Assembly: GCF_029872055.1 (NCBI RefSeq) | Contig: NZ_JARXNQ010000002.1 | Coordinates: 62,001 to 126,000, forward strand | Source: Sulfurimonas sp. C5 | GTDB taxonomy: Bacteria > Campylobacterota > Campylobacteria > Campylobacterales > Sulfurimonadaceae | Reading direction: 5' to 3' | Length of the DNA stretch: 64,000 nucleotides | Part shown: in pieces, positions 1 to 64,000 of the stretch | Layout of the letters: every line of letters begins with the position of its first letter | How positions within the stretch are numbered: position 1 is the stretch's first letter | Notes under the pieces: model-generated | Seen by the model: the letters and a program-made list of their open reading frames with translations, nothing else | What the model was told of the DNA's origin: nothing | The model's database searches: none | Made by a program: the position numbers and the translations under genes

Positions 1-1
1 A

Positions 2-133
2 AATGTAAATTTTGGAATTATCACGACAATAGCACTGATTATTGCAGTAGTGGTGGATCTTGTGATGCTGCCTGCAATTTTAAGTAAATTTGATGGAAAA
101 GATAAAAGTTTTTTACAAGGGAATGATAGATGA
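2..133 (+). CDS. RND/MMPL-family exporter, C-terminal end only
   Basis: The window opens inside this gene and shows only its last 43 codons, ending at TGA 131-133. The translation has a hydrophobic run with an acidic residue (TTIALIIAVVVDLVMLPA) followed by a short charged tail. This is the usual last transmembrane helix of RND superfamily exporters of the MMPL/hopanoid or lipid type. The stop overlaps the ATG of the next gene (ATGA), so the two are probably translationally coupled. That neighbour is a lipid acyltransferase, which fits a lipid-exporting role. The substrate cannot be read from this fragment. Confidence 0.6.
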   Translation, partial: NVNFGIITTIALIIAVVVDLVMLPAILSKFDGKDKSFLQGNDR

Positions 134-2262
134 TTAATGTAGAAAAATTATTAGAAAATAACTATGAAAACCAATTAAAAAAACTTCCACCCTGGTCGGT
201 CAAGTTATTAGTTTCAGGATTTAAAAAACTTTTTTGTGAAAAGAAGCTCAATAAGATAGACCAAGGTAAAGAACATCTGAGAGGTTTGGAGTTTACCGAT
301 AATCTTTTAGACGGTCTTGGTATTACATATAGGGTAAAACCAAAAGAGTTGCAAAATATTCCGGCAACAGGAAGGCTGATTGTAATTGCAAACCATCCAA
401 CAGGGATGCAAGATTCTTTTTCTTTAGTGCAGCTAATTGCGAATGCAAGAGAAGATAAAAAGGTAAAACTTCTTATAAATTCAATGTTGTATGAAACATC
501 GAAAGGGTTTGGCTGGGGGATACCAGTAGATGTAAGAGGGGGGATATCTAAAACAAGTCTGCAAGCGATCAATGAAACCCTCGAAAATGAAGAAGCACTT
601 ATTATTTTTCCTGCAGGGTTTGTAAACCGTTTCTCATTTCTCCAAGGTTTAAAAGATAGTGAGTGGAAAGTTAGTTTTCTAAAAATAGCACAAAAAACCC
701 AAACACCGATATTGCCAATAAAGGTCAAAGGAAGAAATTCTTTACTGTTTTATATAGCTTCATTTCTTTTACCAAAACATATTTCTGGACTTTTACTGAT
801 GCGTGAATTTGTCAATGCCGGTAAGCAAAAAGCACTTAACTTTACGATCGGAAAAGTGATTCCTCCTGAGTCGTTTGCAAATAAAGCAATTACAACACAA
901 GAGTATTTGCAGATGTTTTATAAACACCTGTACACTTTAGAGAAAAATAAAGGGGATATTCTAAAAACAGAGATTACAATTGGAGCACCTAAAAATAAGA
1001 AGATGTTAAAAGATGAGGTACAAAGAGCTGAGTATCTCGGGGAGACTGCTGATGGCAAAATGATTATCTTAGCTGATGCAAAACATTCACCTTTTTTACT
1101 CCGTGAGCTTGGACGTGTTCGTGAGATCTCATTCCGTGCGATTGGTGGAGGTACGGGTCAGGCACATGATAATGACTTGTATGATCAGTATTATAAACAT
1201 CTTATTCTTTGGGATAGTGAAGAGCTCGAGATCGTAGGAGCCTATAGAATAGGTGAGTGTGAGGATATTATAAAAGATAAGGGACGAGAGGGGTTATACA
1301 CATATAACTTATGTACTTTTAGTAATGATTTTCAGGAGTATTGTGGTAATTCGGTAGAACTAGGACGTAGTTTTGTACAGCCGAAGTACTGGAGTACACG
1401 TGCTCTTGATAATCTCTGGCAGGGTGTTGGTGCATATCTCGCACATAATCCAAAGATCAAATATACTTACGGAACTGTTACAATCAATGCAAATACTCCC
1501 AAAAAAGCTGTAGCTGCTTTAGTTTACTTTTATTCAACATATTTTTCATGCAGTACTCATATGATGCAGGCAAAAACACCTTATGTAATGTCGGATGCAA
1601 GTAAAGAAGAGTTTGATATCCTTTTTGAAGGACTTTCATATAAAGAGGGTTTTGTAGTACTCAAAAAATATCTTAAAGAGTTAAACACATCAGTACCGAC
1701 ACTTTTTAAGCAATATACGGAACTTTATGAAGATGGAGCTGTAAGGTTTTTTGATTTTAGTGTAAACGAGTCTCTCTTTGGAGTAGTTGAGGGATTTATT
1801 ATCGCAGATAATTCGCGAATGAAAAAAGAAAAAAGAAAACGTTATATTGAAAGTTATGAAAAACTAAAAACTATAGATAAACTCACAGGACTTTCTACAA
1901 AAGCTCATTTCTGTGAACAGCTAAGTACGATGCTGAAGTATAAAAGAAAGACAGATACAAATACTGCCGTTGTTGTACTAGAACTGGATGAAAACGAGAT
2001 AAATGAGAGCCTGTTAGTGAAAGCGGCAAACGTATTAAAAAGGTCACTTAGAGATGATGACCTTATAGGAAGATACGATACACAAAAATTGATTTTTGCT
2101 TTGAAAAATGTTGCTGAGGATGACTTAGATAAAATCTTGAAAAAATTAAAAATGGCTCTGAAACTAGAGTGTTCTTTTAACAGCGCTTATTTTGGAGACA
2201 ACGATAACCTTGAACAAGAGTTATGCTCTATAGAAAATAACATGTTTGCAAAAGCATCATAA
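130..2262 (+). CDS. PlsC acyltransferase + GNAT-like N-acyltransferase (OlsF-like) with degenerate GGDEF tail
   Basis: This 710-residue protein has three parts. Residues about 70-270 are a PlsC/LPLAT acyltransferase with the NHxxxxD motif (NHPTGMQD, 88-95) and an FPAG motif. Residues about 300-550 resemble the OlsB/hemolysin-type N-acyltransferase (LGRVREISFR, then GAYRIG). Residues about 579-690 follow a GGDEF domain (IDKLTGL start, LIGRY strand), but the signature is DTQKL (650-654) and the segment before it is shortened. An RxxD I-site (641-644) lies exactly five residues before the signature. Bifunctional OlsF enzymes make ornithine or related aminolipids by N- and O-acylation, and that is the inferred role here. 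ATG overlaps the upstream exporter stop. The GGDEF part should be catalytically dead but could bind c-di-GMP. Confidence 0.75.
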   Translation: MINVEKLLENNYENQLKKLPPWSVKLLVSGFKKLFCEKKLNKIDQGKEHLRGLEFTDNLLDGLGITYRVKPKELQNIPATGRLIVIANHPTGMQDSFSLVQLIANAREDKKVKLLINSMLYETSKGFGWGIPVDVRGGISKTSLQAINETLENEEALIIFPAGFVNRFSFLQGLKDSEWKVSFLKIAQKTQTPILPIKVKGRNSLLFYIASFLLPKHISGLLLMREFVNAGKQKALNFTIGKVIPPESFANKAITTQEYLQMFYKHLYTLEKNKGDILKTEITIGAPKNKKMLKDEVQRAEYLGETADGKMIILADAKHSPFLLRELGRVREISFRAIGGGTGQAHDNDLYDQYYKHLILWDSEELEIVGAYRIGECEDIIKDKGREGLYTYNLCTFSNDFQEYCGNSVELGRSFVQPKYWSTRALDNLWQGVGAYLAHNPKIKYTYGTVTINANTPKKAVAALVYFYSTYFSCSTHMMQAKTPYVMSDASKEEFDILFEGLSYKEGFVVLKKYLKELNTSVPTLFKQYTELYEDGAVRFFDFSVNESLFGVVEGFIIADNSRMKKEKRKRYIESYEKLKTIDKLTGLSTKAHFCEQLSTMLKYKRKTDTNTAVVVLELDENEINESLLVKAANVLKRSLRDDDLIGRYDTQKLIFALKNVAEDDLDKILKKLKMALKLECSFNSAYFGDNDNLEQELCSIENNMFAKAS

Positions 2263-2263
2263 A

Positions 2264-2479
2264 GCTGATAGTAAAGACGGAGTATTTAAAAAGTATTACA
2301 GTGATGGAAATGTTTCTGCAGAAGAAAACTATATAGCTGGACAGAAGCATGGACTCTTTCAAACATGGAACAGAAAGGTGAACCGAAAAGAGAGAGTCAA
2401 ATTGTAGTTTTGGTAAAAAAAAGGTAGTTGGAAATACTAGAATTCTAAAGGAGAAGTGAGAACGATCGATTACCGTTAA
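2264..2479 (+). pseudogene. Decayed YwqK-type repeat gene, C-terminal remnant
   Basis: Read with frame changes, this stretch gives SKDGVFKKYYSDGN, then EENYIAGQKHGLFQTW, then GEPKRES, and finally GSWKY, a stop, NSKGEVRTIDYR and TAA at 2477-2479. It aligns without net gap to the last 70 or so residues of the intact repeat protein ending at 8977 (KYYSNG, KTWYNNGKPKE, GTWKYYDSRGRVRTSTYR). Frame shifts near 2385 and in the A-tract at 2415-2422, plus an in-frame TAG where the homologue has Tyr, show it is broken. No start codon or promoter is visible, and it begins directly after the acyltransferase stop. It is probably the remains of a paralogue of the 7079-8977 gene. Confidence 0.75.
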
Positions 2480-2509
2480 ATTAATCATCTTGGATCACGT
2501 TTGTAATTC

Positions 2510-2526
2510 AAGAGTCGATAACTCTT
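2510..2526. terminator. Small perfect hairpin, weak terminator candidate
   Basis: AAGAGT and ACTCTT form a perfect 6-bp stem around a 5-nt loop. There is no good T-run after it, so termination is uncertain. It lies between the pseudogene and the efflux operon. Confidence 0.25.
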
Positions 2527-2596
2527 CACTCTCATTTTAAATAATCAAACAAAAGTTTTTAGCCGTTTATTTATATTTATACTTCAAAATATTGGT

Positions 2597-2602
2597 TACA
2601 AT
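2597..2602 (+). promoter_or_regulatory. Possible -10 element of the efflux operon
   Basis: TACAAT lies 43 nt before the GTG start of the TolC-like gene, in an AT-rich stretch without coding potential (2480-2645). No clear -35 box is present, which is usual for sigma-70 promoters in this phylum. Confidence 0.35.
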
Positions 2603-2645
2603 ACTTTTAGATAAACAAAATAGATTTTTTTAAAGTGAGAAAAAA

Positions 2646-3863
2646 GTGAGGTATAAGCCGTTATTTTTAAAGCTTGTCTTTGTGGGTATTAGCACTTTTG
2701 TTACTGTCTCTTATGCTGAAGATGTGGTACTTACAGTTGATAAAAAAAAGATATTAGATGAGAAGAAAAAAAGTATAAAAGCTGGGGCAAAAGCACAGCG
2801 TTACGAATGGCTTTCACCTGTAAATCTTTCTGCATCACATACACAGCAATATTCTGATAAAACAAATACAAGAAGTGGACTTTCCCAGCTTTCAGCATCT
2901 TTTTCTCAAAATATTTTTCGTTCTGGCGGCATCTACTACACAATTAAATATGCTGATGACAAATACAGTTATGATGCTCTTTCATTAGAACAGCAAAATA
3001 AAAATTATCAAAAAGAGATTATCCTCTCCACGTTGCGTATAAAAAAGTATGAATTACAACTCAAACAGAGCGAGTATCTAATTGAAAACAAAAAGATCAC
3101 ACTTTTCTTAAAACAAACGCAGTACGAAGTAGGAGATATAGATATTACTTTGTTAAATGACGCTTTGATGGAGAAAAATACGGAACAGACAAATTATGTA
3201 CTTTTGCAAGAAACCCTGGCAAGTGAGCAATTGGAACTGCAAAAATATACGGATGTTTCAGCAGAATCAATCTCTCTGCCTACATTTTCATTGATTGATG
3301 AAATAACATATAATAAGTACAACTATAACATCGCCATGGCAAAACAACAAAACAATGTTACTTATGACAGCTATAAAAAAGGGATGGCTGATTATCTTCC
3401 ATCTGTGAAGTTTAATGCTCAAGCGACTTATACAAGTTACGATAGCGGCGCAGTAGTATTAAATCAAAACGGTACACTCTACAGTGCAGGCTTGGTGCTA
3501 AACATCCCACTTGATTATAACGCTTTTGCATCAGTAGAAGAGAAATATGCATCACATTTAGAACAACTAGCACAGACAAATGATACACAAAGAGAAGAGA
3601 TTTTAGAGTATAAAAAAACACTTCTTGCAATTAACCGATATAAAGAAGTGAATAAAATTTTACAAGAGAATTTAGAACTTTATACAAAATTACGAAAAAT
3701 TACTAAAAAAGCCTTTGAAACAGGATATAAAACAGGGTATGACGTACAAATTCTAGATAATTCAATAAGTTCTGCAAAATTAGAGATAGAGATAAATAAG
3801 ATAAACATTCAACTTGAACTTGCTAAATTACATTTTGCTATAAAAGATAAGGAACAATTATGA
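2646..3863 (+). CDS. TolC-family outer membrane efflux protein
   Basis: 405 residues starting at GTG. An N-terminal signal peptide (about 1-24, ending VSYA before ED) is followed by the alternating coiled-coil helices and short strands typical of outer membrane factors. It is somewhat shorter than E. coli TolC. It would form the outer-membrane and periplasmic duct of a tripartite pump. Its stop overlaps the ATG of the membrane fusion protein (ATGA at 3860-3863), and the two MacB-type ABC genes follow. The efflux assignment therefore rests on both the fold and the operon. The substrate is unknown. Sequence divergence within this family makes finer assignment unsafe. Confidence 0.8.
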   Translation: MRYKPLFLKLVFVGISTFVTVSYAEDVVLTVDKKKILDEKKKSIKAGAKAQRYEWLSPVNLSASHTQQYSDKTNTRSGLSQLSASFSQNIFRSGGIYYTIKYADDKYSYDALSLEQQNKNYQKEIILSTLRIKKYELQLKQSEYLIENKKITLFLKQTQYEVGDIDITLLNDALMEKNTEQTNYVLLQETLASEQLELQKYTDVSAESISLPTFSLIDEITYNKYNYNIAMAKQQNNVTYDSYKKGMADYLPSVKFNAQATYTSYDSGAVVLNQNGTLYSAGLVLNIPLDYNAFASVEEKYASHLEQLAQTNDTQREEILEYKKTLLAINRYKEVNKILQENLELYTKLRKITKKAFETGYKTGYDVQILDNSISSAKLEIEINKINIQLELAKLHFAIKDKEQL

Positions 3864-5029
3864 AAGAGCATTCACTAGAAGATACAATAGGTGTACAGAA
3901 AACAAAAACATCCAAATGGAAACGCTTATTTGTATGGCTAAGTCTAATAGTTGTTCTTGCAGTTGTTGTTGGTATGAAATTTATGCCAGAGAAAGAACAT
4001 GTCGAGTATAAGACGCAAGCTGCAGAAGTTCGAGATATTGTTATTACTGTTTCAGCAACAGGAAACTTGGAACCTACAAATACAGTAGATGTCGGCATAG
4101 AAGTTTCAGGGACGATTACCGACGTGTATGTAGATTTTAACGATTATGTAAAAAAAGGGCAACTTCTAGCCAAGATCGATACAACAAAGCTTGAATCAAA
4201 AGTAAGAAATTCCAAGGCGGCACTTGCCGTTGCAAAAGCAGAACTTGAAAATACAAAAGTTTCACTTCATAATGCTAAAGTGGAACTAGAACGTGCACAG
4301 ACTTTATTTAAATCTACAAAAGGGAACTACCCTTCAAGTAAAGAGATGGAAGCGACAAAGGCTACATACGATCTTGCAAGTGCCAGTTATAGCGGGAAAA
4401 AAGCACTGGTTTTGCAAGCTGAGGCAAATCTACAGACTAATGAAGATGATCTGCGCAAAGCAGTTGTCCGTTCACCATTGGATGGTGTCATACTTAACCG
4501 CAGTATTGATGTGGGGCAAAGCGTTGTTGCTTCGATGCAGATTCCGATACTTTTTACGATTGCAGAAAACTTGGCAAAGATGGAGTTGTCGGTAAGTGTT
4601 GATGAAGCAGATATAGGACAGGTGAGTAAAGGACAGAGTGTCTCATTCACCGTTGATGCCTATCCAAAAAAAACTTTTAGCGGAGTGATCACGAAAGTAC
4701 AATACAATTCTGAGATAGTAGACGGGGTGGTGACTTATAATGCGATTGTCGCAGTCAATAACAATGATTTACTGTTAAGACCTGGAATGACGGCAACTGC
4801 ACAGATAAAAACACAAGAGTTTAAACAGGTACTGACTATCCCCAATGCAGCATTACGGTATGCTCCACAAGCGGAAAATACAGATAATATTCAGGGGGAT
4901 AGAGTCTGGATTTTGGAAAAGGGTAAGCCTCAATCAAGAGAGGTGGTTTTAGGAGAAAGCGATGGTGTTTACACAATCGTTAAAAGTGGATTAGCAAAAG
5001 ATGTAAAAGTGATCATAGGTAGTAAATAG
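3860..5029 (+). CDS. macA: MacA-like periplasmic adaptor (membrane fusion protein)
   Basis: 389 residues. One N-terminal transmembrane helix (about 22-42) is followed by a biotinyl-lipoyl half motif (VSGTITDVYVDFNDYVKKGQ), a long coiled-coil hairpin (about 105-195), the second lipoyl half (VRSPLDGVILNRSIDVGQ) and beta-barrel domains ending in the usual VIIGSK-type strand. This is the HlyD/MacA adaptor layout. It bridges the inner-membrane ABC permease and the TolC-like channel. Start and stop are tightly coupled to both neighbours: 4-nt overlap upstream, 2-nt gap downstream. The macA symbol is by analogy; macrolide transport is not shown by the sequence. Confidence 0.85.
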   Translation: MKEHSLEDTIGVQKTKTSKWKRLFVWLSLIVVLAVVVGMKFMPEKEHVEYKTQAAEVRDIVITVSATGNLEPTNTVDVGIEVSGTITDVYVDFNDYVKKGQLLAKIDTTKLESKVRNSKAALAVAKAELENTKVSLHNAKVELERAQTLFKSTKGNYPSSKEMEATKATYDLASASYSGKKALVLQAEANLQTNEDDLRKAVVRSPLDGVILNRSIDVGQSVVASMQIPILFTIAENLAKMELSVSVDEADIGQVSKGQSVSFTVDAYPKKTFSGVITKVQYNSEIVDGVVTYNAIVAVNNNDLLLRPGMTATAQIKTQEFKQVLTIPNAALRYAPQAENTDNIQGDRVWILEKGKPQSREVVLGESDGVYTIVKSGLAKDVKVIIGSK

Positions 5030-5031
5030 TA

Positions 5032-5754
5032 ATGTCTGAGAAAAAAAAATTCCCTTTGATTGAGTTCAGGAAAGTAGAAAAAGTGTACGGCAGCGGAGAG
5101 GCTATGGCATATGCACTTAAAGGGATTGATTTGGCGATTGAGAAAGGGGAGTTCGTTGCTATTATGGGACCAAGTGGTTCTGGTAAGTCAACAATGATGA
5201 ATATTATAGGCTCTTTGGATGTCCCTAGCAGCGGAGAGTATAGATTTGACGGTGTTGATGTTGGAAGTTTAGATAAAGAACAGCTAGCTCTTTTAAGACG
5301 ATATTATCTTGGATTTGTTTTTCAAGGATTTAATCTTCTGGCAAAAACGACAGCGCTTGAAAATGTTGAATTGCCTTTGATTTATAAGGGAATTAAACCT
5401 CAAGAGCGTAAAAAGATGGCATTTGAAGCATTGGAGAAAGTAGGTATATCTCATGTATGGGACCATACTCCAGGAGAACTTTCCGGTGGACAGCAACAGC
5501 GTGTGGCAATAGCCCGAGCAATAGTTACAAACCCGAAAATACTTTTAGCTGATGAGCCGACGGGAAATCTGGATACGGCAAGAAGCATAGAGATAATGGA
5601 GTTGCTGCAAAAGTTTAACAAAGAGCAGGGGATTACCGTAATCATGGTCACACATGAGAAAGATATGGCCCATTTTGCTCAAAGGATTATCCATTTTAAA
5701 GACGGCTTAATCGAAAATATTGAGTTAAACGCAAAGGGTAAAGATGTTCATTAA
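5032..5754 (+). CDS. MacB/LolD-type ABC transporter ATP-binding protein
   Basis: 240 residues with all nucleotide-binding motifs: Walker [10 protein letters not shown] (46-54), a Q-loop in FVFQGFNLL, signature LSGGQQQR (about 150-157), Walker [10 protein letters not shown] and the H-loop in MVTHE. The sequence belongs to the MacB/LolD subgroup, which powers mechanotransmission rather than transmembrane transport. In E. coli MacB the ATPase and permease are fused; here they are separate genes with an 11-bp overlap. It acts on the cytoplasmic face of the pump built from the flanking proteins. Confidence 0.9.
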
Positions 5755-6958
5755 TGCCTTATTACTTGCAATAAAAGAGATCAGAAGAAATTTACTCCGT
5801 TCATTTTTAACGGTGCTTGGGATTGTAATCGGTGTTGCATCAGTGATTGCTATGGTAATTTTAGGGGATGGTACAACTGCACATATTACGCAAAATATTT
5901 CTAAACTCGGAAGCAATATGCTGACGTTAACTCCGGGAGCAGAGCGTAGAGGTCCCGCATCTGCAGGGATTACAACAAAACCTTTTAATATAGATGATAT
6001 TGCCGTACTTCAAAGAGAGACAACTTCCATTAGTGCAGTTGCTCCTTCAACAGCGGCAAGTTTGACGGCCGTTTACGGCAATGAAAATCATACAACGGCG
6101 GTATACGGTACAAATAATGACTACTTTACGATTCGTGATTGGACTATCGATAAAGGAAGAACATTTACAGAGCAGGAATTAAGCAGCGGAAAAGCTGTAT
6201 GTGTAATAGGACATACGGTTCAAGAGGAGTTATTCGGGCAACAAAACCCGATCAATAAAAACATACGTTTGGAAAAATTTTCGTGTCAGGTGATAGGTAC
6301 TTTGGAGTCTAAAGGGGCTGCAGGAATGAGAGGAATGGATCAAGACGATTTTATAGCGGTTCCAATTAGAATGTTCCAGCGCCGAATAAGCGGGAGCAGA
6401 GATATTAGTGCTATTTTGCTTTCGTTTAAAAAAGATGCAAATATAGAGGAAGCAAAAAAAGAGGTAACACTTATCATGCGTGAGATTCGACGTATTCGTA
6501 AAGGAATGGATGATGATTTTCATGTACATGATATGCGTGATATCATTAAGACGATGACATCAACGACTAAAATGTTAACTTATTTACTTGGTTCTGTGGC
6601 AGCAATTAGTTTACTTGTTGGTGGAATAGGTATTATGAATATTATGCTGGTTTCAGTCACTGAACGTACCCGTGAAATCGGTATCCGTCTTGCAATCGGT
6701 GCTATGGAGCGGGAAGTGTTGCTTCAGTTTTTGGTTGAATCTATTGTCCTTTCATCGCTTGGCGGACTTATAGGGGTGATTATCGGTTTAGCGATAGCAT
6801 TTGGAGCAACAAACTATTTTGATATACCCTTTATTATTAATACAACGGTAATAATTGTAGCTTTTATATTTTCTATGTTTGTGGGGATCTTTTTTGGATA
6901 CTTCCCTGCAAAAAAAGCAGCGAAGATGAACCCGATAGATGCCCTGCGACACGAATAA
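5744..6958 (+). CDS. macB: MacB-type ABC transporter permease
   Basis: 404 residues. A first transmembrane helix near residues 18-40 is followed by a large periplasmic MacB_PCD domain (about 45-250) and three C-terminal transmembrane helices. It carries the conserved FtsX/MacB cytoplasmic segment TERTREIGIRLAIGA, which couples to the ATPase. It ends in the typical basic stretch PAKKAAKMNPIDALRHE. It is the last gene of the efflux operon, overlapping the ATPase gene by 11 nt. Together with the TolC-like protein, adaptor and ATPase it should form a complete MacAB-TolC-type exporter. Possible substrates are peptides, lipids or drugs, and none can be chosen from sequence. Confidence 0.88.
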   Translation: MFINALLLAIKEIRRNLLRSFLTVLGIVIGVASVIAMVILGDGTTAHITQNISKLGSNMLTLTPGAERRGPASAGITTKPFNIDDIAVLQRETTSISAVAPSTAASLTAVYGNENHTTAVYGTNNDYFTIRDWTIDKGRTFTEQELSSGKAVCVIGHTVQEELFGQQNPINKNIRLEKFSCQVIGTLESKGAAGMRGMDQDDFIAVPIRMFQRRISGSRDISAILLSFKKDANIEEAKKEVTLIMREIRRIRKGMDDDFHVHDMRDIIKTMTSTTKMLTYLLGSVAAISLLVGGIGIMNIMLVSVTERTREIGIRLAIGAMEREVLLQFLVESIVLSSLGGLIGVIIGLAIAFGATNYFDIPFIINTTVIIVAFIFSMFVGIFFGYFPAKKAAKMNPIDALRHE

Positions 6959-7052
6959 TGTAAATCGTGACTACGAAAAGTAACATAAACTAATAAATAT
7001 CGATTTTATAAGAAGTTTCTCCGTCACTTTTCAGCTTGCTTTTGTAAATTTA

Positions 7053-7058
7053 TATAAT
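7053..7058 (+). promoter_or_regulatory. -10 element for the YwqK-repeat gene
   Basis: TATAAT 21 nt before the ATG at 7079, with a strong ribosome binding site (GAAGGGGA) between them. No -35 consensus is seen. Confidence 0.5.
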
Positions 7059-7078
7059 TAAATTTCAGAAGGGGAAGT

Positions 7079-8977
7079 ATGAAGGGAAAAATACTTTTTT
7101 ATGATGCAGAGAAACTGCAAGGGGTATTAACAGACGAAGAGGGAAAACGTTATACTTTTACACAAGAAGACTTAAGAGGAGAAACAGAAGTTTCTCAAGG
7201 CACAGAAGTTGACTTTTTAAGTGATGATGGTGAGAGTGCACAAGATATTTATATAATTAAAGCAACAGCTCCGGCAGAAGCAGTTGCACAGCCACAACCA
7301 CAGGTAAAAAATCCACATTTCACAAATGCTCCGGATGCTGAATACGTACCGTGTAAAACGGGAGGACTTTTCTCTTGGAAAGGGTGTTATACACGTACAC
7401 AATGGTGGAAAGTTTTCATTTCGCTTTTTATTGTCAATATGATTATCTGGGTTATCGAAGGGGTAATGGTCTCAAAAGGGATATGGGCTGCAGCATCGCT
7501 TGGTTATGACGCTTACAATAGCGGTATGGATGGCGTAGAAAACGGACTGATCGATATGGCAATTACGCGTACCGTTATGATGGGACTTGGTATGATCGCA
7601 TGGTTTTTCATAGCTTGGATCGCTTTTGTGTCATCTATTAAACGTTTTCATGATGCGAATATGTCTGGTTGGATGATACTTATCGGTATTATCCCATTTG
7701 TTGGTCCGCTGATCGTATTTATAATGAATGGATTTGTGGGTTCAAAACCGTATGGCAATCTTTATTGTGTTGAAAAAGACCCTGCAGGCAGACCGATTGT
7801 AAAAGGTTCTCCGCAAGAAGAGGCTCTAAACAAGTTCAAAGAAGAACAAGCTAACAAACCGCCAATGTTTAGTGCAAAACAGAAAAAAATTATGGGAATC
7901 GTTGCTCTTATTCTCGTTGTTATAGCGGCAATCGCATATTATATGACGTTTAACATCTCATATACGGTAGAAAAAACTTACTCTGACGGTGTAAAACGTT
8001 CAAGTATCAGTTATAAGAGCTGGTATGATTCACAAAATAACGGACTAAGAGACGGTGAGTCAAAAGTTTGGTATCCTAATGGACAGTTAAAAACTGAGGA
8101 ACATTACTCAAACGGTGCAAGAGACGGCAGTTTTAAAGTGTGGAGTGATAAAGGTGTTTTAACGAGCGAAGCTAACTACAAACTCAATAAAAAAGATGGT
8201 GCTTTTAAAGAGTTTAAATTTGACGGAAAACCTCGTTTAGAAGAAAATTATAAACTCGATAAAAAAGACGGTGTGTTTAAAAGATGGGATTATTACGGAC
8301 GTTTAGTCGCAGAAGAAAACTATCAAAACGATAAAAAACATGGTGTATTTAAATATTATAGAGATGAGAAACTTGAAAGAGAAGAGAACTATAAAGATGA
8401 TCAAAAAGACGGTGTGTTTAAAAAATGGTATGTATATGGCGATAAAAGTACTTTGACAGAAGAAGTAAACTACACAGCCGGTAAGAAAAACGGAAGTGCT
8501 AAATATTGGGATTCAAAAGGTGTTCCAAGATCTGAAGAAAATTATGCGAATAATGAAAGAAACGGTGTTTTTAAACAGTATTACAGCGGTAATCTAAGAT
8601 ATTTAGATACTTACAGTAATGGCGAACGTAACGGTGAATATAAAAGATGGTCTTATGACGGTAAAAATCTTGAAGAACAAGGCACTTATAAGTACAATAA
8701 AAAAGACGGTACGTTTAAAAGATGGAGTAATGGTCAATTGACCTCGGAAGAAAATTATAGAGATGGTCAACGCCATGGTGAACAGAAATACTACTCTAAT
8801 GGTAAAATATACAGACTTGAGACATACAATTTTAACAGACGTACAGGGGCTTACAAAACATGGTATAACAATGGCAAGCCAAAAGAAGTAGGTCAGTATA
8901 GTTATATTGGACGTCGCACGGGTACATGGAAATATTATGATTCTCGTGGACGAGTAAGAACTAGTACTTACCGATAA
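7079..8977 (+). CDS. Cold-shock-like domain + DUF805 membrane domain + YwqK/MORN-type repeat protein
   Basis: 632 residues in an unusual order. Residues 1-62 resemble a small cold-shock/OB domain (MKGKILFYDAEKLQGVLTDE). A Pro/Gln linker leads to a DUF805 membrane domain (about 98-240, FSWKGCYTRTQWW, then SIKRFHDANMSGW). One further transmembrane helix (about 270-292) precedes 13 repeats of about 23 residues (KDGVFKRWxxxGxLxxEENY). The repeats match the YwqK antitoxin-component/MORN_2 type and should be extracytoplasmic if the last helix exports them. The gene has its own promoter and terminator, so it stands alone. The function is unknown; a surface or envelope role is possible. A decayed paralogue lies at 2264-2479. 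Confidence 0.8.
   Translation: MKGKILFYDAEKLQGVLTDEEGKRYTFTQEDLRGETEVSQGTEVDFLSDDGESAQDIYIIKATAPAEAVAQPQPQVKNPHFTNAPDAEYVPCKTGGLFSWKGCYTRTQWWKVFISLFIVNMIIWVIEGVMVSKGIWAAASLGYDAYNSGMDGVENGLIDMAITRTVMMGLGMIAWFFIAWIAFVSSIKRFHDANMSGWMILIGIIPFVGPLIVFIMNGFVGSKPYGNLYCVEKDPAGRPIVKGSPQEEALNKFKEEQANKPPMFSAKQKKIMGIVALILVVIAAIAYYMTFNISYTVEKTYSDGVKRSSISYKSWYDSQNNGLRDGESKVWYPNGQLKTEEHYSNGARDGSFKVWSDKGVLTSEANYKLNKKDGAFKEFKFDGKPRLEENYKLDKKDGVFKRWDYYGRLVAEENYQNDKKHGVFKYYRDEKLEREENYKDDQKDGVFKKWYVYGDKSTLTEEVNYTAGKKNGSAKYWDSKGVPRSEENYANNERNGVFKQYYSGNLRYLDTYSNGERNGEYKRWSYDGKNLEEQGTYKYNKKDGTFKRWSNGQLTSEENYRDGQRHGEQKYYSNGKIYRLETYNFNRRTGAYKTWYNNGKPKEVGQYSYIGRRTGTWKYYDSRGRVRTSTYR
8048..8974 (+). repeat. 13 protein-level repeats of about 23 codons
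   Basis: Tandem units start with (K/R)(D/N/H)G and end with EENY or a variant. They are degenerate at DNA level, so expansion and contraction by slippage is limited. They encode the C-terminal half of the DUF805/YwqK-repeat protein. Confidence 0.85.
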
Positions 8978-9006
8978 AACCAAAAAATTAATTATTAATT
9001 TTCAAT

Positions 9007-9036
9007 TCCACCAATTTTTGGTGGAGTTGTCTTTTT
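9007..9036 (+). terminator. Rho-independent terminator
   Basis: A perfect 8-bp stem (TCCACCAA with TTGGTGGA) and a 3-nt loop are followed shortly by a T-run. It lies 30 nt after the repeat-protein stop. Confidence 0.8.
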
Positions 9037-9052
9037 AATCTACATATCACGA

Positions 9053-9058
9053 TATAAT
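9053..9058 (+). promoter_or_regulatory. -10 element almost abutting the ABC exporter start
   Basis: TATAAT ends 9 nt before the ATG at 9068. Transcription would begin at about 9065, leaving no room for a ribosome binding site, so the mRNA may be leaderless. Confidence 0.5.
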
Positions 9059-9067
9059 TCATGTATT

Positions 9068-10834
9068 ATGAATAACGAAATTACTCTCAAATCCCTTTTT
9101 AAACTGATACTGCATAACAAACCCGCACTCATCTGGGGGCAGGTGATTACGCTTATAACAATTTTACTCAGTGTTCCGATCCCTTTGATGCTGCCTGTCA
9201 TGGTAGATGAAGTTCTTTTGGACAAACCCGCTACAGTTGTCCATACTATCGATCAGTTTTTTGGAAGCGGGAATGCTTTTTACTACATAGCGATCGTAAC
9301 TTTAGCCGTAGTCTTTTTGCGTTTTATATACTTTGTTTTTGGCGTTGCGATCACGAAAATATTTACGAAGATCGCAAAATATGTTACTTTCAAAGTAAGA
9401 AAGCAGCTCCTGGACCATCTAAAAATAGCTTCAATGAACGAGTATGAAACGATAGGAAGCGGGGCAATTACTGCAAACCTCATTACCGATGTAAATACGC
9501 TAGATACTTTCATTATCACAAGCGTGAGCCGTTTTGTTGCTTCTGTTTTGACTTTGATTGCAGTGGGGATTGTGATGATCGCAATCGATCCTGTTATGGG
9601 GCTTTTGATCCTCATTATTCAGCCTCTTATCATGTTTATATCAAAGAAGATGGTAAAACGTGTAGGAGTGCTAAAAAAAGAGGAAAATGAAGCGATTGAA
9701 AACTTTCAAAGCGATGTGGGTGAAACATTGGAGTTGTTCGGTCAGATCAAAGCGAGTAACAAAGAGAAATATTTTTTTGAACAGGCGGTTGAACAGGCAA
9801 AAACAATTCAGACGACTTCAAATGAATACGGTTATAAAAGCGTGGCGTATGAAAAACTCTCTTATACTGTTTTTCTGATCTTCTTTGAGTTGTTACGTGC
9901 CAGCGGACTTTTACTTGTGGCGTACAGTGATCTCTCTATAGGGATGATGTTTGCGATGTTTGGATATATCTGGTTTATCATGACACCTGTTCAGGATATC
10001 CTCTCTATGCAGTACTCCTATTCTTCTGCAGCATCTGCGATTAAACGTCTGAATAAAGTGCTTTCTTTAAAAACAGAAGCAAGCGGGGAAGAAGTACTTA
10101 GCGGCAATACGCTTGATCTCAAGTTAGAACATGTGAACTTTGCGTATAACAAAGAAAAAAGAGTGTTAGAAGACATCTCTTTGGAAATTCCTAGCGGGGC
10201 GAAAGTAGCTTTGATTGGTTCAAGCGGAAGTGGAAAAACGACACTGGCACAGGTGATCTCCGGTTTTTATGAAAAACAGAACGGGAGCTACCAGTGTAAC
10301 GGAATTGAGCTCGAAGAGATAGATAAACACTCTTTAAGAGAGAAGATCTTTTTGGTACTGCAGATGCCTATATTGTTCAACTCAACACTTCGTTTTAACA
10401 TAACGATGGGGGATGAAAGGATTAGTGATGATGCGATCGAAGAAGCGTTGGAGATTGCACAACTTTCCGAGATGCTGAAGTCTATGCCAAATGGACTCGA
10501 TACGATCGTAGGGCATCACGGTATCCGTCTCTCAGGCGGGCAAAGACAGCGTCTGAGTATTGCTAGAATGATCATCGCCAATCCGAGTGTAGTAATTTTC
10601 GATGAATCGACTTCGGCACTTGATGTACATACTGAAGCAAAACTCTACGCAACTTTAATGCCGCTGCTTAAGAACAAAACTGTTATCACAATCGCTCATC
10701 GTCTAAGTACCGTTAAAAATGCGGATATGATATACGTTCTTGAAAACGGTAAAATCGTACAACAGGGAACTCATCAGGAGCTTGAAGAGGAAGAGGGACA
10801 CTATATGGAGTTTATTAAAAGACAGTTGGTGTAA
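9068..10834 (+). CDS. ABC exporter, fused permease and ATPase (MsbA/MdlB type)
   Basis: 588 residues. Six transmembrane helices (about 20-310) of the ABC type I exporter fold precede a nucleotide-binding domain with Walker A GSSGSGKTT, signature LSGGQRQR, Walker B VVIFDEST and the H-loop AHRLST. This is the homodimeric half-transporter arrangement of MsbA, lipid and peptide exporters. The gene is alone, with a terminator before it and a bidirectional hairpin after it. A TATAAT lies just upstream of the ATG and no Shine-Dalgarno sequence is visible. Substrate is not determinable; MsbA-like lipid flipping is one option. Confidence 0.88.
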   Translation: MNNEITLKSLFKLILHNKPALIWGQVITLITILLSVPIPLMLPVMVDEVLLDKPATVVHTIDQFFGSGNAFYYIAIVTLAVVFLRFIYFVFGVAITKIFTKIAKYVTFKVRKQLLDHLKIASMNEYETIGSGAITANLITDVNTLDTFIITSVSRFVASVLTLIAVGIVMIAIDPVMGLLILIIQPLIMFISKKMVKRVGVLKKEENEAIENFQSDVGETLELFGQIKASNKEKYFFEQAVEQAKTIQTTSNEYGYKSVAYEKLSYTVFLIFFELLRASGLLLVAYSDLSIGMMFAMFGYIWFIMTPVQDILSMQYSYSSAASAIKRLNKVLSLKTEASGEEVLSGNTLDLKLEHVNFAYNKEKRVLEDISLEIPSGAKVALIGSSGSGKTTLAQVISGFYEKQNGSYQCNGIELEEIDKHSLREKIFLVLQMPILFNSTLRFNITMGDERISDDAIEEALEIAQLSEMLKSMPNGLDTIVGHHGIRLSGGQRQRLSIARMIIANPSVVIFDESTSALDVHTEAKLYATLMPLLKNKTVITIAHRLSTVKNADMIYVLENGKIVQQGTHQELEEEEGHYMEFIKRQLV

Positions 10835-10835
10835 A

Positions 10836-10858
10836 AGAGCTTTATAGCTCTATATTTT
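10836..10858. terminator. Bidirectional terminator between convergent genes
   Basis: AGAGCT and AGCTCT form a 6-bp stem with a TTAT loop, followed by a T-rich run on the plus strand. An A-rich flank makes it usable from the other strand too. It overlaps the stop codon of the hemerythrin gene. Confidence 0.6.
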
Positions 10859-11222
10859 TCTCTTTTAAAAACATTGCGAACTGCGAATCGATGTTAATAA
10901 TATGGCGTTTGAATTTGTCATAGGCATAGTCATTGATGTATGATTTTCCAAACATTGGCAGTTTTTGGGCCTGCATATAAAAATACTCCATCTCGGCTAA
11001 TAAGTTTTTATGCTCCTCTTTATGTTCGCCTTTTGCGTAAAAATCGTACTTATCCATCAGTTTTTCTTCAAAACTAAAATGCTCCCTGGTATGTTCAATC
11101 ATCTCTGCAAAGAGGAGTAAGAACTGTTGTGTAGTACAAGATTTGAGTAAAGAAAGTATTTGTAAAAACTCATCATGCTTTTCATCTATAACCGATATAT
11201 TTAAATGTAGATCATCATTCAT
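10842..11222 (-). CDS. Bacteriohemerythrin
   Basis: 126 residues, the usual length. The full set of diiron ligands of the family is present: H16, H48xxxE52, H67xxxH71 and H107xxxxD112. Such proteins bind O2 at a non-heme diiron site and serve as oxygen sensors, carriers or buffers. They are abundant in microaerophilic Campylobacterota. It is a single-domain cytoplasmic form with no signal peptide or fused signalling domain. It is transcribed alone, convergent with the ABC exporter. A 7-bp stem-loop (11240-11267) sits in its leader. Confidence 0.9.
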   Translation of the reverse strand: MNDDLHLNISVIDEKHDEFLQILSLLKSCTTQQFLLLFAEMIEHTREHFSFEEKLMDKYDFYAKGEHKEEHKNLLAEMEYFYMQAQKLPMFGKSYINDYAYDKFKRHIINIDSQFAMFLKEKNIEL

Positions 11223-11239
11223 AAGATACTCTTTTTATT

Positions 11240-11276
11240 TCAAGGCGTTGCAATAAGTATGCCTTGATACTTTTTT
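11240..11276. terminator. Stem-loop upstream of hemerythrin, terminator-like on plus strand
   Basis: TCAAGGC and GCCTTGA pair around a 14-nt loop, and a T6 run follows on the plus strand. No plus-strand gene ends here. It may stop read-through transcription or form a structure in the hemerythrin 5' leader. Confidence 0.4.
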
Positions 11277-11341
11277 CTGATCGAAAAGGGTAAGAAATGG
11301 TAAAATAGTGTAATACAAATTAAAAATAGAGAAAAGGTACA

Positions 11342-11584
11342 ATGAAAGAGATTAAACTGAGTGTTGATGAGCAAAATATTGAAACAGTAATGACGATCCT
11401 TCACAATCTTAAAGATGGGCTGATTTCTAAGATAGAACTTGACGGTACGATAACAAAAACAAGACAAACTCAGTATCAGCCAAAGCGAAAAGCAGTGGAT
11501 GAAAAAGACTCAGGTCCAAATGACAGAAGCGGTAAATATGCTTCACCGTCAGCTTACAAAGCAAGGTTAAAGAAGAATGTATAA
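11342..11584 (+). CDS. Conserved small protein of unknown function
   Basis: 80 residues with no transmembrane segment. The first 45 residues look like a small alpha/beta fold (KEIKLSVDEQNIETVMTILHNL, read as two short pieces). The rest is basic, polar and probably disordered (QPKRKAV, YKARLKKN). I do not recognise the family. The ribosome binding site is GAGAAAAGG. Its end overlaps the start of the next gene by 8 nt, so the two are probably co-translated. The co-operon genes encode a Nif3-insert-like protein and an RMD1-like protein. Confidence 0.6.
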   Translation: MKEIKLSVDEQNIETVMTILHNLKDGLISKIELDGTITKTRQTQYQPKRKAVDEKDSGPNDRSGKYASPSAYKARLKKNV

Positions 11585-11888
11585 ACTCAACTTTTTCGTT
11601 CCCGAACGTGAAAAAGAGCAGGTAAAACAAGCTCTTTTTGATATTGGAGTCGGGAGATATGAAAATTATGAGTGCTGCTCATGGGAGACTTTGGGACAGG
11701 GGCAGTTCAAACCTATATCTGCGGCTCAACCTGCTATTGGCGAGTTAAATAAACTCGAAGTTTTGCCTGAGTATAAAGTAGAAATGATCTGCAAAAAAGA
11801 GTTGATCGAAGAAGCGGTCAAAACACTGAAAGCTGCTCACCCTTATGAAGAGGTGGCTTATGAGGTATTTGAAATACTGGAGTTTTAA
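11577..11888 (+). CDS. Nif3/YqfO insert-domain-like protein
   Basis: 103 residues matching the stand-alone version of the PII/CutA-like domain found inserted in YqfO/NIF3 proteins. Visible features are the start YKLNFFVPEREKEQVKQALF, the central YENYECCSWETLGQGQFKP, and the end AAHPYEEVAYEVFE. The HPYEE motif is diagnostic. The domain forms small trimeric or dimeric assemblies; no biochemical role is settled. It overlaps the upstream small ORF and is followed after 3 nt by the RMD1-like gene, consistent with a small operon. Confidence 0.75.
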   Translation: MYKLNFFVPEREKEQVKQALFDIGVGRYENYECCSWETLGQGQFKPISAAQPAIGELNKLEVLPEYKVEMICKKELIEEAVKTLKAAHPYEEVAYEVFEILEF

Positions 11889-11891
11889 CAG

Positions 11892-12668
11892 ATGGAAAAA
11901 AGTGTTCATAGTTTCGTAGTAAGTGAAAAGTTTGACAAAAAACTTTATGAGGTGTTGGCAGATAAGTACAAGACACTCGTATATAAAGATATTTTATTCA
12001 TTACGGTAGAAGAGGATCAGTTCATAGTTCTGTTTAATTACGGGGTGTATACATGCTGGAACCTCTCTTTTAGGAATCTGGAGTTTTTTCAAAACGAGCT
12101 TCAAGATTATTTGATCAATCCTTTGCAAGAGTATAAAGAGGAAAAATTTAAATATACGGTTGAAAATGAATTTAAAATAGTTTTTGACAAGTTTATTTTA
12201 GAAAACGATTCACAGCTTTTAAAGATAGCCGTCTCTTCTGCACTTGCCCAAAATGTTAAACTCAATCAGTTTGAATCTAAAGTGGAAAATACAATTGAAG
12301 AAAACTCTGTTATCCCGAAAAACCTTGCGAAATACGGCAAGATAAGTTTGAATAAAAAGCAGATAGCAAAAAAGATAGGCGAACTTTTTCTGGTAAAAAG
12401 CCAGATAAACTTACAATATGACCTTCTAGATACTCCTGAGTTTTTCTGGGAATACCCTGAATATGAAAAACATTACAATAGTCTAAGCAAATATTTGGAT
12501 ATTACATCAAGAGTTGAGGTACTTAACAAAAAAGTTGAAGTGATTCAGGAGTTATTGGATGTCCTTAGTAATGAACAAAACCATAAATACTCATCATTTT
12601 TAGAATGGATTATTATCATTTTAATCTTTATAGAGATTGTTATGGGTTTGTATGAGTTTTTAAAATAA
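11892..12668 (+). CDS. RMD1/DUF155-family protein with C-terminal membrane anchor
   Basis: 258 residues. The body follows the RMD1 (DUF155) family: an N-terminal alpha/beta region with repeated 'LFNYGVYTCWNLS', a helical middle (KISLNKKQIAKKIGELFLVK), and the diagnostic end with a coiled coil (RVEVLNKKVEVIQELLDVLSN) followed by one transmembrane helix (EWIIIILIFIEIVMGLYEFL). Eukaryotic relatives are mitochondrial proteins tied to meiosis and translation; bacterial roles are undefined. It should be anchored in the inner membrane with most of the protein in the cytoplasm. It lies 3 nt after the Nif3-insert-like gene. Confidence 0.75.
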   Translation: MEKSVHSFVVSEKFDKKLYEVLADKYKTLVYKDILFITVEEDQFIVLFNYGVYTCWNLSFRNLEFFQNELQDYLINPLQEYKEEKFKYTVENEFKIVFDKFILENDSQLLKIAVSSALAQNVKLNQFESKVENTIEENSVIPKNLAKYGKISLNKKQIAKKIGELFLVKSQINLQYDLLDTPEFFWEYPEYEKHYNSLSKYLDITSRVEVLNKKVEVIQELLDVLSNEQNHKYSSFLEWIIIILIFIEIVMGLYEFLK

Positions 12669-12677
12669 AGGGAATAG

Positions 12678-12899
12678 ATGTTTAAAGCAAATACACAAGA
12701 AGAGCTGCAATCTATGAATATAGCTGCAGGACAAAAGTATAAGATCAAATACAAAAACAAAGACTACTATAACGGTGATGAGACAGTTGAAGAAGGAATC
12801 GGGACAGCTGTATGTTCTGAAGGCAAAGTCTATTTTAACGTTGTAGATCCATATGGGATGGATAAGTTGGTTATGCAGGTACAGATTTTACAAAAATAA
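12678..12899 (+). CDS. Small protein of unknown function
   Basis: 73 residues with a good ribosome binding site (AAAGGGAATAG) before the ATG. The sequence has beta-rich character (KYKIKYKNKDYYNGDETVEEGIG, split in two strands) and no signal peptide or membrane segment. It could be a small SH3-like barrel. It is the last gene of the 11342-12899 cluster and converges with the response regulator gene one base later. I do not recognise the family. Confidence 0.6.
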   Translation: MFKANTQEELQSMNIAAGQKYKIKYKNKDYYNGDETVEEGIGTAVCSEGKVYFNVVDPYGMDKLVMQVQILQK

Positions 12900-12900
12900 G

Positions 12901-14412
12901 TTAAAAGTCTGCACCTTTGTTTTTAAACTCACGAATAAGAGCCATCTGTCTGTGTGCAAGATAATCTCTGAGTTTATGTAGGTTTTGATCAGGTAGTTCA
13001 TACATTAAGACGAGATAAAAGTTTTTTGGATTTTCATCAATTCTAAAAACAGTCGCATCGGTAACTATAGAGATGATTTGATTATTTATAGTAAGGTTAA
13101 ACGATATTTTAACCTCAGTATCTACAGCTAGTCCGGCAGGCAGCGCTTGGATCGAAATTTTAATAGAAACCTCTGAGATATCAATAATACTTGTAGGACC
13201 TTCATATTTGATATCTTTATAGAAGAACGTACATTTATGGCTTTCTTCAGGTTCTAAACGGATAAATTCTCTATCGGTTATGTTGTTTGTGGCAAAACTC
13301 ATCTTGTTTATTATCACGGATTGAGTGTCTAAATCAACTTTTTTAATAGAGCGGCATAAAACATTTTTTGGAAATATTTCAGAAAAGATAGTCATATATT
13401 TTGTAAGGTGTATCACTTTTAGCTGAGGATATGGCATTTTAAGTACCACTTCATCATCAGAAATACTAACGATAACAGCAGGATTAACAATTGTAAGACC
13501 TCTGTAAAAGTTATGAATTTTGAGTTCTGAAGAGTTGTTTTGAACAATACGCATTAAAGAGATAATAGTTTCGGTATCTTGTTCTAACATATCTTGTTTA
13601 GCCGTATCACTGTCAAAAATATACATAAGATTTAATTCTGTTACATCATCAAATGAGAGAACGAAGTACCCCTCTTTTTCTGGAACTTCTCTCGCTTTTA
13701 AAATGAGATGGCGGAATTCATTATCATGATTTTTAATTTTTGTGTGAAAAAGTTTTCCAGGATTTTGTGCAACAATTTCATACCACTTTTCTTCGGGAGT
13801 CGAATATAAAAACTCTTTATGCTCATGTAAAAGGGTATTAATATCATCATATTTTTCTTTGAATTCTTCCATGTTGTCTACACCGAAAAATTCATAAAAA
13901 CGTTCATTACAAAGTATAAATTCCGATTCATGCATCATTACTACAATATTGTTTTGATAGTTTAATATTGTAGAAAGCTGGCTTGTAAAAAGGCATCTGT
14001 TCTCTACCTCGTGTATAGCTTTGAGGGCAAAGTAGACGGCATTTAAAAGCTCCGGTGTTTTTACCGGTTTTTCTAAATAACGGAATACTCCAAGTTTTAT
14101 TGCAAGGTGAAGATGCTCTTTTTCATCATACGCAGATAAAATGATAACTTTACAGTTAGGATCGATAGCAGATATTTTTTTAATAAGTTTAAAACCGCTC
14201 ATCTGCTGCATGTGCAGATCGGTGATTAGGAGTTTAGGTTTATGTTCTAAAAACTTCCCATACCCTTCTTCTCCATCTTCTGCGATAAAAATATTTTGAA
14301 ATACTCTTCCTAGCAAGGTTTCCATATTTTGTCGAAGACCGGCATTGTCTTCTACATACAGCAAACTAATATCACCGGAGAGTTTATGTATTGCTTGAAG
14401 CTCTTTTTTCAT
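12901..14412 (-). CDS. Response regulator: receiver + PAS-like middle + PilZ domain
   Basis: 503 residues. The N-terminal receiver domain has acidic pocket E21-D22, phosphoacceptor D65 (LLITDLHMQQ) and the KPVK lysine. The middle (about 135-270) looks PAS-like (FILCNERFYEFFGV). The C-terminus carries a PilZ domain: RxxxR (REFIR, 381-385) and DxSxxS (DISEVS, from 411), where the usual last Gly is Ser. PilZ domains bind c-di-GMP, so phosphorylation and c-di-GMP may be integrated in one protein. It is divergent from the CHASE histidine kinase at 14542, a likely partner. No DNA-binding domain is present. Confidence 0.82.
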   Translation of the reverse strand: MKKELQAIHKLSGDISLLYVEDNAGLRQNMETLLGRVFQNIFIAEDGEEGYGKFLEHKPKLLITDLHMQQMSGFKLIKKISAIDPNCKVIILSAYDEKEHLHLAIKLGVFRYLEKPVKTPELLNAVYFALKAIHEVENRCLFTSQLSTILNYQNNIVVMMHESEFILCNERFYEFFGVDNMEEFKEKYDDINTLLHEHKEFLYSTPEEKWYEIVAQNPGKLFHTKIKNHDNEFRHLILKAREVPEKEGYFVLSFDDVTELNLMYIFDSDTAKQDMLEQDTETIISLMRIVQNNSSELKIHNFYRGLTIVNPAVIVSISDDEVVLKMPYPQLKVIHLTKYMTIFSEIFPKNVLCRSIKKVDLDTQSVIINKMSFATNNITDREFIRLEPEESHKCTFFYKDIKYEGPTSIIDISEVSIKISIQALPAGLAVDTEVKISFNLTINNQIISIVTDATVFRIDENPKNFYLVLMYELPDQNLHKLRDYLAHRQMALIREFKNKGADF

Positions 14413-14541
14413 ATCAATATCATATCTACATTATCTTCACAAATTCTTAAGTAATATAAAATAATATAATATAACTCTTTTTACATAAGCTTTTAAAATA
14501 TTATGCTAAGATAAAATAATACTAAATTAAAGATAGAACAT

Positions 14542-16317
14542 ATGTGCAGATATATAAACATTTGTAAATCAATTAAAAATTATATTAAATATAGCGGGAT
14601 AAGTATCTTTTTTATATTTATACTCTCTATAGCTTTCTCGATAATGATCTGGAACTATTCTAAATCATATTATGAAAAAGAATCACAAGAAAGGTTTGAA
14701 AGAAACGTTGAAAAAACATTAGATCATCTGCAAGAGCGTATGTTTATCTATGAGAATATCTTACGTACTGGTATAGGTTTTTTTCACGGGAGTGATGGTG
14801 TAACGTGGAAAGAATGGCACGATTTTGCTGGTGCTTTAGATCTTGCAGCTAATTCTCCGGGTATGCAGGGGTTTGGTTATTCAAAAATGATCCAAGCAGA
14901 AGAGATAGAAAGTATAGAAGAAGAGATGCGAAAAAACCTCCCGTTTTTTTCTTTAAAACCAAAAAGCAAGAGGAATATTTATAGTGCAATCTTGTATTTA
15001 GAACCTTTGGATGAGCGTAACCTTGAAGCTATCGGTTACGATATGTATTCAGAGCCAACTCGTAGAGAAGCAATGGATATAGCTAGAGATACAGGTTCTG
15101 CGGCTATAACCAAAAAAGTGACTTTGGTTCAGGAGATTGATGAAGATCTGCAAGCAGGGATTTTAATGTATCTGCCGCTTTACAAGAAAGGGGCTGAAAC
15201 CTCTACCATCGAACAGCGTAGAAAAGCATTAGAAGGTTTTGTATATAGTCCATTTCGCATGAAGGACTTTATGAGTAAAGTAGAGTACCAAAGAAACTTG
15301 TTGGAAATTGAAATTTATGATGGTGAAGAGCTTGAAACAAATCATCTATTGTATAGTGATTTTACATCATTTGCCAAAAGTGCAAAATATCAAACACTAA
15401 GACCTCTACATATGAATAATCTTACATGGTATATCCGTTTTGCCAGTACAGCCCAATTTGATAGCTCAACAGAAAGTCCATATCCGTTGATGATAACACT
15501 TGCAGGATTAATCATTAACTTTACTTTACTATTGATTGTTTTAACATTGATAAACAGTTTACAAAAACTTAAAGAGCAGACGAAAAAAACAAAAGAACAA
15601 ACTTCCTATATGTTGCATCAGTCAAGAAAGGCTCAAATGGGTGAGATGGTAAGTTTAATAGCACACCAATGGCGTCAGCCCTTATCGTCAATATCAACTA
15701 TAACAGGAACACTTTCAATTGATGTAATGATGGAAAATTATAATCAAGACTTTTTTAGTGAAAAACTGAATGAGATTGATAATCTTGCTATACATCTTTC
15801 AAGTACAATCAATGATTTTAGAGATTTTTTTAAAGATAAAAAACAAAAAGAGAAGGCTACAGTCCAAGAGATTATTGCAGGAACGATGCAGATTATTGGC
15901 TCCTCTTTAGAATCGAAAAATATAGACCTTATATATGAAACTGAAGATGAGGTTTACGTACATACGTATGTGAATGAAATTAAACAAGTTCTTTTAAATA
16001 TTTTAAAAAATGCAGAAGATGCGTTGATGGAGAAGAAAGGTAAAAATTTAAAAATATGGATATCATGGGAACTTAAAGACAATGTGGTTAAGTTATACAT
16101 AGAAGATAATGCGGGAGGAATTCCAAATCATATTATCAAAAATATTTTTGAACCTTATTTTAGTACAAAAGGTGATGAGGGAACAGGATTAGGACTATAT
16201 ATGTCTAAAACAATTGTTGAAGAACATTGTCAAGGCAAATTATCTGTGAAGAATACCCTTACAGGAGCAAGGTTTACAATATCATTACCATATTCGGAAG
16301 ATCTTAACAGTGATTGA
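14542..16317 (+). CDS. CHASE-domain sensor histidine kinase
   Basis: 591 residues. Transmembrane helix 1 (about 18-38) is followed by an extracytoplasmic CHASE domain (about 70-300), then transmembrane helix 2 (about 312-335), a short coiled coil, and a kinase core. The H box is of the type common in this phylum (AHQWRQP, phospho-acceptor H375). The ATPase domain has an N box (LNILKNAEDAL), G1 (EDNAGGIP) and G2 (GTGLGLYMSKTI). CHASE domains bind small extracellular ligands. It is divergently transcribed from the receiver-PilZ protein, with a 129-bp AT-rich shared promoter region. Partnership is inferred from position. Confidence 0.85.
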   Translation: MCRYINICKSIKNYIKYSGISIFFIFILSIAFSIMIWNYSKSYYEKESQERFERNVEKTLDHLQERMFIYENILRTGIGFFHGSDGVTWKEWHDFAGALDLAANSPGMQGFGYSKMIQAEEIESIEEEMRKNLPFFSLKPKSKRNIYSAILYLEPLDERNLEAIGYDMYSEPTRREAMDIARDTGSAAITKKVTLVQEIDEDLQAGILMYLPLYKKGAETSTIEQRRKALEGFVYSPFRMKDFMSKVEYQRNLLEIEIYDGEELETNHLLYSDFTSFAKSAKYQTLRPLHMNNLTWYIRFASTAQFDSSTESPYPLMITLAGLIINFTLLLIVLTLINSLQKLKEQTKKTKEQTSYMLHQSRKAQMGEMVSLIAHQWRQPLSSISTITGTLSIDVMMENYNQDFFSEKLNEIDNLAIHLSSTINDFRDFFKDKKQKEKATVQEIIAGTMQIIGSSLESKNIDLIYETEDEVYVHTYVNEIKQVLLNILKNAEDALMEKKGKNLKIWISWELKDNVVKLYIEDNAGGIPNHIIKNIFEPYFSTKGDEGTGLGLYMSKTIVEEHCQGKLSVKNTLTGARFTISLPYSEDLNSD

Positions 16318-16340
16318 TAAGATGGCCAAAAGGATAAAAT

Positions 16341-16835
16341 ATGAAAAAAATTGTACTTATTCGACATGCAAAATCTAGTTGGAAAGATTTAACTCTAAAT
16401 GATTTCGACAGACCTTTAAACAAAAGGGGTAAGCATGATGCCCCAATGATTGCTGAACATTTTAATCTGCAAAATATAAAGCTTGAAAAAATATTTTCAA
16501 GTGCTGCTAAACGTGCTAAAAAAACTGCAGAGGTCTTTAGTAAAACTTTGGATGTAGAGGCGGAGTTTTATAAGGAACTTTACGGAGCTTCGATCGACGA
16601 ACTAATTGAATTTATAAATAAACAGTTGCAACAATATAATTCTATAGCAATAATTTCCCATAATCCTGAGCTTACAGAACTCTCCAACCACATAAGTGAT
16701 CAATATATTGAAAATATTCCGACAAGTGCTTATGTGGTTTTAGAATGTTTTGACGATTATATATCAGAAAAAAACTGTAAAATTTTGGACTTTGTTTATC
16801 CAAAAAGGGAAGATATTGCAGCGCAAAATAATTAA
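16341..16835 (+). CDS. SixA-like histidine phosphatase
   Basis: 164 residues of the histidine phosphatase superfamily. It has the catalytic RHAKSSW motif with H9, a second Arg in the AKRAKKTAEVF helix, and the second catalytic His in IISHNPELTEL. SixA in E. coli dephosphorylates phosphohistidine on HPt or PTS proteins; small bacterial members often have undefined substrates. It lies 23 nt after the histidine kinase gene, so a role in damping that phosphorelay is conceivable but inferred. The ribosome binding site is AAAGGAT. The next gene overlaps its end by 20 nt when its best start is used. Confidence 0.8.
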   Translation: MKKIVLIRHAKSSWKDLTLNDFDRPLNKRGKHDAPMIAEHFNLQNIKLEKIFSSAAKRAKKTAEVFSKTLDVEAEFYKELYGASIDELIEFINKQLQQYNSIAIISHNPELTELSNHISDQYIENIPTSAYVVLECFDDYISEKNCKILDFVYPKREDIAAQNN

Positions 16836-17643
16836 TGATTTAGAGTATATTGAGATAAGGAATCAAGCAGCAACAGCGAGAATTGCTTTGCAAGGTGCAC
16901 ATATATTTCATTATCAAAGAGCTAATGAAGCACCGTTATTATGGCTTAGTGATGTGAGTGACTTTGAAATAGGCAAAGCTATCAGAGGTGGAGTACCTAT
17001 TTGTTGGCCTTCATTTGGAAATAACAACCCTCAATTGGCGCAGCACGGTTTTGCCAGAGTAATGATGTGGCAGCTTGTAAACGCGGATGAAAGTAATCCT
17101 TATATATCAGAGTTAACATTTGTTTTAGAAGATTCGCAACAGAGTAGGGCGTTGTGGAACTATAAATTTAGAGTTGAATTTATAGTTAAAGTGGGCCTGG
17201 TTTTGGAGATGGAGTTAAAAACAGTTAATTTAGATACAGCTCCCTTTACATTAACGCAGGCTTTACATACATATTTTGCTGTCTCTTCAATTGAAAACAT
17301 TTCTATCAAAGGTTTAGAAGAGAAAAAATATCTTGATGCTTTGACACTGCAAGAACATTTCCAAGAGGGTAGTATCACTTTTGATCAAGAGCTTGACAGG
17401 GTCTATCAAGGTGTTGAGAATAGTATTGTATTGGAAGATCTTAATCGAAGTGTAAATATACAAAACAGCGGTTCAAAAAGTGTTGTTGTTTGGAATCCTT
17501 GGATAGAAAAATGTGCAAGGATGAGTGCAATGCAAGCAGAGTCTTACAAAGAGTTTGTGTGTATTGAGAGTGCAAATGCTTATGAAGATAAACGAATAAT
17601 TCAACCAAATCAAGAACATATTTTAAAAACAATATTGAGTTGA
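16816..17643 (+). CDS. D-hexose-6-phosphate mutarotase family protein
   Basis: 275 residues from TTG 16816, chosen because AAAAAGGGA lies 5 nt upstream. An upstream TTG at 16750 has no such site and would overlap sixA by 86 nt. The aldose-1-epimerase fold is recognised by ALQGAHIFHYQ, the active-site segment GGVPICWPSFG, a histidine in ALHTYFAVSSI, and a C-terminal VVVWNPWIEK plus ESANAYED. The YeaD-type enzymes interconvert anomers of glucose-6-phosphate and similar sugars in the cytoplasm. It is co-transcribed with the SixA-like gene. Substrate is by family analogy. Confidence 0.82.
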   Translation: MQRKIINDLEYIEIRNQAATARIALQGAHIFHYQRANEAPLLWLSDVSDFEIGKAIRGGVPICWPSFGNNNPQLAQHGFARVMMWQLVNADESNPYISELTFVLEDSQQSRALWNYKFRVEFIVKVGLVLEMELKTVNLDTAPFTLTQALHTYFAVSSIENISIKGLEEKKYLDALTLQEHFQEGSITFDQELDRVYQGVENSIVLEDLNRSVNIQNSGSKSVVVWNPWIEKCARMSAMQAESYKEFVCIESANAYEDKRIIQPNQEHILKTILS

Positions 17644-17706
17644 AATGCTATACTATTGCTTCATTTGTATCTTACAATGTTCATATGTGAGTTAAGGAGA
17701 TTTGTT

Positions 17707-18045
17707 ATGCTTATAGAAATATTTACAGATTACATCCGCAATAAAAAAGATCTTCGTGAGTATGTTGAGGTAAGAAAAACTATCAACGAACGTGGAGAAT
17801 TTAATGACGCATCATTGATTAAGGTGCAAGAAAATCTTGAACGTTTAAAAAAGGAAAATCCTGAAATTTATGCAAAAATGTATGAAGTTTTAGAGGAAGT
17901 TTTTAGAAGAGATCAGGGGAATAATATTGAATATTCACTTGACTTTGCCAGAGAAATTTTAAAAATGTTTCAAAAGCAGTCTCTTGAAAGTATTTATGAA
18001 GAGTATGCAGCAGTACTTGAACATAAGTATCAAACGGTGAATTAG
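17707..18045 (+). CDS. Conserved hypothetical helical protein
   Basis: 112 residues from ATG 17707, which has a strong ribosome binding site (TAAGGAG). A further upstream in-frame start at 17656 has none. The protein is largely helical and charged (FTDYIRNKKDLREYVEVRKT), with no membrane segment or signal peptide. I do not recognise the family. It converges with the diguanylate cyclase gene, the two overlapping by 4 nt at their stops. It is separated from the mutarotase gene by 63 nt carrying a possible -10 (TATACT). Confidence 0.6.
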   Translation: MLIEIFTDYIRNKKDLREYVEVRKTINERGEFNDASLIKVQENLERLKKENPEIYAKMYEVLEEVFRRDQGNNIEYSLDFAREILKMFQKQSLESIYEEYAAVLEHKYQTVN

Positions 18046-19301
18046 TTTATTATAACTGTATTTCTTCCAGAGGATTTGGCATTATATAATGCCATATCAG
18101 CCAACTTAAAAGTTTGTTGCCAAGCATTGGATGGATTATGAAAAGCTGCTCCAAAACTACATGTTACTTTGTCTACAACGGCAAATTTATGTAGTTCTAT
18201 CATTTGTCTTAAATGTTCTAAAACTTTTTTTAGCATTGATTTATCATCTATATTTAACAACAATATAAATTCTTCTCCACCCCATCGTATCAAGATATCT
18301 TCTTGTCTTGAAAAATGACTTATGACTTTTACTATATCTTTTAAAATAATGTCTCCAATATCATGTCCGTAAGTGTCATTTATATCTTTAAAATGATCTA
18401 TATCAATCATTGTAAAGACCAAACTCTTATTTTTAAATATCAGTTTTTGAATATTTTGTTCAAAATATTCTCTATTATATGCCTGTGTTAGTTTATCGTG
18501 TATTGTTTTATCTTCAAGAGCTAGTTGCTCTATCATTGTATCGCTGATATCGGTAAAGTTGATTATGTATCTATTATAAACTTTTTCAACAGCGACATTA
18601 AAGGAACGAGTTATGCCATCTTGTAGTGATTGAATCATGACAATGTGCTCATTTTTTGGAAGTTCAAGTAAGGATTCTATCCAGTTTTGATCTTCTTTGA
18701 TTTTTTCAGCATGAAAATAATGCTCTTTAACTATGAAGGTATGACAAATGCAGTTATAACGTTCTTGAAATTCATCTAATGTCGTACATTGAAAATATTC
18801 TAATACTACTTTATTCATAAAAAGTACTTGCTTTTCGTTTAGAAGAAGCACCATATTTGGCTGTTGATCCAAAATACTTTCTATGAGGTTTTTTTGTGTT
18901 TCAAGTTCTATTTGTGTTTTTTTTAACTTATCAATATTTTTAAGTACAGCAATATAAAACGCTATTTGGTTGTCCTCTCTGCGTATTGCTGTTACGGTTA
19001 AATCTACCCAAACTAACTTACCAAATTTATTAATATATCTTTTTTCAATGCAAAACGAATCAATAGTACCGTTTTGTATCTCTTGTATATGTTTAAGGCT
19101 ATTATCTAAGTCATCTGAATATGTGATGTCTTGAAATGTTTTATGCTCTAGTTCCTCTTGTTTATACCCTAGCAGACTGCATAACTGTTGATTAACTATG
19201 ATAAACTGACCAGAGCTGTCAACTATTGCCATTCCCAGATTTATATTGTTGAAAATAACTTTATAGACAACATTATTAATTATTTCTTTATTAGGCGTCA
19301 T
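18042..19301 (-). CDS. PAS-PAS-GGDEF diguanylate cyclase
   Basis: 419 residues, cytoplasmic. A PAS domain (about 12-125, AIVDSSGQFIIVNQQLCSLLGY) and a second PAS-like region (about 135-250) precede a GGDEF domain (about 258-419). The active site is GGEEF (341-345), with the metal-binding FTMIDIDHFKDINDTYGHD segment and an intact inhibitory I-site RQED (332-335) five residues before it. It should make c-di-GMP under feedback control. The ribosome binding site is AGAAGAGA. It lies 17 nt downstream of the CetA-like chemoreceptor gene on the same strand, so it may be in the same operon. Confidence 0.88.
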   Translation of the reverse strand: MTPNKEIINNVVYKVIFNNINLGMAIVDSSGQFIIVNQQLCSLLGYKQEELEHKTFQDITYSDDLDNSLKHIQEIQNGTIDSFCIEKRYINKFGKLVWVDLTVTAIRREDNQIAFYIAVLKNIDKLKKTQIELETQKNLIESILDQQPNMVLLLNEKQVLFMNKVVLEYFQCTTLDEFQERYNCICHTFIVKEHYFHAEKIKEDQNWIESLLELPKNEHIVMIQSLQDGITRSFNVAVEKVYNRYIINFTDISDTMIEQLALEDKTIHDKLTQAYNREYFEQNIQKLIFKNKSLVFTMIDIDHFKDINDTYGHDIGDIILKDIVKVISHFSRQEDILIRWGGEEFILLLNIDDKSMLKKVLEHLRQMIELHKFAVVDKVTCSFGAAFHNPSNAWQQTFKLADMALYNAKSSGRNTVIIN

Positions 19302-19318
19302 TATCTCTTCTGCTTTTG

Positions 19319-20434
19319 TTATTTTGTCAGCTTTTCAAGAGTTTCTATAATTTCATCCATTTGATTGCTGACAGTACTTACTTCATTAGAAATAGCATTT
19401 ACTTTGTCTGCATTTTTATTCAATGTATCTGAACTTTCAGAGATAGACTGTATCAATACATTTGTTGTAGCAGTAGTTTCTGCTAAACTTTTTTGTGTGC
19501 GCTCTGCCAGTTTTCTTACTTCATCGGCAACGACGGCAAAACCACGTCCGTGTTCACCCGCACGAGCTGCTTCTATAGCAGCGTTGAGTGCAAGTAAGTT
19601 CGTCTGATCAGCAATATCACCTATGGTTTCTAAAATCACTTTAGTTTCGTTGGCATTTTCCACAAGAGACTGAAGGCTGCTTACCATCTCATTCTCTTTT
19701 TCTGAAACATTGTGAATTTGAACTACAATATCATGTATCATATTTTTAAAGTCCACTATGGTTGTATTTGTAATATTTTCAATAGTGTTGTTTAAATTGT
19801 TCGCCGACTCTACAATTTGTTGGTTAGACTCTTCATTTCGCTGGCGCATAGTACTGAGAGCTTCTCCCAACGAATTTACATTGTTTAAGAGCTCTGCCAT
19901 TTTTGCCTCAACAGTTACTTCACTACGGGCTTCAAAATTTCCTTGTGAGAATTGCTTTAATGTATTTATGGCATTGTCAAGATTATTCTCTGAAGCATCT
20001 AGCATGTTATTCATACTATTTCTCAATACATGTACATAAGGTGTGTTCGTATCTGCATCGATACGGCATGAATAATGACCTTTTGCCACTTTGTCTGCTA
20101 ATAAAACCATCTCACCGGCAACTCTTGTATCTTCAAGAACTGCTTTTTGATAGCTTGTTACAATCTTATTAAAATTTTGTTCTGCCACATCTGTTGTAGT
20201 TTCATCAATATCAACTTGATTTCTTTTAAATTCCATTACGTCTATAAACTCTAATCTTCTCTTATCTAGCTTAGAGTTAGAAACAGAAGTGCCTTTTCCA
20301 TATAAAACAATAACCAACATAAAAGTCATGACTGTTAAAATTGCTTGAATTATATTCGATTCAAGTACAAATAAAGATGCTAACGTTAGCATAAACATTA
20401 CAGTGATTAGTATAATTTTTTGCATATTTTTCAT
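19319..20434 (-). CDS. Methyl-accepting transducer, CetA-like energy-taxis protein
   Basis: 371 residues. Two closely spaced hydrophobic helices (about 6-46) form a membrane hairpin with no periplasmic sensor. A HAMP-like region and a signalling helical hairpin follow, with the conserved tip [20 protein letters not shown]. The preceding gene, 9 nt upstream, encodes a lone Aer-type PAS protein. This split arrangement is that of Campylobacter jejuni CetA (transducer) and CetB (FAD-binding PAS), which mediate energy taxis. The order here is PAS then transducer. The name rests on architecture and position, since the tip is identical in most chemoreceptors. Confidence 0.75.
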
Positions 20435-20443
20435 TTTATATCC

Positions 20444-20827
20444 TTAACGTAATGTTTTATAAAGCGCTTCGGCAGCTTCTATTTCTTCTTTTGCAGGTTT
20501 TCTTCTGCAAGACATATAGCGAACTTGTTTTGTTTCAGGATCTTTCATTGGATACACAGTCGCAAAAACCCAGTAATACCCACCGTCTTTAGTTTTGTTC
20601 TTAACGTAACCCGTCCATACTTTACCTTGTTTTACAGTGCCCCACAAATCTTTAAACGCAGCCTTGGGCATATCCGGATGTCTAACTATATTATGGTTTT
20701 TACCTACCAGTTCTTCGATCGAATACCCTGCAATCTTACAAAAATCATCATTGGCGAACAGGATGATTCCCTTTTCATCTGTTTGTGAAACTAAAAAGTC
20801 ATCACTTTTTAAAATATATTCACCCAA
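20444..20827 (-). CDS. Aer-type PAS protein, CetB-like
   Basis: 127 residues, one PAS domain only. Its sequence is of the Aer redox-sensor type: TDEKGIILFANDDFCKIAGY, then KNHNIVRHPDMPKAAFKDLW, then GGYYWVFATVYP. In Aer this fold binds FAD and reports respiratory redox state. As a separate polypeptide it fits CetB of Campylobacter. The start is TTG at 20827, set by AAGGAG 5 nt upstream. It is the first gene of the PAS / chemoreceptor / diguanylate cyclase cluster and is divergent from the LOV regulator. Confidence 0.78.
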   Translation of the reverse strand: MGEYILKSDDFLVSQTDEKGIILFANDDFCKIAGYSIEELVGKNHNIVRHPDMPKAAFKDLWGTVKQGKVWTGYVKNKTKDGGYYWVFATVYPMKDPETKQVRYMSCRRKPAKEEIEAAEALYKTLR

Positions 20828-21074
20828 AGATACTCCTTTTCCCCTTATTTGTATACTTTAGATTAACAACTTTTTTGTCATACAGCCTTGATTTAGATCA
20901 AGAGTAAAGATGATTTAGTGTTGTATAATCAATATAGTAAAGATTAATATAATGTTAAAAAGTATAGAAAATTTATTGAAAAAAAAGTATAATTATTCAA
21001 TTTAGTAATAATTAACATGCTAAAAATACCTGTTTTATGGGGAAATTAAAAAAATATTTTTTTAAAAATACAAG

Positions 21075-21095
21075 TGGACACTTTATGGACACTTT
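21075..21095. promoter_or_regulatory. Two direct repeats with 11-bp period, candidate operator
   Basis: TGGACACTTT occurs at 21075-21084 and again at 21086-21095, one helical turn apart. The second copy ends 4 nt before the -10 hexamer. This is the spacing used by OmpR-type winged-helix regulators that overlap the -35 region. The gene it serves encodes such a regulator. Confidence 0.55.
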
Positions 21096-21099
21096 GTGA

Positions 21100-21105
21100 T
21101 AGAAT
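21100..21105 (+). promoter_or_regulatory. -10 element of the LOV regulator gene
   Basis: TAGAAT lies 6 nt before the ATG at 21112. Transcription would start at or near the ATG, so the mRNA is probably leaderless. The direct repeat takes the place of the -35 box. Confidence 0.45.
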
Positions 21106-21111
21106 AGTGAT

Positions 21112-21831
21112 ATGAAAGAAAAAAACTATATAAAGCTCAGTCCAAACTGTTATTGGAATCCTCATGAAGAGGTTGTGTATGTTGACGGCATTTTAACTCC
21201 TTTATCTGCCAATAAGACAAGCTGCTTAAAACTGCTGATCTACTATAGGGGTAAACCACTTAAAGATATTGAAATATTTGATTTCGTTTTCAAAGGTGAG
21301 TCAAAAGAGTTTAATAATAAAACTGTTAGAACTCTAATGAGTAATTTGAGAACTAAACTTCCTTGTCTTAATATCATAAATCACTACGGAGGTTTTTATT
21401 CTCTTGAGAAATATAGAGAGCCAACACCGGATTTTCAAGAGTATCTTCTAGATTTTATGGACCAAGCAAAGAACGGTATTGTTATTACCGACCCCAACCA
21501 AAAAGACAATCCTATTATTTATGTAAATGAAGCATTTACAAAGATGTTCGGTTACGCTTCGGAAGAAGTACTTGGAAAAAACTGTAGATTTCTACAAGGT
21601 GAAGACACTGAACAGTTTGCAAGATCGGAGATAAGAGAAGCTATTAAAAATGAAAAAGAAGTATTGGCAGTTATACGAAACTATCATAAAGGTGGTCGAC
21701 TTATTTATAATGAGGTACAAATCTCACCTATTTTTGACAAACATACTTTACAGCTAAAGTACTTTTTAGGTATTCAAAAAGACGTCACGGATCTTTATAC
21801 ACTGATGTTACAGTTAAAAGAAAAAAAATAA
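21112..21831 (+). CDS. Winged-helix transcription regulator with LOV photosensor domain
   Basis: 239 residues. The N-terminal half (about 5-100) has the OmpR/PhoB winged-helix pattern (LTPLSANKTSCLKLLIYYRG, NKTVRTLMSNLRTKL, YGGFYSLE). The C-terminal half is a LOV domain with photoactive Cys158 in GKNCRFLQ (155-162). R159 and Q162, the flavin-contact Asn190 and Asn200, and Gln222 (GIQKDV) also match the spacing of plant and algal LOV domains. Blue light should form a flavin-cysteinyl adduct and alter DNA binding. It has no receiver domain, so the LOV domain replaces phosphorylation. It is divergent from the CetB/CetA-like genes. Confidence 0.85.
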   Translation: MKEKNYIKLSPNCYWNPHEEVVYVDGILTPLSANKTSCLKLLIYYRGKPLKDIEIFDFVFKGESKEFNNKTVRTLMSNLRTKLPCLNIINHYGGFYSLEKYREPTPDFQEYLLDFMDQAKNGIVITDPNQKDNPIIYVNEAFTKMFGYASEEVLGKNCRFLQGEDTEQFARSEIREAIKNEKEVLAVIRNYHKGGRLIYNEVQISPIFDKHTLQLKYFLGIQKDVTDLYTLMLQLKEKK

Positions 21832-21861
21832 AGTTTTAATTTTGGAAAATTTTTAAAGAAG

Positions 21862-21946
21862 TGGTGCGGACGAAAGGACTTGAACCTTCACACCTTGCGG
21901 CACCAGATCCTAAGTCTGGCGTGTCTACCAATTTCACCACGTCCGC
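21862..21946 (-). tRNA. tRNA-Leu (anticodon UAG)
   Basis: 85-nt class II tRNA with CCA encoded. The acceptor stem CGTCCGC/GCGGACG pairs fully, and the anticodon loop CTTAGGA gives UAG. It is the last gene of a five-tRNA minus-strand cluster. Confidence 0.93.
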
Positions 21947-21988
21947 GTGGAATATGTGTTTAATGTCTCTTCAGACAACTCTAATAAG

Positions 21989-22065
<77 letters not shown>

Positions 22066-22075
22066 ATACATTTTG

Positions 22076-22152
22076 TGGTGCGCCTGATAGGATTCGAACC
22101 TATAACCGTCGGATCCGAAGTCCGATACTCTATCCAGTTGAGCCACAGACGC
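22076..22152 (-). tRNA. tRNA-Arg (anticodon UCG)
   Basis: 77 nt with encoded CCA. The anticodon loop CTTCGGA gives UCG, and the acceptor stem GCGTCTG/CAGGCGC has one G-U pair. Confidence 0.93.
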
Positions 22153-22202
22153 AGGCAACAACCAGTGTTTGGCTTATAAGTTACAATATATTATTAATCA
22201 AA

Positions 22203-22280
22203 TGGGGTGGAATATGGGATTCGAACCCACGGCCCCCAGTGCCACAAACTAGTGCTCTAACCAACTGAGCTAATCCCACC
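22203..22280 (-). tRNA. tRNA-His (anticodon GUG)
   Basis: 78 nt including the extra 5' G(-1), which faces C73, the His identity element. Encoded CCA and anticodon loop TTGTGGC are present. Confidence 0.93.
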
Positions 22281-22301
22281 ATGTATAATAATAAAAAAGG
22301 A

Positions 22302-22379
22302 TGGTCGGGGTGAAAGGACTCGAACCTTCGGCCCCTTGGTCCCAAACCAAGTACTCTAACCATACTGAGCTACACCCCG
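22302..22379 (-). tRNA. tRNA-Pro (anticodon UGG)
   Basis: 78 nt with encoded CCA. The acceptor begins CGGGGTG, typical of tRNA-Pro, and the anticodon loop TTTGGGA gives UGG. It is the first gene of the cluster, about 40 nt after a consensus promoter. Confidence 0.93.
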
Positions 22380-22422
22380 ACCTGAACATTAAAAAGCTAT
22401 CTAGCTGATTAATGAGGCTGAA

Positions 22423-22451
22423 ATTATAGTGATTTCCTTTCCATTTGTCAA
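22423..22451 (-). promoter_or_regulatory. Consensus sigma-70 promoter of the first tRNA cluster
   Basis: On the minus strand, TTGACA (22451-22446), an exact 17-nt spacer and TATAAT (22428-22423) precede the tRNA-Pro gene. A perfect -35 is uncommon in this phylum and marks a strong stable-RNA promoter. Confidence 0.88.
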
Positions 22452-22492
22452 GTGTTTTTCCAAAAAGATTTTAAAAAAATGAAATATTTTTG

Positions 22493-22498
22493 TATAAT
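22493..22498 (+). promoter_or_regulatory. -10 element that fixes the start of the Na+ symporter gene
   Basis: TATAAT is followed after 2 nt by an in-frame ATG at 22501. That ATG would lie upstream of the transcription start, so translation should begin at ATG 22525, preceded by AAAGGA. Confidence 0.65.
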
Positions 22499-22524
22499 AC
22501 ATGAAATTCAAAAGGAATTTCGGG

Positions 22525-23862
22525 ATGAAAATAGCAAGATTTAGTCGAATAGGGTTTATTTTAGCAGCTGCAGGGAGTGCTGTAGGACTTGGAAATATAT
22601 GGAAGTTTCCATATATAACAGGTGAATACGGCGGAGGTGCATTTGTTTTAGTTTACCTACTTACAGTTTTGCTAGTTGGTTTTTCAATTATGATTGCAGA
22701 GATGCTGATCGGGTATCTAGGAAGAAAAGATACGGTTTCATCTTTTGAAGAACTGGCTCCGACATATAAAGATTTATGGAAGTTTGGCGGTTTTCAGGCA
22801 ATGGCCGGATTATTAATAATGATATTTTATTCTGTAGTGATAGGTTGGATCTTTAACTATATAATAACATCATTAGAGTATCTTCCTGCCAATGTGAAAG
22901 AAGCAGAAACAACATTTAACCTTATGTTGCAAAGTGATTTCTTTACTCAACTGTTTTATCATACTCTTTCCTTTGTAATTATTACCTATACTTTAACTAA
23001 AGGAATTAAAGCGGGTATTGAGAAAATAAACCTTGTACTAATGCCTGCGCTTATGATCATTTTATCTGGCATGTTTATTTATTCTCTTTCATTGGATGCT
23101 TTTCCAAAAGCTGTAGAGTTTATGTTTGCTGCAGATTGGTCTAAACTCAATTCCGAAGCGTTTGTAATTGCCGTTGGACATGCTTTTTTTACACTTAGTC
23201 TTGGTATGGGTGCCATTATGACTTATGCTGCCTCTATGGAAAAAGGCTCAAACATTGTAAAATCTGCTTTTTGGGTTGTATTTTTAGATACATCCATAGC
23301 AATCGTTGCAGGATTAATGCTTTTTACATTTCTCTATCAATATGGTTCCGGACCTGCAAAAGGGCCAGGGTTGGTATTCATATCTCTTCCTGCAGCTTTT
23401 TACGAAATGGGAATATTAGGAAATATCTTTGCAGTATTGTTTTTCCTAGCTCTTGCTTTTGCAGGACTGACATCTGCAGTATCACTTACTGAACCGATGG
23501 TACAGTACTTTATGGATAGATTTGCTTTTTCAAGGGTAAAAGCATCTGTTTTAATGGGACTGTTTTTCTGGTTCTTTGGTATTTTCGCAATTCTTTCCAA
23601 TATAGATGGTACAAAAGAGTATTTATTTTGGGGTGGTAAAAGTTTCTTTGACTGGATAGATTATATTACCGCAGCAATAATGCTTCCTGCAGGAGGCTTT
23701 ATTATGGCAATTTTTGTAGGTTATGTACTTGAAAAAAGCCGTGTAGAAGCTGCACTAAAACCATTTTTAAAATGGGCATTTGAACCGTGGTATTTCTTTT
23801 TACGTTATATTATTCCGATCGCGATGTTTGTCGTAATGTTAAATTTAATGGGTGTATTGTAA
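22525..23862 (+). CDS. Sodium-dependent transporter, NSS/SNF family
   Basis: 445 residues from ATG 22525, with about 11 transmembrane helices. The N-terminus has the family signature RIGFILAAAGSAVGLGNIWKF, whose unwound helix 1 binds substrate and Na+. Bacterial NSS proteins of this kind (LeuT, MhsT, TnaT) import amino acids with Na+. The start is chosen because a -10 element abuts the more upstream ATG. Its stop overlaps the next start (TAATG), making a three-gene unit with two small proteins. Substrate unknown. Confidence 0.9.
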   Translation: MKIARFSRIGFILAAAGSAVGLGNIWKFPYITGEYGGGAFVLVYLLTVLLVGFSIMIAEMLIGYLGRKDTVSSFEELAPTYKDLWKFGGFQAMAGLLIMIFYSVVIGWIFNYIITSLEYLPANVKEAETTFNLMLQSDFFTQLFYHTLSFVIITYTLTKGIKAGIEKINLVLMPALMIILSGMFIYSLSLDAFPKAVEFMFAADWSKLNSEAFVIAVGHAFFTLSLGMGAIMTYAASMEKGSNIVKSAFWVVFLDTSIAIVAGLMLFTFLYQYGSGPAKGPGLVFISLPAAFYEMGILGNIFAVLFFLALAFAGLTSAVSLTEPMVQYFMDRFAFSRVKASVLMGLFFWFFGIFAILSNIDGTKEYLFWGGKSFFDWIDYITAAIMLPAGGFIMAIFVGYVLEKSRVEAALKPFLKWAFEPWYFFLRYIIPIAMFVVMLNLMGVL

Positions 23863-24134
23863 TGGATATAACAAAAGAGTGTAAAGATATTTTAAAACAA
23901 GAGGGAATTAACTCTCTCTCAACTGTAGACTTTGATGTAAACGGTGAAGAAGTTTCACTTACGTTAGAGTATATTATAGATACATATATGCTGGCGTCTG
24001 AAGAATCACAGCTTGTATTTTTAACGGCTATGAAAAAATCTTTAGAAGCCAATGCAATAGGACTAGAGAAGTTTTTTGAAGGGATGGGGCAGCTTCTTCT
24101 AATGTCCCATCTCTCGGAGAAATTTGAAGGATAG
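23862..24134 (+). CDS. Small conserved protein co-translated with the Na+ symporter
   Basis: 90 residues, starting at an ATG that overlaps the symporter stop. The sequence is acidic and helical (DITKECKDILKQEGINSLS, then LEYIIDTYMLASEESQLVFL) with no membrane segment. I do not recognise a family. The tight coupling to the transporter and to the following Cys-rich protein suggests a shared transcript. A regulatory or unrelated housekeeping role cannot be separated. Confidence 0.65.
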   Translation: MDITKECKDILKQEGINSLSTVDFDVNGEEVSLTLEYIIDTYMLASEESQLVFLTAMKKSLEANAIGLEKFFEGMGQLLLMSHLSEKFEG

Positions 24135-24137
24135 ATT

Positions 24138-24341
24138 ATGGGCTGGACATGTCAGCATGACCACAAAGGTTTTTGTAAACTGTTAAATGTAGTTTGTACG
24201 CCTGGAATTAAAGGGTGTATTTTAAATAAAGGGAAAAACGAGTATTTTTTCTCTAGCGGTAATTTTGAAGAGGATAAAAAAAGAGAAGAGTCCAAAAAAG
24301 AGGACTCTATAGATTTTGCAGCACTTGCTCGTTCAAATTAG
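24138..24341 (+). CDS. Small cysteine-rich conserved protein
   Basis: 67 residues beginning [16 protein letters not shown]. Four cysteines and two histidines in the first 30 residues (CQHDHKGFC, then [10 protein letters not shown]) look like a metal or Fe-S binding knuckle. The C-terminal half is charged and probably disordered ([13 protein letters not shown]). It starts 3 nt after the previous stop and converges with thiG, with a 4-nt overlap. The family is not known to me; metal binding is inferred from residue spacing only. Confidence 0.6.
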
Positions 24342-25117
24342 AACTGAATAAGTCCGTCAACTGGACTAGAAGCAGTTGCATAAGGTTTTTTCGGAATTCT
24401 TCCCGCTAAATAACTCATACGACCACCGATAACAGCATGTTTCATAGCTTGAGCCATTGCAATCGGATCTTTTGCTTGAGCGATCGCAGTATTTGTTAGT
24501 ACTGCTTCAGCACCAAGTTCCATTGCATATGCCGCATCACTTGCACAACCAATACCTGCATCAACGATTACCGGTACATTTACAGCTTCACGAACAAATA
24601 CAACATTGTAAGGGTTTTGTACACCAAGACCGCTACCGATTGGCGCTGCTAGTGGCATAATAGCATCAGCACCTGCATCTTCAAGACGTTTAGCCATGAT
24701 CGGATCATCTGAAGTGTAAGCCATAATAGTAAAACCTTCTTTGTGTAACACTTCACATGCTTTAATAGTTTCTAGTACATCAGGGTAAAGAGTTTTTTGT
24801 GTATCACCGATAACTTCTAATTTAATTAGATCGATTCCTGTCGCTTCACGAGTAAGTCTAAAAGTTGTGATTGCCTCTTCAGCTGTTACACATCCCGCAG
24901 AGTTTGGCAAAAATTTTACATTTGTCCCTGCAAAAGTATCACGTAAGTTCTCTTTATTTGGATCAGTGATGTTTAAACGACGAACAGCAACAGTAATAAG
25001 TTCACTCCCTGATGCTAAAGTTGCCTCTTTTGTCATCTCAAAAGAATCGTATTTTCCACTTCCAACAATGAGACGAGAGTTTAATTCATATTTTCCGATT
25101 TTAAGTTTATTATCCAT
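24338..25117 (-). CDS. thiG: Thiazole synthase ThiG
   Basis: 259 residues, standard length. The N-terminal (beta/alpha)8 barrel start [20 protein letters not shown], the VRRLNITDP loop, and the phosphate-binding ends [20 protein letters not shown] and [14 protein letters not shown] are all conserved. ThiG joins 1-deoxyxylulose-5-phosphate, dehydroglycine and ThiS thiocarboxylate into the thiazole of thiamine. No thiS, thiH or thiF lies next to it here, so the rest of the pathway must be elsewhere. No TPP riboswitch signature is visible upstream; a long inverted repeat is there instead. Confidence 0.94.
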
Positions 25118-25151
25118 TTCTATTTTTCCTTATCAATTTTTCGACCTATCT

Positions 25152-25230
25152 AAGAGTTGCTATAAGTCATTTTTGGAGGCTCAGAGCGTAGTGAGGATTT
25201 GACCTCTGAAAATGATTTATATCAGCTCTT
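25152..25230. repeat. Long imperfect inverted repeat between thiG and the NAD(P)HX repair gene
   Basis: Arms 25152-25179 and 25203-25230 (28 nt each) pair with about five mismatches around a 23-nt loop that holds a second small stem (CTCA/TGAG). It fills most of the 148-nt gap between two minus-strand genes. It could be a REP-like element, an mRNA processing hairpin or an attenuator. Confidence 0.6.
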
Positions 25231-25265
25231 GCCATTTCAGTGCTGACTTTATAACAAAACAATTC

Positions 25266-26630
25266 TTACAGTTTACCTATGCCATCGATCAAATCGATCG
25301 GCGTAAGTGAAAAATCAGCACCTTTGTAACTTTTTGCAAGTGCAGTATGTGCGAGAGAACCGTTAATTGCAGCTTGTAATGGCTCATCCCCCTGTGCTAA
25401 AAGCCCGCTAATTAGCCCAGCAAGAACATCTCCGCTGCCACCTTTGGCAAGTACGTTTGTCCCGTGAGGGTTTACAAAAAGTTCTTCACCTCGGGAAATA
25501 ATTACATTTGCACCTTTTAAAACCAAGATAACATCCGGGTGTTTTTCGCTAAAAAGCTTTACATATTTAAATCTGTTTTCTTGCAGCTCTTGAACTTTTA
25601 TCTCTGCGATATTGCAACATTCAAGGATTCTGCAAAACTCTTTAGGATGTGGAGTAATTACGACATTTTTTCTCTCCAGCAGAGTTTTTAGCAGTGGATG
25701 ATAAAAAATATCTGCATCAAGTAAGAGCGGCAAGTCGTTATTTACAAAACGTTCCAGTTCACTTTGAGAAAACTCCATTCCAAGTCCCATTCCCAAAGCT
25801 AGAGCCGAAGTGGTTTCAGGGAGCTGGTGCGATTGCATGATCTCAAAAGGAACATTGATATTTTCGTTGCTGAGAAGAGTGACAAGTGCCGTTCCGAAAC
25901 GAAAAGCAGCTTTTGCACTCATAATACTTGCTCCCGTTTTTTCTCCGCTTACAACTGCAAGGTGTCCGTAAGAGCCTTTATGTGTATTTTGCTTATCTCT
26001 ATGAGGCAGTTGCAAATCATTTTCATCAAGTAGTTTGACATTGGAATCTACTTCATAGATTGTTCTGGAAACACCAAGATCTAAAACCGTGATCTCTCCT
26101 AAATAATCTTTGTGTTTATCTTCAAACATTGCAGTTTTTAAAGCACCCATTGTCAGAGTGTAATCAGCCTGAAATTGATAAGCACTCGGGATGTCACATG
26201 CTATTTTGATAGACTTGAATTGATTTATAATATGGATAGTTGTAGATAGTTCCTCAGGGAGTTCACCTGAGAAACCTGTTCCTAAAATGGCGTCAATAAC
26301 GATATCTGCAGGCTCGATAATATCAGTAAATTTGACACCGATTTTTTGGCAACGTAAGTACTGCAGTTGTGCCATTTCACTTTTAGGCTCTTTGACTACA
26401 ACTACTTTTACATCGTAATCTTTATGCAGTATACGTGAAAGTGCAAGACCGTCTGCACCGTTATTACCGCTTCCGCAGAGAATTAAAACAGATTGTTCTT
26501 CAGGGAAGTTGTTTTTGACAAAGTCAGCCATACCGTCTGCGGCATGTTCCATTAAAAGATCTTCATTGAGACCGAATTCACGGTAACATCTTTGATCTAG
26601 AGAACCAACTTCATCAAAAAGATTTTGCAT
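25266..26630 (-). CDS. nnr: Bifunctional NAD(P)H-hydrate epimerase / dehydratase
   Basis: 454 residues from ATG 26630, chosen for GAGGAA just upstream; an ATG at 26657 would overlap the previous gene. The N-terminal YjeF epimerase domain (about 1-200) has LILCGSGNNGADGLALSRIL and the AILGTGFSGEL loop. The C-terminal ADP/ATP-dependent NAD(P)HX dehydratase of the ribokinase-like fold (about 210-454) has VITPHPKEF and GTNVLAKGGSGDVLAGLISG. The pair repairs hydrated NADH and NADPH. It starts 1 nt after the stop of the P-loop ATPase gene, so the two are one operon. Confidence 0.92.
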   Translation of the reverse strand: MQNLFDEVGSLDQRCYREFGLNEDLLMEHAADGMADFVKNNFPEEQSVLILCGSGNNGADGLALSRILHKDYDVKVVVVKEPKSEMAQLQYLRCQKIGVKFTDIIEPADIVIDAILGTGFSGELPEELSTTIHIINQFKSIKIACDIPSAYQFQADYTLTMGALKTAMFEDKHKDYLGEITVLDLGVSRTIYEVDSNVKLLDENDLQLPHRDKQNTHKGSYGHLAVVSGEKTGASIMSAKAAFRFGTALVTLLSNENINVPFEIMQSHQLPETTSALALGMGLGMEFSQSELERFVNNDLPLLLDADIFYHPLLKTLLERKNVVITPHPKEFCRILECCNIAEIKVQELQENRFKYVKLFSEKHPDVILVLKGANVIISRGEELFVNPHGTNVLAKGGSGDVLAGLISGLLAQGDEPLQAAINGSLAHTALAKSYKGADFSLTPIDLIDGIGKL

Positions 26631-26631
26631 C

Positions 26632-27366
26632 TTATTCCTCTGGTTTATACTCATCAATTTGTACTAATGAACTTTTGATCTCATTAAACAGAAGTGTCGG
26701 ATAAGCTGTTCTAAATTGATAGTAGAACTTGTTTTTCTTTAGGTTTTTTAACTCAGACGTATTGAAATAGTTTGCGTTTGAACAACGACCTAAATACAAG
26801 AACGTAAATAAGAGTTTTAGATGTGGATTTTCAAATGTTGAATGTGGTTGTGTTAAGAATGTAAAACCGTATTTTTGAACATTTGTAAAACTTAACATAT
26901 AAAGTAAAAAGTCTTCAAATTTTGTGTAAAAACCATTAAGATTTTCAATGTCGTGGAAGAAGTAGTAATAATTGTCTAATAATTCTTTCTTTGAAATAGT
27001 TTGAGTCAATTTAGATTTTACATCTCTTTTGTTTGAAAAGTATTTTGGATTTACTGCCATATAGATATGTTTGTTTTGTGCTACAAGTTCTTCGAAAGCT
27101 GCATCAAACTCTTCACTCTCTTCAAATCTGATGTAGTTGAAGTGCTCGTCTTTATATCTGAGTTCAATGTTATCTTCATGTGAATCATCAAAGTCAAGGT
27201 ATAAAGTCGGTACACCTTTATCAATTACAAAATTTCTAATTTTACATGCTAAATTTGTTTTTCCCGATCCTTGCTCTGCCAAAATTAAAGTGTTATAGCA
27301 AAGAAGTCTCTCTTCTAGTTTTAAAGTGTCGATACTATCTAAATATTTACCAATAACAGACCTCAT
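26632..27366 (-). CDS. Orphan P-loop ATPase of unknown role
   Basis: 244 residues from ATG 27366, which has AAAGGGGC upstream. A longer reading frame would start inside its own -10 element. A Walker A motif is near the N-terminus (LILAEQGSGKTNLA, GSGKT at 33-37), followed by a strand with acidic residues (TLYLDFDDSH) that could serve as Walker B. The rest is aromatic- and Lys-rich with no recognised motif. It resembles HerA/FtsK-like or AAA-type 'ATP-binding' proteins only in the P-loop. It is co-transcribed with the NAD(P)HX repair enzyme and divergent from kdsD. Function unknown. Confidence 0.65.
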   Translation of the reverse strand: MRSVIGKYLDSIDTLKLEERLLCYNTLILAEQGSGKTNLACKIRNFVIDKGVPTLYLDFDDSHEDNIELRYKDEHFNYIRFEESEEFDAAFEELVAQNKHIYMAVNPKYFSNKRDVKSKLTQTISKKELLDNYYYFFHDIENLNGFYTKFEDFLLYMLSFTNVQKYGFTFLTQPHSTFENPHLKLLFTFLYLGRCSNANYFNTSELKNLKKNKFYYQFRTAYPTLLFNEIKSSLVQIDEYKPEE

Positions 27367-27396
27367 ACAAGCCCCTTTTTTATCTTCATAATTTGT

Positions 27397-27429
27397 ATTA
27401 TATCTTATCAAGATAAAAAGAGATATAAT
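27397..27429. promoter_or_regulatory. Divergent promoters flanking a perfect inverted repeat
   Basis: TATAAT on the minus strand (27402-27397) serves the ATPase gene, and TATAAT on the plus strand (27424-27429) serves kdsD. Between them, TATCTT ATC AAGATA (27401-27415) is a perfect 6-3-6 inverted repeat that could be a shared operator. The kdsD ATG lies 7 nt after its -10. Confidence 0.5.
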
Positions 27430-27436
27430 TACTACT

Positions 27437-28399
27437 ATGAATTATAAAACAATTGCACAAGAAACATTAAATATTGAAGCCGAAGCATTACTCAAAGCTG
27501 CACAAAACGTTGACGATGTTTTTGACAAAGCGGTAGAGCTGATCCTTGGATGTAAAGGGAAACTTATTGTAACGGGTGTAGGCAAAAGCGGGCTCATCGG
27601 TGCAAAGATGGCTGCAACGTTTGCCTCAACGGGTACACCGAGCTTTTTTCTTCATCCTACAGAAGCACTTCATGGTGATCTTGGAATGATCTCAGCTAAT
27701 GACGTAGTACTTGCGATCAGCTATAGTGGTGAGAGTGAAGAGTTAAGCTCAATCTTGCCTCATATTAAAAGATTTGAAGTACCGCTTATCGGTATGACAA
27801 GAAATGAAAATTCAACGCTTGGAAGTTATAGTGATCTTGTAATCAAAGTAGAAATAGAAAAAGAAGCATGTCCGTTAAATACGGCTCCTACAAGTTCTAC
27901 GACACTGACTTTGGCTCTTGGAGATGCACTGGCAGTGTGTTTGATGAAAGCAAGAGATTTCCAAACGAGTGACTTTGCTTCGTTTCATCCTGGTGGAGCA
28001 TTAGGAAAAAAACTGTTTGTAAAAGTAAAAAACCTGATGCAGACAAAAAATCTTCCAATTCTTCATAAAGATGCAAAAGTGAAAGATGCAATACTCAGTA
28101 TCAGCGAAGGGCGTCTTGGAACTGTTTTAATTGCAGATGAAGAGAACCGTCTTTTAGGGCTTATGAGTGACGGTGACGTACGTCGTGCACTGCTTAGCGA
28201 AGAGTTTTCACTTGAAGAGAACGTGATGAAATATGCTACACAAAATCCGATGAGCATTGATGATGAAGAACTTTTGGCATCCGATGCGCTTGTGCTGATT
28301 GAAGAGAAAAAAATTCAACTGTTGGTTATCACAGATAAAGATAAGAAAATTAAGGGTGTGTTACACATCCATAAACTGATAGAAAAAGGGATCTCTTAA
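27437..28399 (+). CDS. kdsD: Arabinose-5-phosphate isomerase, KdsD/KpsF
   Basis: 320 residues. A SIS sugar isomerase domain (about 1-190, GKLIVTGVGKSGLIGAKMAA, then SYSGESEEL, then HPGGALGK) precedes two CBS domains (about 205-320). The enzyme turns ribulose-5-phosphate into arabinose-5-phosphate, the first step to KDO for lipopolysaccharide or lipooligosaccharide. The stop overlaps the next ATG (TAATG). No Shine-Dalgarno is visible, and the -10 is so close that translation may be leaderless. Confidence 0.93.
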   Translation: MNYKTIAQETLNIEAEALLKAAQNVDDVFDKAVELILGCKGKLIVTGVGKSGLIGAKMAATFASTGTPSFFLHPTEALHGDLGMISANDVVLAISYSGESEELSSILPHIKRFEVPLIGMTRNENSTLGSYSDLVIKVEIEKEACPLNTAPTSSTTLTLALGDALAVCLMKARDFQTSDFASFHPGGALGKKLFVKVKNLMQTKNLPILHKDAKVKDAILSISEGRLGTVLIADEENRLLGLMSDGDVRRALLSEEFSLEENVMKYATQNPMSIDDEELLASDALVLIEEKKIQLLVITDKDKKIKGVLHIHKLIEKGIS

Positions 28400-29184
28400 T
28401 GGCAATGAGATTAAATAAATATATTGCGCACTATTCGACCTATTCTCGTCGTGAAGCCGATCGTGCTATTCAAGACGGTTATGTGCGTATTAACGGCGAG
28501 ATTGAAACAAATCCTGCTACACAAGTAGAAGAGGGGCGTGATGTTGTTTATGTAAGCGGTAAGCAGGTAAGTCCATCTAGTAAATATACTGTTATTGTTT
28601 ATAACAAGCCAAAAGGGGAGTTAGTAACAAAGTCTGATCCAAAAGGACGCCGTACAATCTACGATACTCTTGGAAAAGAATTTCGTCATTATATCCCTGT
28701 AGGGCGCCTTGACTTTGCAAGTGAAGGTTTACTTCTTTTAACAGATGCTTCACATATTGCGACAGCTTTGATGGAGTCTGATCTAGAGAGAATTTACAAG
28801 ATCAAAATTCAAGGACCTGTGACTGAGGAGATGGAAGCTGCAATGCTTGATGGTCTCTACTTGGAAGATGCAACGGCAGGGGCACATTCACACTCGAAAA
28901 TCAAATCGATGGAATTCAAGCCTTTCTTGGGATATAAAATTCAAAAAAATCAGCCGAATTATTCGATCTTAAAAGTAGCAATCTCTGAAGGAAAAAACCG
29001 TGAACTTCGTAGGTTTTTTGCGCATTTTGGAGCTGATATCGTAGATCTGAAACGTCTTAGCTTTGCAGAGATAGAGCTCAATAACCTACCTACTGGAAAG
29101 ACAAGATTTTTAACACGTAGTGAATACTCGGCACTACACAAGTTTTTAAAAGAGGAATCTAAAAAACAAAAAGAGAGACAGTAA
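28399..29184 (+). CDS. RluB/RsuA-family 23S/16S rRNA pseudouridine synthase
   Basis: 261 residues. An N-terminal S4 RNA-binding domain (about 2-50, RLNKYIAHYSTYSRREADRA) is followed by the catalytic domain with the nucleophilic Asp in PVGRLDFASEGLLLLT, and the conserved NREIRRFF-like segment KNRELRRFFAHFG. The sequence fits the RluB/RluE/RluF/RsuA group, most likely RluB. It modifies uridine in rRNA. It is translationally coupled to kdsD and followed after 2 nt by rarA. The Lys/Glu-rich C-terminal tail is unstructured. Confidence 0.9.
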   Translation: MAMRLNKYIAHYSTYSRREADRAIQDGYVRINGEIETNPATQVEEGRDVVYVSGKQVSPSSKYTVIVYNKPKGELVTKSDPKGRRTIYDTLGKEFRHYIPVGRLDFASEGLLLLTDASHIATALMESDLERIYKIKIQGPVTEEMEAAMLDGLYLEDATAGAHSHSKIKSMEFKPFLGYKIQKNQPNYSILKVAISEGKNRELRRFFAHFGADIVDLKRLSFAEIELNNLPTGKTRFLTRSEYSALHKFLKEESKKQKERQ

Positions 29185-29186
29185 AA

Positions 29187-30377
29187 TTGGATTTTGCTTA
29201 TTTACTGCGCCCTAAAACTTTTAATGAGATAGTAGGTCAGGAACATCTTACAGGTACAAACTCGCCTTTGAGAATTCTTTGTGAACAGAACGCTCTGGGA
29301 CATAGTTTTTTCTATGGTCCTGCAGGGTGTGGTAAAACATCGCTTTCACGAGTGATCGCAGATGTAATGGATCGACCTTTTTACGAACTCAATGCAACTT
29401 CGCTTAAGATCGAAGAATTGCGAAAAATTTTCAACCAATACAAAAATGCCCTCCAAAAACCGTTAATCTTTATTGATGAGGTACATCGTCTTTCCAAAAA
29501 TCAGCAAGAGGTACTTTTACCTATTATGGAAAAAAATGAAGCGCTTATCATTGGTGCTTCAACTGAAAATCCTTTTTACTCTTTAACCTCTGCAATTCGT
29601 TCACGATCTATGCTTTTTGAGATCAAAGCGATAACGAATGAGGCATTAGAAAAACTTTTGGCAAAAGTAATCGAGAAATATGAACTTTCTCTTGATGAAG
29701 ATGCAAAAGAGTACTTGATCGCAAGTTCTGGGGGAGATGCCAGAGCGATGTTGAAACTGCTTGAGTTCTCTGCAAATATTTCGACTGAGATTACAGTTCA
29801 AATACTTAAATCTTTACGCCCAAATGCACTGCAGGCTGGAAGTTCTGAGGCGGGCGTGCATTACGATCTTGCTTCTGCACTTATTAAATCGATTCGCGGA
29901 AGTGATGCGGATGCTGCTATTTATTATCTTGCACGTTTGATTGACGGGGGAGAGAGTGCCGACTTTATAGCACGACGTTTAGTGATACTTGCAAGTGAGG
30001 ATGTGGGTAATGCAAATCCTCAGGCACTTACTCTGACAACTTCATGTTTAACATCGGTGAGTAAGATTGGATACCCAGAAGCGAGAATCATTTTAGCCCA
30101 AGCGGTTATCTACCTTTGTGCCTCTCCAAAATCAAATTCTGCATATATGGCTATCAATCAAGCGCTTAACAGTGTAAAAAATGGTAATATTATGAATATA
30201 CCAAAGAATATTCAACAAAATAACTCAAATTATCTCTATCCACACGACTTCGGTGGTTATGTTGAGCAACAATATTTAGAGTATCCGCAGCATTTTGTGG
30301 AGCTTAAAGATATAGGATATGAGAAAAAGATGAAAGAGTGGTTGGAGATCATCACAAAAAGGGAAAATAATGGGTAA
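29187..30377 (+). CDS. rarA: Replication-associated recombination protein RarA (MgsA)
   Basis: 396 residues from TTG 29187. AAA+ clamp-loader-like ATPase with Walker A GPAGCGKT (44-51), Walker B FIDEVHRLSKNQQ and sensor STENPFYSLTSAIRSR. The C-terminal tetramerisation domain has GSDADAAIYYLARLIDGGE and LASEDVGNANPQAL, both diagnostic. RarA acts at stalled replication forks. The last codons overlap the malic enzyme ATG by 8 nt. Nothing unusual except the TTG start with only a weak ribosome binding site. Confidence 0.93.
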   Translation: MDFAYLLRPKTFNEIVGQEHLTGTNSPLRILCEQNALGHSFFYGPAGCGKTSLSRVIADVMDRPFYELNATSLKIEELRKIFNQYKNALQKPLIFIDEVHRLSKNQQEVLLPIMEKNEALIIGASTENPFYSLTSAIRSRSMLFEIKAITNEALEKLLAKVIEKYELSLDEDAKEYLIASSGGDARAMLKLLEFSANISTEITVQILKSLRPNALQAGSSEAGVHYDLASALIKSIRGSDADAAIYYLARLIDGGESADFIARRLVILASEDVGNANPQALTLTTSCLTSVSKIGYPEARIILAQAVIYLCASPKSNSAYMAINQALNSVKNGNIMNIPKNIQQNNSNYLYPHDFGGYVEQQYLEYPQHFVELKDIGYEKKMKEWLEIITKRENNG

Positions 30378-31629
30378 AAAAGCGATTGAAAAAGAAGCAT
30401 TAGAGTATCATCAGTTTCCAAAACCGGGCAAATTGGCAACTGAGATTACAAAGAGTGTAGCGACACAAAAAGATCTTTCTTTAGCATATACTCCAGGTGT
30501 TGCTATACCTTGTTTAGAGATCGAAAAAGATCCGGACAACGCTTATAAATATACTGCAAAAAGTAACCTTGTTGGTGTTATTTCAAACGGTACTGCAGTA
30601 CTAGGATTAGGTGATATAGGTGCACTTGCTTCTAAACCTGTTATGGAAGGCAAAGGGGTACTGTTTAAAAAATTCTCTGGACTTGATGCGTATGACATTG
30701 AGGTAGATACGAAAAGTATCGATAGATTTTGTTCTGTAGTATCTGCAATAGCACCAACATTTGGAGGGATTAATCTTGAAGATATTAAAGCTCCTGAGTG
30801 TTTTGAGATTGAACGCCGTTTGGTTGATGAGCTTGATATCCCTGTAATGCATGATGATCAACATGGTACGGCTGTAATCTCTACGGCAGCGATTATGAAT
30901 GCGTGTGAGATTGCAAATAAAGATATTACAAAACTAAAAATTGTCGTTGTGGGTGCAGGGGCTGCTGCGATCTCTTGTGCAAGACTTTACCGTGAAATCG
31001 GTGTAAAAAATATTTTAATGATGGATTCTAAAGGTTTAGTACATAAAGGGCGAAGCGATCTTAATGATTTTAAGCGTGAATTTGCAACACAAGATTATAT
31101 GACGCATGATGAGATCTTTGAAAACTCTGATGTTATTGTAGGTCTTTCACGTCCGGGAACTTTCCAGATTGAAGATGTAAAAAAGATGTGTGAGAATCCT
31201 ATCATCTTTACTCTTGCAAACCCGACCCCGGAAATTTTTCCTGAAGACACAAGAGCAGCTCGTCCAGATGCGATCGTAGCAACGGGAAGAAGTGATTATC
31301 CTAATCAGGTAAATAACGTTTTAGGATTCCCGTTTATCTTTAGAGGGGCTATGGATGTTCGTGCGAGAAAAATCAATACTCAGATGAAACTTGCAGCCTC
31401 TAAGGCACTTGCAGAGTTGGCAAAACAAGAGATACCTGAGTATCTACATGAAATCCACGGACGCAAGCTAAAATACGGTAAAGAGTATATTATCCCTTCA
31501 CCGTTTGACAAGCGTCTTGTAGTTGAAGTCTCAGCTGCAGTGGCAGAAGCAGCAGTTGAGAGTGGTTCATCACATATGAAAGATTTTAATATAGATGAAT
31601 ATAAAAAAGAATTGGCAACTAGAATTTAG
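30370..31629 (+). CDS. NAD(P)-dependent malic enzyme
   Basis: 419 residues, the short bacterial form. It has AYTPGVAIPCLEI, the catalytic region VSNGTAVLGLGDIGALASKP with downstream Lys, the metal-binding PVMHDDQHGTAVI, and a Rossmann fold VVVGAGAAAISCARLY. It decarboxylates malate to pyruvate with NAD or NADP and links the TCA cycle to gluconeogenic precursors. There is no C-terminal phosphotransacetylase-like domain. The start overlaps rarA. The short Lys/Glu C-terminal extension is typical. Confidence 0.92.
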   Translation: MGKKAIEKEALEYHQFPKPGKLATEITKSVATQKDLSLAYTPGVAIPCLEIEKDPDNAYKYTAKSNLVGVISNGTAVLGLGDIGALASKPVMEGKGVLFKKFSGLDAYDIEVDTKSIDRFCSVVSAIAPTFGGINLEDIKAPECFEIERRLVDELDIPVMHDDQHGTAVISTAAIMNACEIANKDITKLKIVVVGAGAAAISCARLYREIGVKNILMMDSKGLVHKGRSDLNDFKREFATQDYMTHDEIFENSDVIVGLSRPGTFQIEDVKKMCENPIIFTLANPTPEIFPEDTRAARPDAIVATGRSDYPNQVNNVLGFPFIFRGAMDVRARKINTQMKLAASKALAELAKQEIPEYLHEIHGRKLKYGKEYIIPSPFDKRLVVEVSAAVAEAAVESGSSHMKDFNIDEYKKELATRI

Positions 31630-31644
31630 TAAAAAGAAGTAAAT

Positions 31645-32103
31645 ATGGAAAAAATCACAAAAAATACACTTGTATCTATCTCTCTAAAACTAGAAGATGA
31701 AAAAGGTAATCTTATAGATGAAAGTGATGAACTTATGTATCTTCACGGGGCTTATAAGCAAATATTTCAAAAACTGGAAGATGAGCTTGAAGGCAAAACA
31801 ATCAATGATACTTTTGATATTATATTAGCTCCTTCGGAAGCATTTGGCGAGTACGATGAGTCTTTAGTTGTAAAAGAATTACGTCAAGATTTACCTGAAG
31901 ATTTAGCCGTAGGAATGGAACTCGAGGGTGAAGATGAAGAGATTGCTTGGGTTGTTGAGAGTATAGAGGATGAACATGTAGTATTGAATGCAAATCATGA
32001 ACTTGCAGGAATTACCTTAAGAGCAACAGGTGAAATTTTAGAACTTGAACATCTTTCAGATGCAGGAGTAGAAGAGATATTGAATATGGAACATCATCAC
32101 TGA
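31645..32103 (+). CDS. SlyD-like FKBP peptidyl-prolyl isomerase
   Basis: 152 residues. The FKBP fold with the SlyD-type inserted chaperone flap is clear: VSISLKLEDEKGNLIDES, then FDIILAPSEAFGEYDE, then the flap rich in Asp/Glu, and NHELAGITLRATGEIL. The usual metal-binding His-rich tail of SlyD is reduced to HHH at the end. It likely acts as a cytoplasmic folding helper. The gene lies 15 nt after the malic enzyme gene and has RBS AAAGAAG. Confidence 0.87.
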   Translation: MEKITKNTLVSISLKLEDEKGNLIDESDELMYLHGAYKQIFQKLEDELEGKTINDTFDIILAPSEAFGEYDESLVVKELRQDLPEDLAVGMELEGEDEEIAWVVESIEDEHVVLNANHELAGITLRATGEILELEHLSDAGVEEILNMEHHH

Positions 32104-32147
32104 GTTGTCATACACAGTTGAGTTAAAAAACAAAAAAAGGGTACATT

Positions 32148-32540
32148 ATGAAACGTAGTGCTTTTAGTTTAATTGAATTAATCTTTGTAATAATTATTAT
32201 GGGTATATTGTCTGCTGTTGTCCTTCCTAAAATGGTAGGTATTCAAGAAGCAGCAAGCAATAAAGTAGTTGAAAGTTTTGTCAATACTGTTAATCGTAGT
32301 GCTTTTCCTGGAATGTATGCATCTACACCTTATGGATCTATCAAAAATTTATCTTTGTTGAAGTATGTTACAATTCCTGTGCAAATAACTTCGATTGATT
32401 TAACTGGCTGTGGAACGGGTGTTTTTGCTCCTGTTGGTCAAACAACAGTTGGTAAGACCATATATTGTAGAGATGGAAATGCAACATATCCACCACTTTT
32501 GAGTTTTTCTAGTACAGATTTAAATACATCATTAAAGTGA
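32148..32540 (+). CDS. Solitary type IV prepilin-like protein
   Basis: 130 residues starting MKRSAFSLIELIFVIIIMGI, a classical class III prepilin leader. The short basic leader is cleaved before Phe6, with Glu at position +5 of the mature protein, followed by a hydrophobic helix. The C-terminal part has two cysteines (TGCGTG and IYCRDG) that could form a disulfide loop. No assembly ATPase, PilC or PilD gene is nearby, so it must use machinery encoded elsewhere. Role as minor pilin or type II pseudopilin cannot be decided. Confidence 0.75.
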   Translation: MKRSAFSLIELIFVIIIMGILSAVVLPKMVGIQEAASNKVVESFVNTVNRSAFPGMYASTPYGSIKNLSLLKYVTIPVQITSIDLTGCGTGVFAPVGQTTVGKTIYCRDGNATYPPLLSFSSTDLNTSLK

Positions 32541-32586
32541 TTGATAAACTTATTATATAAACATGGAATAGCTTATTTATGGTGAC

Positions 32587-33804
32587 TTATTGGCATGTAC
32601 ATGTAATTGCGTCATCATTGATAATGATGCTATATTCTTGAGAATCGCAAGGATATACTATCTTTTCTTCACTGTTTTTTTTCAGCTCGATAGACTCATT
32701 TAAAATAGCAGGTAATTCTTTTTTGATTAGTTCTTTAATTGACATACCCATTGCATGGTCTAAATTTTTAATGAATTTCCCATCAATTTGATCTTTGTTT
32801 TCTATTAGATGTAATTTAACTGGAAACTCTTTTTCTGATAACAGCTTACAGTATGCAATTTTTTCTTCAACGTTAACTAAGCCATCATATTTGGAATGAT
32901 AGGATATATAGTGTGTTTTATTTTCACTATGATCACTCATTATTTGCAGATGTTCTTCATCCATTAGGTTTCGAATACGATATCTGTCATTAGAGAAAAA
33001 ATAAGGTGAATTTTTATTTGTTGTCCAAACAGTTTGAGTAAAACAGTTTGTTTCTAAATGCTCAGACCATGTTGCAATAAACTCCGGTTTAAAAATATCT
33101 GACTCTTTACCCACAATATATTGTAAAGGGGGTTGAACATATGTTGAATTTTCTATAACATAATCTACTTGGTTAGGAGCAAGTTTAGCTATTAAATTGG
33201 CTATATAACCTCCGTGTGAACTTCCAAAAAAAACTGTTTTTAGTTCTTTACTTAAATTAGGTATACGCTTTTTTAAATCTTGTAATACATATAAATGGTC
33301 TAAAGCCTGCATAATTCCAAAGTTTTGGTATTCGTTATTAGGCGGGATTAGTGTCATAGGGAGAATTACTTTATGGTTTCTTTGTAGTTGATTTGTAGCT
33401 TTTTTATGTATAATAGCCTGATTTAAGGCATTTAATATATTATCTCTAGTTAACTCTATTCCATTTAAATCAACTTGGTACTGTTTTAGTATGTCTTCCA
33501 AAACTACAATATCAATATCATCAAAGCCTATCTCTGCACCAATAGCAGGACGAGAATAAAAACAATGGTAAGTTACACTTACAACTGCAACAGAAAAAGT
33601 CTCAGCTACAAAAGTTGTTAAGTTTTTTATATATTCACTATCTGCATCCGCACCAAAACCGGCTATTATAAATACAACCGTATTAATTTGAGCATCAATA
33701 GGATACGTTACTGTATATGAAAGAGGGTTTTGTCTTTCAATGTTCAATTCAAAATCATTACATGAGTCTATATTTACTGTTAAACTTGTTATATTTTTGT
33801 TCAT
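32587..33804 (-). CDS. DUF2920 family alpha/beta-hydrolase-like protein
   Basis: 405 residues from ATG 33804, chosen for GGAGAAAGA upstream. The N-terminal beta domain leads to an alpha/beta hydrolase core with a nucleophile elbow GSSHGG in VFFGSSHGGYIANL. A late Asp/His region lies around KNLDHAMGMS. DUF2920 proteins are mainly known from Campylobacter and Helicobacter, often in surface-modification loci. Here no flagellin-glycosylation genes are nearby. Substrate and role unknown. An in-frame ATG at 33840 lacks a ribosome binding site. Confidence 0.75.
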   Translation of the reverse strand: MNKNITSLTVNIDSCNDFELNIERQNPLSYTVTYPIDAQINTVVFIIAGFGADADSEYIKNLTTFVAETFSVAVVSVTYHCFYSRPAIGAEIGFDDIDIVVLEDILKQYQVDLNGIELTRDNILNALNQAIIHKKATNQLQRNHKVILPMTLIPPNNEYQNFGIMQALDHLYVLQDLKKRIPNLSKELKTVFFGSSHGGYIANLIAKLAPNQVDYVIENSTYVQPPLQYIVGKESDIFKPEFIATWSEHLETNCFTQTVWTTNKNSPYFFSNDRYRIRNLMDEEHLQIMSDHSENKTHYISYHSKYDGLVNVEEKIAYCKLLSEKEFPVKLHLIENKDQIDGKFIKNLDHAMGMSIKELIKKELPAILNESIELKKNSEEKIVYPCDSQEYSIIINDDAITCTCQ

Positions 33805-33846
33805 TCTTTCTCCATTTAACATATCTTTATAAGCAAGCATTTTAAG

Positions 33847-33865
33847 TTCCTAAAAATTTTAGGAA
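33847..33865 (-). terminator. Stem-loop after the PAS-GGDEF gene
   Basis: TTCCTAAAA and TTTTAGGAA form a perfect 9-bp stem around one base. It lies 50 nt after the minus-strand GGDEF gene and just before the DUF2920 start. The following T-run is poor. Confidence 0.4.
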
Positions 33866-33914
33866 GTCTTTATTTTAGAGAGATAGTAATAGAAAAAATG
33901 TTTTGTATGTGTGT

Positions 33915-34892
33915 TTATGAAGATACTAAGTTTCGACCTAAGTGTTTTGATTGATACATTTTCTCATCAATTCTTTTTAATAAACTTTGGAGAGATTCAT
34001 TCTCTTGGTATTCAGCAACTCCTAAACTAATTGTTACTTGCTTTAAACCTTCGAAGTGATGAGAAGCGATGGCCTCTCTAACTCTTTCTGCAACTTCTAA
34101 AGCATTAGATAAATTCGAGTATGGTAACAAGATAAGAAACTCTTCACCGCCATATCGACCTAATGTATCAATTTCTCTAATAACTCGACCTATAACTTGT
34201 GTAGCTTCTTGTAAGACATAGTCTCCCATATCATGTCCGAAATTGTCATTTATATATTTAAAATGATCGAAATCGTACATAATAAGCGATACAGATTCTT
34301 CTTTACGTTTTATACGCTGAATCTCCTCTTCAATATGTTTCATAATTGAATAGCGATTGTAAACACCTGTTAAAATGTCTGTAGTAGCAAGTTTTTCAAG
34401 TTCCAGTTTTTTTTGATGAAGTGCTTTTTCTGCATTTACTCTTTGGGTAATATCCTCAAGAATCCCTTCTATCCATAGTAACTTACCTGAACTGTCATGA
34501 ACGGCATGATCCGCTACTCTGATAAATCTCTCGTCTCCACTGATGGGATGGATAAAAGACATCATAGTTAGATCGCTATGTTGTTGCCCTGTATAATAGG
34601 CTTCGAGACTCTTTTCACCTACTTCTATAGAGTCACCTGTCCACTCTAACATTCCGTCAAAAGTTTTTCCTAAAACATCTTTCGGAGCAACACCGAGTAT
34701 GTTTTCCATATTTTTACTAAAATAGACAAACTTTAAATCTGCATCCATACGATATGCAAAAAAGTTTTCTCCCAAATCTTCAACGATAGATTCATACTTC
34801 TCTTTAGCTTCAATAAGTTTTTGTTCTTGCTTACGAAATCTGAAATAAAGAAAAAAGATTAAAAAAATTAAAATAAAAATAATATATATCAT
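33915..34892 (-). CDS. Membrane-anchored PAS-GGDEF diguanylate cyclase
   Basis: 325 residues. One N-terminal transmembrane helix (about 2-18) leads into a PAS domain with PAC (about 30-150, ADLKFVYFSKNMENILGV) and a GGDEF domain (about 165-325). The active site GGEEF (248-252) and the upstream DFDHFKYINDNFGHD segment are intact. The I-site REID (239-242) is five residues before it. It should make c-di-GMP with product inhibition. It is a single gene on the minus strand. The PAS ligand is not predictable. Confidence 0.88.
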   Translation of the reverse strand: MIYIIFILIFLIFFLYFRFRKQEQKLIEAKEKYESIVEDLGENFFAYRMDADLKFVYFSKNMENILGVAPKDVLGKTFDGMLEWTGDSIEVGEKSLEAYYTGQQHSDLTMMSFIHPISGDERFIRVADHAVHDSSGKLLWIEGILEDITQRVNAEKALHQKKLELEKLATTDILTGVYNRYSIMKHIEEEIQRIKRKEESVSLIMYDFDHFKYINDNFGHDMGDYVLQEATQVIGRVIREIDTLGRYGGEEFLILLPYSNLSNALEVAERVREAIASHHFEGLKQVTISLGVAEYQENESLQSLLKRIDEKMYQSKHLGRNLVSS

Positions 34893-34951
34893 TTGTTTTT
34901 TCCAAGTGCTGTTATGACTATTATATCCAAATAGAATAGGAGTGCTAAAGT

Positions 34952-35218
34952 TTAATTTTTTTTCATTTTAAATAAACTGGGATCTTCTACTCCAACATAT
35001 AATACATGTCCACCTGTAGGACCTGCTGAAATGTCAAAATCTACTTTATATTCGAGTTCTATATTGTCTAGAAATTTTTCCATAGCCTCTAATGTCTCTT
35101 TGTTAGTAGTTATTATTTTTAAAACATTATCACCTTCATATCCAAGAAAAGTTTCAATATAATCTATATCAAGTTCAATAGCATACTTGATAAGCTGTTT
35201 CATCTTTTTTACTATCAC
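34952..35218 (-). CDS. Small hypothetical protein
   Basis: 88 residues starting at GTG 35218, supported by AAGGAG 6 nt upstream; the ATG 15 nt later has no such site. An alternating alpha/beta pattern is visible (LIKYAIELDIDYIETFLGYE, then KETLEAMEKFLDNIELEY) with no membrane segment. I do not recognise the family. It lies 59 nt before the start of the PAS-GGDEF gene on the same strand and could be co-transcribed with it. Confidence 0.6.
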   Translation of the reverse strand: MIVKKMKQLIKYAIELDIDYIETFLGYEGDNVLKIITTNKETLEAMEKFLDNIELEYKVDFDISAGPTGGHVLYVGVEDPSLFKMKKN

Positions 35219-35267
35219 CTAAATCTCCTTAGTAATAACAGGCTCTAAATACTTTACTTATATTGTA

Positions 35268-35378
35268 TTATCTACTGTTATGTAGTGGATGTTTATAATG
35301 AGAGGGGTTAAGTGCTTTGTAGATTAAACCACCTAATGCAACAAGTGCAATAATGGCAATAATTAATTTTTTTAACAT
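35268..35378 (-). CDS. 36-residue single-helix membrane protein
   Basis: ATG 35378 with GAGG 8 nt upstream; stop at 35268. The translation begins MLKKLIIAIIALVALGGLIY, one transmembrane helix after two lysines, and ends in a short His-rich tail (PSHYKHPLHNS). The coding pattern and ribosome binding site support a real micro-protein. Function unknown. Confidence 0.55.
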   Translation of the reverse strand: MLKKLIIAIIALVALGGLIYKALNPSHYKHPLHNSR

Positions 35379-35498
35379 TTTAGATACCTCTTGAGAATAT
35401 TATAGCAAATAGTTTAGAGAAAGTTTGAGACAATATAAACATATATGTGTATTAGTTAATAATTGTTTGTAAGTTTAAAAAAGGATTTTTAAGAAGTG

Positions 35499-35573
35499 TG
35501 GCTCCGGATACTGGATTCGAACCAGTGGCCAAGTGATTAACAGTCACCTACTCTACCGCTGAGCTAATCCGGA
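35499..35573 (-). tRNA. tRNA-Asn (anticodon GUU)
   Basis: 75 nt with encoded CCA. The acceptor stem TCCGGAT/ATCCGGA pairs fully, and the anticodon loop CTGTTAA gives GUU. Last gene of the second five-tRNA cluster. Confidence 0.93.
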
Positions 35574-35585
35574 ATGTTTATATGA

Positions 35586-35674
35586 TGGTGGACCCTCTGG
35601 GATTCGAACCCAGGGAGGTATGACCCTCGCCGGTTTTCAAGACCGGTGCTTTCGACCAACTCAGCCAAAGATCC
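35586..35674 (-). tRNA. tRNA-Ser (anticodon UGA)
   Basis: 89-nt class II tRNA with a long variable arm and encoded CCA. The anticodon loop CTTGAAA gives UGA. Confidence 0.93.
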
Positions 35675-35704
35675 ACGTTTGTTTGAAAGTTTTGATTATT
35701 TAAC

Positions 35705-35778
35705 TGGAGGTGCCACCCAGATTCGAACTGGGGATAGCAGCTTTGCAGGCTGCGGCCTTACCACTTGGCGATGGCACC
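35705..35778 (-). tRNA. tRNA-Cys (anticodon GCA)
   Basis: 74 nt with encoded CCA and discriminator U73, the Cys identity base. The anticodon loop CTGCAAA gives GCA. Confidence 0.93.
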
Positions 35779-35796
35779 AGTTTCAGTTATCATCAA

Positions 35797-35883
35797 TGGT
35801 GCCCGGGGCCGGACTCGAACCGGCACAGTATTGCTACCGGGGGATTTTAAGTCCCCTGCGTCTACCAATTTCGCCACCCGGGC
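35797..35883 (-). tRNA. tRNA-Leu (anticodon UAA)
   Basis: 87-nt class II tRNA with encoded CCA. The acceptor GCCCGGG/CCCGGGC pairs perfectly, and the anticodon loop CTTAAAA gives UAA. Confidence 0.93.
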
Positions 35884-35917
35884 ATCGTGAGTGCATTCAC
35901 AGTTTAACAATCTTAAA

Positions 35918-35992
35918 TGGAGCGGGAAACGAGGTTCGAACTCGCGACCCCAACCTTGGCAAGGTTGTGCTCTACCACTGAGCTATTCCCGC
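35918..35992 (-). tRNA. tRNA-Gly (anticodon GCC)
   Basis: 75 nt with encoded CCA and U73. The anticodon loop TTGCCAA gives GCC. First gene of the cluster, after a good promoter. Confidence 0.93.
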
Positions 35993-36026
35993 ATTTGTTT
36001 ACCCACTCTTTGTTTAGTGGAGTGGA

Positions 36027-36055
36027 ATTATATCTTCTTTTTTTTTATTTGTAAA
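36027..36055 (-). promoter_or_regulatory. Sigma-70 promoter of the second tRNA cluster
   Basis: On the minus strand, TTTACA (36055-36050), a 17-nt A-rich spacer and TATAAT (36032-36027) lie 35 nt before tRNA-Gly. The -35 differs from consensus by one base. Confidence 0.82.
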
Positions 36056-36096
36056 GAGTTTTTGGTAAAAAATTTAAAAAAATTGCAAAAAGATGC

Positions 36097-36102
36097 TATA
36101 AT
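36097..36102 (+). promoter_or_regulatory. Extended -10 promoter of ilvD
   Basis: TGCTATAAT (TGn extended -10) lies 33 nt before the ilvD ATG, back-to-back with the tRNA promoter. The ribosome binding site AGGA follows. Confidence 0.6.
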
Positions 36103-36135
36103 CCCATTTAGATAAACTATATATATAGGATTTTT

Positions 36136-37824
36136 ATGAGAAGTGATACTATCAAAAAGGGCTTTGATAAGGCCCCACACCGTTCACTACTACGTGCAAC
36201 GGGTTTAAAAGATGAGGATTTCGATAAACCGTTTATCGGAGTTGCGAACAGTTTTATAGATATTATTCCAGGACACTTCTTCTTACAAGAGTATGGCCGC
36301 ATTGTAAAAGAGGCTATACGTGAAGCTGGTGGTGTTCCTTTTGAATTTAACACCATCGGTGTTGATGACGGTATTGCGATGGGGCATGACGGTATGCTTT
36401 ATTCGCTTCCGTCACGTGAGTTAATTGCAGATTCAATAGAGACTGTTATGAATGCACATAAACTGGATGCGATGATCTGTATCCCTAACTGTGACAAAAT
36501 TGTTCCGGGTATGATTATGGGCGCTCTTCGTGTAAACGTTCCAACTGTATTTGTTTCAGGTGGTCCAATGCCGGCTGGTCATAAAAAAGATGGTACACCT
36601 ATCGATTTAGCTACAGCATTTGAAGCGGTTGGAAAATTCAATGACGGTAAAATGACAGAAGAAGAGCTTTATGAGATCGAATGTGAAGCATGTCCGTCTG
36701 GTGGAAGCTGTTCAGGTATGTTTACTGCAAACTCTATGAACACATTATCTGAAGCTATGGGGATTGCACTCCCTGGGAATGGAACTATTTTAGCAATGAC
36801 ACCTGAGAGAATCGAGCTTGTTAAAAAAGCTGCTAAACGTGTTGTTGAGATGGCTAAAGCAAATGATCCGAAATACAATTTAAGAAATGTATTGAATGAA
36901 AAAGCGATTCATAATGCATTTGTTGTAGATATGGCAATGGGTGGAAGTTCAAATACGGTTCTTCACCTTTTAGCGATCGCAAAAGAAGCAGAAGTTGAGT
37001 TTGACATTACGAAGATTAATGAGATCTCTCAAAAAGTTGCACACATTGCAAAAATTTCACCTTCACTTTCTACTGTACATATGGATGATATTAACCGTGC
37101 AGGTGGTGTTAATGCGGTTATAAAAGAAGTAAGTCGTCGTGGTGATGATCTTTTATTCCTTGATAATCCGACTGTAACTGGTGAAACTCTTGGTGAAAGA
37201 ATCGCAGATGCGGAGATTAAAGATACTTCAGTAATCCATACAAATGAAAATGCTTACTCTCAAGTAGGTGGTTTATCGATTTTATTTGGTAACTTGGCAG
37301 AAGAGGGTGCTGTTGTTAAAACTGCAGGAATTGCACCAAGTATGCGTCAGTTTAAAGGGAAAGCTATCTGTTTTAACTCACAACCTGAAGCGATTATGGG
37401 GATTATGAATAAAAAAGTAAAAGCGGGTGATGTTGTAGTTATCCGTTACGAGGGACCAAAAGGTGGACCGGGTATGCAAGAGATGCTGGCACCTACTTCA
37501 CTTATTATGGGTATGGGACTTGGTGAGAGCGTTGCGTTAATTACAGACGGAAGATTCTCAGGAGCTACTCGCGGTGCTTCAATAGGTCACGTTTCTCCAG
37601 AAGCTGCTGAAGGTGGTTTAATCGCTTTAATTGAAGACGGTGATGAAATCGAGATCGACGTAGATACACATAAATTACAATTAAATGTAGATTATGAAAT
37701 TTTAGAGCAAAGAAGACTTCATTTTAAACCATATAAAAATGAAGTAAAATCAAAATGGCTAAAAAGATATCAGCTGTTAGTATCAAATGCATCAAACGGT
37801 GCTGTATTAAAAACTGAATTATAG
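36136..37824 (+). CDS. ilvD: Dihydroxy-acid dehydratase
   Basis: 562 residues, normal length. The Fe-S cluster cysteines are present in [10 protein letters not shown] and [20 protein letters not shown], and the substrate-binding [12 protein letters not shown]-like stretch ([12 protein letters not shown]) and [20 protein letters not shown] are intact. The enzyme makes 2-keto acids for valine, isoleucine and pantothenate. It is the first gene of a plus-strand run with thrS and infC (9-nt gap to thrS). Amino-acid supply and charging may thus be co-expressed. Confidence 0.95.
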
Positions 37825-37833
37825 GGATAAGAT

Positions 37834-39642
37834 TTGAGTGCAATAGCAATTAAACACAATGATGAAATTTTAGATTTAGTAACTGCCGAGGAGCGCGGTG
37901 TAAGTGGAGAAGAGATTGAATTAGACAACTCTGAAGCATCTTTAGAGGTGCTTCGCCACTCAACGGCTCACTTAATGGCACAAGCGATTAAATCACTTTA
38001 TCCAGATGCTGAGTTTTATGTAGGGCCGACTGTAAATGAAGGTTTTTACTATGACTTTAAAACATCTGCTGAGATTGGTGAAGCTGATCTAAAAACAATT
38101 GAAAAGCAAATGCTTTCTTTTGCAAAGAAAAAATATGCAATTGAAAAATATTCGATTACAAAAGATGAAGCACGTAAGAAATTTGAGAACGATCACTTAA
38201 AACAGGCAGTTCTTGATATGATCCCAAGTGACGAGGTTTCTATCTATAAACAAGGTGAATTTGAGGACCTTTGTCGTGGACCTCACTTACCGAATATCGG
38301 ACTTATCAGAAATTTTAAACTTACAAAAATTTCTGGTGCGTATCTTGGCGGAGATTCAAAAAACGAGATGCTTACTCGTATCTACGGTATAGCTTTTGCA
38401 ACTAAAGAGGAGCTAAAAGCGTATCTTGATATGATGGCAGAAGCGGAAAAACGTGACCACCGTAAACTTGGTAATGAGATGAAGCTATTTACTTTCCGTG
38501 AAGAAGTTGGAGCTGGTTTTCCTATCTGGTTACCGGCAGGTGGTCGTCTTCGTGCAAGATTAGAATCACTTCTGTTTAAAGCTCACCGTAAACGTGGTTA
38601 CGAGCCGGTTCGCGGTCCTGAGATGTTAAGATCTGATCTTTGGATGACATCTGGACACTACCAAAACTATGGTGAAAACATGTATTTCACTAATATTGAT
38701 GAAATCGAGTTTGGTGTAAAACCTATGAACTGTGTTGGTCACATTAAAGTGTATGAAGAGGATCTTCACTCTTACCGTGATCTTCCACTGAAGTTTTTTG
38801 AGTACGGTGTAGTTCACCGTCACGAAATGACAGGAGCACTTCACGGACTTTTCCGTGTACGTGAGTTTACACAAGATGATGCACACATCTTCTGTACATC
38901 TGATCAGATTGAAGAGCAAATTATTGAAGTGGTTGATTTTGTTGACAAAATCATGACAACTTTTGAATTTGACTATAAAATGATGATCTCGACAAAACCA
39001 GATAAAGCAGTTGGTGATGATGCTGTTTGGGAAACTGCGGAAAATGCTCTGAAAAAGGCTATGGAGAAAAATAATCTTCCATATTCAATTGATGAAGGTG
39101 GCGGTGCGTTCTATGGACCGAAGATCGATATCAAGATTACAGATGCAATTGGACGTGAGTGGCAGTGTGGAACTGTACAACTTGACTTCAATCTTCCAGA
39201 GAGATTTGAGTTAGAGTATAACGGTGAAGGAAATGAGAAAATCCAACCTGTTATGATCCACCGTGCAATTCTTGGATCGTTTGAGAGATTTATTGGTATT
39301 TTAACAGAACATTATGCCGGTGAATTCCCAATGTTTGTGGCTCCGACACAGGTTGCTATCGTTCCTGTAGCAGAGACACATAAAGATTACGCTAAGGTTT
39401 TATCAGATAAACTTATCGATATAAATGCCGATAGTGAGATATATGCAAAGAACGATTCTTTAAATAAAAGAATCAGAACTGCAGAGAAAACACGTGTACC
39501 TATGATCGTAGTTATCGGTGACGAAGAGATAGAAAACAAAACGGTTTCTATCCGTGATAGACGTAGTAGAGAGCAGTACAGCCTGAGTGAGGAAGAGTTC
39601 CTTAAACTAATTCAAACTAAAATAAATGAGGTAAATTTTTGA
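37834..39642 (+). CDS. thrS: Threonyl-tRNA synthetase
   Basis: 602 residues from TTG 37834 (AGGGATA upstream). The N-terminal TGS domain is short compared with E. coli ThrS (642 residues), as I recall for Campylobacter ThrS. The editing domain ([16 protein letters not shown]) and class II core follow, with zinc ligands in PMNCVGHI and HRHEMTGAL, motif 2 [13 protein letters not shown], and motif 3 [18 protein letters not shown]. The C-terminal anticodon-binding domain is complete. Stop and infC start overlap (TTGA). Confidence 0.95.
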
Positions 39643-40157
39643 GTAAAAAGACAGATCGTGTCATAATGAACGACGATATTCGCGTTCCTGAAGTAAGATG
39701 TAATTTAGATGGTGGAGAATCTTTAGGGATTATCTCTACAGATGAAGCAATGGAAAAAGCAAACGAGTTAGGATTAGATTTAGTTCTAATCGCTCCTCAA
39801 GCAAAACCACCAGTTGCTAAAATTATGGATTATGGTAAATTCAAATACCAAGAAGAGAAAAAACTCAAGGAACAGCGTAAAAATCAAACAAAAATCGTTG
39901 TGAAAGAGATTAAACTGTCTGTAAAAATTGCCGAGAATGATGTAGCTTATAAAGTAAAACACGCTCGCGAGTTTTTAGAAAAAGGATATCATGTAAAATT
40001 CAGAGTATTCCTAAAAGGTCGTGAGATGGCTCACCCTGAAGCTGCGAAAGAAGTTTTAGAACACGTATGGCCGATGATCGAAGATATTTCAACTATGGAA
40101 AAACCACCGAAATTCGAAGGTCGCTACTACAATATGTACATCGTACCTAAAAAATAG
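39639..40157 (+). CDS. infC: Translation initiation factor IF-3
   Basis: 172 residues starting at TTG 39639, overlapping the thrS stop by 4 nt. GAGG lies about 7 nt upstream. The N-domain ([20 protein letters not shown]) and C-domain ([20 protein letters not shown], then FRGREMAH-like [15 protein letters not shown]) are complete. In E. coli infC uses AUU for autoregulation; here a rare TTG might allow similar discrimination. A perfect-palindrome terminator follows directly, so rpmI and rplT are not in this operon. Confidence 0.95.
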
Positions 40158-40172
40158 GTTCTTCAATTATAT

Positions 40173-40198
40173 AGAGTAGAGAAAATTTTCTCTACTCT
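40173..40198 (+). terminator. Strong terminator after infC
   Basis: A 13-bp perfect palindrome (AGAGTAGAGAAAA with TTTTCTCTACTCT) lies 16 nt after the infC stop. T-rich sequence follows. Confidence 0.7.
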
Positions 40199-40286
40199 TC
40201 TCTACTTTATTCCATTATTTTACTTTCATTTTACACTATCAATGTATACTGTGCCCCCCTATTCAAATACAGTATAAGGACTTATT

Positions 40287-42416
40287 GTGATTAATATCAA
40301 ATCATTATCGATCAGTAAAAAAATACATATCCCTCTTATTCTTTCTATGTTTATCGGTACTGTAATTATCGTTGTGAATGTTTTTTATTCTATGGAAGAC
40401 TTAGAAAAAGATATATATAGTAACGAATCAACAACATTGACAACTCTTTTTGATGAGGCACTTGAGACAAAACAAGATATTGGGATTACCAACGCTATAA
40501 ATATCTCTCAAAATTATAGTGTTGTGAAAGCTTTAGAAAGTAACGATAGAAAAATAGCTATCAAAGGTTTAGAAGATTTTTCTAAAGAGTTTAAAAAAAA
40601 TACAAAATATAAAAATATTAAAGTGCATATCCATGATGCAAATCTACACAGTTTTTTACGCTCATGGAAAGTGCAAAAATATGGCGATGATTTAAGTGGT
40701 TTCAGAGAAACAATCAAGAGTATTAAAGCAAATAAAGAGCCTCTTGTAGCCATAGAACTAGGGCGTGCAGGACTTATACTCCGTGGCTTGTCTCCAATTA
40801 TGAAAGATGGAAAATATTTAGGTTCAGTAGAATTTATGCAAGGTTTAAACTCTATTGTACGTTCTGCCAAGAAAAATTACGGTTACGATATAGCAATAGT
40901 GATGAAAAATGAGTATCTCTCAGTAGCAAGCTCTTTAAAAGATGCGAAAAAAGTTGGAGATTACACACTTGCCGTCAAAGAGAGAAATATAGACCCGGCG
41001 TATCTCGCAGATCTTCAAAATGTTAATTTCACTACAGATGAGCCGTATATAATTACCAAAAATTACTTCGTAACATCAAAGCCGATAAAAGATTTTTCAG
41101 GCAATACTGTTGCATATGCTTTAATAGGTGATAATATCGCAAATGTAAATAAAGTGATTTCACAATCTAAAGATTCTTTACTGAGACAAGTATATATCAT
41201 TTTAATCATTGACGTTTTAATTCTTCTCTTTTTAATAGTTATAATTAAAAAATATGTTACAGAACCTATAAAACACTTAGATGCTGTGGCAAGTGAATTA
41301 GCACAGGGTGATGCTGACTTTTCAAAACGGTTACCTGTAAATAGCAATGATGAGCTTGGACATGCAAGTAAAAGTTTCAATGCTTTCATTGATAAAGTTG
41401 AAAAACTTGCAGAAGAAGCACAAATGAAAGCAAAAGAAGCCGATAATAAGGCACAAGAAGTTTTAGAACTGATGGATAAAAGTCAGCTCAATGTCGATCT
41501 GGCCCATAAAATGATTAAAGGTTCTGTTGATAATTCAAATAATTTACGAACAAGTTTACAGAACAATGTGGGTGCAATCAAAGAATTAAATGTTCTTAAT
41601 GATGACAATTCGGAAGTAATTGCTGAAGTTACATCTACAACGGGTGAAGTGATCGATACAATAGCAAATATCACAGAGATGATTGGACATACAAGAGAGT
41701 CTTCAGAACAGTTAAGCTCCAATGTAAATGAGATTTCTGATGTTACTTCATTGATTAAGGATATCTCTGATCAAACAAACTTACTGGCACTCAATGCTGC
41801 AATTGAAGCTGCTCGTGCAGGTGAACATGGACGTGGTTTTGCAGTTGTTGCAGACGAAGTAAGAAAGTTAGCTGAACGTACACAAAAAGCCACAGCAGAA
41901 GTGGAAGTAAACATTAATATTTTAAAACAAAATAGTATTACTATGGAAGAAAATAGTGAAAAAATTCAAGAGTATGCAAATTTTTCACAGGCAAAACTTG
42001 ACGACTTTAAAGATGTATTAGCTAAACTGATAGAAAACTCAAAAACCATTAAAGATGAAAGTAGCATAGTTGAACAAGAATTGGTTCTTAGTTCAATGAA
42101 ACTTGATCATATTATCTTTAAAAATAGTGGCTATGATGCAATTTTTCAACAAAAAAAAGATGTAATAGTTGATGACCATACTATGTGTAATTTGGGGAAA
42201 TGGTATGTTGGTGAAGGTAAAAAAGCATTTGCAGGTATGAAAAATTTTTCGAACATAGATAAACCGCATCGCGAACTTCATCAAAATATTCAAGAAGTCT
42301 TGAATCTATTAAAAGCTAAAGATATAGATAGTGAAAGAATAAAACAATTGTTTGAAGAGGTTGAAGGTGCTTCAACAGAGTTATTTGGACTTTTAGATCA
42401 TTTACATCGAGGATAG
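40287..42416 (+). CDS. Methyl-accepting chemotaxis protein with Cache sensor and CZB domain
   Basis: 709 residues from GTG 40287. TM1 (about 14-34), a periplasmic Cache-like sensor (about 40-295), TM2 (about 302-325), HAMP (about 325-378) and the signalling hairpin with tip [20 protein letters not shown] (about 495). The C-terminal CZB domain (about 610-705) keeps the zinc ligands: His in KLDHIIFK, Cys in CNLGKWY, and two His in PHRELH. CZB domains bind zinc and respond to oxidants such as HOCl. It converges with another CZB chemoreceptor. A C6 tract lies in its leader. Confidence 0.88.
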
Positions 42417-42451
42417 GCAGAGCACGCAAAGGCTCTGCTTAATAACAAAAA

Positions 42452-43882
42452 TTATTTTTGAAGATTTTTATCGAGCATATCTTCCATTAGTGTATAGAGT
42501 TCTGCACTGTTTTTTTCTATATTTTTAAAATTCTCAATTACTTCTTCTTTATTTTCAAGTACTTTGTTTTCAGGATATACATACGATATGTTCTTATCTA
42601 CCAAGCGGTGAATTTCTTTATGAGGGACATCAATAGCACGATATGAATCAGTATGACCGAATTTTTCTTGTGCAAATCCATGGTACCATTTGCCAAGTGA
42701 GCAAGATGTCGGTGAAGGGAATTCTGCTTTTCTTTCTCTTCTAAATACAGAAGAATAAGCGTTTGATTTGTAGATTGTGTGATCTATTTTTGCCAGGATA
42801 ACATAAACCATACTCTCCAAGTTGGAAGCATATGTGGAAGCAGTCTTTGCATCATCTTTAAAGCCGTTAAGGATAGAGGTAAAGTTATCGATAGTTTCAC
42901 TTGATACCTTTGTTGTTTCTATCATAGACGCTGAACCTTCTTGAAGGCCTGAGGCATCTTGTTGGAATGTTTGAATAGAGATAGATATTTCACTTGTAGC
43001 TTTTTGTGTACGTTCTGCAAGTTGTCGTACTTCATCGGCGACAACTGCAAAACCGCGGCCATGCTCACCAGCACGCGCAGCTTCAATTGCAGCATTGAGT
43101 GCGAGTAGATTTGTTTGTTCTGCGATATCTTTAATAAGATCAACCACTGAGTTGATGTCTGATGTTTTTTGATTGAGTTCATTTATTTTTTCTGATGACT
43201 CATGAACACCTTGTATCAGGCTGTGAAGATTATTACTTACATCATTGATGGCTGTATTACTAGCTTCAACAGAGTCTTCTGTAAGCTTACTAACTTCTAC
43301 AATTTTTTCAAGACTTTGAAGTGATTTTGATAAATCACCTTGAAGCAGAATTAGTTCACCAACAACCCCTTGCCCTATATTTGAAATATGGGCGTTGAGT
43401 TCAGAATTTTCTATTTGAGTAGTATCAGTTTCCATATTTGCAATTGCTTGATTTGTAATAGTTACATTTTCTAGGAATTGTCCTTTGAAGTTTTGTTCAT
43501 CTATTTGTGGATACGATGATTTTGAACTTGCCTGGGTGATAGATGCAGATACAGATGTTACAAACAGGTTTAGTTGAGTAGAAAGAGAGTTAAACTTTTT
43601 ACGTAACTCCTCAAGTTCCCCACCATCATTATAATTTTCAATTTTTTGGTTTAATATTCCAGATTCGGTATCTGACATTGCTCGGTTGAAAAGACCAATA
43701 TTTGATTGAACTTTTCTAATGTTTATAAACATAAACCATGCTAGAGCAAAGTTTGCAATATTTACAACACGCAGTATGTCAAAGCCGTAATGGTAAATCT
43801 CTATAACCAGTGCAACGGTAAAAATTGCAAGAGAGATAATATTGGCATATTGAATTTTAGTTAATGATGATACATTGGGCAT
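42452..43882 (-). CDS. Chemoreceptor with membrane hairpin and CZB domain, no periplasmic sensor
   Basis: 476 residues. Two hydrophobic helices near the N-terminus (about 11-52) with only a short turn between them anchor the protein, so sensing must be cytoplasmic. The signalling hairpin has tip [20 protein letters not shown]. The C-terminal CZB domain has [17 protein letters not shown] and PHKEIH, the complete H-C-H-H zinc set. The organisation resembles a membrane-tethered version of Helicobacter TlpD. It is transcribed 16 nt downstream of the MFS transporter gene on the same strand. Confidence 0.86.
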
Positions 43883-43898
43883 CTTGATCCTTTGTTAT

Positions 43899-45227
43899 TT
43901 AGTTATTTGATATTTTTGCTTTTAAATCATCTTCACTGAGTTGTTCTTGGTGATATTTCACAACGACTACTTTTTCTGTTTCGTTAATGAACCATTCAGC
44001 AATATGTTCACTTTCAAGTGCTTTTAGTTTATCAAAATCGATTTCATCTTCCGGTGTAATTAAGTGAGAATATTTTATCGGGTTTTTCATTTTAATTGCA
44101 GTAAACCCTAACCATATTAGACCGATTACACCAATAGTAAGTCCAAGTGTTTCGCGAGAACTCACATCTAAGTAAAGTCCTGCAAATGTACCGCCGATAA
44201 ATGTCATAAAATATGCAGCAGAATTTGAAATACCAAGTGCAGCACCTTTTTGATGTACTTTCGCAAATTTAGAGATCATAGATTGCACTAACGGTTCCAT
44301 CATATTAAATGCTATAAAGAACAGAATAACTGCTGTTACAAATACTGCACTTGAAGATGTAAGTCCCATCATTAAAAAAGATGCAGAAAAAAGGATAATA
44401 CTGATCATAAAGATCTGTTTTGGGATATTTCTTTTTTCACCGAAAACTGCAGCAGGTCCCATTGCTAAAATACCTGCGATCATTGCCGGAACATACACCA
44501 TCCAAAGCTCACTTTTTTCCCAGTTAAAGCCGTATTCCGGTTTTGTTAAAAATACAGGGATAATAACAAATGCAGCAGTCATTAAACCTTTTTGCATAGC
44601 ATTGATGATGATCATACCAAGAAGGTTTGGATCTTTTATGATGTCAGATGTTTTTGCATCTTTATGATAGATATGCTTGATTTTCGGTGGTGTAGGAACT
44701 TTTGTAAAAAGAATAACAATAGATACTACTGCTAAAACGGCAGTGATGAAGAAGATTGTATCGATTCCGAAGCTTGCAGCTAGAACTGGTCCTAAAGCCA
44801 TAGCAGCAGCAAAACTCATAGCGATAAATCCACCCATGATAGCCATCGCATGACCACGAGTTTTTTCCTCTACAAGGTCAGCAATCATAGCTGTTACAAC
44901 AGCACCGATAGCTCCTGCACCTTGTAAGAAACGTCCAAGCATTAACATGTATATATCAGTAGAAAAAGCACAGATAAGTGAACCGATTAAAAAGATTATA
45001 AGACCGAATAAAATAGTCGGTTTTCTACCTATCTTGTCACTCATAGAACCAAACGGAACTTGGAAAATTGCCTGTGTTAAAGCGTATCCACCAACAATTA
45101 CACCAACTAAAAACGGTGTAGCACCTTCTAAATCAAGTGCATAAACAGATAGTACGGGAAGAACTAAAAATAATCCTAGAAATCTTAAAAACAAGATTGA
45201 TGAGAGCGGTAAAACTTTTTTAAACAT
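43899..45227 (-). CDS. MFS transporter, YajR-like
   Basis: 442 residues with 12 transmembrane helices. The MFS motif A is FGSMSDKIGRKPTILFG, and the start LFLRFLGLFLVLPVLSVYAL resembles the YajR/MdfA drug:H+ antiporter group. A cytoplasmic C-terminal extension of about 55 residues (IDFDKLKALESEHIAEWFIN) could be the small YAM-type domain of YajR. Substrate unknown. The ribosome binding site is AGAGGA. Its -10 faces that of rdgB. The downstream chemoreceptor may be co-transcribed. Confidence 0.85.
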   Translation of the reverse strand: MFKKVLPLSSILFLRFLGLFLVLPVLSVYALDLEGATPFLVGVIVGGYALTQAIFQVPFGSMSDKIGRKPTILFGLIIFLIGSLICAFSTDIYMLMLGRFLQGAGAIGAVVTAMIADLVEEKTRGHAMAIMGGFIAMSFAAAMALGPVLAASFGIDTIFFITAVLAVVSIVILFTKVPTPPKIKHIYHKDAKTSDIIKDPNLLGMIIINAMQKGLMTAAFVIIPVFLTKPEYGFNWEKSELWMVYVPAMIAGILAMGPAAVFGEKRNIPKQIFMISIILFSASFLMMGLTSSSAVFVTAVILFFIAFNMMEPLVQSMISKFAKVHQKGAALGISNSAAYFMTFIGGTFAGLYLDVSSRETLGLTIGVIGLIWLGFTAIKMKNPIKYSHLITPEDEIDFDKLKALESEHIAEWFINETEKVVVVKYHQEQLSEDDLKAKISNN

Positions 45228-45246
45228 TCATGAGTCCTCTTTATAG

Positions 45247-45264
45247 TATAATTCTGCAATTATA
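45247..45264. promoter_or_regulatory. Overlapping divergent -10 elements, rdgB and MFS gene
   Basis: TATAAT on the plus strand (45247-45252) serves rdgB. TATAAT on the minus strand (45264-45259) serves the MFS gene. Only 6 bp separate them, so the two promoters should compete. Confidence 0.5.
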
Positions 45265-45294
45265 GTTATTAATTATAAATATGAGGAAAAAAAT

Positions 45295-45882
45295 TTGAAA
45301 CTAGTGCTAGCAACATCCAATAAGGGAAAAGTAAGAGAGATAAAAGAGTTATGTAAAGACTATGAGGTTGTTCCTTATACCGATCTGATTGAACCGTTTG
45401 AGATTGTAGAAGATGGTGCTACTTTTAAAGAAAATGCCCTTATTAAAGCAAGAGCAGTTTATAAAGCATTAAATGATGAAGATGTTGTTGTAATAGCAGA
45501 TGATAGCGGTATTAGTGTAGATGTTCTTGATGGTGCTCCGGGCATTTACAGTGCAAGATATGCAGGTGAAAATGCAAATGATAAAGACAATTTGTATAAA
45601 CTTATTGATGACATTAAAGCTAAAGGTGCTGAATTTTCTCCTGCACACTATACGGCAGCTATTGCGATCGTAACTAAAGACAAAGAAAAAACAGTACATG
45701 GCTGGATGTATGGAACTGCTTTAACGCAAGCAAGAGGCGAAGGTGGTTTTGGATACGATCCGATGTTTATACCTCAAGGGTTTGATAAGACTTTGGGTGA
45801 ATTGAATGATGAAGTAAAAAAAGAGCTGTCTCACCGCTCAAAAGCGTTGAAACTCGCTCGTGTGGTTTTACAAAACCTATAA
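45295..45882 (+). CDS. rdgB: XTP/dITP diphosphatase (RdgB/HAM1)
   Basis: 195 residues from TTG 45295 (ATGAGGAAA upstream). The family signature is complete: LVLATSNKGKVREI, ADDSGISVDVLDGAPGIYSA, and GEGGFGYDPMFIP with the late LSHRSKAL. The enzyme removes ITP, dITP and XTP from the nucleotide pool. It is a single gene, divergent from the MFS transporter and convergent with uppP. No odd residues were found. Confidence 0.94.
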   Translation: MKLVLATSNKGKVREIKELCKDYEVVPYTDLIEPFEIVEDGATFKENALIKARAVYKALNDEDVVVIADDSGISVDVLDGAPGIYSARYAGENANDKDNLYKLIDDIKAKGAEFSPAHYTAAIAIVTKDKEKTVHGWMYGTALTQARGEGGFGYDPMFIPQGFDKTLGELNDEVKKELSHRSKALKLARVVLQNL

Positions 45883-45973
45883 AATTTTTTGACTAATTTT
45901 ATAAAAAACGTTTTCTACTTTGATTAATAACAAATGTAGTTGGGTGTTATATCTGCTTATTGTTTGCATCATA

Positions 45974-46003
45974 TATCCTTTAACAAATGTATGTTAAAGG
46001 ATA
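45974..46003. terminator. 12-bp perfect stem-loop between rdgB and uppP
   Basis: TATCCTTTAACA and TGTTAAAGGATA pair perfectly around a 6-nt loop. It begins 7 nt after the uppP stop on the minus strand. No T-run follows, so it may be a protective 3' hairpin. Confidence 0.55.
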
Positions 46004-46010
46004 AGCAAAT

Positions 46011-46778
46011 TTAGTTCCAAAGTAGTAGAATTACCCCGAATATAATTCTGTAAACTCCAAATGCTACGAAAGTAAAACGTTCTAAAAACTTTAAAAAGAG
46101 TTTTATTGTCAGATATGCTACAAGGAACGAAACAACAAATCCAACAGCTAAAACTTCCAGATTTGCAGATGAAAATTCGTGGTAGTGTTTGAGCAGATCG
46201 TAAAAAGTTACGGCACTCATAACAGGAAATGCAAGTAAAAAGCTGAACTCTGCTGAAGCTTTACGGCTAAGTCCTACAAGTAATGCACCTATGATCGTAG
46301 AACCTGCACGGCTTGTCCCTGGAATCAGAGCAAATACTTGTGCAATCCCTATCCACATTGCTTTTTTAAGAGGTACCTGTTCAACATCATCTATCAAGTG
46401 TGTCTCTTTGGGAATATAGAATTTCTCAACTACTAAGAAAATAATCCCACCTATAATGAACATTGTAGCTACGACATTTACACTAAAAAGCTCTTTGATT
46501 TGATGAGAGAAAATAAAGCCCACTGCACCGATAGGGATAAATGCTAAAAAGACTTTTGTCCAGAGATCGATTTTTTTAATCGTAAATTTCTCTTTATAGT
46601 TAAGAACAACTGCCAAAATTGCGGCAAACTGAATAATAACCTCATACGCTTTTGTTACACTTGTTTGATCAATCCCTAAAAGATCACTCGCAACGATAAG
46701 ATGTCCTGTTGAAGAGATTGGTAAAAACTCCGTAAACCCTTCGATAATACCCATAATGATTGATTGTAAAATATCCAT
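46011..46778 (-). CDS. uppP: Undecaprenyl-diphosphatase UppP (BacA)
   Basis: 255 residues, polytopic, with both active-site signatures: [18 protein letters not shown] (Glu14/Glu17 region) and [20 protein letters not shown]. The enzyme dephosphorylates undecaprenyl diphosphate to recycle the peptidoglycan lipid carrier and gives bacitracin tolerance. An extended -10 (TGCTAGAAT) ends 7 nt before the ATG, with no Shine-Dalgarno sequence, so its mRNA may be leaderless. It is a single gene with a 12-bp hairpin at its 3' end. Confidence 0.94.
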
Positions 46779-46785
46779 GGATGTA

Positions 46786-46794
46786 ATTCTAGCA
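46786..46794 (-). promoter_or_regulatory. Extended -10 promoter of uppP
   Basis: On the minus strand, TGC plus TAGAAT (46791-46786) is followed by 7 nt and the ATG at 46778. The predicted transcription start falls at or within a base or two of the ATG. Confidence 0.5.
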
Positions 46795-46845
46795 CATCAA
46801 AGGTACAAAAACTTTTTTCTAATTATAATTTTAAACTTATTTAGA

Positions 46846-46851
46846 TATAAT
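46846..46851 (+). promoter_or_regulatory. -10 element of the aminotransferase gene
   Basis: TATAAT lies 43 nt before the ATG, with AGTAGGAAA as ribosome binding site. It probably drives the run of genes from 46895 to carA. Confidence 0.5.
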
Positions 46852-46894
46852 TCGAGGTTTTATTTTTAAACATTCATCTAAAGTAGGAAAATAC

Positions 46895-48007
46895 ATGTTA
46901 CTTTTTACACCTGGACCGACTCCAGTACCACAAAATGTTAGAAATGCGATGGCTCAAGAGACTATCCATCACCGTACACCTGAATTTGAAGCAATCTTTG
47001 AAAAAACAAGAAAGCATCTGTTTAAACTGTTTAAAACTGATGAAGTTGTAATGATTTCATCAAGCGGAACAGGTGTGATGGAAGCTGCTGTTATTAACCT
47101 TTGTCACAACACTTTACTTAATGTGAACTCTGGGAAATTCGGTGAGCGTTTTGGAAAAATTGCAGTTGCGCACGGATTGAAACAAGTTGAGATCAAAAAC
47201 GAGTGGGATACACCAGTAAGTGTTGATGCTGTTGTTGAAGCAATTAAACAAAATCCAGACATCGATGCAATCGCTGTACAAATCAGTGAATCTGCAGGCG
47301 GTTTAAGACATCCTGTTGAAGAATTGGCTGCTGCAGTAAAAGCTGTAAATCCTAACATCATGATTATTGCTGACGGTATTACTGCAGTTGGTGTTGAGCC
47401 GATAGACGTAACAAATATCGATGCTATTTTAGCAGGAAGTCAAAAAGCGTTAATGCTTCCTCCAGGACTTGCTATTGTCGGTCTTTCAAACGCTGCAATC
47501 GAAAAGATTGGAAAAGGAAAAGGGTACTACCTAAACCTTGCTAGCGAGATCAAAAAGCAACGTGAAAACACGACAGCTTATACTGCTGCGACAACTTTAA
47601 TCATTGGTCTTTTAGAGATCTTAGAGACTATTGAAGCAGAAGGCGGAATTGAAGTATTGTATACAAAAACAACTGTACGTGCTGAGGCTGTAAAAGCTGC
47701 GATGGAAGCACTTGGTCTACATGTATATCCAAAATCACCAGCGAAGTCTATGACTACGATTGATGATGAAAATGCAAACGAGATCAGAAAAATCTTAAAA
47801 GAAGAGATGCAAGTAAATGTTGCGGGTGGTCAGGATCACCTTAAAGGAAAAATCTTCAGAATCAATCAAATGGGTCTTATCAATGACTATGAGATGAGTT
47901 GGGTTGTTAATGCTGTAGAGCTTGCACTAGATAAACTAGGTCGTCGTAAATATGATGGAACGGCAAACAAAATTTTTAACGAAGTAACATTTAACTTAGG
48001 TAAATAG
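46895..48007 (+). CDS. Class V aminotransferase (alanine/serine-glyoxylate type)
   Basis: 370 residues, fold type I, PLP-dependent. The start LFTPGPTPVPQNVRNAM and HHRTPEFEAIFEKTR are typical of the SGAT/AGXT/phosphoserine-like subgroup. The PLP lysine is in AGSQKALMLPPGLAIV. It transfers amino groups between small substrates, with glyoxylate or 3-phosphohydroxypyruvate-type acceptors. In Campylobacterota such genes are often annotated as serA-linked aminotransferases. It precedes a hisZ-like gene and purA after 43 nt. The exact substrate pair is not decidable. Confidence 0.85.
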   Translation: MLLFTPGPTPVPQNVRNAMAQETIHHRTPEFEAIFEKTRKHLFKLFKTDEVVMISSSGTGVMEAAVINLCHNTLLNVNSGKFGERFGKIAVAHGLKQVEIKNEWDTPVSVDAVVEAIKQNPDIDAIAVQISESAGGLRHPVEELAAAVKAVNPNIMIIADGITAVGVEPIDVTNIDAILAGSQKALMLPPGLAIVGLSNAAIEKIGKGKGYYLNLASEIKKQRENTTAYTAATTLIIGLLEILETIEAEGGIEVLYTKTTVRAEAVKAAMEALGLHVYPKSPAKSMTTIDDENANEIRKILKEEMQVNVAGGQDHLKGKIFRINQMGLINDYEMSWVVNAVELALDKLGRRKYDGTANKIFNEVTFNLGK

Positions 48008-48050
48008 TTTTAATAACGGCTTCTAAACAAGAAAAAAAGGTTTTATATAA

Positions 48051-48905
48051 ATGATACTTGAACATGAAATACCAAACGGTTCAAAACTTTATTTTGGTAA
48101 ATCTGCTAAAGTAAAACGTCACATTGAAAAAGTAGCAAGCGATATCCTTGATGCTAATGGGTATGAGGAGATTGTAACTCCTGTATTTTCATACCATCAG
48201 CATCAGTCTATTGCTGATGAGAAAGAGCTGATCCGTTTAAATGATGAAAAAAATAATGCGCTTTCACTTAGAGCTGACTCGACTATCGATGTTGTACGTA
48301 TCATTGAAAAAAGACTTGGAAGCAATACGGATGAGAAAAAATGGTTCTATATCCAGCCTGTGTTTAAATACCCGACAATCGAACAATATCAAGTTGGTGT
48401 CGAGTATATGGGTGAGACGAATTTAGCATCTGTTTTAAACATAGCGACGGATATTTTTGAAAAACTCGAAGTACAACCGCTTGTACAAATTTCAAATATA
48501 AAAATTGCAAAACTGATTGCATCTATGTTTGATGAATTAACTATTGATGATTTCAGACATATTAATATAGACAAATTTTTATCTTTAAAAGTAGAGTGGT
48601 TAAGTAAACTTGTGTATTTACAATATCCAGAACAGATTGACGAGCTTTTAACGATTGTACCTGATGCAATCAAAGTTGAGCTTGAGAAGATGAAAGCACT
48701 TTGTAAAGAGATTAAGTACACGAAAGTAGTACTTGCTCCACTTTATTACGCAAAAATGCTTTATTACGATGAACTCTTTTTTAGAGCAATTGTGAATAAC
48801 GAAGTATATGCTCGCGGTGGAAAATATAAAAGTGATGATCTGACATCTGTAGGTTTTGCAATCTATACAGATACTCTATGTGAAGAATTAAGTAAAGGGA
48901 AATAA
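48051..48905 (+). CDS. hisZ: ATP phosphoribosyltransferase regulatory subunit (HisZ-like)
   Basis: 284 residues with the class II aminoacyl-tRNA synthetase fold lacking the anticodon domain. It has the HisRS-like N-terminus ([20 protein letters not shown]), [14 protein letters not shown], the motif 2-like region [13 protein letters not shown], and a C-terminal [11 protein letters not shown] strand. HisZ activates short-form HisG, the first enzyme of histidine synthesis. HisG is not in this window. Its stop overlaps purA's ATG (TAATG), tying histidine and purine metabolism in one transcript. Confidence 0.82.
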
Positions 48906-50155
48906 TGAAAGCTGATGTAATTGTTGGAATACAGTGGGGTGATGAAGGAAAAGGGAAGATAGTAGATAAACTTGCCCTTGAATACGATATGGTATGTAGA
49001 AGCCAAGGTGGGCATAATGCAGGTCATACTATTTGGGTTGACGGTGTTAAATATGCACTTCACTTAATCCCTTCAGGTGTACTAAATCCAAAAGCTATCA
49101 ATGTTGTTGGTAACGGTGTAGTTCTTTCACCGGAATCTATTATTAAAGAGATGGAGCAATTTGAAGGTTTAGAAGGCCGTCTGTTTATCTCAGATAAAGC
49201 ACATTTAAATCTTTCATACCATGCTTTAATCGACCAAGCGAAAGAGCGTCTTAAAGGTGATAAAGCTATCGGTACTACTGGTAAGGGGATCGGGCCATCT
49301 TACTCTGACAAAATTAACCGCGTTGGACACCGTGTTGGTGAGCTTTTAAACCCTGAAGCATTATGTGCAAAAATTTTAGACTATTTCGAGCAAAACAAAC
49401 CTATTTTTGATGTTATGGACATAGAGGCTCCGGCGAAAGAAGAACTTTTAGCTGAGTTAAAAGGTTTTGAAGAAAAACTGGCTCCATTTATTACTGATAC
49501 GACACAAATGATCTGGAAAGCTCTTGATCAAGAGAATAAAAAAGTACTTTTAGAGGGTGCTCAAGGGACTATGCTTGATATCGATCATGGAACATATCCG
49601 TATGTAACTTCAAGTTCAACTGTAAGTGCAGGTGCATGTACTGGTCTTGGAATTAATCCAAAAGATATCGGTAAAGTAACAGGGATAGTAAAAGCATATT
49701 GTACACGTGTTGGTAACGGACCATTCCCAACTGAGGATCTTGGTGAAGACGGTGCAAGACTTGGTAAACAAGGACACGAGTTCGGTACAACTACAGGACG
49801 TGCAAGACGTTGTGGTTGGTTCGATGCAGTTGCAACAAGATACGCTTCACGTTTAAACGGTTGTGATGAATTAGCTTTAATGAAGTTAGACGTATTAGAC
49901 GGTTTTGATGAAGTTAAAGTGTGTGTAGCTTATGAATATAACGGCGAAGAGATTGATTATGTACCTGTTGATCTTGAAAATGTAACACCGATTTATAAAA
50001 CATTTACAGGTTGGACAAACTCTGTTGGTGCAAGAAAATTTGAAGATTTACCGGCTTCAGCTCAAGAATATGTAAAAGTTATCGAAGAGGTAACAAAAAC
50101 AAAAGTTGGTATAATATCAACATCACCTGAAAGAGACGATACAATAATTTTATAA
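48905..50155 (+). CDS. purA: Adenylosuccinate synthetase
   Basis: 416 residues, full length. It carries the GTP-binding [10 protein letters not shown], the IMP loop [10 protein letters not shown], the switch [13 protein letters not shown], and the Asp-binding [14 protein letters not shown]. The enzyme forms adenylosuccinate from IMP and aspartate. The start overlaps the hisZ-like stop. It is followed after 11 nt by a FliJ-like and a FlgY/MotE-like gene, the same order as purA-HP0256-HP0257 in Helicobacter pylori. Confidence 0.96.
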
Positions 50156-50166
50156 AAGGCTTGAAA

Positions 50167-50592
50167 ATGAAGACGCGATACAGCTCTTTGGTTAGTGTTA
50201 AGAAAAACATTATGCAAAAGAGTGAGCGTCTTCTTCAGGCTAAAAATGCTTCATTACACAATGCCCAAGAGGCACTTGAAAAATCCATCGAAGAAATTTC
50301 ACATATACAAGCTCCGCAAAACGGAATCATCGCAGATTTTATTTCCAATCGTGCATTACTTGATTCGCAACGCTCTTTAATCAAACACAATGAAGAGTGG
50401 GTTGCTTTTGCAAGAGGGGAAGTTGAATTGGCAAAAGAGCAACTTAAACGTGATATGATAGAATATGAAAAATATCAATATCTACAGTTACAAGAGATTG
50501 AAGCAATCAAGAAAAAAGAGAAAATTAAAGAAGCTAAAGAGTTAGATGAGATAGCACTGCTCACGTTTGGCGTAAAAGAAAGGTCTGCATAG
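50167..50592 (+). CDS. FliJ-like flagellar export protein
   Basis: 141 residues from ATG 50167, chosen because AAAAGG lies 8 nt upstream; a TTG at 50161 is too close to that site. It is almost entirely two long coiled-coil helices (SSLVSVKKNIMQKSERLLQA, then LAKEQLKRDMIEYEKYQYL), the FliJ shape. FliJ links the export ATPase FliI to FlhA. The position between purA and a FlgY-like gene matches HP0256 of Helicobacter pylori, a FliJ homologue. The assignment rests on fold and synteny. Confidence 0.75.
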   Translation: MKTRYSSLVSVKKNIMQKSERLLQAKNASLHNAQEALEKSIEEISHIQAPQNGIIADFISNRALLDSQRSLIKHNEEWVAFARGEVELAKEQLKRDMIEYEKYQYLQLQEIEAIKKKEKIKEAKELDEIALLTFGVKERSA

Positions 50593-51101
50593 TGAAATTT
50601 TTATTAGTTTTATTAGTATGTTTTGAATTATCGTACGCTTTAGAGACAAGTGATAAACTTTTTGAATGTACGGAGATTTTTAAACAAAGAAAAAGTGAAT
50701 TGCTTGTTGAACTTGAAAGAATAGATGAACAAAAGCAGGCACTCCAATCTTTAAAAACTGCAACAGAAGCACTCCTCAAAGAGAAAGAAACAAAACTCAA
50801 TCAACAAGAAGAAGAGATTAATAACAAGCTAAGCGAGATTAAAACAAGAGAAGAAAATACAAAGAAAATGTTAGAGAAAAATGAAAAAGCTCTTGAAGAA
50901 TTAAAATCTATTAAACAAGATAAAGTCTCGCAAACATTTGCAAAAATGAAAGCTGCTTCTGCGGCAAGTGTCTTAACAGATATGGATGCACAGGAAGCTG
51001 CAAATATTTTACAATCTTTAAAACCACAAATCATTGGAAAGATATTAAGTAAAATGGATGCAAAAAAAGCTTCAGAATTAACACAACTTTTATCCAAATA
51101 A
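50592..51101 (+). CDS. flgY: FlgY/MotE-like periplasmic flagellar motor protein
   Basis: 169 residues from a GTG overlapping the FliJ-like stop by 1 nt. A signal peptide (about 1-16, VCFELSYA) leads to a long coiled coil (about 30-110) and a C-terminal MgtE-N/MotE-like domain (MKAASAASVLTDMDAQEAAN, then ILSKMDAKKASELTQLL). In Helicobacter pylori FlgY (HP0257) forms part of the periplasmic spoke-ring scaffold with PflA and PflB around the high-torque motor. Synteny with purA and the FliJ-like gene supports this. Confidence 0.78.
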   Translation: MKFLLVLLVCFELSYALETSDKLFECTEIFKQRKSELLVELERIDEQKQALQSLKTATEALLKEKETKLNQQEEEINNKLSEIKTREENTKKMLEKNEKALEELKSIKQDKVSQTFAKMKAASAASVLTDMDAQEAANILQSLKPQIIGKILSKMDAKKASELTQLLSK

Positions 51102-51162
51102 TCAAAATTTTACCTAACTTATTGTAAAATTGCTAAATTTATTACAATAAGTAGGTCATCAT

Positions 51163-51714
51163 ATGAAAATATCACTCAAAACTATTCCTCACATCTCTAA
51201 TAAAATAGCAATCGATTTAAATAGAAGTGGTGTTGTTACAATGACTAAAGGGCTTGAAGCTGTAGCAAATGAAGCTCAAAAAATATTTGAAAAGAGTGTT
51301 AAGCAAGAGATGGCACTTGAAGAAAAAGTAAATGAGATGATCGATGCTAACGAAGAAGAGATCGAATTTATGTTAGCTGATGAGCGTCAACTTTTTTTCA
51401 TGATCAAGAAAAAGCTTGCTCCAGAATTTGGTGTTATTTTGGATTATGATGAAAGATTCTCAGATATTTCACACAAAATTTTAGATGAGCTTTATGAAGA
51501 AGATCTTATTAATTTTGATGTATCGGAAAATCGTGTAAAGAATATTATATATAACTCTATTACATCATTTATTGCAAATACATCTGAAATTCAAGATGCA
51601 GTAATGGATAAAATTCGTTCATACAAACGTAAATTTATCCCTGGGACGGATGAGTTTGAAATTTTATATGAAAAACTTTACAAAGAAGAATTATTAAAAA
51701 GAGGTATGGAGTAA
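51163..51714 (+). CDS. DUF507 family protein
   Basis: 183 residues, acidic and helical, no membrane segment. It begins MKISLKTIPHISNKIAIDLN and has the conserved LFFMIKKKLAPEFGVILDYDER and FSDISHKILDELYEED stretches of DUF507. The family has no known function and is common before carA in this phylum. The carA start follows 2 nt after the stop, so the pair is co-translated. Its own promoter region (51102-51162) has a possible TAAAAT -10. Confidence 0.8.
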   Translation: MKISLKTIPHISNKIAIDLNRSGVVTMTKGLEAVANEAQKIFEKSVKQEMALEEKVNEMIDANEEEIEFMLADERQLFFMIKKKLAPEFGVILDYDERFSDISHKILDELYEEDLINFDVSENRVKNIIYNSITSFIANTSEIQDAVMDKIRSYKRKFIPGTDEFEILYEKLYKEELLKRGME

Positions 51715-51716
51715 AA

Positions 51717-52853
51717 ATGGCAGAGTTAAAAAAAGTATATATATACCTTGAGAACGGTACGTACCTTGAAGCAAAAAGTTTCGGTGCTTCAAAAACAGAA
51801 GTTGGTGAAATAGTTTTTAATACTTCATTAACAGGATATCAAGAGGTAATGTCAGATCCTTCATATGCTGGTCAATTTGTTACATTTACAATGCCTGAAA
51901 TTGGAAATGTTGGTGTCAATAATCAAGATATGGAAAGTTTAAAAGCACACTCTAAAGGTATGATCGTTCGTAAATATCAGCCTAGATATTCTAATTTTCG
52001 TGCAGAAGATTCTTTAGCTAACTTTTTAGAAAAGTATAATGTAATGGGTATTTGCGATATCGATACAAGATTTCTAACAAAGATGTTAAGAAAAGAGGGT
52101 GCAATGATGATGATTGCATCTACAGAGATTTCTGATAAAGAGGAGTTAAAAAAAGTTCTTGAAAACTCTCCTCGTATTGAAGATGTAAACTATATTGAAC
52201 AAGTAAGTACAAAAGAAGCTTATGCACATACGCAAAGTACATATTCAACGACTGGATTTGAATATGATGAAGCTCCGGAGCAGCAAGCTAAAATAGTTGT
52301 AATTGACTTTGGTGTTAAAAGAAATATTTTGAACGAGATAGTTTCTGCAGGAATCGGTGTAGAAGTAATTCCAAACGATTTTGTTGCTGAAGATTTAATT
52401 GAGAAATATAACAACAAACTCATTGATGGTGTATTTTTATCAAATGGTCCTGGTGATCCGTTAGTGCTTAAAAAAGAGCAAGAGCAGATTAAAAAACTGA
52501 TTGCTGCTAAGGTTCCAATGTTTGGTATCTGTTTAGGGCATCAGCTTCTTTCAATCTCACACGGGTACGACACGTTTAAGTTAAAATTTGGTCACCATGG
52601 TGGAAACCATCCGGTTAAAAACTTAAAAACAGGATTTGTAGAGATTACTGCACAAAATCACAACTATAATGTTCCAGACAATATTACTGAAATTGCAGAA
52701 GTAACACATACAAACCTTTTTGACGGTACGATTGAAGGTCTAAAATATAAAGACGAACCAATCTTCTCTGTACAACATCACCCGGAGTCTAGCCCTGGTC
52801 CAAAAGAAAGCAGATACATCTTCTCTGAATTCCTCTCTCTCATCAAAAGATAA
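51717..52853 (+). CDS. carA: Carbamoyl-phosphate synthase small subunit
   Basis: 378 residues. The N-terminal CPSase small-subunit domain (VYIYLENGTYLEAKSFGA, then GEIVFNTSLTGYQEVMSDPS) is followed by a class I glutamine amidotransferase. The nucleophilic Cys is in MFGICLGHQLLS, and the catalytic His-Glu in VQHHPESSPGP. It supplies ammonia to CarB for carbamoyl phosphate, used in arginine and pyrimidine synthesis. carB is not in the window. A perfect-palindrome terminator overlaps the stop codon. Confidence 0.95.
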   Translation: MAELKKVYIYLENGTYLEAKSFGASKTEVGEIVFNTSLTGYQEVMSDPSYAGQFVTFTMPEIGNVGVNNQDMESLKAHSKGMIVRKYQPRYSNFRAEDSLANFLEKYNVMGICDIDTRFLTKMLRKEGAMMMIASTEISDKEELKKVLENSPRIEDVNYIEQVSTKEAYAHTQSTYSTTGFEYDEAPEQQAKIVVIDFGVKRNILNEIVSAGIGVEVIPNDFVAEDLIEKYNNKLIDGVFLSNGPGDPLVLKKEQEQIKKLIAAKVPMFGICLGHQLLSISHGYDTFKLKFGHHGGNHPVKNLKTGFVEITAQNHNYNVPDNITEIAEVTHTNLFDGTIEGLKYKDEPIFSVQHHPESSPGPKESRYIFSEFLSLIKR

Positions 52854-52875
52854 GTTTTATTAATAAAACTTATCT
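52848..52875 (+). terminator. Terminator overlapping the carA stop
   Basis: A 14-bp perfect palindrome (AGATAAGTTTTATT with AATAAAACTTATCT) includes the TAA stop at 52851-52853. The loop is short and the flank AT-rich. It separates carA from the cbb3 operon. Confidence 0.65.
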
Positions 52876-53071
52876 AATCCTTAAAAATTAATTATACCTT
52901 AAGTGTTTCTAAAAATTACAAAGTAAACAAAAAGTTAATAAATTGTTACAAATATATTAACTTTAAGAAATTTTAAACATTTGTATTGTTAATATACAGT
53001 GTTAATTGGCTTAATTTTGCTTTTTAAAGTAAAGTTAAACTTAATTGCTTTGAATCTTAAGGAGGCTATAT

Positions 53072-54550
53072 ATGGAGAATCGTCCATTAGAGTACGACTA
53101 TACGGTTGCAAAGATGTTTATGCTTACTACAGTTCTTTTAGGATTTGTAGGGATGCTCATCGGTGTAATTTTAGCATTTGAACTTGCTTTTCCTGGTGTT
53201 AACACTATTTTAGGAAGTGGGTTAGCTGAATTTACTAACTTTAGTCGTCTTCGTCCACTGCATACAGATGCAGTTATTTACGGGTTTACATTAAGTGGTA
53301 TTTGGGCTACTTGGTATTATGTTGGTCAACGTGTACTAAAAGTATCAATGGCAGAATCAAAATTTTTAATGGCTATTGGTAAACTTCACTTTTACATTTA
53401 TCTTTTAGTTGTTGTAGCAGTTGTTGTTTCATTATTAGCTGGTGTTACTACTTCAAAAGAGTATGCTGAATTTGAATGGCCTATCGATATCGCTGTTGTT
53501 GTTGTATGGGTACTTTCTGGTATCAGTATTTTCGGTCTTATCGGTATTCGCCGTGAGAAGAGTTTATACATTTCAGTTTGGTACTATATTGCTATGTTCT
53601 TAGGTATCGCTATGCTTTACCTGTTCAACAACATGGAAGTTCCAACTTACTTTATTTCTGGTGGTATCGGTGATTGGTATCACTCTGTATCAATGTATGC
53701 TGGTACAAATGATGCGTTAGTACAATGGTGGTTCGGTCACAATGCGGTTGCATTTGGTTTTACAGTACCTATCGTTGCAATGATCTATTACTTCCTACCA
53801 AAAGAATCTGGTCAAGCAGTTTATTCTTATAAACTTTCTTTACTTTCTTTCTGGGGATTAATGTTCGTTTATCTATGGGCTGGTGGTCACCACTTATTAT
53901 ATTCAACAGTTCCTGACTGGATGCAAACAATGGGTTCAATTTTCTCTGTAATCCTTATCTTGCCATCTTGGGGTTCAGCAATCAATATGCTTCTTACAAT
54001 GAAGGGTGAGTGGCAACAAGTTGCAGCGTCTCCATTAATTAAGTTCATGGTTCTTGGTTCAACATTCTATATGTTCTCTACATTAGAAGGTCCAATCCAA
54101 GCTATTAAATCTGTTAATGCTATCGCTCACTTTACAGACTGGATTATCGGTCACGTTCACGACGGTGTTCTTGGATGGGTTGGATTCATGATTATGGCTT
54201 CACTTTTCCATATGGCTCCACGTGTATTCAAACGTGAAATCTATTCTAAAAAGTTAATGGCTACACAATTCTGGATCCAAACTTTAGGTGTTGTTTTATA
54301 CTTCACTTCAATGTGGATTGCAGGTATTACTCAAGGGATGATGTGGCGTGCTCACGATGAGTTCGGTAACTTAGCTTACTCATTCATCGATACAGTTACT
54401 GTATTACACCCATACTATACTATCCGTGCTGTTGGTGGTACATTATACTTAATCGGTTTTGTTATGTTTGCTTATAACATCTACAAAACAATGTCTGCTC
54501 GTCCTGTTGAAGAGGCTGAGCTTAAAAATGCATCGCCTATGGGCGCTTAA
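53072..54550 (+). CDS. ccoN: cbb3-type cytochrome c oxidase subunit I (CcoN)
   Basis: 492 residues, about 12 transmembrane helices. The heme and copper histidines are in HTDAVIYGFTLSG, WWFGHNAVAFG, GGHHLLYS and IIGHVHDGVLG. It is the catalytic subunit that reduces O2 at high affinity, typical of microaerobes. A perfect ribosome binding site (AAGGAGG) precedes ATG. The upstream 196 nt (52876-53071) are AT-rich, with several TTAAC-like boxes and a possible TATACA -10, but no convincing FNR site. It heads the ccoNOQP operon. Confidence 0.96.
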   Translation: MENRPLEYDYTVAKMFMLTTVLLGFVGMLIGVILAFELAFPGVNTILGSGLAEFTNFSRLRPLHTDAVIYGFTLSGIWATWYYVGQRVLKVSMAESKFLMAIGKLHFYIYLLVVVAVVVSLLAGVTTSKEYAEFEWPIDIAVVVVWVLSGISIFGLIGIRREKSLYISVWYYIAMFLGIAMLYLFNNMEVPTYFISGGIGDWYHSVSMYAGTNDALVQWWFGHNAVAFGFTVPIVAMIYYFLPKESGQAVYSYKLSLLSFWGLMFVYLWAGGHHLLYSTVPDWMQTMGSIFSVILILPSWGSAINMLLTMKGEWQQVAASPLIKFMVLGSTFYMFSTLEGPIQAIKSVNAIAHFTDWIIGHVHDGVLGWVGFMIMASLFHMAPRVFKREIYSKKLMATQFWIQTLGVVLYFTSMWIAGITQGMMWRAHDEFGNLAYSFIDTVTVLHPYYTIRAVGGTLYLIGFVMFAYNIYKTMSARPVEEAELKNASPMGA

Positions 54551-54568
54551 GAGAGGGAGGATTATATT

Positions 54569-55261
54569 ATGTTTCATTGGTTAGAAAAACACCCGTTCTT
54601 ATTCGCGGTAGGTGTATTTGTTGTTATTGCTTTCGCTGGTTTAATCGAGATTGTTCCAAGTTTTACTCAGGCATCTCGTCCACTTGTTGGTACAGCTCCT
54701 TATTCAACTCTTGAATTAGCTGGTCGTCATGTTTATATTAAAAACAGCTGTAATGCTTGTCACTCTCAATTAATTCGTCCATTTAAAGCTGAAACTGACC
54801 GTTACGGTCACTACTCTTTAAGCGGTGAATATGCGTATGATAGACCATTCCTTTGGGGTTCTAAAAGAACTGGTCCAGACTTAATGCGTGTTGGTAACTA
54901 TAGAACTACTGACTGGCATGAGCATCATATGAAAGATCCTGTATCGGTTGTTCCTGGTTCAATTATGCCTGGATACCCTTGGATGTTTGACAATTTAGCA
55001 AATATCGATACTGCATATGCTGAACAAGTTACAGTTTCTAAAGTTTTCTCAGTTCCATATAACAAAGCAGTTCCTACAAAAGACGGTGGTACTGTAACAG
55101 TAGCTATGGGTAAAGATTTAGCAGATGCTAGAGCTATGGCTTTAGAAGAAGCAAAAGTTATTGCAGCGGATATGAAAGATCCAAAAGTTAAAGCAGCAGT
55201 AGAAGCTGGTAATATTCCAGAAATCGTTGCTTTAATTGCATATTTAAATAGTTTAAAATAA
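54569..55261 (+). CDS. ccoO: cbb3-type oxidase subunit II, mono-heme cytochrome c (CcoO)
   Basis: 230 residues. One N-terminal membrane anchor (about 10-30) and a heme c site CNACH (61-65) in the context SCNACHSQLIRP, then TGPDLMRVGNYRT and the Met ligand region GSIMPGYPWM. It passes electrons from CcoP to CcoN. The C-terminal half has an inserted segment (VTVAMGKDLADARAMALEEA) before a final helix, as in other Campylobacterota. RBS GGGAGG precedes ATG. Confidence 0.95.
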   Translation: MFHWLEKHPFLFAVGVFVVIAFAGLIEIVPSFTQASRPLVGTAPYSTLELAGRHVYIKNSCNACHSQLIRPFKAETDRYGHYSLSGEYAYDRPFLWGSKRTGPDLMRVGNYRTTDWHEHHMKDPVSVVPGSIMPGYPWMFDNLANIDTAYAEQVTVSKVFSVPYNKAVPTKDGGTVTVAMGKDLADARAMALEEAKVIAADMKDPKVKAAVEAGNIPEIVALIAYLNSLK

Positions 55262-55271
55262 AGGGTTGAGT

Positions 55272-55475
55272 GTGAATATTACTGAAATTCAAGGTTATGC
55301 TTACTTTTTCTTTACAGTGTTTTTGACAGTAGGTTTATATGCTTATATTTACCATCTATATAAAAATAAAAAAGATGAGTCGGGTGTTGATTATGAAGAC
55401 TACAGTAATATGGCACTTAAAGATGATATAGTAGACACTCCGGTGAAGTCTGTATCTGAAAAAGAAGATAAATAG
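55272..55475 (+). CDS. ccoQ: cbb3-type oxidase subunit CcoQ
   Basis: 67 residues from GTG 55272, which has AAAGGG 6 nt upstream; the TTG at 55266 lies directly against that site. One transmembrane helix (GYAYFFFTVFLTVGLYAYIY) is followed by an acidic, polar tail (YEDYSNMALKDDI). CcoQ is a small accessory subunit that stabilises the oxidase. Position between ccoO and ccoP and the topology support the call. Confidence 0.85.
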   Translation: MNITEIQGYAYFFFTVFLTVGLYAYIYHLYKNKKDESGVDYEDYSNMALKDDIVDTPVKSVSEKEDK

Positions 55476-55484
55476 GAGAGATAT

Positions 55485-56432
55485 ATGAATAAGCTAACGC
55501 TTGGGGGAATTATCTTTGCTGCTCTTATGCTTGCACTAACATACTTATCTGTTGGTGGTTCTAAGGGTGGATTAAATGGTGATATCGTCAATATGCTTGC
55601 TGCTGCAGGTGCGGTTGCGCTTGTAATAATTACAGTATTTGTAGTTATTAAGTATGTTCGCCAAATGCAAACTGATACTGCAACTGGTGAATTGGCAGAA
55701 GAAAATTGGGATGATATCGGTGAATATAAAAACCCAGTTCCAATGGGATGGGCTATTATGTTTATGGCTCTTATCATTTGGGGTATGGCATACTTTACGG
55801 TTTTATATCCGGTAAATGCATATTCTCAAATCGGTGAATATAATGAAGATGCAAAAGCACACGATGCTAAATTCTCTAAAAAATATGCAGACATTAAAGG
55901 GAACGAACTCATTAAAATGGGTGAGTCTGTGTTTATTGCAGAGTGTAAAGTATGTCACGGTGCAGATGGTAAAGGTTTAAACGGAAAAGCTGCTAATCTT
56001 CATGAAAGAATTAGTGCTGAAAACGTAAAACATGTAATCAATAACGGTTCTGCTTACGGAATTCTTGGTGAAGGTTCAATGATGCCTGATCGTAACGGTC
56101 TGTTTAATGCTAATACTAATGCTGCTCTTACAGATGCAGAAATTGATACTGTTGCAGCTTATGTTGCTAATGGTATGACAGGTGAAGGTGCTGATATCTT
56201 TGCTGGTACTTGTGCAATGTGTCACGGTGCAGACGGTAAAGGTGTTGAATATATGGGTCCAAACATTGCTGCTTTCGATACTACATTAGTTGAAAACGTA
56301 TTAGCACATGGTAAAAAAGGTGCTATTGGTGCAATGCCATCTTTTGCAAGACTTAACCAAAAACAAAGAGAAGCTGCAGCTGCTTACATTAGTGCAGGAT
56401 TACCTGATACTGATGATTTAGAAGGAGAATAA
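55485..56432 (+). CDS. ccoP: cbb3-type oxidase subunit III, di-heme cytochrome c (CcoP)
   Basis: 315 residues. Up to three hydrophobic segments occupy residues about 5-22, 36-58 and 87-110, followed by two cytochrome c domains with heme motifs C154-C157-H158 (CKVCHGADGKG) and C243-C246-H247 (CAMCHGADGKG). The N-terminal membrane part is longer than in the simplest CcoP. It receives electrons from soluble cytochromes or the bc1 complex. The 1-nt gap to the next gene shows tight operon structure. Confidence 0.95.
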   Translation: MNKLTLGGIIFAALMLALTYLSVGGSKGGLNGDIVNMLAAAGAVALVIITVFVVIKYVRQMQTDTATGELAEENWDDIGEYKNPVPMGWAIMFMALIIWGMAYFTVLYPVNAYSQIGEYNEDAKAHDAKFSKKYADIKGNELIKMGESVFIAECKVCHGADGKGLNGKAANLHERISAENVKHVINNGSAYGILGEGSMMPDRNGLFNANTNAALTDAEIDTVAAYVANGMTGEGADIFAGTCAMCHGADGKGVEYMGPNIAAFDTTLVENVLAHGKKGAIGAMPSFARLNQKQREAAAAYISAGLPDTDDLEGE

Positions 56433-56433
56433 C

Positions 56434-56676
56434 ATGAATGAAAATAGAAGTGTTTTCGCCCTTGACGGTGTAACAGGTATGTTAATAGCAACTGTACTAC
56501 TACTAAGCATTTTAGTTGGTTTAACTATTGCTGGTTTAGGTGTACAAAATGCAAACGCAGAAAACTTCTACGAAGTAAAAAATGAAACTTCAATCGGTTC
56601 AGGAATCGGTTTTGGTGAAGGTCACACTACATCAAAAGCTGAAGACCATATCGTTTCAGTTTCAGTGAAAAAATAA
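56434..56676 (+). CDS. DUF4006 family membrane protein
   Basis: 80 residues. One transmembrane helix (GMLIATVLLLSILVGLTIAG) is followed by a short polar domain ending SIGSGIGFGEGHTTSKAEDH. The DUF4006 family is found next to ccoNOQP in Campylobacterota, as with Cj1486c of Campylobacter jejuni. A role in assembly or stability of the cbb3 oxidase is inferred from context only. It begins 1 nt after ccoP. Confidence 0.85.
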   Translation: MNENRSVFALDGVTGMLIATVLLLSILVGLTIAGLGVQNANAENFYEVKNETSIGSGIGFGEGHTTSKAEDHIVSVSVKK

Positions 56677-56690
56677 GAAGGGGGAGAGAG

Positions 56691-56780
56691 ATGGAAAAAG
56701 TTATTTCTTGGAGCCTTGTAGTAATGGCTATTTATACACTTTACGCTGTTGTAACTCCTAACCACTTATATATTGGGTAG
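56691..56780 (+). CDS. 29-residue membrane micro-protein in the cbb3 operon
   Basis: ATG 56691 follows a strong ribosome binding site (GGGGAGAGAG). Translation begins MEKVISWSLVVMAIYTLYAV, one transmembrane helix, and ends TPNHLYIG before TAG. It fills the gap between the DUF4006 and TPM-like genes with little space left. Small single-helix subunits are known in cbb3 oxidases (CcoQ, CcoM), so this may be another. Function is inferred. Confidence 0.65.
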   Translation: MEKVISWSLVVMAIYTLYAVVTPNHLYIG

Positions 56781-56789
56781 GAAGTTTCT

Positions 56790-57500
56790 TTGAGTAAACT
56801 ACACAGAGGGCTTTACGCCCTCATCCTCATTATTTTTTTTCAATCACAATTAATTGCAGAATATTTATATAAAGATGAAGTTGTTCACAGAGAACCTTTT
56901 ACAAAAGATATTGAACTCTTAGGAAGTGAATTATATGCTAAAACAGGAGTCGCTTTACGACTTTTGATGCTTAAAGAGCTCCCAGATGGTCAAGATATGT
57001 ATAAGTATGAACAAGAATTACTAGCTACTTTTAAAGAACCGACTATTCTTTTAGTTTTTTCTGAGATGGATACACAAGTAGATATACAAGTAAACGATCC
57101 GGCTTTATATAAATATTTTAATAGAGGACAAGTTTTGAGTCCTACCACGTCAATTGTTCAAGCATATATTATTGCTATGATGTATGCAGATAGTTGGGAG
57201 CATTTTAATCAACTGAGAACTGAGTACGGAGGTTCGATTTTACCTCTTTTAGCAGGTAAAGCAAAAAATGAGCAAATAGTAGGAAAATATGCCGCTTCTA
57301 TGTATAACGGTTATTTAGATATTGCGCATCAAGTGGCTGCTTCAAAAGGTATCACACTTGAAAACGATCCGGGTGATGCGAATCAAGAAGCATTATTTTG
57401 GGTGAAGTTGTTTTTCTACGGTTTTGTTTTATATGGTATAGTTCTATACATTAGAAAAAAGATAGAACTTAGAAGGCTGAAAAATGAGTCAAAAGAGTAG
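56790..57500 (+). CDS. TPM-domain-like membrane protein of the cbb3 operon
   Basis: 236 residues from TTG 56790. A signal peptide or membrane segment (about 6-22) is followed by an extracytoplasmic alpha/beta domain resembling TPM (IELLGSELYAKTGVALRLLM, then TILLVFSEMDTQVDIQVND). One C-terminal transmembrane helix (FWVKLFFYGFVLYGIVLYI) and a basic tail end the protein. TPM domains assist photosystem or respiratory complex maintenance in some systems. The equivalent position in Campylobacter jejuni is Cj1485c. It overlaps the FixH-like gene by 17 nt. Confidence 0.65.
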   Translation: MSKLHRGLYALILIIFFQSQLIAEYLYKDEVVHREPFTKDIELLGSELYAKTGVALRLLMLKELPDGQDMYKYEQELLATFKEPTILLVFSEMDTQVDIQVNDPALYKYFNRGQVLSPTTSIVQAYIIAMMYADSWEHFNQLRTEYGGSILPLLAGKAKNEQIVGKYAASMYNGYLDIAHQVAASKGITLENDPGDANQEALFWVKLFFYGFVLYGIVLYIRKKIELRRLKNESKE

Positions 57501-57993
57501 CGGTAAAATATGGCCTTATATAGTTGGCGGCTCAATCACATTAGTATTTGGAATGTGTGTTGCAACTATTATGGTTACAAGTAAAGCAGATATTCAAGAG
57601 AGTAATGCATATTTAAGTAAGTATCAAGATGCTGATGCAAGAGCAAATGAACTGATTTATGCACGTATTGCATTTGATAAAAAATACAATGTTGCATATC
57701 TTACAGAAGGTATAGGTGGGGATAACCCGCAAATTAAGTACAAAGTGACTGATAAAGAGGGCAATGCAGTAAATGATGCGGAGCTTTTAGTGGATATCAG
57801 TAGACCGGAAACGGCAAAGTTTAACCAAGAACTTAAAAGTTTTACGGTTGAAGATGGCGTATATACATTCGAGGGTGCACAATTTCCTAAAGTTGGTGTA
57901 TGGAATCTGATTGCTAAAGTAAAAGTTGGTGAGAACTACAGATTTTATAATTTAAAAGCAGATACTCGCATTAAAGAGGTATTTGAATTCTAA
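57484..57993 (+). CDS. FixH/CcoH-family protein
   Basis: 169 residues. One N-terminal transmembrane helix (IWPYIVGGSITLVFGMCVATI) and an Ig-like periplasmic domain (YKVTDKEGNAVNDAELLVDI, then VGVWNLIAKVKVGENYRFY). FixH/CcoH is required for cbb3 oxidase assembly, probably in copper insertion or subunit joining. It ends the oxidase operon; addB starts 2 nt later. ccoG, ccoI and ccoS are not visible here. Confidence 0.85.
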   Translation: MSQKSSGKIWPYIVGGSITLVFGMCVATIMVTSKADIQESNAYLSKYQDADARANELIYARIAFDKKYNVAYLTEGIGGDNPQIKYKVTDKEGNAVNDAELLVDISRPETAKFNQELKSFTVEDGVYTFEGAQFPKVGVWNLIAKVKVGENYRFYNLKADTRIKEVFEF

Positions 57994-57995
57994 CT

Positions 57996-60341
57996 ATGGA
58001 TAATACAACCATAGTTTTTTCTTCTTCTCGTGCTATCAGGCACGAGCAACTAAAAAACAAAAATCAAACACTTTTCTTACCAAGCTATATAACTATGAGT
58101 GAGTTTATATCAAAGTTATGCATAGTCCATGGGTATAAATATATAGATGATGACAGTCGTATATTATTATTGCTTCAGGCATCTGATTTTAAAGCATTTG
58201 AAAAACTTCAGATTGAACGTAATTTTTTTACATTTACAAAAAACAGCTCTTATATTTTTAAATTTTTTGAAGAGTTGAGTGCAGAACTATATGATATCAA
58301 CAATCTACGTAATGCGGATTTATACGCAGAATATGAAGAACATATTACAATTTTAGAAGAGTTATATCATCGATATGAAGCTTTGTGTAACGAAAAGAAA
58401 GTACTAGATAAAATCTTTTTGCCGAAGCTGTATAGTTTTAACCAGGGATTTTTAAAAGCTACGAAAAGTGTTACGATCAATTTAGACGGATATCTCACAA
58501 ACTTTGAAATAGAACTTCTGGAACAAACTGCCCTGCAGCTTGAGTTACAGATAAGGTTTTTTGCCACACCTTTTAATCATAAGATGCAGCAAAAGTTTGA
58601 AGAGTTTGGTTTTGAACTTCAAAGCGGCTATGAATATCTTTTAAATCTGACAACAAAAGCAATAATTGCACAAACAAAAATCGAAACCATTAAAAATGTG
58701 TCGTGTGAAAGTTTCAGTGAGGACCTTTTACAGATAGCATTTATAAAAAAGAAAGTGTACGAATTCATTCAAAAGAGACATGAGCCTGAAAAGATTGCAG
58801 TAATACTTCCGAACGAATCTAAAGCGGAATTACTAAAAAGTTTTGATGAGAAATCAAACTTTAACTTTGCAATGGGGAGCTCTTTTAAACAGAGCAAGAT
58901 TTATACACTACTTGATGCAAATGTAAAAGCATTAGAGCAGGACTCTCAGGAAAATACACATCGTTCTCGACGTTTTGGCAGAGAACTTACAGAGATTATT
59001 TTGGAGATGTATGCTGCCCGTAATGATTTTAAAGTGATTGAGGAGTGTTTTTACAAGATTCGAGAGTTTATCGGTGATAAAACAGAGTTAAAGATCTATG
59101 ATCAAGAGTTGTACAGCTTTTTAAAAGTATTGCCGTTCATGCAGGATATGGGTTCAAAATCTATTTTAAACTTGTTTATGCAAAGACTTGCTAAAAGTTC
59201 TATTGATGATGTGCGAGGCGGTAAGATTACTGTAATGGGAGTTTTAGAGAGTCGTGGAATTGCATTTGACGGTGTAATTATTGTAGATTTCAATGAAGGT
59301 GTAGTTCCTAAAAAAAGCGATAAAGATATGTTTCTAAACACAAAGATTAGAGAATATGCACAGCTTCCTACAATGAATGATCGCGAAAACCTCCAAAAAC
59401 ATTATTACAATATGTTGATATTAAACGCTAAAGAAGTTGCAATCTCGTATGTAAAAAGTGCCGATGCAAATCCGAGCAGATTTTTAAAACAACTCCACAT
59501 CAATGAAACAAAAAACTATGATGAGCATCAGTACGCATCTGTACTCTTTCAAAGAAACACTTCAAAAGAGCAAAATGAAGAAAATATTGTAGTGCCGTAC
59601 AGTTTTAGAAATCAAAAACTTTCAAATACGAAATTAAAAACTTATCTTACTTGTAAACGCAAATTTTATTTGCAATATGTTCAAAGATTGAATGACCATA
59701 AGATTCCAAAAGATATTCCGGAGGAGTATGAAATAGGGGACCACGTTCACCGTGCATTATGCAGTTTATACACTAAAAAAAGTTTTTACAGTGATCTAAA
59801 CGAACTACAGCGTGATCTTGAAAAAGAGCTTGACAGCGTTTGCGAGGATAACGAGTTTATCCGCTATCAGATCGCAATGCAAAAAAAGATCTTGGAGAAA
59901 TTTTGTAAAACTGAGATCAAACGCTTTGCAGAGGGCTATAGCGTACTTGCTACTGAAAAACCTTTAGAGGTGGAGTATGAGGGTGTAATACTCAGCGGTA
60001 TCATTGATAGAGTAGACGTACGTGATGGAGAGTTAAGTGTACTTGACTATAAAACGGGTTCTTATGCAATGTACACTAAAAACAGTGTCACTGAAGCGAC
60101 AGACTTTCAGTTAGAGTTTTATACATTGCTGGCTTCTAAACTGGGTAATGTGTCTGAGTGCGGTTTTTATGATCTCAAAGAGTGCAAGATCGTGAATGAA
60201 ACCTTTTTGGATGAGAAGATGGCACTCCTGCAGGCAAACATTAAAGACCTTTTAATGGTGGAGTCGATCGAAGTTGAGAAATGTGAAGATACAAAGAACT
60301 GTTTGTATTGCCCTTATAAAATTATGTGTGGTAGAGAGTAG
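57996..60341 (+). CDS. addB: AddB-like nuclease subunit of the AddAB recombination complex
   Basis: 781 residues. The N-terminus lacks a Walker A motif (TTIVFSSSRAIRHEQLK), so the helicase-like part is probably non-catalytic. The C-terminal PD-(D/E)XK nuclease has LSNTKLKTYLTCKRKFYLQ, EIGDHVHRALCS and LSVLDYKTGSY. Four cysteines for a [4Fe-4S] staple are present: C553 and C769-x2-C772-x5-C778. AddAB resects double-strand breaks for RecA. The gene begins 2 nt after the FixH-like stop and precedes addA by 2 nt. Confidence 0.85.
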   Translation: MDNTTIVFSSSRAIRHEQLKNKNQTLFLPSYITMSEFISKLCIVHGYKYIDDDSRILLLLQASDFKAFEKLQIERNFFTFTKNSSYIFKFFEELSAELYDINNLRNADLYAEYEEHITILEELYHRYEALCNEKKVLDKIFLPKLYSFNQGFLKATKSVTINLDGYLTNFEIELLEQTALQLELQIRFFATPFNHKMQQKFEEFGFELQSGYEYLLNLTTKAIIAQTKIETIKNVSCESFSEDLLQIAFIKKKVYEFIQKRHEPEKIAVILPNESKAELLKSFDEKSNFNFAMGSSFKQSKIYTLLDANVKALEQDSQENTHRSRRFGRELTEIILEMYAARNDFKVIEECFYKIREFIGDKTELKIYDQELYSFLKVLPFMQDMGSKSILNLFMQRLAKSSIDDVRGGKITVMGVLESRGIAFDGVIIVDFNEGVVPKKSDKDMFLNTKIREYAQLPTMNDRENLQKHYYNMLILNAKEVAISYVKSADANPSRFLKQLHINETKNYDEHQYASVLFQRNTSKEQNEENIVVPYSFRNQKLSNTKLKTYLTCKRKFYLQYVQRLNDHKIPKDIPEEYEIGDHVHRALCSLYTKKSFYSDLNELQRDLEKELDSVCEDNEFIRYQIAMQKKILEKFCKTEIKRFAEGYSVLATEKPLEVEYEGVILSGIIDRVDVRDGELSVLDYKTGSYAMYTKNSVTEATDFQLEFYTLLASKLGNVSECGFYDLKECKIVNETFLDEKMALLQANIKDLLMVESIEVEKCEDTKNCLYCPYKIMCGRE

Positions 60342-60343
60342 CT

Positions 60344-63058
60344 ATGTCTGGATTTATAAATAATTTAGCCTATGAAGCAAGTGCGGGAAGCGGAAAGACT
60401 TTTATGCTTGTCGTGCGTTACTTGTCATTGCTTTTTCAAGGGGCTGATCCAAGCAAAATATTAGCACTTACTTTTACCAACAAAGCGGCAGCAGAGATGA
60501 GTGAGCGTATTGTCGAGACACTTGAAGAGCTTGAAAGCAGAGGTGAACTTTGCGAGATTGTAAAAGTGACAGGTTTTTCACAAGAGCAGCTTCTTGCGCA
60601 AAGAGATCAGATCCTAAAAGAGTTTCTAAACGCAAATACGAAGATTATGACGATTGACAGTTTCTTTACAAAAGTACTTCGCAAGTTTTCACTATACACC
60701 TCCTTGATGCCTGACTTTACAACCGCATCTTCTCAACATGAGCTAAAACTTCTAAGCAGATTTTTATCTGAAGTAAGTGTGGCAAATAAACGAAATACTC
60801 TGATCGAACTTTCACTTGAATCAAAAAAAAGAGTTACCGATATTTTCAGTCTTTTAAATCAGTTTTATGAGAAAAAAGAGGAACTTGCTAACTTTAGTTA
60901 TAAACGTTTGTATGAGAAAAGTTATGAGGCGAGGGCACTCGAAGCGTTAGAGAATATTAAAAAGATTGTAGCTTCTTGTAAAGGGGCATCGGCTACTTTG
61001 CAAAAAGCTGTAAATCTGGATAGTTTTGAAGAGTTGTTAAATACCACCTGGGTGTATAAAGATACTTTGGATTACTGGGTATTTAAAAAGTGTTTTACGC
61101 CAGATATGGATTATAACCTGACGATTATTCAGGAGTGTGTGCAGGAGTATTTTGCCCAAAAAGAGCAAAACTTTTTTTATGCCCTTAATGAACTTGTTGC
61201 AATCTATAAAAAATCGAAAAAAGCACTTTATGTAGATGACAGTGAACTGAGTTTCTCTGACGTAACACTGTTAGTATATGAGATACTACATCGTCTGGAT
61301 GACAGTGAGTTTTTATATTTTAGAATAGATGCAACGATCGAGCATATGCTGCTTGATGAGTTTCAAGATACGAGTATCATTCAATACGAAATTTTAAAGC
61401 CGCTCATTAATGAAATCACATCAGGAAACGGTGTAGCTGAAAACGGCAGTTTCTTTTTCGTTGGGGATGTAAAGCAGTCTATTTACAGGTTCCGTGGTGG
61501 TGTTTCGGCTTTATTTGGTGAGGTTGCAAAACAGAACAATACACAGATCGAAAAACTGCGTGTGAACTATCGTTCACAAAAAGAAGTAGTAGAGTTTGTC
61601 AACAACACTTTTATAAACAAGATTAAAAACTACACACCGCAGTTAGTACGTGAAGATGTTACAGGTGGTTATGTTTCAATTACGACAGATGATGAAGTTT
61701 TAGAGGCAACACTCACTCAAGTGCAGGAACTTTTAGAAAAAGGTGCAGATGTAGATGAGATCGCAATACTCTGTGCGACAAACGGTGACGGGGAAGAGAT
61801 CAAAAATCTTTTAACTGAGAAGAAGATTGATGTTGTAACTGAGACTACAACTAAGCTAATTAATCAAAGAGCCGTAAAAGCAGTTCTTGAATACTTGAAA
61901 TATCTCTATTTTCAAGAAGAGATTTACAAACATAACTTTTTTGCCTTGCTTGGGCGTGAAGTTGAAGTGATAGAAAGAGTTGATTTTAGCAGGGTAAAAC
62001 TGGTTGATGTAGTAAAATCTGCTATCGATAAATATAAACTGTTTGAAGATGATTTTCACTTGATGCGCTTTATTACAGCACTGCAAAATTATCAAGATAT
62101 TGAGGCACTGCTTTTTGAATATGAACGTCTTGAGATCTCTGCAGCGGCAAGTGACATCAGCGGGGTGAGGGTGCTTACTATCCATAAGTCTAAAGGTCTC
62201 GAGTACGAGCACGTTATCGTGATGGACAGACTTAAAAAAGCTCCTGCACCTAGAGACAGCATCATTTACAAATATGAGGGAATTGAGCTGCAAAGTATCT
62301 ACTTGCGTATTAAAAATAGAGATTTACTTGATCCTGAATACGCAGAAGCGCTTGCAAAAGAGAAAACTCTGATCGAAGAAGACAGTTTAAACGGTTTGTA
62401 TGTTGCCTTTACAAGGGCGAGAGAAAACCTGTTTATCATCAAAAAAACAAAAGATTCCCTTTTTGACCTTTTGGAACTCTCAGACGGAAGTTTCGGCACT
62501 TTAAAACTTGCACCAAAAGAGCAAAAAGCACCAGTAGTCTATGAAAAGATGAACTACCGAGACTTTTATTACGGCACGCAAGTTGAGATTTTGGCATATG
62601 AAGAGGAGAAAGAGGAAGACTTAGCAAGTATCAACTTCGGTTTGGCAACCCACTATACTTTGGAGATGCTAGAGGAGTTTACTACAGAGTCATTGCCAAG
62701 TGCGCTCTCTATGACGGAAAACAAATTCGGTTTTGCTTTAGAGGAACACGAGTTTGCCGAAATCGAAAAAAGAGTAAAACAGCTTTTAGAAAATAATCAG
62801 TTTGCAGAACTTGTGCATGGTGAGTGTTACAAAGAAAAAGGGCTTAAATATAAAAATAATCTGCGTTATATAGACCTGCTTGTAAAAAAAGAGGACAAAT
62901 GGATGATTATTGATTACAAGACGGGTGAACACTTTCACAAAGAATATATAAAACAGGTAAAAAGTTATATCAAAGCAGTTGAAGAGATTACAAATCAAGA
63001 GGTAGAAGGGTATTTGTGCTACCTCTTAAGTGATGATGTAAAGATCGTAAAAGTTTAG
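60344..63058 (+). CDS. addA: AddA-like helicase-nuclease
   Basis: 904 residues. UvrD-type helicase with Walker A ASAGSGKT (12-19), motif Ia ILALTFTNKAAAEM, Walker B LLDEFQDTS, motif III FFVGDVKQSIYRFRGG, motif V VRVLTIHKSKGLEYEHVIV and motif VI LYVAFTRARENLF. The C-terminal RecB-type nuclease is complete (KKEDKWMIIDYKTGEHFHK). With AddB it forms the break-resection machine of this phylum. Its stop overlaps the convergent modC stop (63055-63058). Confidence 0.92.
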   Translation: MSGFINNLAYEASAGSGKTFMLVVRYLSLLFQGADPSKILALTFTNKAAAEMSERIVETLEELESRGELCEIVKVTGFSQEQLLAQRDQILKEFLNANTKIMTIDSFFTKVLRKFSLYTSLMPDFTTASSQHELKLLSRFLSEVSVANKRNTLIELSLESKKRVTDIFSLLNQFYEKKEELANFSYKRLYEKSYEARALEALENIKKIVASCKGASATLQKAVNLDSFEELLNTTWVYKDTLDYWVFKKCFTPDMDYNLTIIQECVQEYFAQKEQNFFYALNELVAIYKKSKKALYVDDSELSFSDVTLLVYEILHRLDDSEFLYFRIDATIEHMLLDEFQDTSIIQYEILKPLINEITSGNGVAENGSFFFVGDVKQSIYRFRGGVSALFGEVAKQNNTQIEKLRVNYRSQKEVVEFVNNTFINKIKNYTPQLVREDVTGGYVSITTDDEVLEATLTQVQELLEKGADVDEIAILCATNGDGEEIKNLLTEKKIDVVTETTTKLINQRAVKAVLEYLKYLYFQEEIYKHNFFALLGREVEVIERVDFSRVKLVDVVKSAIDKYKLFEDDFHLMRFITALQNYQDIEALLFEYERLEISAAASDISGVRVLTIHKSKGLEYEHVIVMDRLKKAPAPRDSIIYKYEGIELQSIYLRIKNRDLLDPEYAEALAKEKTLIEEDSLNGLYVAFTRARENLFIIKKTKDSLFDLLELSDGSFGTLKLAPKEQKAPVVYEKMNYRDFYYGTQVEILAYEEEKEEDLASINFGLATHYTLEMLEEFTTESLPSALSMTENKFGFALEEHEFAEIEKRVKQLLENNQFAELVHGECYKEKGLKYKNNLRYIDLLVKKEDKWMIIDYKTGEHFHKEYIKQVKSYIKAVEEITNQEVEGYLCYLLSDDVKIVKV

Positions 63059-63906
63059 TTGTTCAGCATCGGTGAAAATGCTTTTGTACTGACACTTAGC
63101 ACTTGACCTATTTGAAGATTTTTTACCTCTTCATCACTTACAACTACTTCCACAAGCTGTTGTCCGATCGAGATGACGGCAACATTGATGACATCCACCT
63201 TAATGATGTCTAAAAGCTCTCCGTGAAATGAAAATTTAGCACTTCCCTGTGTTTTTAAAAGGATATTTTTCGGTATACCGTCAGCTTCAATTGAACCGTG
63301 ATTCAATACTATGACACGAGAAGCTAAACGATAGATCTCACTTGGATCGTGACTTACCATGATCGTCGTAATGTTAAACTCTTTATGTAAGGCTAAAATC
63401 TCGTTTTGCAGTTTTGTACGCATTGTCGGATCTAGTGCTGAGAGCGGTTCATCAAGTAAAAGAATTTTTGGTCTGTTCATCAGTGATCGACACAGTGCCA
63501 CACGCTGCTTTTGCCCACCGCTGAGTTGGTTTGGCAGTCTGTCTTGAAGTTCTGTCAGTTCCGTTACTTCTAAAAGATGTTCTGCAAGTTCTCTGTCTTT
63601 TTGAACAAATAGAAGGTTCTCAAGTACACTCATATTAGGAAAAAGTGCATAGTCTTGAAATACAAAACCTATCTCTCTCTTTTGCGGTGGTAATTTGTGT
63701 TTTTGATCTAGCCAGCTGTTTTGATCGACAGTAATATTTCCCTGTGCTTCTTCAAGACCGGCAAGAATTCTAAGCAGTGTCGTTTTACCGCTCCCGCTTT
63801 TTCCACTGAGGGCTACAAACTCCCCTTGTTTGATGTTGAGATCCACAAGGAGCTGCATATCTCCCTGAGAGCCTTGAAGTTGTTTAGTTATATTTAATTG
63901 AACCAT
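63055..63906 (-). CDS. modC: Molybdate ABC transporter ATP-binding protein
   Basis: 283 residues. Walker A GKSGSGKTT (35-43), signature LSGGQKQR, Walker B ILLLDEPLSAL, and switch His in MVSHDPSEI. A C-terminal TOBE-like domain (LLDIIKVDVINVAVISIGQQ) would bind molybdate or tungstate in regulation. Its ATG overlaps the stop of an upstream ModB-like permease (TAATG). Sulfate or tungstate transport is the alternative. Read on the minus strand, convergent with addA. Confidence 0.82.
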   Translation of the reverse strand: MVQLNITKQLQGSQGDMQLLVDLNIKQGEFVALSGKSGSGKTTLLRILAGLEEAQGNITVDQNSWLDQKHKLPPQKREIGFVFQDYALFPNMSVLENLLFVQKDRELAEHLLEVTELTELQDRLPNQLSGGQKQRVALCRSLMNRPKILLLDEPLSALDPTMRTKLQNEILALHKEFNITTIMVSHDPSEIYRLASRVIVLNHGSIEADGIPKNILLKTQGSAKFSFHGELLDIIKVDVINVAVISIGQQLVEVVVSDEEVKNLQIGQVLSVSTKAFSPMLNN

Positions 63907-63998
63907 TAATGTATACCGATCTTCTTTTGATATCTGCGATTAAAAATATAAACACTTAACAGTACTACAAAGCTAATAGTAACCATTATTGCCGAATA
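63906..63998 (-). CDS. modB: ModB-like permease, C-terminal end only
   Basis: The last 30 codons of a minus-strand gene cut by the window end: a hydrophobic helix (IMVTISFVVLLSVYIFN) followed by a basic tail (RRYQKKIGIH). This is the typical end of a ModB/CysT-type permease. The stop overlaps the modC ATG. Called from position and topology. Confidence 0.6.
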   Translation of the reverse strand, partial: YSAIMVTISFVVLLSVYIFNRRYQKKIGIH

Positions 63999-64000
63999 GA

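What the first reader, a model, noticed from the sequence alone, without database searches (positions are those of the whole stretch)
21075..21112. 11-bp-period direct repeat in the LOV regulator's own promoter
TGGACACTTT is repeated exactly one helical turn apart (21075 and 21086). The second copy stops 4 nt before a TAGAAT -10, where a -35 box would be. OmpR-type winged helices bind such direct repeats as head-to-tail dimers. This makes a testable autoregulation site and a query motif for the regulon. The GC-containing repeat stands out in a very AT-rich stretch.
Basis: partly seen in the sequence, partly recalled or inferred. Interest (0 to 1): 0.62.

Follow-up and report, generated by a model that had tools for sequence, protein, structure and literature searches.

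The report
Self-control site of light-sensing regulator
A short doubled DNA sequence in front of a blue-light-sensor gene of a sulfur-oxidising bacterium is kept in nearly all related genes examined, moves with the gene's promoter, and is most probably where the sensor protein binds to control its own production.

Summary
The repeat is real: TGGACACTTT at 21075-21084 and 21086-21095, 4 nt before TAGAAT. Alone it is mildly unusual (0.13 expected per window by shuffling). Conservation decides.

Of 31 wHTH-LOV orthologues in Campylobacterales, 29 carry an 11-bp direct repeat (about GAYACTT-N4-GAYACTT) beside the -10 of their transcription unit, one lacks it, one could not be seen. In 19 of 20 genes outside the GGDEF-EAL operon it precedes an apparently leaderless gene. 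In the operon group it precedes the first operon gene instead (10 of 10 visible; 8 with a degraded first half-site).

A DNA-motif search also hit response regulators with the same type of winged helix. The five closest REC-wHTH relatives carry the site; the more distant ones listed do not.

Most likely: an autoregulatory operator bound head-to-tail by the OmpR-type winged helix. Its centre near -26 favours repression (inferred). No second promoter copy was found in the own genome, so the proposed regulon query returns only its own site. Binding, direction and light effect are untested.

The parts
   Evidence: conserved columns
   Evidence: conserved columns
21084..21087 (+). 4-bp spacer TATG between the half-sites, little conserved in sequence but constant in length
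   Evidence: spacer columns 41% identical among 9 representatives
21097..21105 (+). TGATAGAAT, extended -10 element (TGn + TAGAAT)
   Evidence: gnTAnaAT is the reported sigma70 -10 of C. jejuni (PMC3847290, passages)
21112..21831 (+). wHTH-LOV regulator gene, 239 aa, ATG start 6 nt after the -10 (probably leaderless)
   Evidence: no ribosome-binding site between -10 and ATG
21112..21423 (+). OmpR-type winged-helix domain, residues 1-104
21316..21357 (+). putative recognition helix, residues 69-82
   Evidence: secondary structure of the model; conserved columns
21373..21405 (+). wing hairpin, residues 88-98 (N-Y-G-G-Y pattern)
21445..21789 (+). LOV domain, residues 112-226
21583..21585 (+). codon of the LOV cysteine (Cys158, GKNCRFLQ)

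Best explanation
The repeat is an autoregulatory operator. Two subunits of the LOV regulator bind GACACTT-N4-GACACTT head to tail through their N-terminal OmpR-type winged helices, on one face of the DNA, at a site centred near -26 of a promoter whose start is at the ATG of a leaderless mRNA. Bound there they most probably keep RNA polymerase off (negative autoregulation), and the state of the LOV domain alters occupancy. In relatives where the gene ends an operon with c-di-GMP enzymes and sometimes a CheB-CheR protein, the same operator sits at the operon promoter, so the regulator would set expression of its whole operon. Shown: repeat, spacing, conservation, promoter position, and that the site goes with this winged-helix clade across two sensor types. 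Inferred: binding, head-to-tail dimer, repression, light dependence, operon structure, leaderless start.
For: 29 of 31 orthologues carry it at the head of their transcription unit. Among 9 divergent representatives (chosen among those with a site) half-site columns are 89% identical, spacer 41%, 40-nt flank 32%. In the operon group the lowest-mismatch match of each whole locus lay at the operon head in 10 of 10. A motif search of 398 genomes hit response regulators with a related winged helix. The five REC-wHTH proteins closest to a LOV-only profile score 10.1-24 upstream; the next listed reach at most 9.7. LOV and these five group together, 96/92. In G000 the LOV protein is the only match to the wHTH profile at E <= 1e-12 (12 of 29 candidates scored). 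Direct repeats of 7 bp with a 4-bp spacer are bound by tandem dimers of PhoP (PMC4832192, passages); an operator between -10 and -35 gave repression with EL222 (PMC9614035, passages).
Against: No binding or expression data. One orthologue (G489) has no repeat. In 8 of 10 operon heads the first half-site is degraded. Four of the five REC genes were first met through the motif, and three of them were rows of A2; only L255 came from the protein side, with the weakest site (10.1, shuffle p 0.005). The T runs agree with the generic periodic signal. Three orthologues lack the LOV cysteine yet two of them keep the site, so light dependence need not be general. Repression rather than activation rests on position alone.
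Confidence: 0.6

Rival explanations
1. Same operator and same protein, but the protein activates: it stands in for the missing -35 contact like a PhoB-type class II activator.
For: The site covers the -35 region, there is no -35 consensus, and many OmpR/PhoB-type proteins are activators (general knowledge).
Against: The site ends 5 nt before the -10 and is centred near -26, closer to the -10 than I recall for pho boxes (recalled, not looked up). Promoters of this group do without a -35 anyway.
Confidence: 0.25
2. The conserved site is mainly read by another OmpR-type response regulator, which controls the LOV gene.
For: REC-wHTH proteins of the sister group carry the same operator in front of their own genes, so this specificity is not unique to the LOV protein.
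Against: In G000, G280, G031 and G217 the only match to the wHTH profile at E <= 1e-12 is the LOV protein itself (scored candidates only). The five REC relatives were met in genomes for which one search lists no LOV orthologue.
Confidence: 0.09
3. The repeat is only the generic periodic T-rich promoter signal of the group, kept by promoter function and not by a regulator.
For: C. jejuni sigma70 promoters show a periodic signal at -7, -17, -27 and -38 (PMC3847290, passages); the T runs of the repeat are in phase with it.
Against: GAYAC is kept too. Among 258 control upstream regions without this domain and outside motif-selected loci, only five LOV-operon heads and one gene next to a LOV gene exceed 10.4.
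Confidence: 0.05
4. Chance tandem match.
For: 0.13 such repeats expected per window.
Against: Conservation in 29 of 31 orthologues, with sequence outside the site at chance-like identity.
Confidence: 0.01

Closest known systems
PhoP of Mycobacterium tuberculosis and other OmpR/PhoB-family direct-repeat operators
   Same: Two 7-bp motifs with a strict 4-bp spacer read by an OmpR-type winged helix; a third motif in a row is bound too (PMC4832192, passages), as the three half-sites of G031 and G280 suggest.
   Different: Another sequence (GAYACTT), no receiver domain, no phosphorylation; the sensor is a C-terminal LOV domain in the same chain.
EL222 (LOV-HTH of Erythrobacter litoralis)
   Same: Single-chain blue-light regulator with LOV and a DNA-binding domain (PMC9614035 and PMC4844311, passages).
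   Different: EL222 has LOV first and a C-terminal HTH (of LuxR type, as recalled); here an OmpR-type winged helix comes first and LOV last.
REC-wHTH response regulators of Sulfurospirillaceae (L217, L220, L221, L222, L255)
   Same: Sister winged helix and the same operator in front of their own genes.
   Different: Receiver domain instead of LOV; the site lies about 59-89 nt before the ATG, so these genes are not leaderless.

Membership tests
OmpR/PhoB-type winged-helix DNA-binding domain | Pfam Trans_reg_C above its curated cut-off | tested here: not met
   22.8 bits against 26.2 for the window protein; 19 of 25 family members match at E <= 0.001.
OmpR/PhoB-type winged-helix DNA-binding domain | profile similarity to solved OmpR-family domains | tested here: met
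   Profile of A2 (LOV and four REC rows) matches 25 distinct PDB sequences at E <= 0.01, best CssR 7cx5 at 2.4e-8.
OmpR/PhoB-type winged-helix DNA-binding domain | four N-terminal strands, three helices, C-terminal hairpin | tested here: met
   Secondary structure of the AlphaFold model. The fold search listing of 50 showed LOV-containing entries only, so the wHTH fold was not matched there.
OmpR/PhoB-type winged-helix DNA-binding domain | binds a direct repeat of about 10-11 bp period as a tandem dimer | not testable with these tools
   The repeat is present; binding needs experiment.
LOV photoreceptor | GxNCRFLQ with the adduct-forming cysteine | tested here: met
   GKNCRFLQ in the window protein; Cys absent in 3 of 25 aligned members (L068, L069, L031).
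LOV photoreceptor | closest solved structures are LOV domains | tested here: met
   Best match 7a6p, PpSB2-LOV, E 4.0e-13, 35% identity.
LOV photoreceptor | flavin binding and photocycle | not testable with these tools
   Needs the purified protein.
PhoB-like class II activator promoter | box takes the place of the -35 at the distance from the -10 seen in pho promoters | tested here: inconclusive
   Same 7-4-7 layout, but 5 nt from the second 7-mer to the -10 here; the pho distance is recalled, not looked up.
Autoregulated transcription factor | operator at the promoter of its own transcription unit across orthologues | tested here: met
   29 of 31 (1 absent, 1 unseen).
Autoregulated transcription factor | the protein changes transcription from that promoter | not testable with these tools
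   Needs a reporter or RNA measurement.

The most novel reading that the evidence does not exclude
A portable operator-plus-winged-helix cassette that has been joined to different sensors (LOV in one branch, receiver domain in the sister branch) while each protein kept control of its own transcription unit. In stand-alone lineages the photoreceptor may have almost no other direct target, so that its main DNA output is its own level; in operon lineages the same circuit would put c-di-GMP and chemotaxis-adaptation enzymes under light control.
Probability: 0.4. Interest if true: 0.75.

Novelty: new variant of a known kind. Interest (0 to 1): 0.62.

Why it matters
It gives a defined natural operator, with a consensus, for a little-studied class of single-chain blue-light regulators (OmpR-type winged helix plus LOV) in chemolithotrophic Campylobacterota. 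Light control of gene expression in these non-phototrophs, and in some lineages of c-di-GMP and chemotaxis genes, becomes directly testable. It also shows an operator that stayed with its DNA-binding domain while sensor domain and operon layout changed. The compact pair of promoter and regulator could serve as an optogenetic part.

Tried and rejected
Rejected: (1) Chance: conservation in 29 of 31 orthologues. (2) A dispersed repeat or mobile-element end: one copy in the genome at up to 3 mismatches. (3) A regulon marked by this repeat in the own genome: CACACTTTGAAGATACTTT, shared by G000, G031 and G280, lies inside a coding frame, and so do the other 7 matches; with the -10 only the site itself remains. 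Single half-sites or degraded sites were not searched for. (4) Of the 20 stretches fetched around motif hits, L223, L224 and L227 lie inside long open frames, L226 and L229 showed no downstream frame in the script, and L219, L225, L228 and L230-L234 precede genes of other kinds; L225 and L230 precede related histidine-kinase genes beside a REC-wHTH gene. None of these was followed further. (5) RacR (PMC4456614, passages) and DccR (PMC9449129, passages) gave no comparable operator in the passages seen.

Led nowhere: the single-protein scan of genome contigs found no relative; the alignment scan worked. Nostoc matches L138, L140, L141 and L153 are LOV in larger proteins without this winged helix. 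Paper searches for LOV in this group: searches found 0 papers; searches listed none on a Campylobacterota LOV regulator among the rows shown. Most subscription papers are not held, so a report may exist. PMC3656092 was not read, because the look-up failed.

Limits: the weight matrix was built from LOV sites, so high scores at LOV genes are by construction; the REC and control comparisons do not share that circularity, except that four of the five REC genes were first met by motif. Outputs were cut by the tools, so statements on hits concern listed rows. The 54 REC loci include two genes twice (L261/L276, L264/L277) and at least four fragments (L256, L257, L260, L263); 6 of 54 had shuffle p <= 0.01, namely L251-L255 and L276, whose match lies 229 nt before the chosen ATG and may be inside the gene. 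'Stand-alone' means not in the GGDEF-EAL operon: in G079 a same-strand frame ends 50 nt upstream and in L108 a 110-aa frame 13 nt upstream.

Full report
Observation. The window shows TGGACACTTT at 21075-21084 and 21086-21095, four bases, TAGAAT at 21100-21105, and the ATG of a 239-aa frame at 21112. No other exact repeat of 10 nt or more with offset 11 exists in the window; 200 shuffles give 0.13 on average, 0.02 for units with at least 4 G/C. The motif occurs once in the window and once in the own genome, at up to 3 mismatches.

The protein. Residues 1-104 look like an OmpR-type winged helix in the AlphaFold model (mean pLDDT 83, pTM 0.50; the five models range from 63.5 to 83.0). Pfam Trans_reg_C is below its cut-off for this protein, but a profile of the family matches 25 solved sequences at E <= 0.01, most of them named response regulators of the OmpR family. 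Residues 112-226 are a LOV domain with GKNCRFLQ and LOV proteins as closest solved structures.

Orthologues. Full-length relatives occur in 16 of 398 genomes of the order (4 further genomes matched in the LOV part only) and in 19 of 135 of the genus, the own genome counted in both. The union is 25 proteins. An alignment scan of named genomes kept 80 loci; 24 are full-length, 18 of these are the same contigs by length, and six are new Sulfuricurvum proteins, so 31 in all. Record titles name Sulfurimonas, Sulfuricurvum, Sulfurospirillum/Sulfurospirillaceae, Arcobacter and 'Helicobacteraceae bacterium'; that the window itself is Sulfurimonas is inferred from the 'same genus' label of such records.

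Conservation at the gene's own promoter. In 19 of 20 genes outside the GGDEF-EAL operon the direct repeat lies beside the -10, which ends 6-8 nt before the ATG, so these mRNAs are probably leaderless. G031 and G280 have a third half-site; G490 has a degraded second half-site and a poor -10. The exception is G489: no repeat, and a short frame ends close upstream. Among 9 divergent representatives, chosen from those with a site, half-site columns are 89% identical, the spacer 41%, the 40-nt upstream flank 32%.

Operon heads. In 11 orthologues the gene comes last after a GGDEF-EAL gene, in four of them with a CheB-CheR gene first (Pfam checked for one of each, L126 and L127; the rest by likeness). 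No repeat is seen directly upstream of the LOV gene there, but in 10 of the 10 that can be seen the best match of the whole locus lies beside a -10-like hexamer upstream of the first operon gene. Two (G307, G430) have both half-sites intact; eight have a degraded first half-site. G452 starts inside the operon and could not be judged. A site that shifts with the transcription unit is what autoregulation predicts.

The site goes with the winged helix. A search of 398 genomes with the DNA motif plus -10 listed five exact matches: four LOV promoters (G419, G378, G016, G217) and one gene in G398. The listed one-mismatch rows were two more LOV promoters (G414, G332), G410 (the same gene as in G398) and G308. 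At up to 3 mismatches 107 of 398 genomes match, so weak matches are not informative, and the list was cut. The genes behind G308, G106, G373, G361 and G408 are response regulators whose winged helix resembles that of the LOV protein. Ranked by a profile of LOV proteins only, the five closest REC-wHTH proteins (86-97 bits) score 10.1-24 in their 120-nt upstream region; the next ones listed reach at most 9.7. Four of the five were first met through the motif; L255 came from the protein side only with the weakest site (10.1; shuffle p 0.005). A tree of 59 domains puts LOV and these five on one side of a branch (96/92) and 25 other REC proteins on the other, with few columns and some long branches. 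Of 258 upstream regions of genes without this domain, outside motif-selected loci, those above 10.4 are five LOV-operon heads and one gene just downstream of a LOV gene.

Targets. In the own genome the core motif (up to 2 mismatches) has 9 matches against 5 for the reversed control; the eight besides the site are inside open frames. With the -10 only the site remains. Over 17 genomes the core gave 156 matches against 84 for the reversed control; much of that excess may be composition, and it was not resolved. Elsewhere two neighbours of LOV genes carry a second site: a chemoreceptor gene in G079 (L103:1593-1622) and a PAS-PAS gene in G430 (before L121:6835).

Mechanism. If the start is at the ATG, the half-sites occupy about -35 to -29 and -24 to -18. 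Known OmpR/PhoB-family sites are direct repeats; PhoP needs 7-bp motifs with a 4-bp spacer, binds as a tandem dimer, and three motifs in a row bind more tightly (PMC4832192, passages). An operator between -10 and -35 gave repression with EL222 (PMC9614035, passages). I therefore favour negative autoregulation over activation. Whether light favours binding or release cannot be told.

Generic signal. C. jejuni sigma70 promoters lack a -35 and show a periodic signal at -7, -17, -27 and -38; leaderless mRNAs occur (PMC3847290, passages). The T runs of the repeat fall in this pattern, so the GAYAC parts carry the specific evidence.

Novelty. Direct-repeat operators of OmpR-type proteins and LOV-HTH regulators are known kinds; a 2014 survey counted only eight bacterial LOV proteins with an HTH (PMC4844311, passages). 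This combination, its operator, and the operator shared with REC relatives were not met in the searches, in a library that lacks most subscription papers. I rate it a new variant of a known kind.

Noticed in passing
L068/L105 (G490), L069/L106 (G489), L031/L128 (G307): LOV genes: The LOV cysteine is replaced: NPRYLQ in two, NIRLLN in one. G490 and G307 keep the operator, G489 has lost it.
   Followed up: partly
operon-group LOV proteins and L027 (G079): The Gln of the last LOV strand (FLGIQKD in the window) is Tyr or His (FLGIYKD, FLGIHKD, SVHKD) in the operon group and in G079; this Gln is recalled as part of LOV signalling.
   Followed up: no
L215:1344-1373 and L216 (G398, G410): A perfect or one-mismatch operator plus -10 stands 5 nt before the ATG of a 193-aa protein without a Pfam match (L215), again leaderless in layout, in Arcobacteraceae genomes for which one search lists no LOV orthologue.
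   Followed up: partly
L225 (G285) and L230 (G404): Operator-like repeats about 26-27 nt before related genes for a large sensor histidine kinase, each beside a REC-wHTH gene.
   Followed up: no
L103:1593-1622 (G079); before L121:6835 (G430): Second operator-like sites next to LOV genes, in front of a chemoreceptor gene and of a PAS-PAS gene.
   Followed up: partly
G388:C15:104224-104848: At least ten copies of a motif-like, promoter-like 30-mer spaced about 66 bp (16 forward matches in this genome), a tandem array in a genome without a listed LOV orthologue.
   Followed up: no
window 18042-20827: Divergent neighbours: GGDEF, chemoreceptor-like MCP and a PAS gene; MCP and PAS keep this place beside the LOV gene in G031 and G280 at 80-87% identity. 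No half-site pair was found at their promoter.
   Followed up: partly
window 22501-25117; L123, L126: The transporter gene at 22501 and the gene at 24338 (resembling thiG) have close relatives near the LOV operon of G436 and G301 (77-90% identity), which suggests an old common location.
   Followed up: no
window 21862-22379: Five tRNA genes (Leu, Arg, Arg, His, Pro) on the minus strand directly after the LOV gene, convergent with it.
   Followed up: yes
L076:1973-3803 (G004): The GGDEF-EAL gene upstream of the LOV gene reads as several shorter frames, perhaps a frameshift or an assembly error.
   Followed up: no

Follow-up and report, generated by a model that had tools for sequence, protein, structure and literature searches.

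The 64,000-nt window analysed here, a stretch of the genome of Sulfurimonas sp. C5, encodes a protein in which an OmpR/PhoB-type winged helix is placed ahead of a LOV domain (Table 1), and this protein is probably a blue-light-responsive one-component regulator that binds a pair of GACACTT repeats and most likely represses its own promoter. In relatives, the best reading is that the regulator probably also controls genes for chemotaxis and c-di-GMP signalling. The reading is favoured by the identity of the LOV domain, the OmpR-type winged helix, the near-unique repeats ahead of the regulator gene or its operon, the signalling genes that surround it, three clusters with phytochrome genes and an association with photolyase; against it stand the lack of photolyase, phytochrome and BLUF in the window's genome, the loss of the Cys in three family members and of the Gln in twelve, and the lack of a convincing second target in the window's genome. 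The open reading frame represents a real gene, since it has full-length relatives with a conserved N-terminus. The LOV transcription regulators would thereby be extended by a further kind of DNA-binding module, with the OmpR-type winged helix ahead of the sensor, and the compact candidate operator is directly testable. The operator, the gene neighbourhood and a sister clade in which Gln is replaced by Tyr or His are additions to an earlier note on this DNA.

Table 1. Positions in the window of the regulator gene, its domains and key codons, and the upstream elements.
Feature	Position	Strand	Basis
Candidate operator GACACTT-TATG-GACACTT, two direct repeats with an 11-bp period	21077..21094	+	Near-unique in the genome, conserved in relatives
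-10-like TAGAAT	21100..21105	+	Position conserved in relatives
wHTH-LOV regulator gene, 239 aa, ATG start	21112..21831	+	ORF and full-length relatives
OmpR/PhoB-type winged helix, residues 1-102	21112..21417	+	Matches of family profile, Pfam and AlphaFold model
Predicted linker helix (A'-alpha position), residues 108-117, at the wHTH/LOV junction	21433..21462	+	AlphaFold, low confidence there
LOV domain, residues 113-227	21448..21792	+	PDB, NCBIfam and Foldseek matches
Cys158 codon, adduct-forming Cys in the motif GKNCRFLQG	21583..21585	+	Sequence, family alignment
Asn190 codon, predicted flavin contact	21679..21681	+	Family alignment
Asn200 codon, predicted flavin contact; Glu, Asp or Thr in some sister-clade members	21709..21711	+	Family alignment
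Gln222 codon, active-site Gln; Tyr or His in all sister-clade members	21775..21777	+	Family alignment
Predicted C-terminal helix (J-alpha position), residues 226-237	21787..21822	+	AlphaFold model

On its sequence matches, the sensor half of the regulator is a LOV domain and not a member of another PAS family, as the earlier note had proposed. The top matches in the PDB were to the LOV domain of YtvA (4gcz, 4.8e-30; 2pr5, 2.4e-29), followed by other LOV domains including that of EL222 (8a5r, 1.2e-25), and the top NCBIfam model for residues 114-237 was the YtvA blue-light photoreceptor (NF052652, 2.1e-45); the score of 155.2 bits falls short of the full-length cut-off of that family (>250 bits) because only the LOV part matches. 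A Foldseek search with the whole AlphaFold model returned, among the matches listed, LOV structures throughout. The photochemical set is complete in the window protein, and its six residues stand at the spacing that the earlier note had given, namely C158, R159 (+1), Q162 (+4), N190 (+32), N200 (+42) and Q222 (+64). The window's genome contains 19 PAS-type matches to the regulator, and among the best eight of these the LOV Cys signature is found in the regulator only. From the sequence we infer that the regulator would bind flavin and undergo a photocycle.

The N-terminal half is, according to sequence profiles and a structural model, an OmpR/PhoB-type winged helix. The window protein alone scored 22.8 bits against the Pfam model Trans_reg_C, which is under the 26.2-bit cut-off; the same model was matched by 20 of 23 family members at E<=0.01 (best, 2.9e-8), and a profile search with the family found the OmpR-type regulators CssR and DrrD. 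The AlphaFold model (mean pLDDT 90.8), in which residues 1-102 form a four-stranded N-terminal sheet, three helices and a wing hairpin, resembles the DNA-binding domains of SaeR, YycF, PhoP and PhoB. No receiver domain is present within the 239 residues, so that both the type of winged helix and the missing receiver agree with what had been read from the sequence beforehand. When 397 genomes of the phylum were searched with a profile of the winged helix, the family was retrieved at E<1e-35 and, after a gap, other proteins followed from 3.9e-24; all eight of the nearest non-family proteins examined comprise a receiver and then a C-terminal winged helix. The simplest history may be that the receiver was lost and a C-terminal LOV domain was gained.

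Several known systems resemble the regulator in part. In EL222 from Erythrobacter litoralis, as proposed here, a LOV domain directly controls a DNA-binding domain within one soluble protein, and the LOV parts of the two proteins align; however, EL222 carries a LuxR-type HTH after LOV, whereas the window protein carries an OmpR-type winged helix before LOV, and the different DNA-binding fold and the opposite order place the regulator outside the EL222 type. The reverse order had been correctly pointed out in the earlier note, but the description as unusual given there calls for some restriction: the arrangement recurs as a family over several families of Campylobacterales. YtvA from Bacillus subtilis (LOV-STAS), which contains the closest LOV domain of solved structure, has an N-terminal LOV domain and a STAS output, in contrast to the C-terminal LOV domain and the DNA-binding output of the regulator. 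CssR, DrrD, SaeR, PhoP and PhoB are similar in the winged-helix fold and in the candidate site of direct repeats one turn apart. OmpR/PhoB response regulators, however, have an N-terminal receiver and a phosphate signal, whereas the window protein has a C-terminal sensor and no receiver, which sets it apart from the OmpR-type response regulators. In the HTH-PAS one-component regulator FG214, the DNA-binding domain also precedes a PAS-fold sensor, but FG214 binds haem (PMC13060918), whereas the window protein has a flavin-type LOV sensor with flavin as the predicted ligand. The algal aureochromes (bZIP-LOV) also carry the DNA-binding domain N-terminal to LOV (PMC8184817), but they are eukaryotic and use bZIP, whereas the window protein is bacterial and uses a winged helix. 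A survey of part of the literature, the catalogue of LOV proteins by Glantz et al. (2016) excepted, yielded no fusion of an OmpR-type winged helix with LOV; an equally partial survey yielded no LOV protein in Sulfurimonas or Epsilonproteobacteria. Within this coverage, the regulator is a new variant among LOV one-component regulators.

The architecture was sought in genomes of Campylobacterota and in plasmids. Of 135 genomes from the genus, 19 contain a full-length relative, as do four genomes from elsewhere in the order that belong to other genera or families. A scan of contigs with the single protein as the query gave no match, an alignment of the winged helix as the query gave 20 named loci, and the search of plasmids gave LOV-only matches and no full-length relative. 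The named loci belong to Sulfurimonas, Sulfuricurvum, Sulfurospirillum/Sulfurospirillaceae, an Arcobacter MAG and a Helicobacteraceae MAG; the family is scattered across several families of Campylobacterales and is not a one-off. A tree of 30 full-length Campylobacterales members, from which the trait columns were excluded, comprises two well-supported clades of 18 and 12 members. Gln222 is present in all 18 members of the former (the Gln-clade), including the window protein, and is replaced by Tyr (9/12) or His (3/12) in the latter (the Tyr/His-clade), several members of which also have Glu, Asp or Thr in place of N200. Conservation of the adduct-forming Cys in close relatives, to which the earlier note had attached weight, is borne out: the residue is kept in 27 of the 30 members, including both 79%-identical relatives. 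The exceptions are L051 and L054, a pair sister to the three-member group that contains the window protein, in which Pro takes its place, and L055, which has Ile. The Tyr/His-clade resembles the natural Gln-deficient LOV receptors (PMC9098866) in lacking the active-site Gln while mostly keeping the Cys; in that survey of about 350 receptors, by contrast, large aromatic residues were largely absent at the Gln position, and His at this position ended light signalling in engineered receptors (PMC9098866).

The candidate operator, GACACTT-N4-GACACTT, is located 17 bp upstream of the regulator gene and ends 5-6 bp upstream of the TAGAAT element; the ATG lies only 6 bp past TAGAAT, and thus the mRNA may be leaderless. 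OmpR-type domains bind direct repeats of 11-bp period. In the 2.06-Mb genome of the window, the sole match with <=1 mismatch is the regulator's own promoter, and the reversed-pattern control gave no match in this genome at the same threshold. A site near the ATG is found in 17 of the 18 Gln-clade genes (it is absent upstream of L054) and in L063. Most of these sites have 0-2 mismatches of 14, and dinucleotide shuffles rarely or never match them; the weakest, that of L119, has four mismatches and was equalled by 36 of 1000 shuffles. L038 and L039 carry an extra unit, GAAACTT, closest to the -10 element. The other 11 Tyr/His-clade genes have no site directly upstream; in nine of their genomes, a similar and often weaker site precedes the first gene of the regulator's operon, a gene which encodes a CheB-CheR-kinase or a GGDEF-EAL protein. 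The best scores of these operon-front sites are 0-6 mismatches of 21, and a score of <=6 was obtained in 15 of 3000 random stretches, some of which are real sites because the sampled loci include such sites; the weakest, in G083 (six mismatches), is suggestive only. Hand alignment of 29 sites gave GacAcTTtnnaGAcACTTTTttgnTAnaAT, in which the column counts are descriptive and carry no test. An initial view that the Tyr/His-clade lacks the operator was dropped, since the site sits before the operons, and what looked like a third repeat there is more plausibly the -10 element, whose offset is the same as elsewhere.

It is likely that the regulator binds this candidate operator. That the repeats are instead the site of another regulator or a mere promoter element, with the wHTH-LOV protein binding elsewhere, is quite improbable: the motif was first spotted by eye in the window and only afterwards tested in relatives, which leaves some room for such a reading, but the site is near-unique genome-wide, occurs in both clades in front of the gene or operon of the regulator irrespective of which gene leads, and is almost without counterparts in the reversed-pattern controls. 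In the mechanism proposed here, a LOV input would take the place of the phosphorylation input, as suggested by a winged helix that lacks a receiver and has a C-terminal LOV domain. Blue light would produce a flavin-Cys158 adduct, and N190, N200 and Q222 would relay the change to the LOV sheet and the flanking helices, altering the pairing of two winged helices on the two GACACTT repeats, which are spaced by one helical turn. With a transcription start at the ATG, the site would lie at about -36 to -18, over the -35 region and the spacer, and because of this overlap the regulator most likely represses its own promoter. Activation through the repeats, in the manner of PhoB-type activators near -35, is possible but the less probable outcome; activation from direct repeats near -35 is common among OmpR-type regulators, and no good -35 hexamer at standard spacing was found at the window promoter, but the repeats end nearer to the -10 element than PhoB sites typically do. 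In addition, repression in light is the effect of EL222 operators set between the -35 and -10 elements (PMC9614035); this speaks against activation and, by analogy, inclines us slightly towards light strengthening rather than releasing the binding of the regulator to DNA. In many relatives, the site-bearing promoter of the proposed self-repressor would also drive CheB-CheR-kinase and/or c-di-GMP genes.

The possibility of a large GACACTT regulon was considered for the window's genome and rejected, as the counts were near those of the reversed-pattern control. Besides the regulator's own promoter, the matches examined in this genome fall within coding frames, except for a poor one ahead of a conserved NosL-like gene, and a convincing second target did not emerge. 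The NosL-like gene may be a weak candidate, its upstream repeat being poor. A AACACTTTTT-N3-ATA-AAAT-like stretch is present before the orthologous NosL-like genes of the window's genome and a relative, at L201 (G000) and L205 (G031). Possible further targets in relatives are the regulator-adjacent MCP gene of G190 and, in G084, a GGDEF gene, each preceded by an exact match to the extended pattern, and two PAS-PAS genes in G063. Control of the divergent PAS-MCP genes of the window by the candidate operator is doubtful, because they are ~250 bp away and the intergenic region contains no half-site in their orientation.

The regulator gene of the window appears to stand alone; downstream is a tRNA cluster on the opposite strand. 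A 135-aa ORF at 21861-22268 was discarded as spurious, as it overlies tRNA genes of the other strand. The window shares with the two nearest relatives its divergent neighbours, which encode a small PAS protein and an MCP; in the window, the small PAS protein (127 aa), the MCP (371 aa) and a PAS-GGDEF protein are encoded in a row at 18042-20827(-). The PAS-MCP pair is presumably similar to CetB/CetA, the split energy-taxis receptor known from Campylobacter. A perfect TTGAT-N4-ATCAA palindrome (FNR/CRP-type box) occurs upstream of these divergent genes at 20888-20901, and the pattern recurs at the equivalent location in both nearest relatives (L069:8082 and L070:8074). Several Gln-clade genomes have, after the regulator, genes for a CheB-CheR-kinase fusion of 1067 aa and for a REC-PAS-GGDEF protein, and in most Tyr/His-clade members it lies downstream of GGDEF-EAL and/or CheB-CheR genes. 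This arrangement suggests that blue-light input is tied to chemotaxis-modification and c-di-GMP genes.

Other light-related genes accompany the family. Phytochrome-GGDEF genes are located inside the regulator cluster in G063 and G190, and in G140 a PHY match lies ~2.6 kb from the regulator; across the genus there are four PHY matches in 3 of the 135 genomes, two of them within regulator clusters. The phytochrome-PAS-GGDEF proteins that adjoin the regulator are encoded at L090:2504-5032(-) and L081:349-2871(+). A photolyase-type domain was found in 15 of 19 carriers of the regulator versus 23 of 116 non-carriers (p 9e-7, uncorrected for relatedness) and, among the more complete genomes only, in 14 of 18 versus 17 of 61 (p 2e-4, likewise uncorrected). 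The description of the lineage as dark-living in the earlier note may therefore fail for some carriers within the genus, and light is suggested to matter to some sulfur-oxidising Campylobacterota. On the other hand, the window's genome gave no match to photolyase, phytochrome or BLUF models. This absence would accord with a LOV domain whose main role is to sense redox state or oxygen through its flavin, reduction of the flavin changing DNA binding. Such a sensor would suit a chemolithotroph in the dark, some relatives lack the Cys or the Gln, and Cys-free LOV proteins can signal via the flavin semiquinone (PMC4682037). Redox sensing as the main role is nevertheless unlikely, given that nearly all members keep the Cys, that the window protein has the whole photochemical set, and that the three phytochrome clusters and the photolyase association favour light.

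Alongside blue-light sensing by the window protein, it is tempting to speculate that the family forms a natural series in which the sensing chemistry of the wHTH-LOV protein changed several times over the same DNA site, although this view is tentative. The series would run from the canonical LOV domain of the window's group, through Tyr or His for Gln with altered Asn contacts in the sister clade, to Cys-free forms with Pro or Ile. If this is true, the LOV domain would drift in its light response, or move in the direction of redox sensing, with an unchanged DNA output. The Tyr/His-clade provides natural test cases for the residues that LOV signalling needs. In L053 (G083), an in-frame TAG is present near the 3′ end of the reading frame, and the C-terminal helix is therefore short by a few residues.
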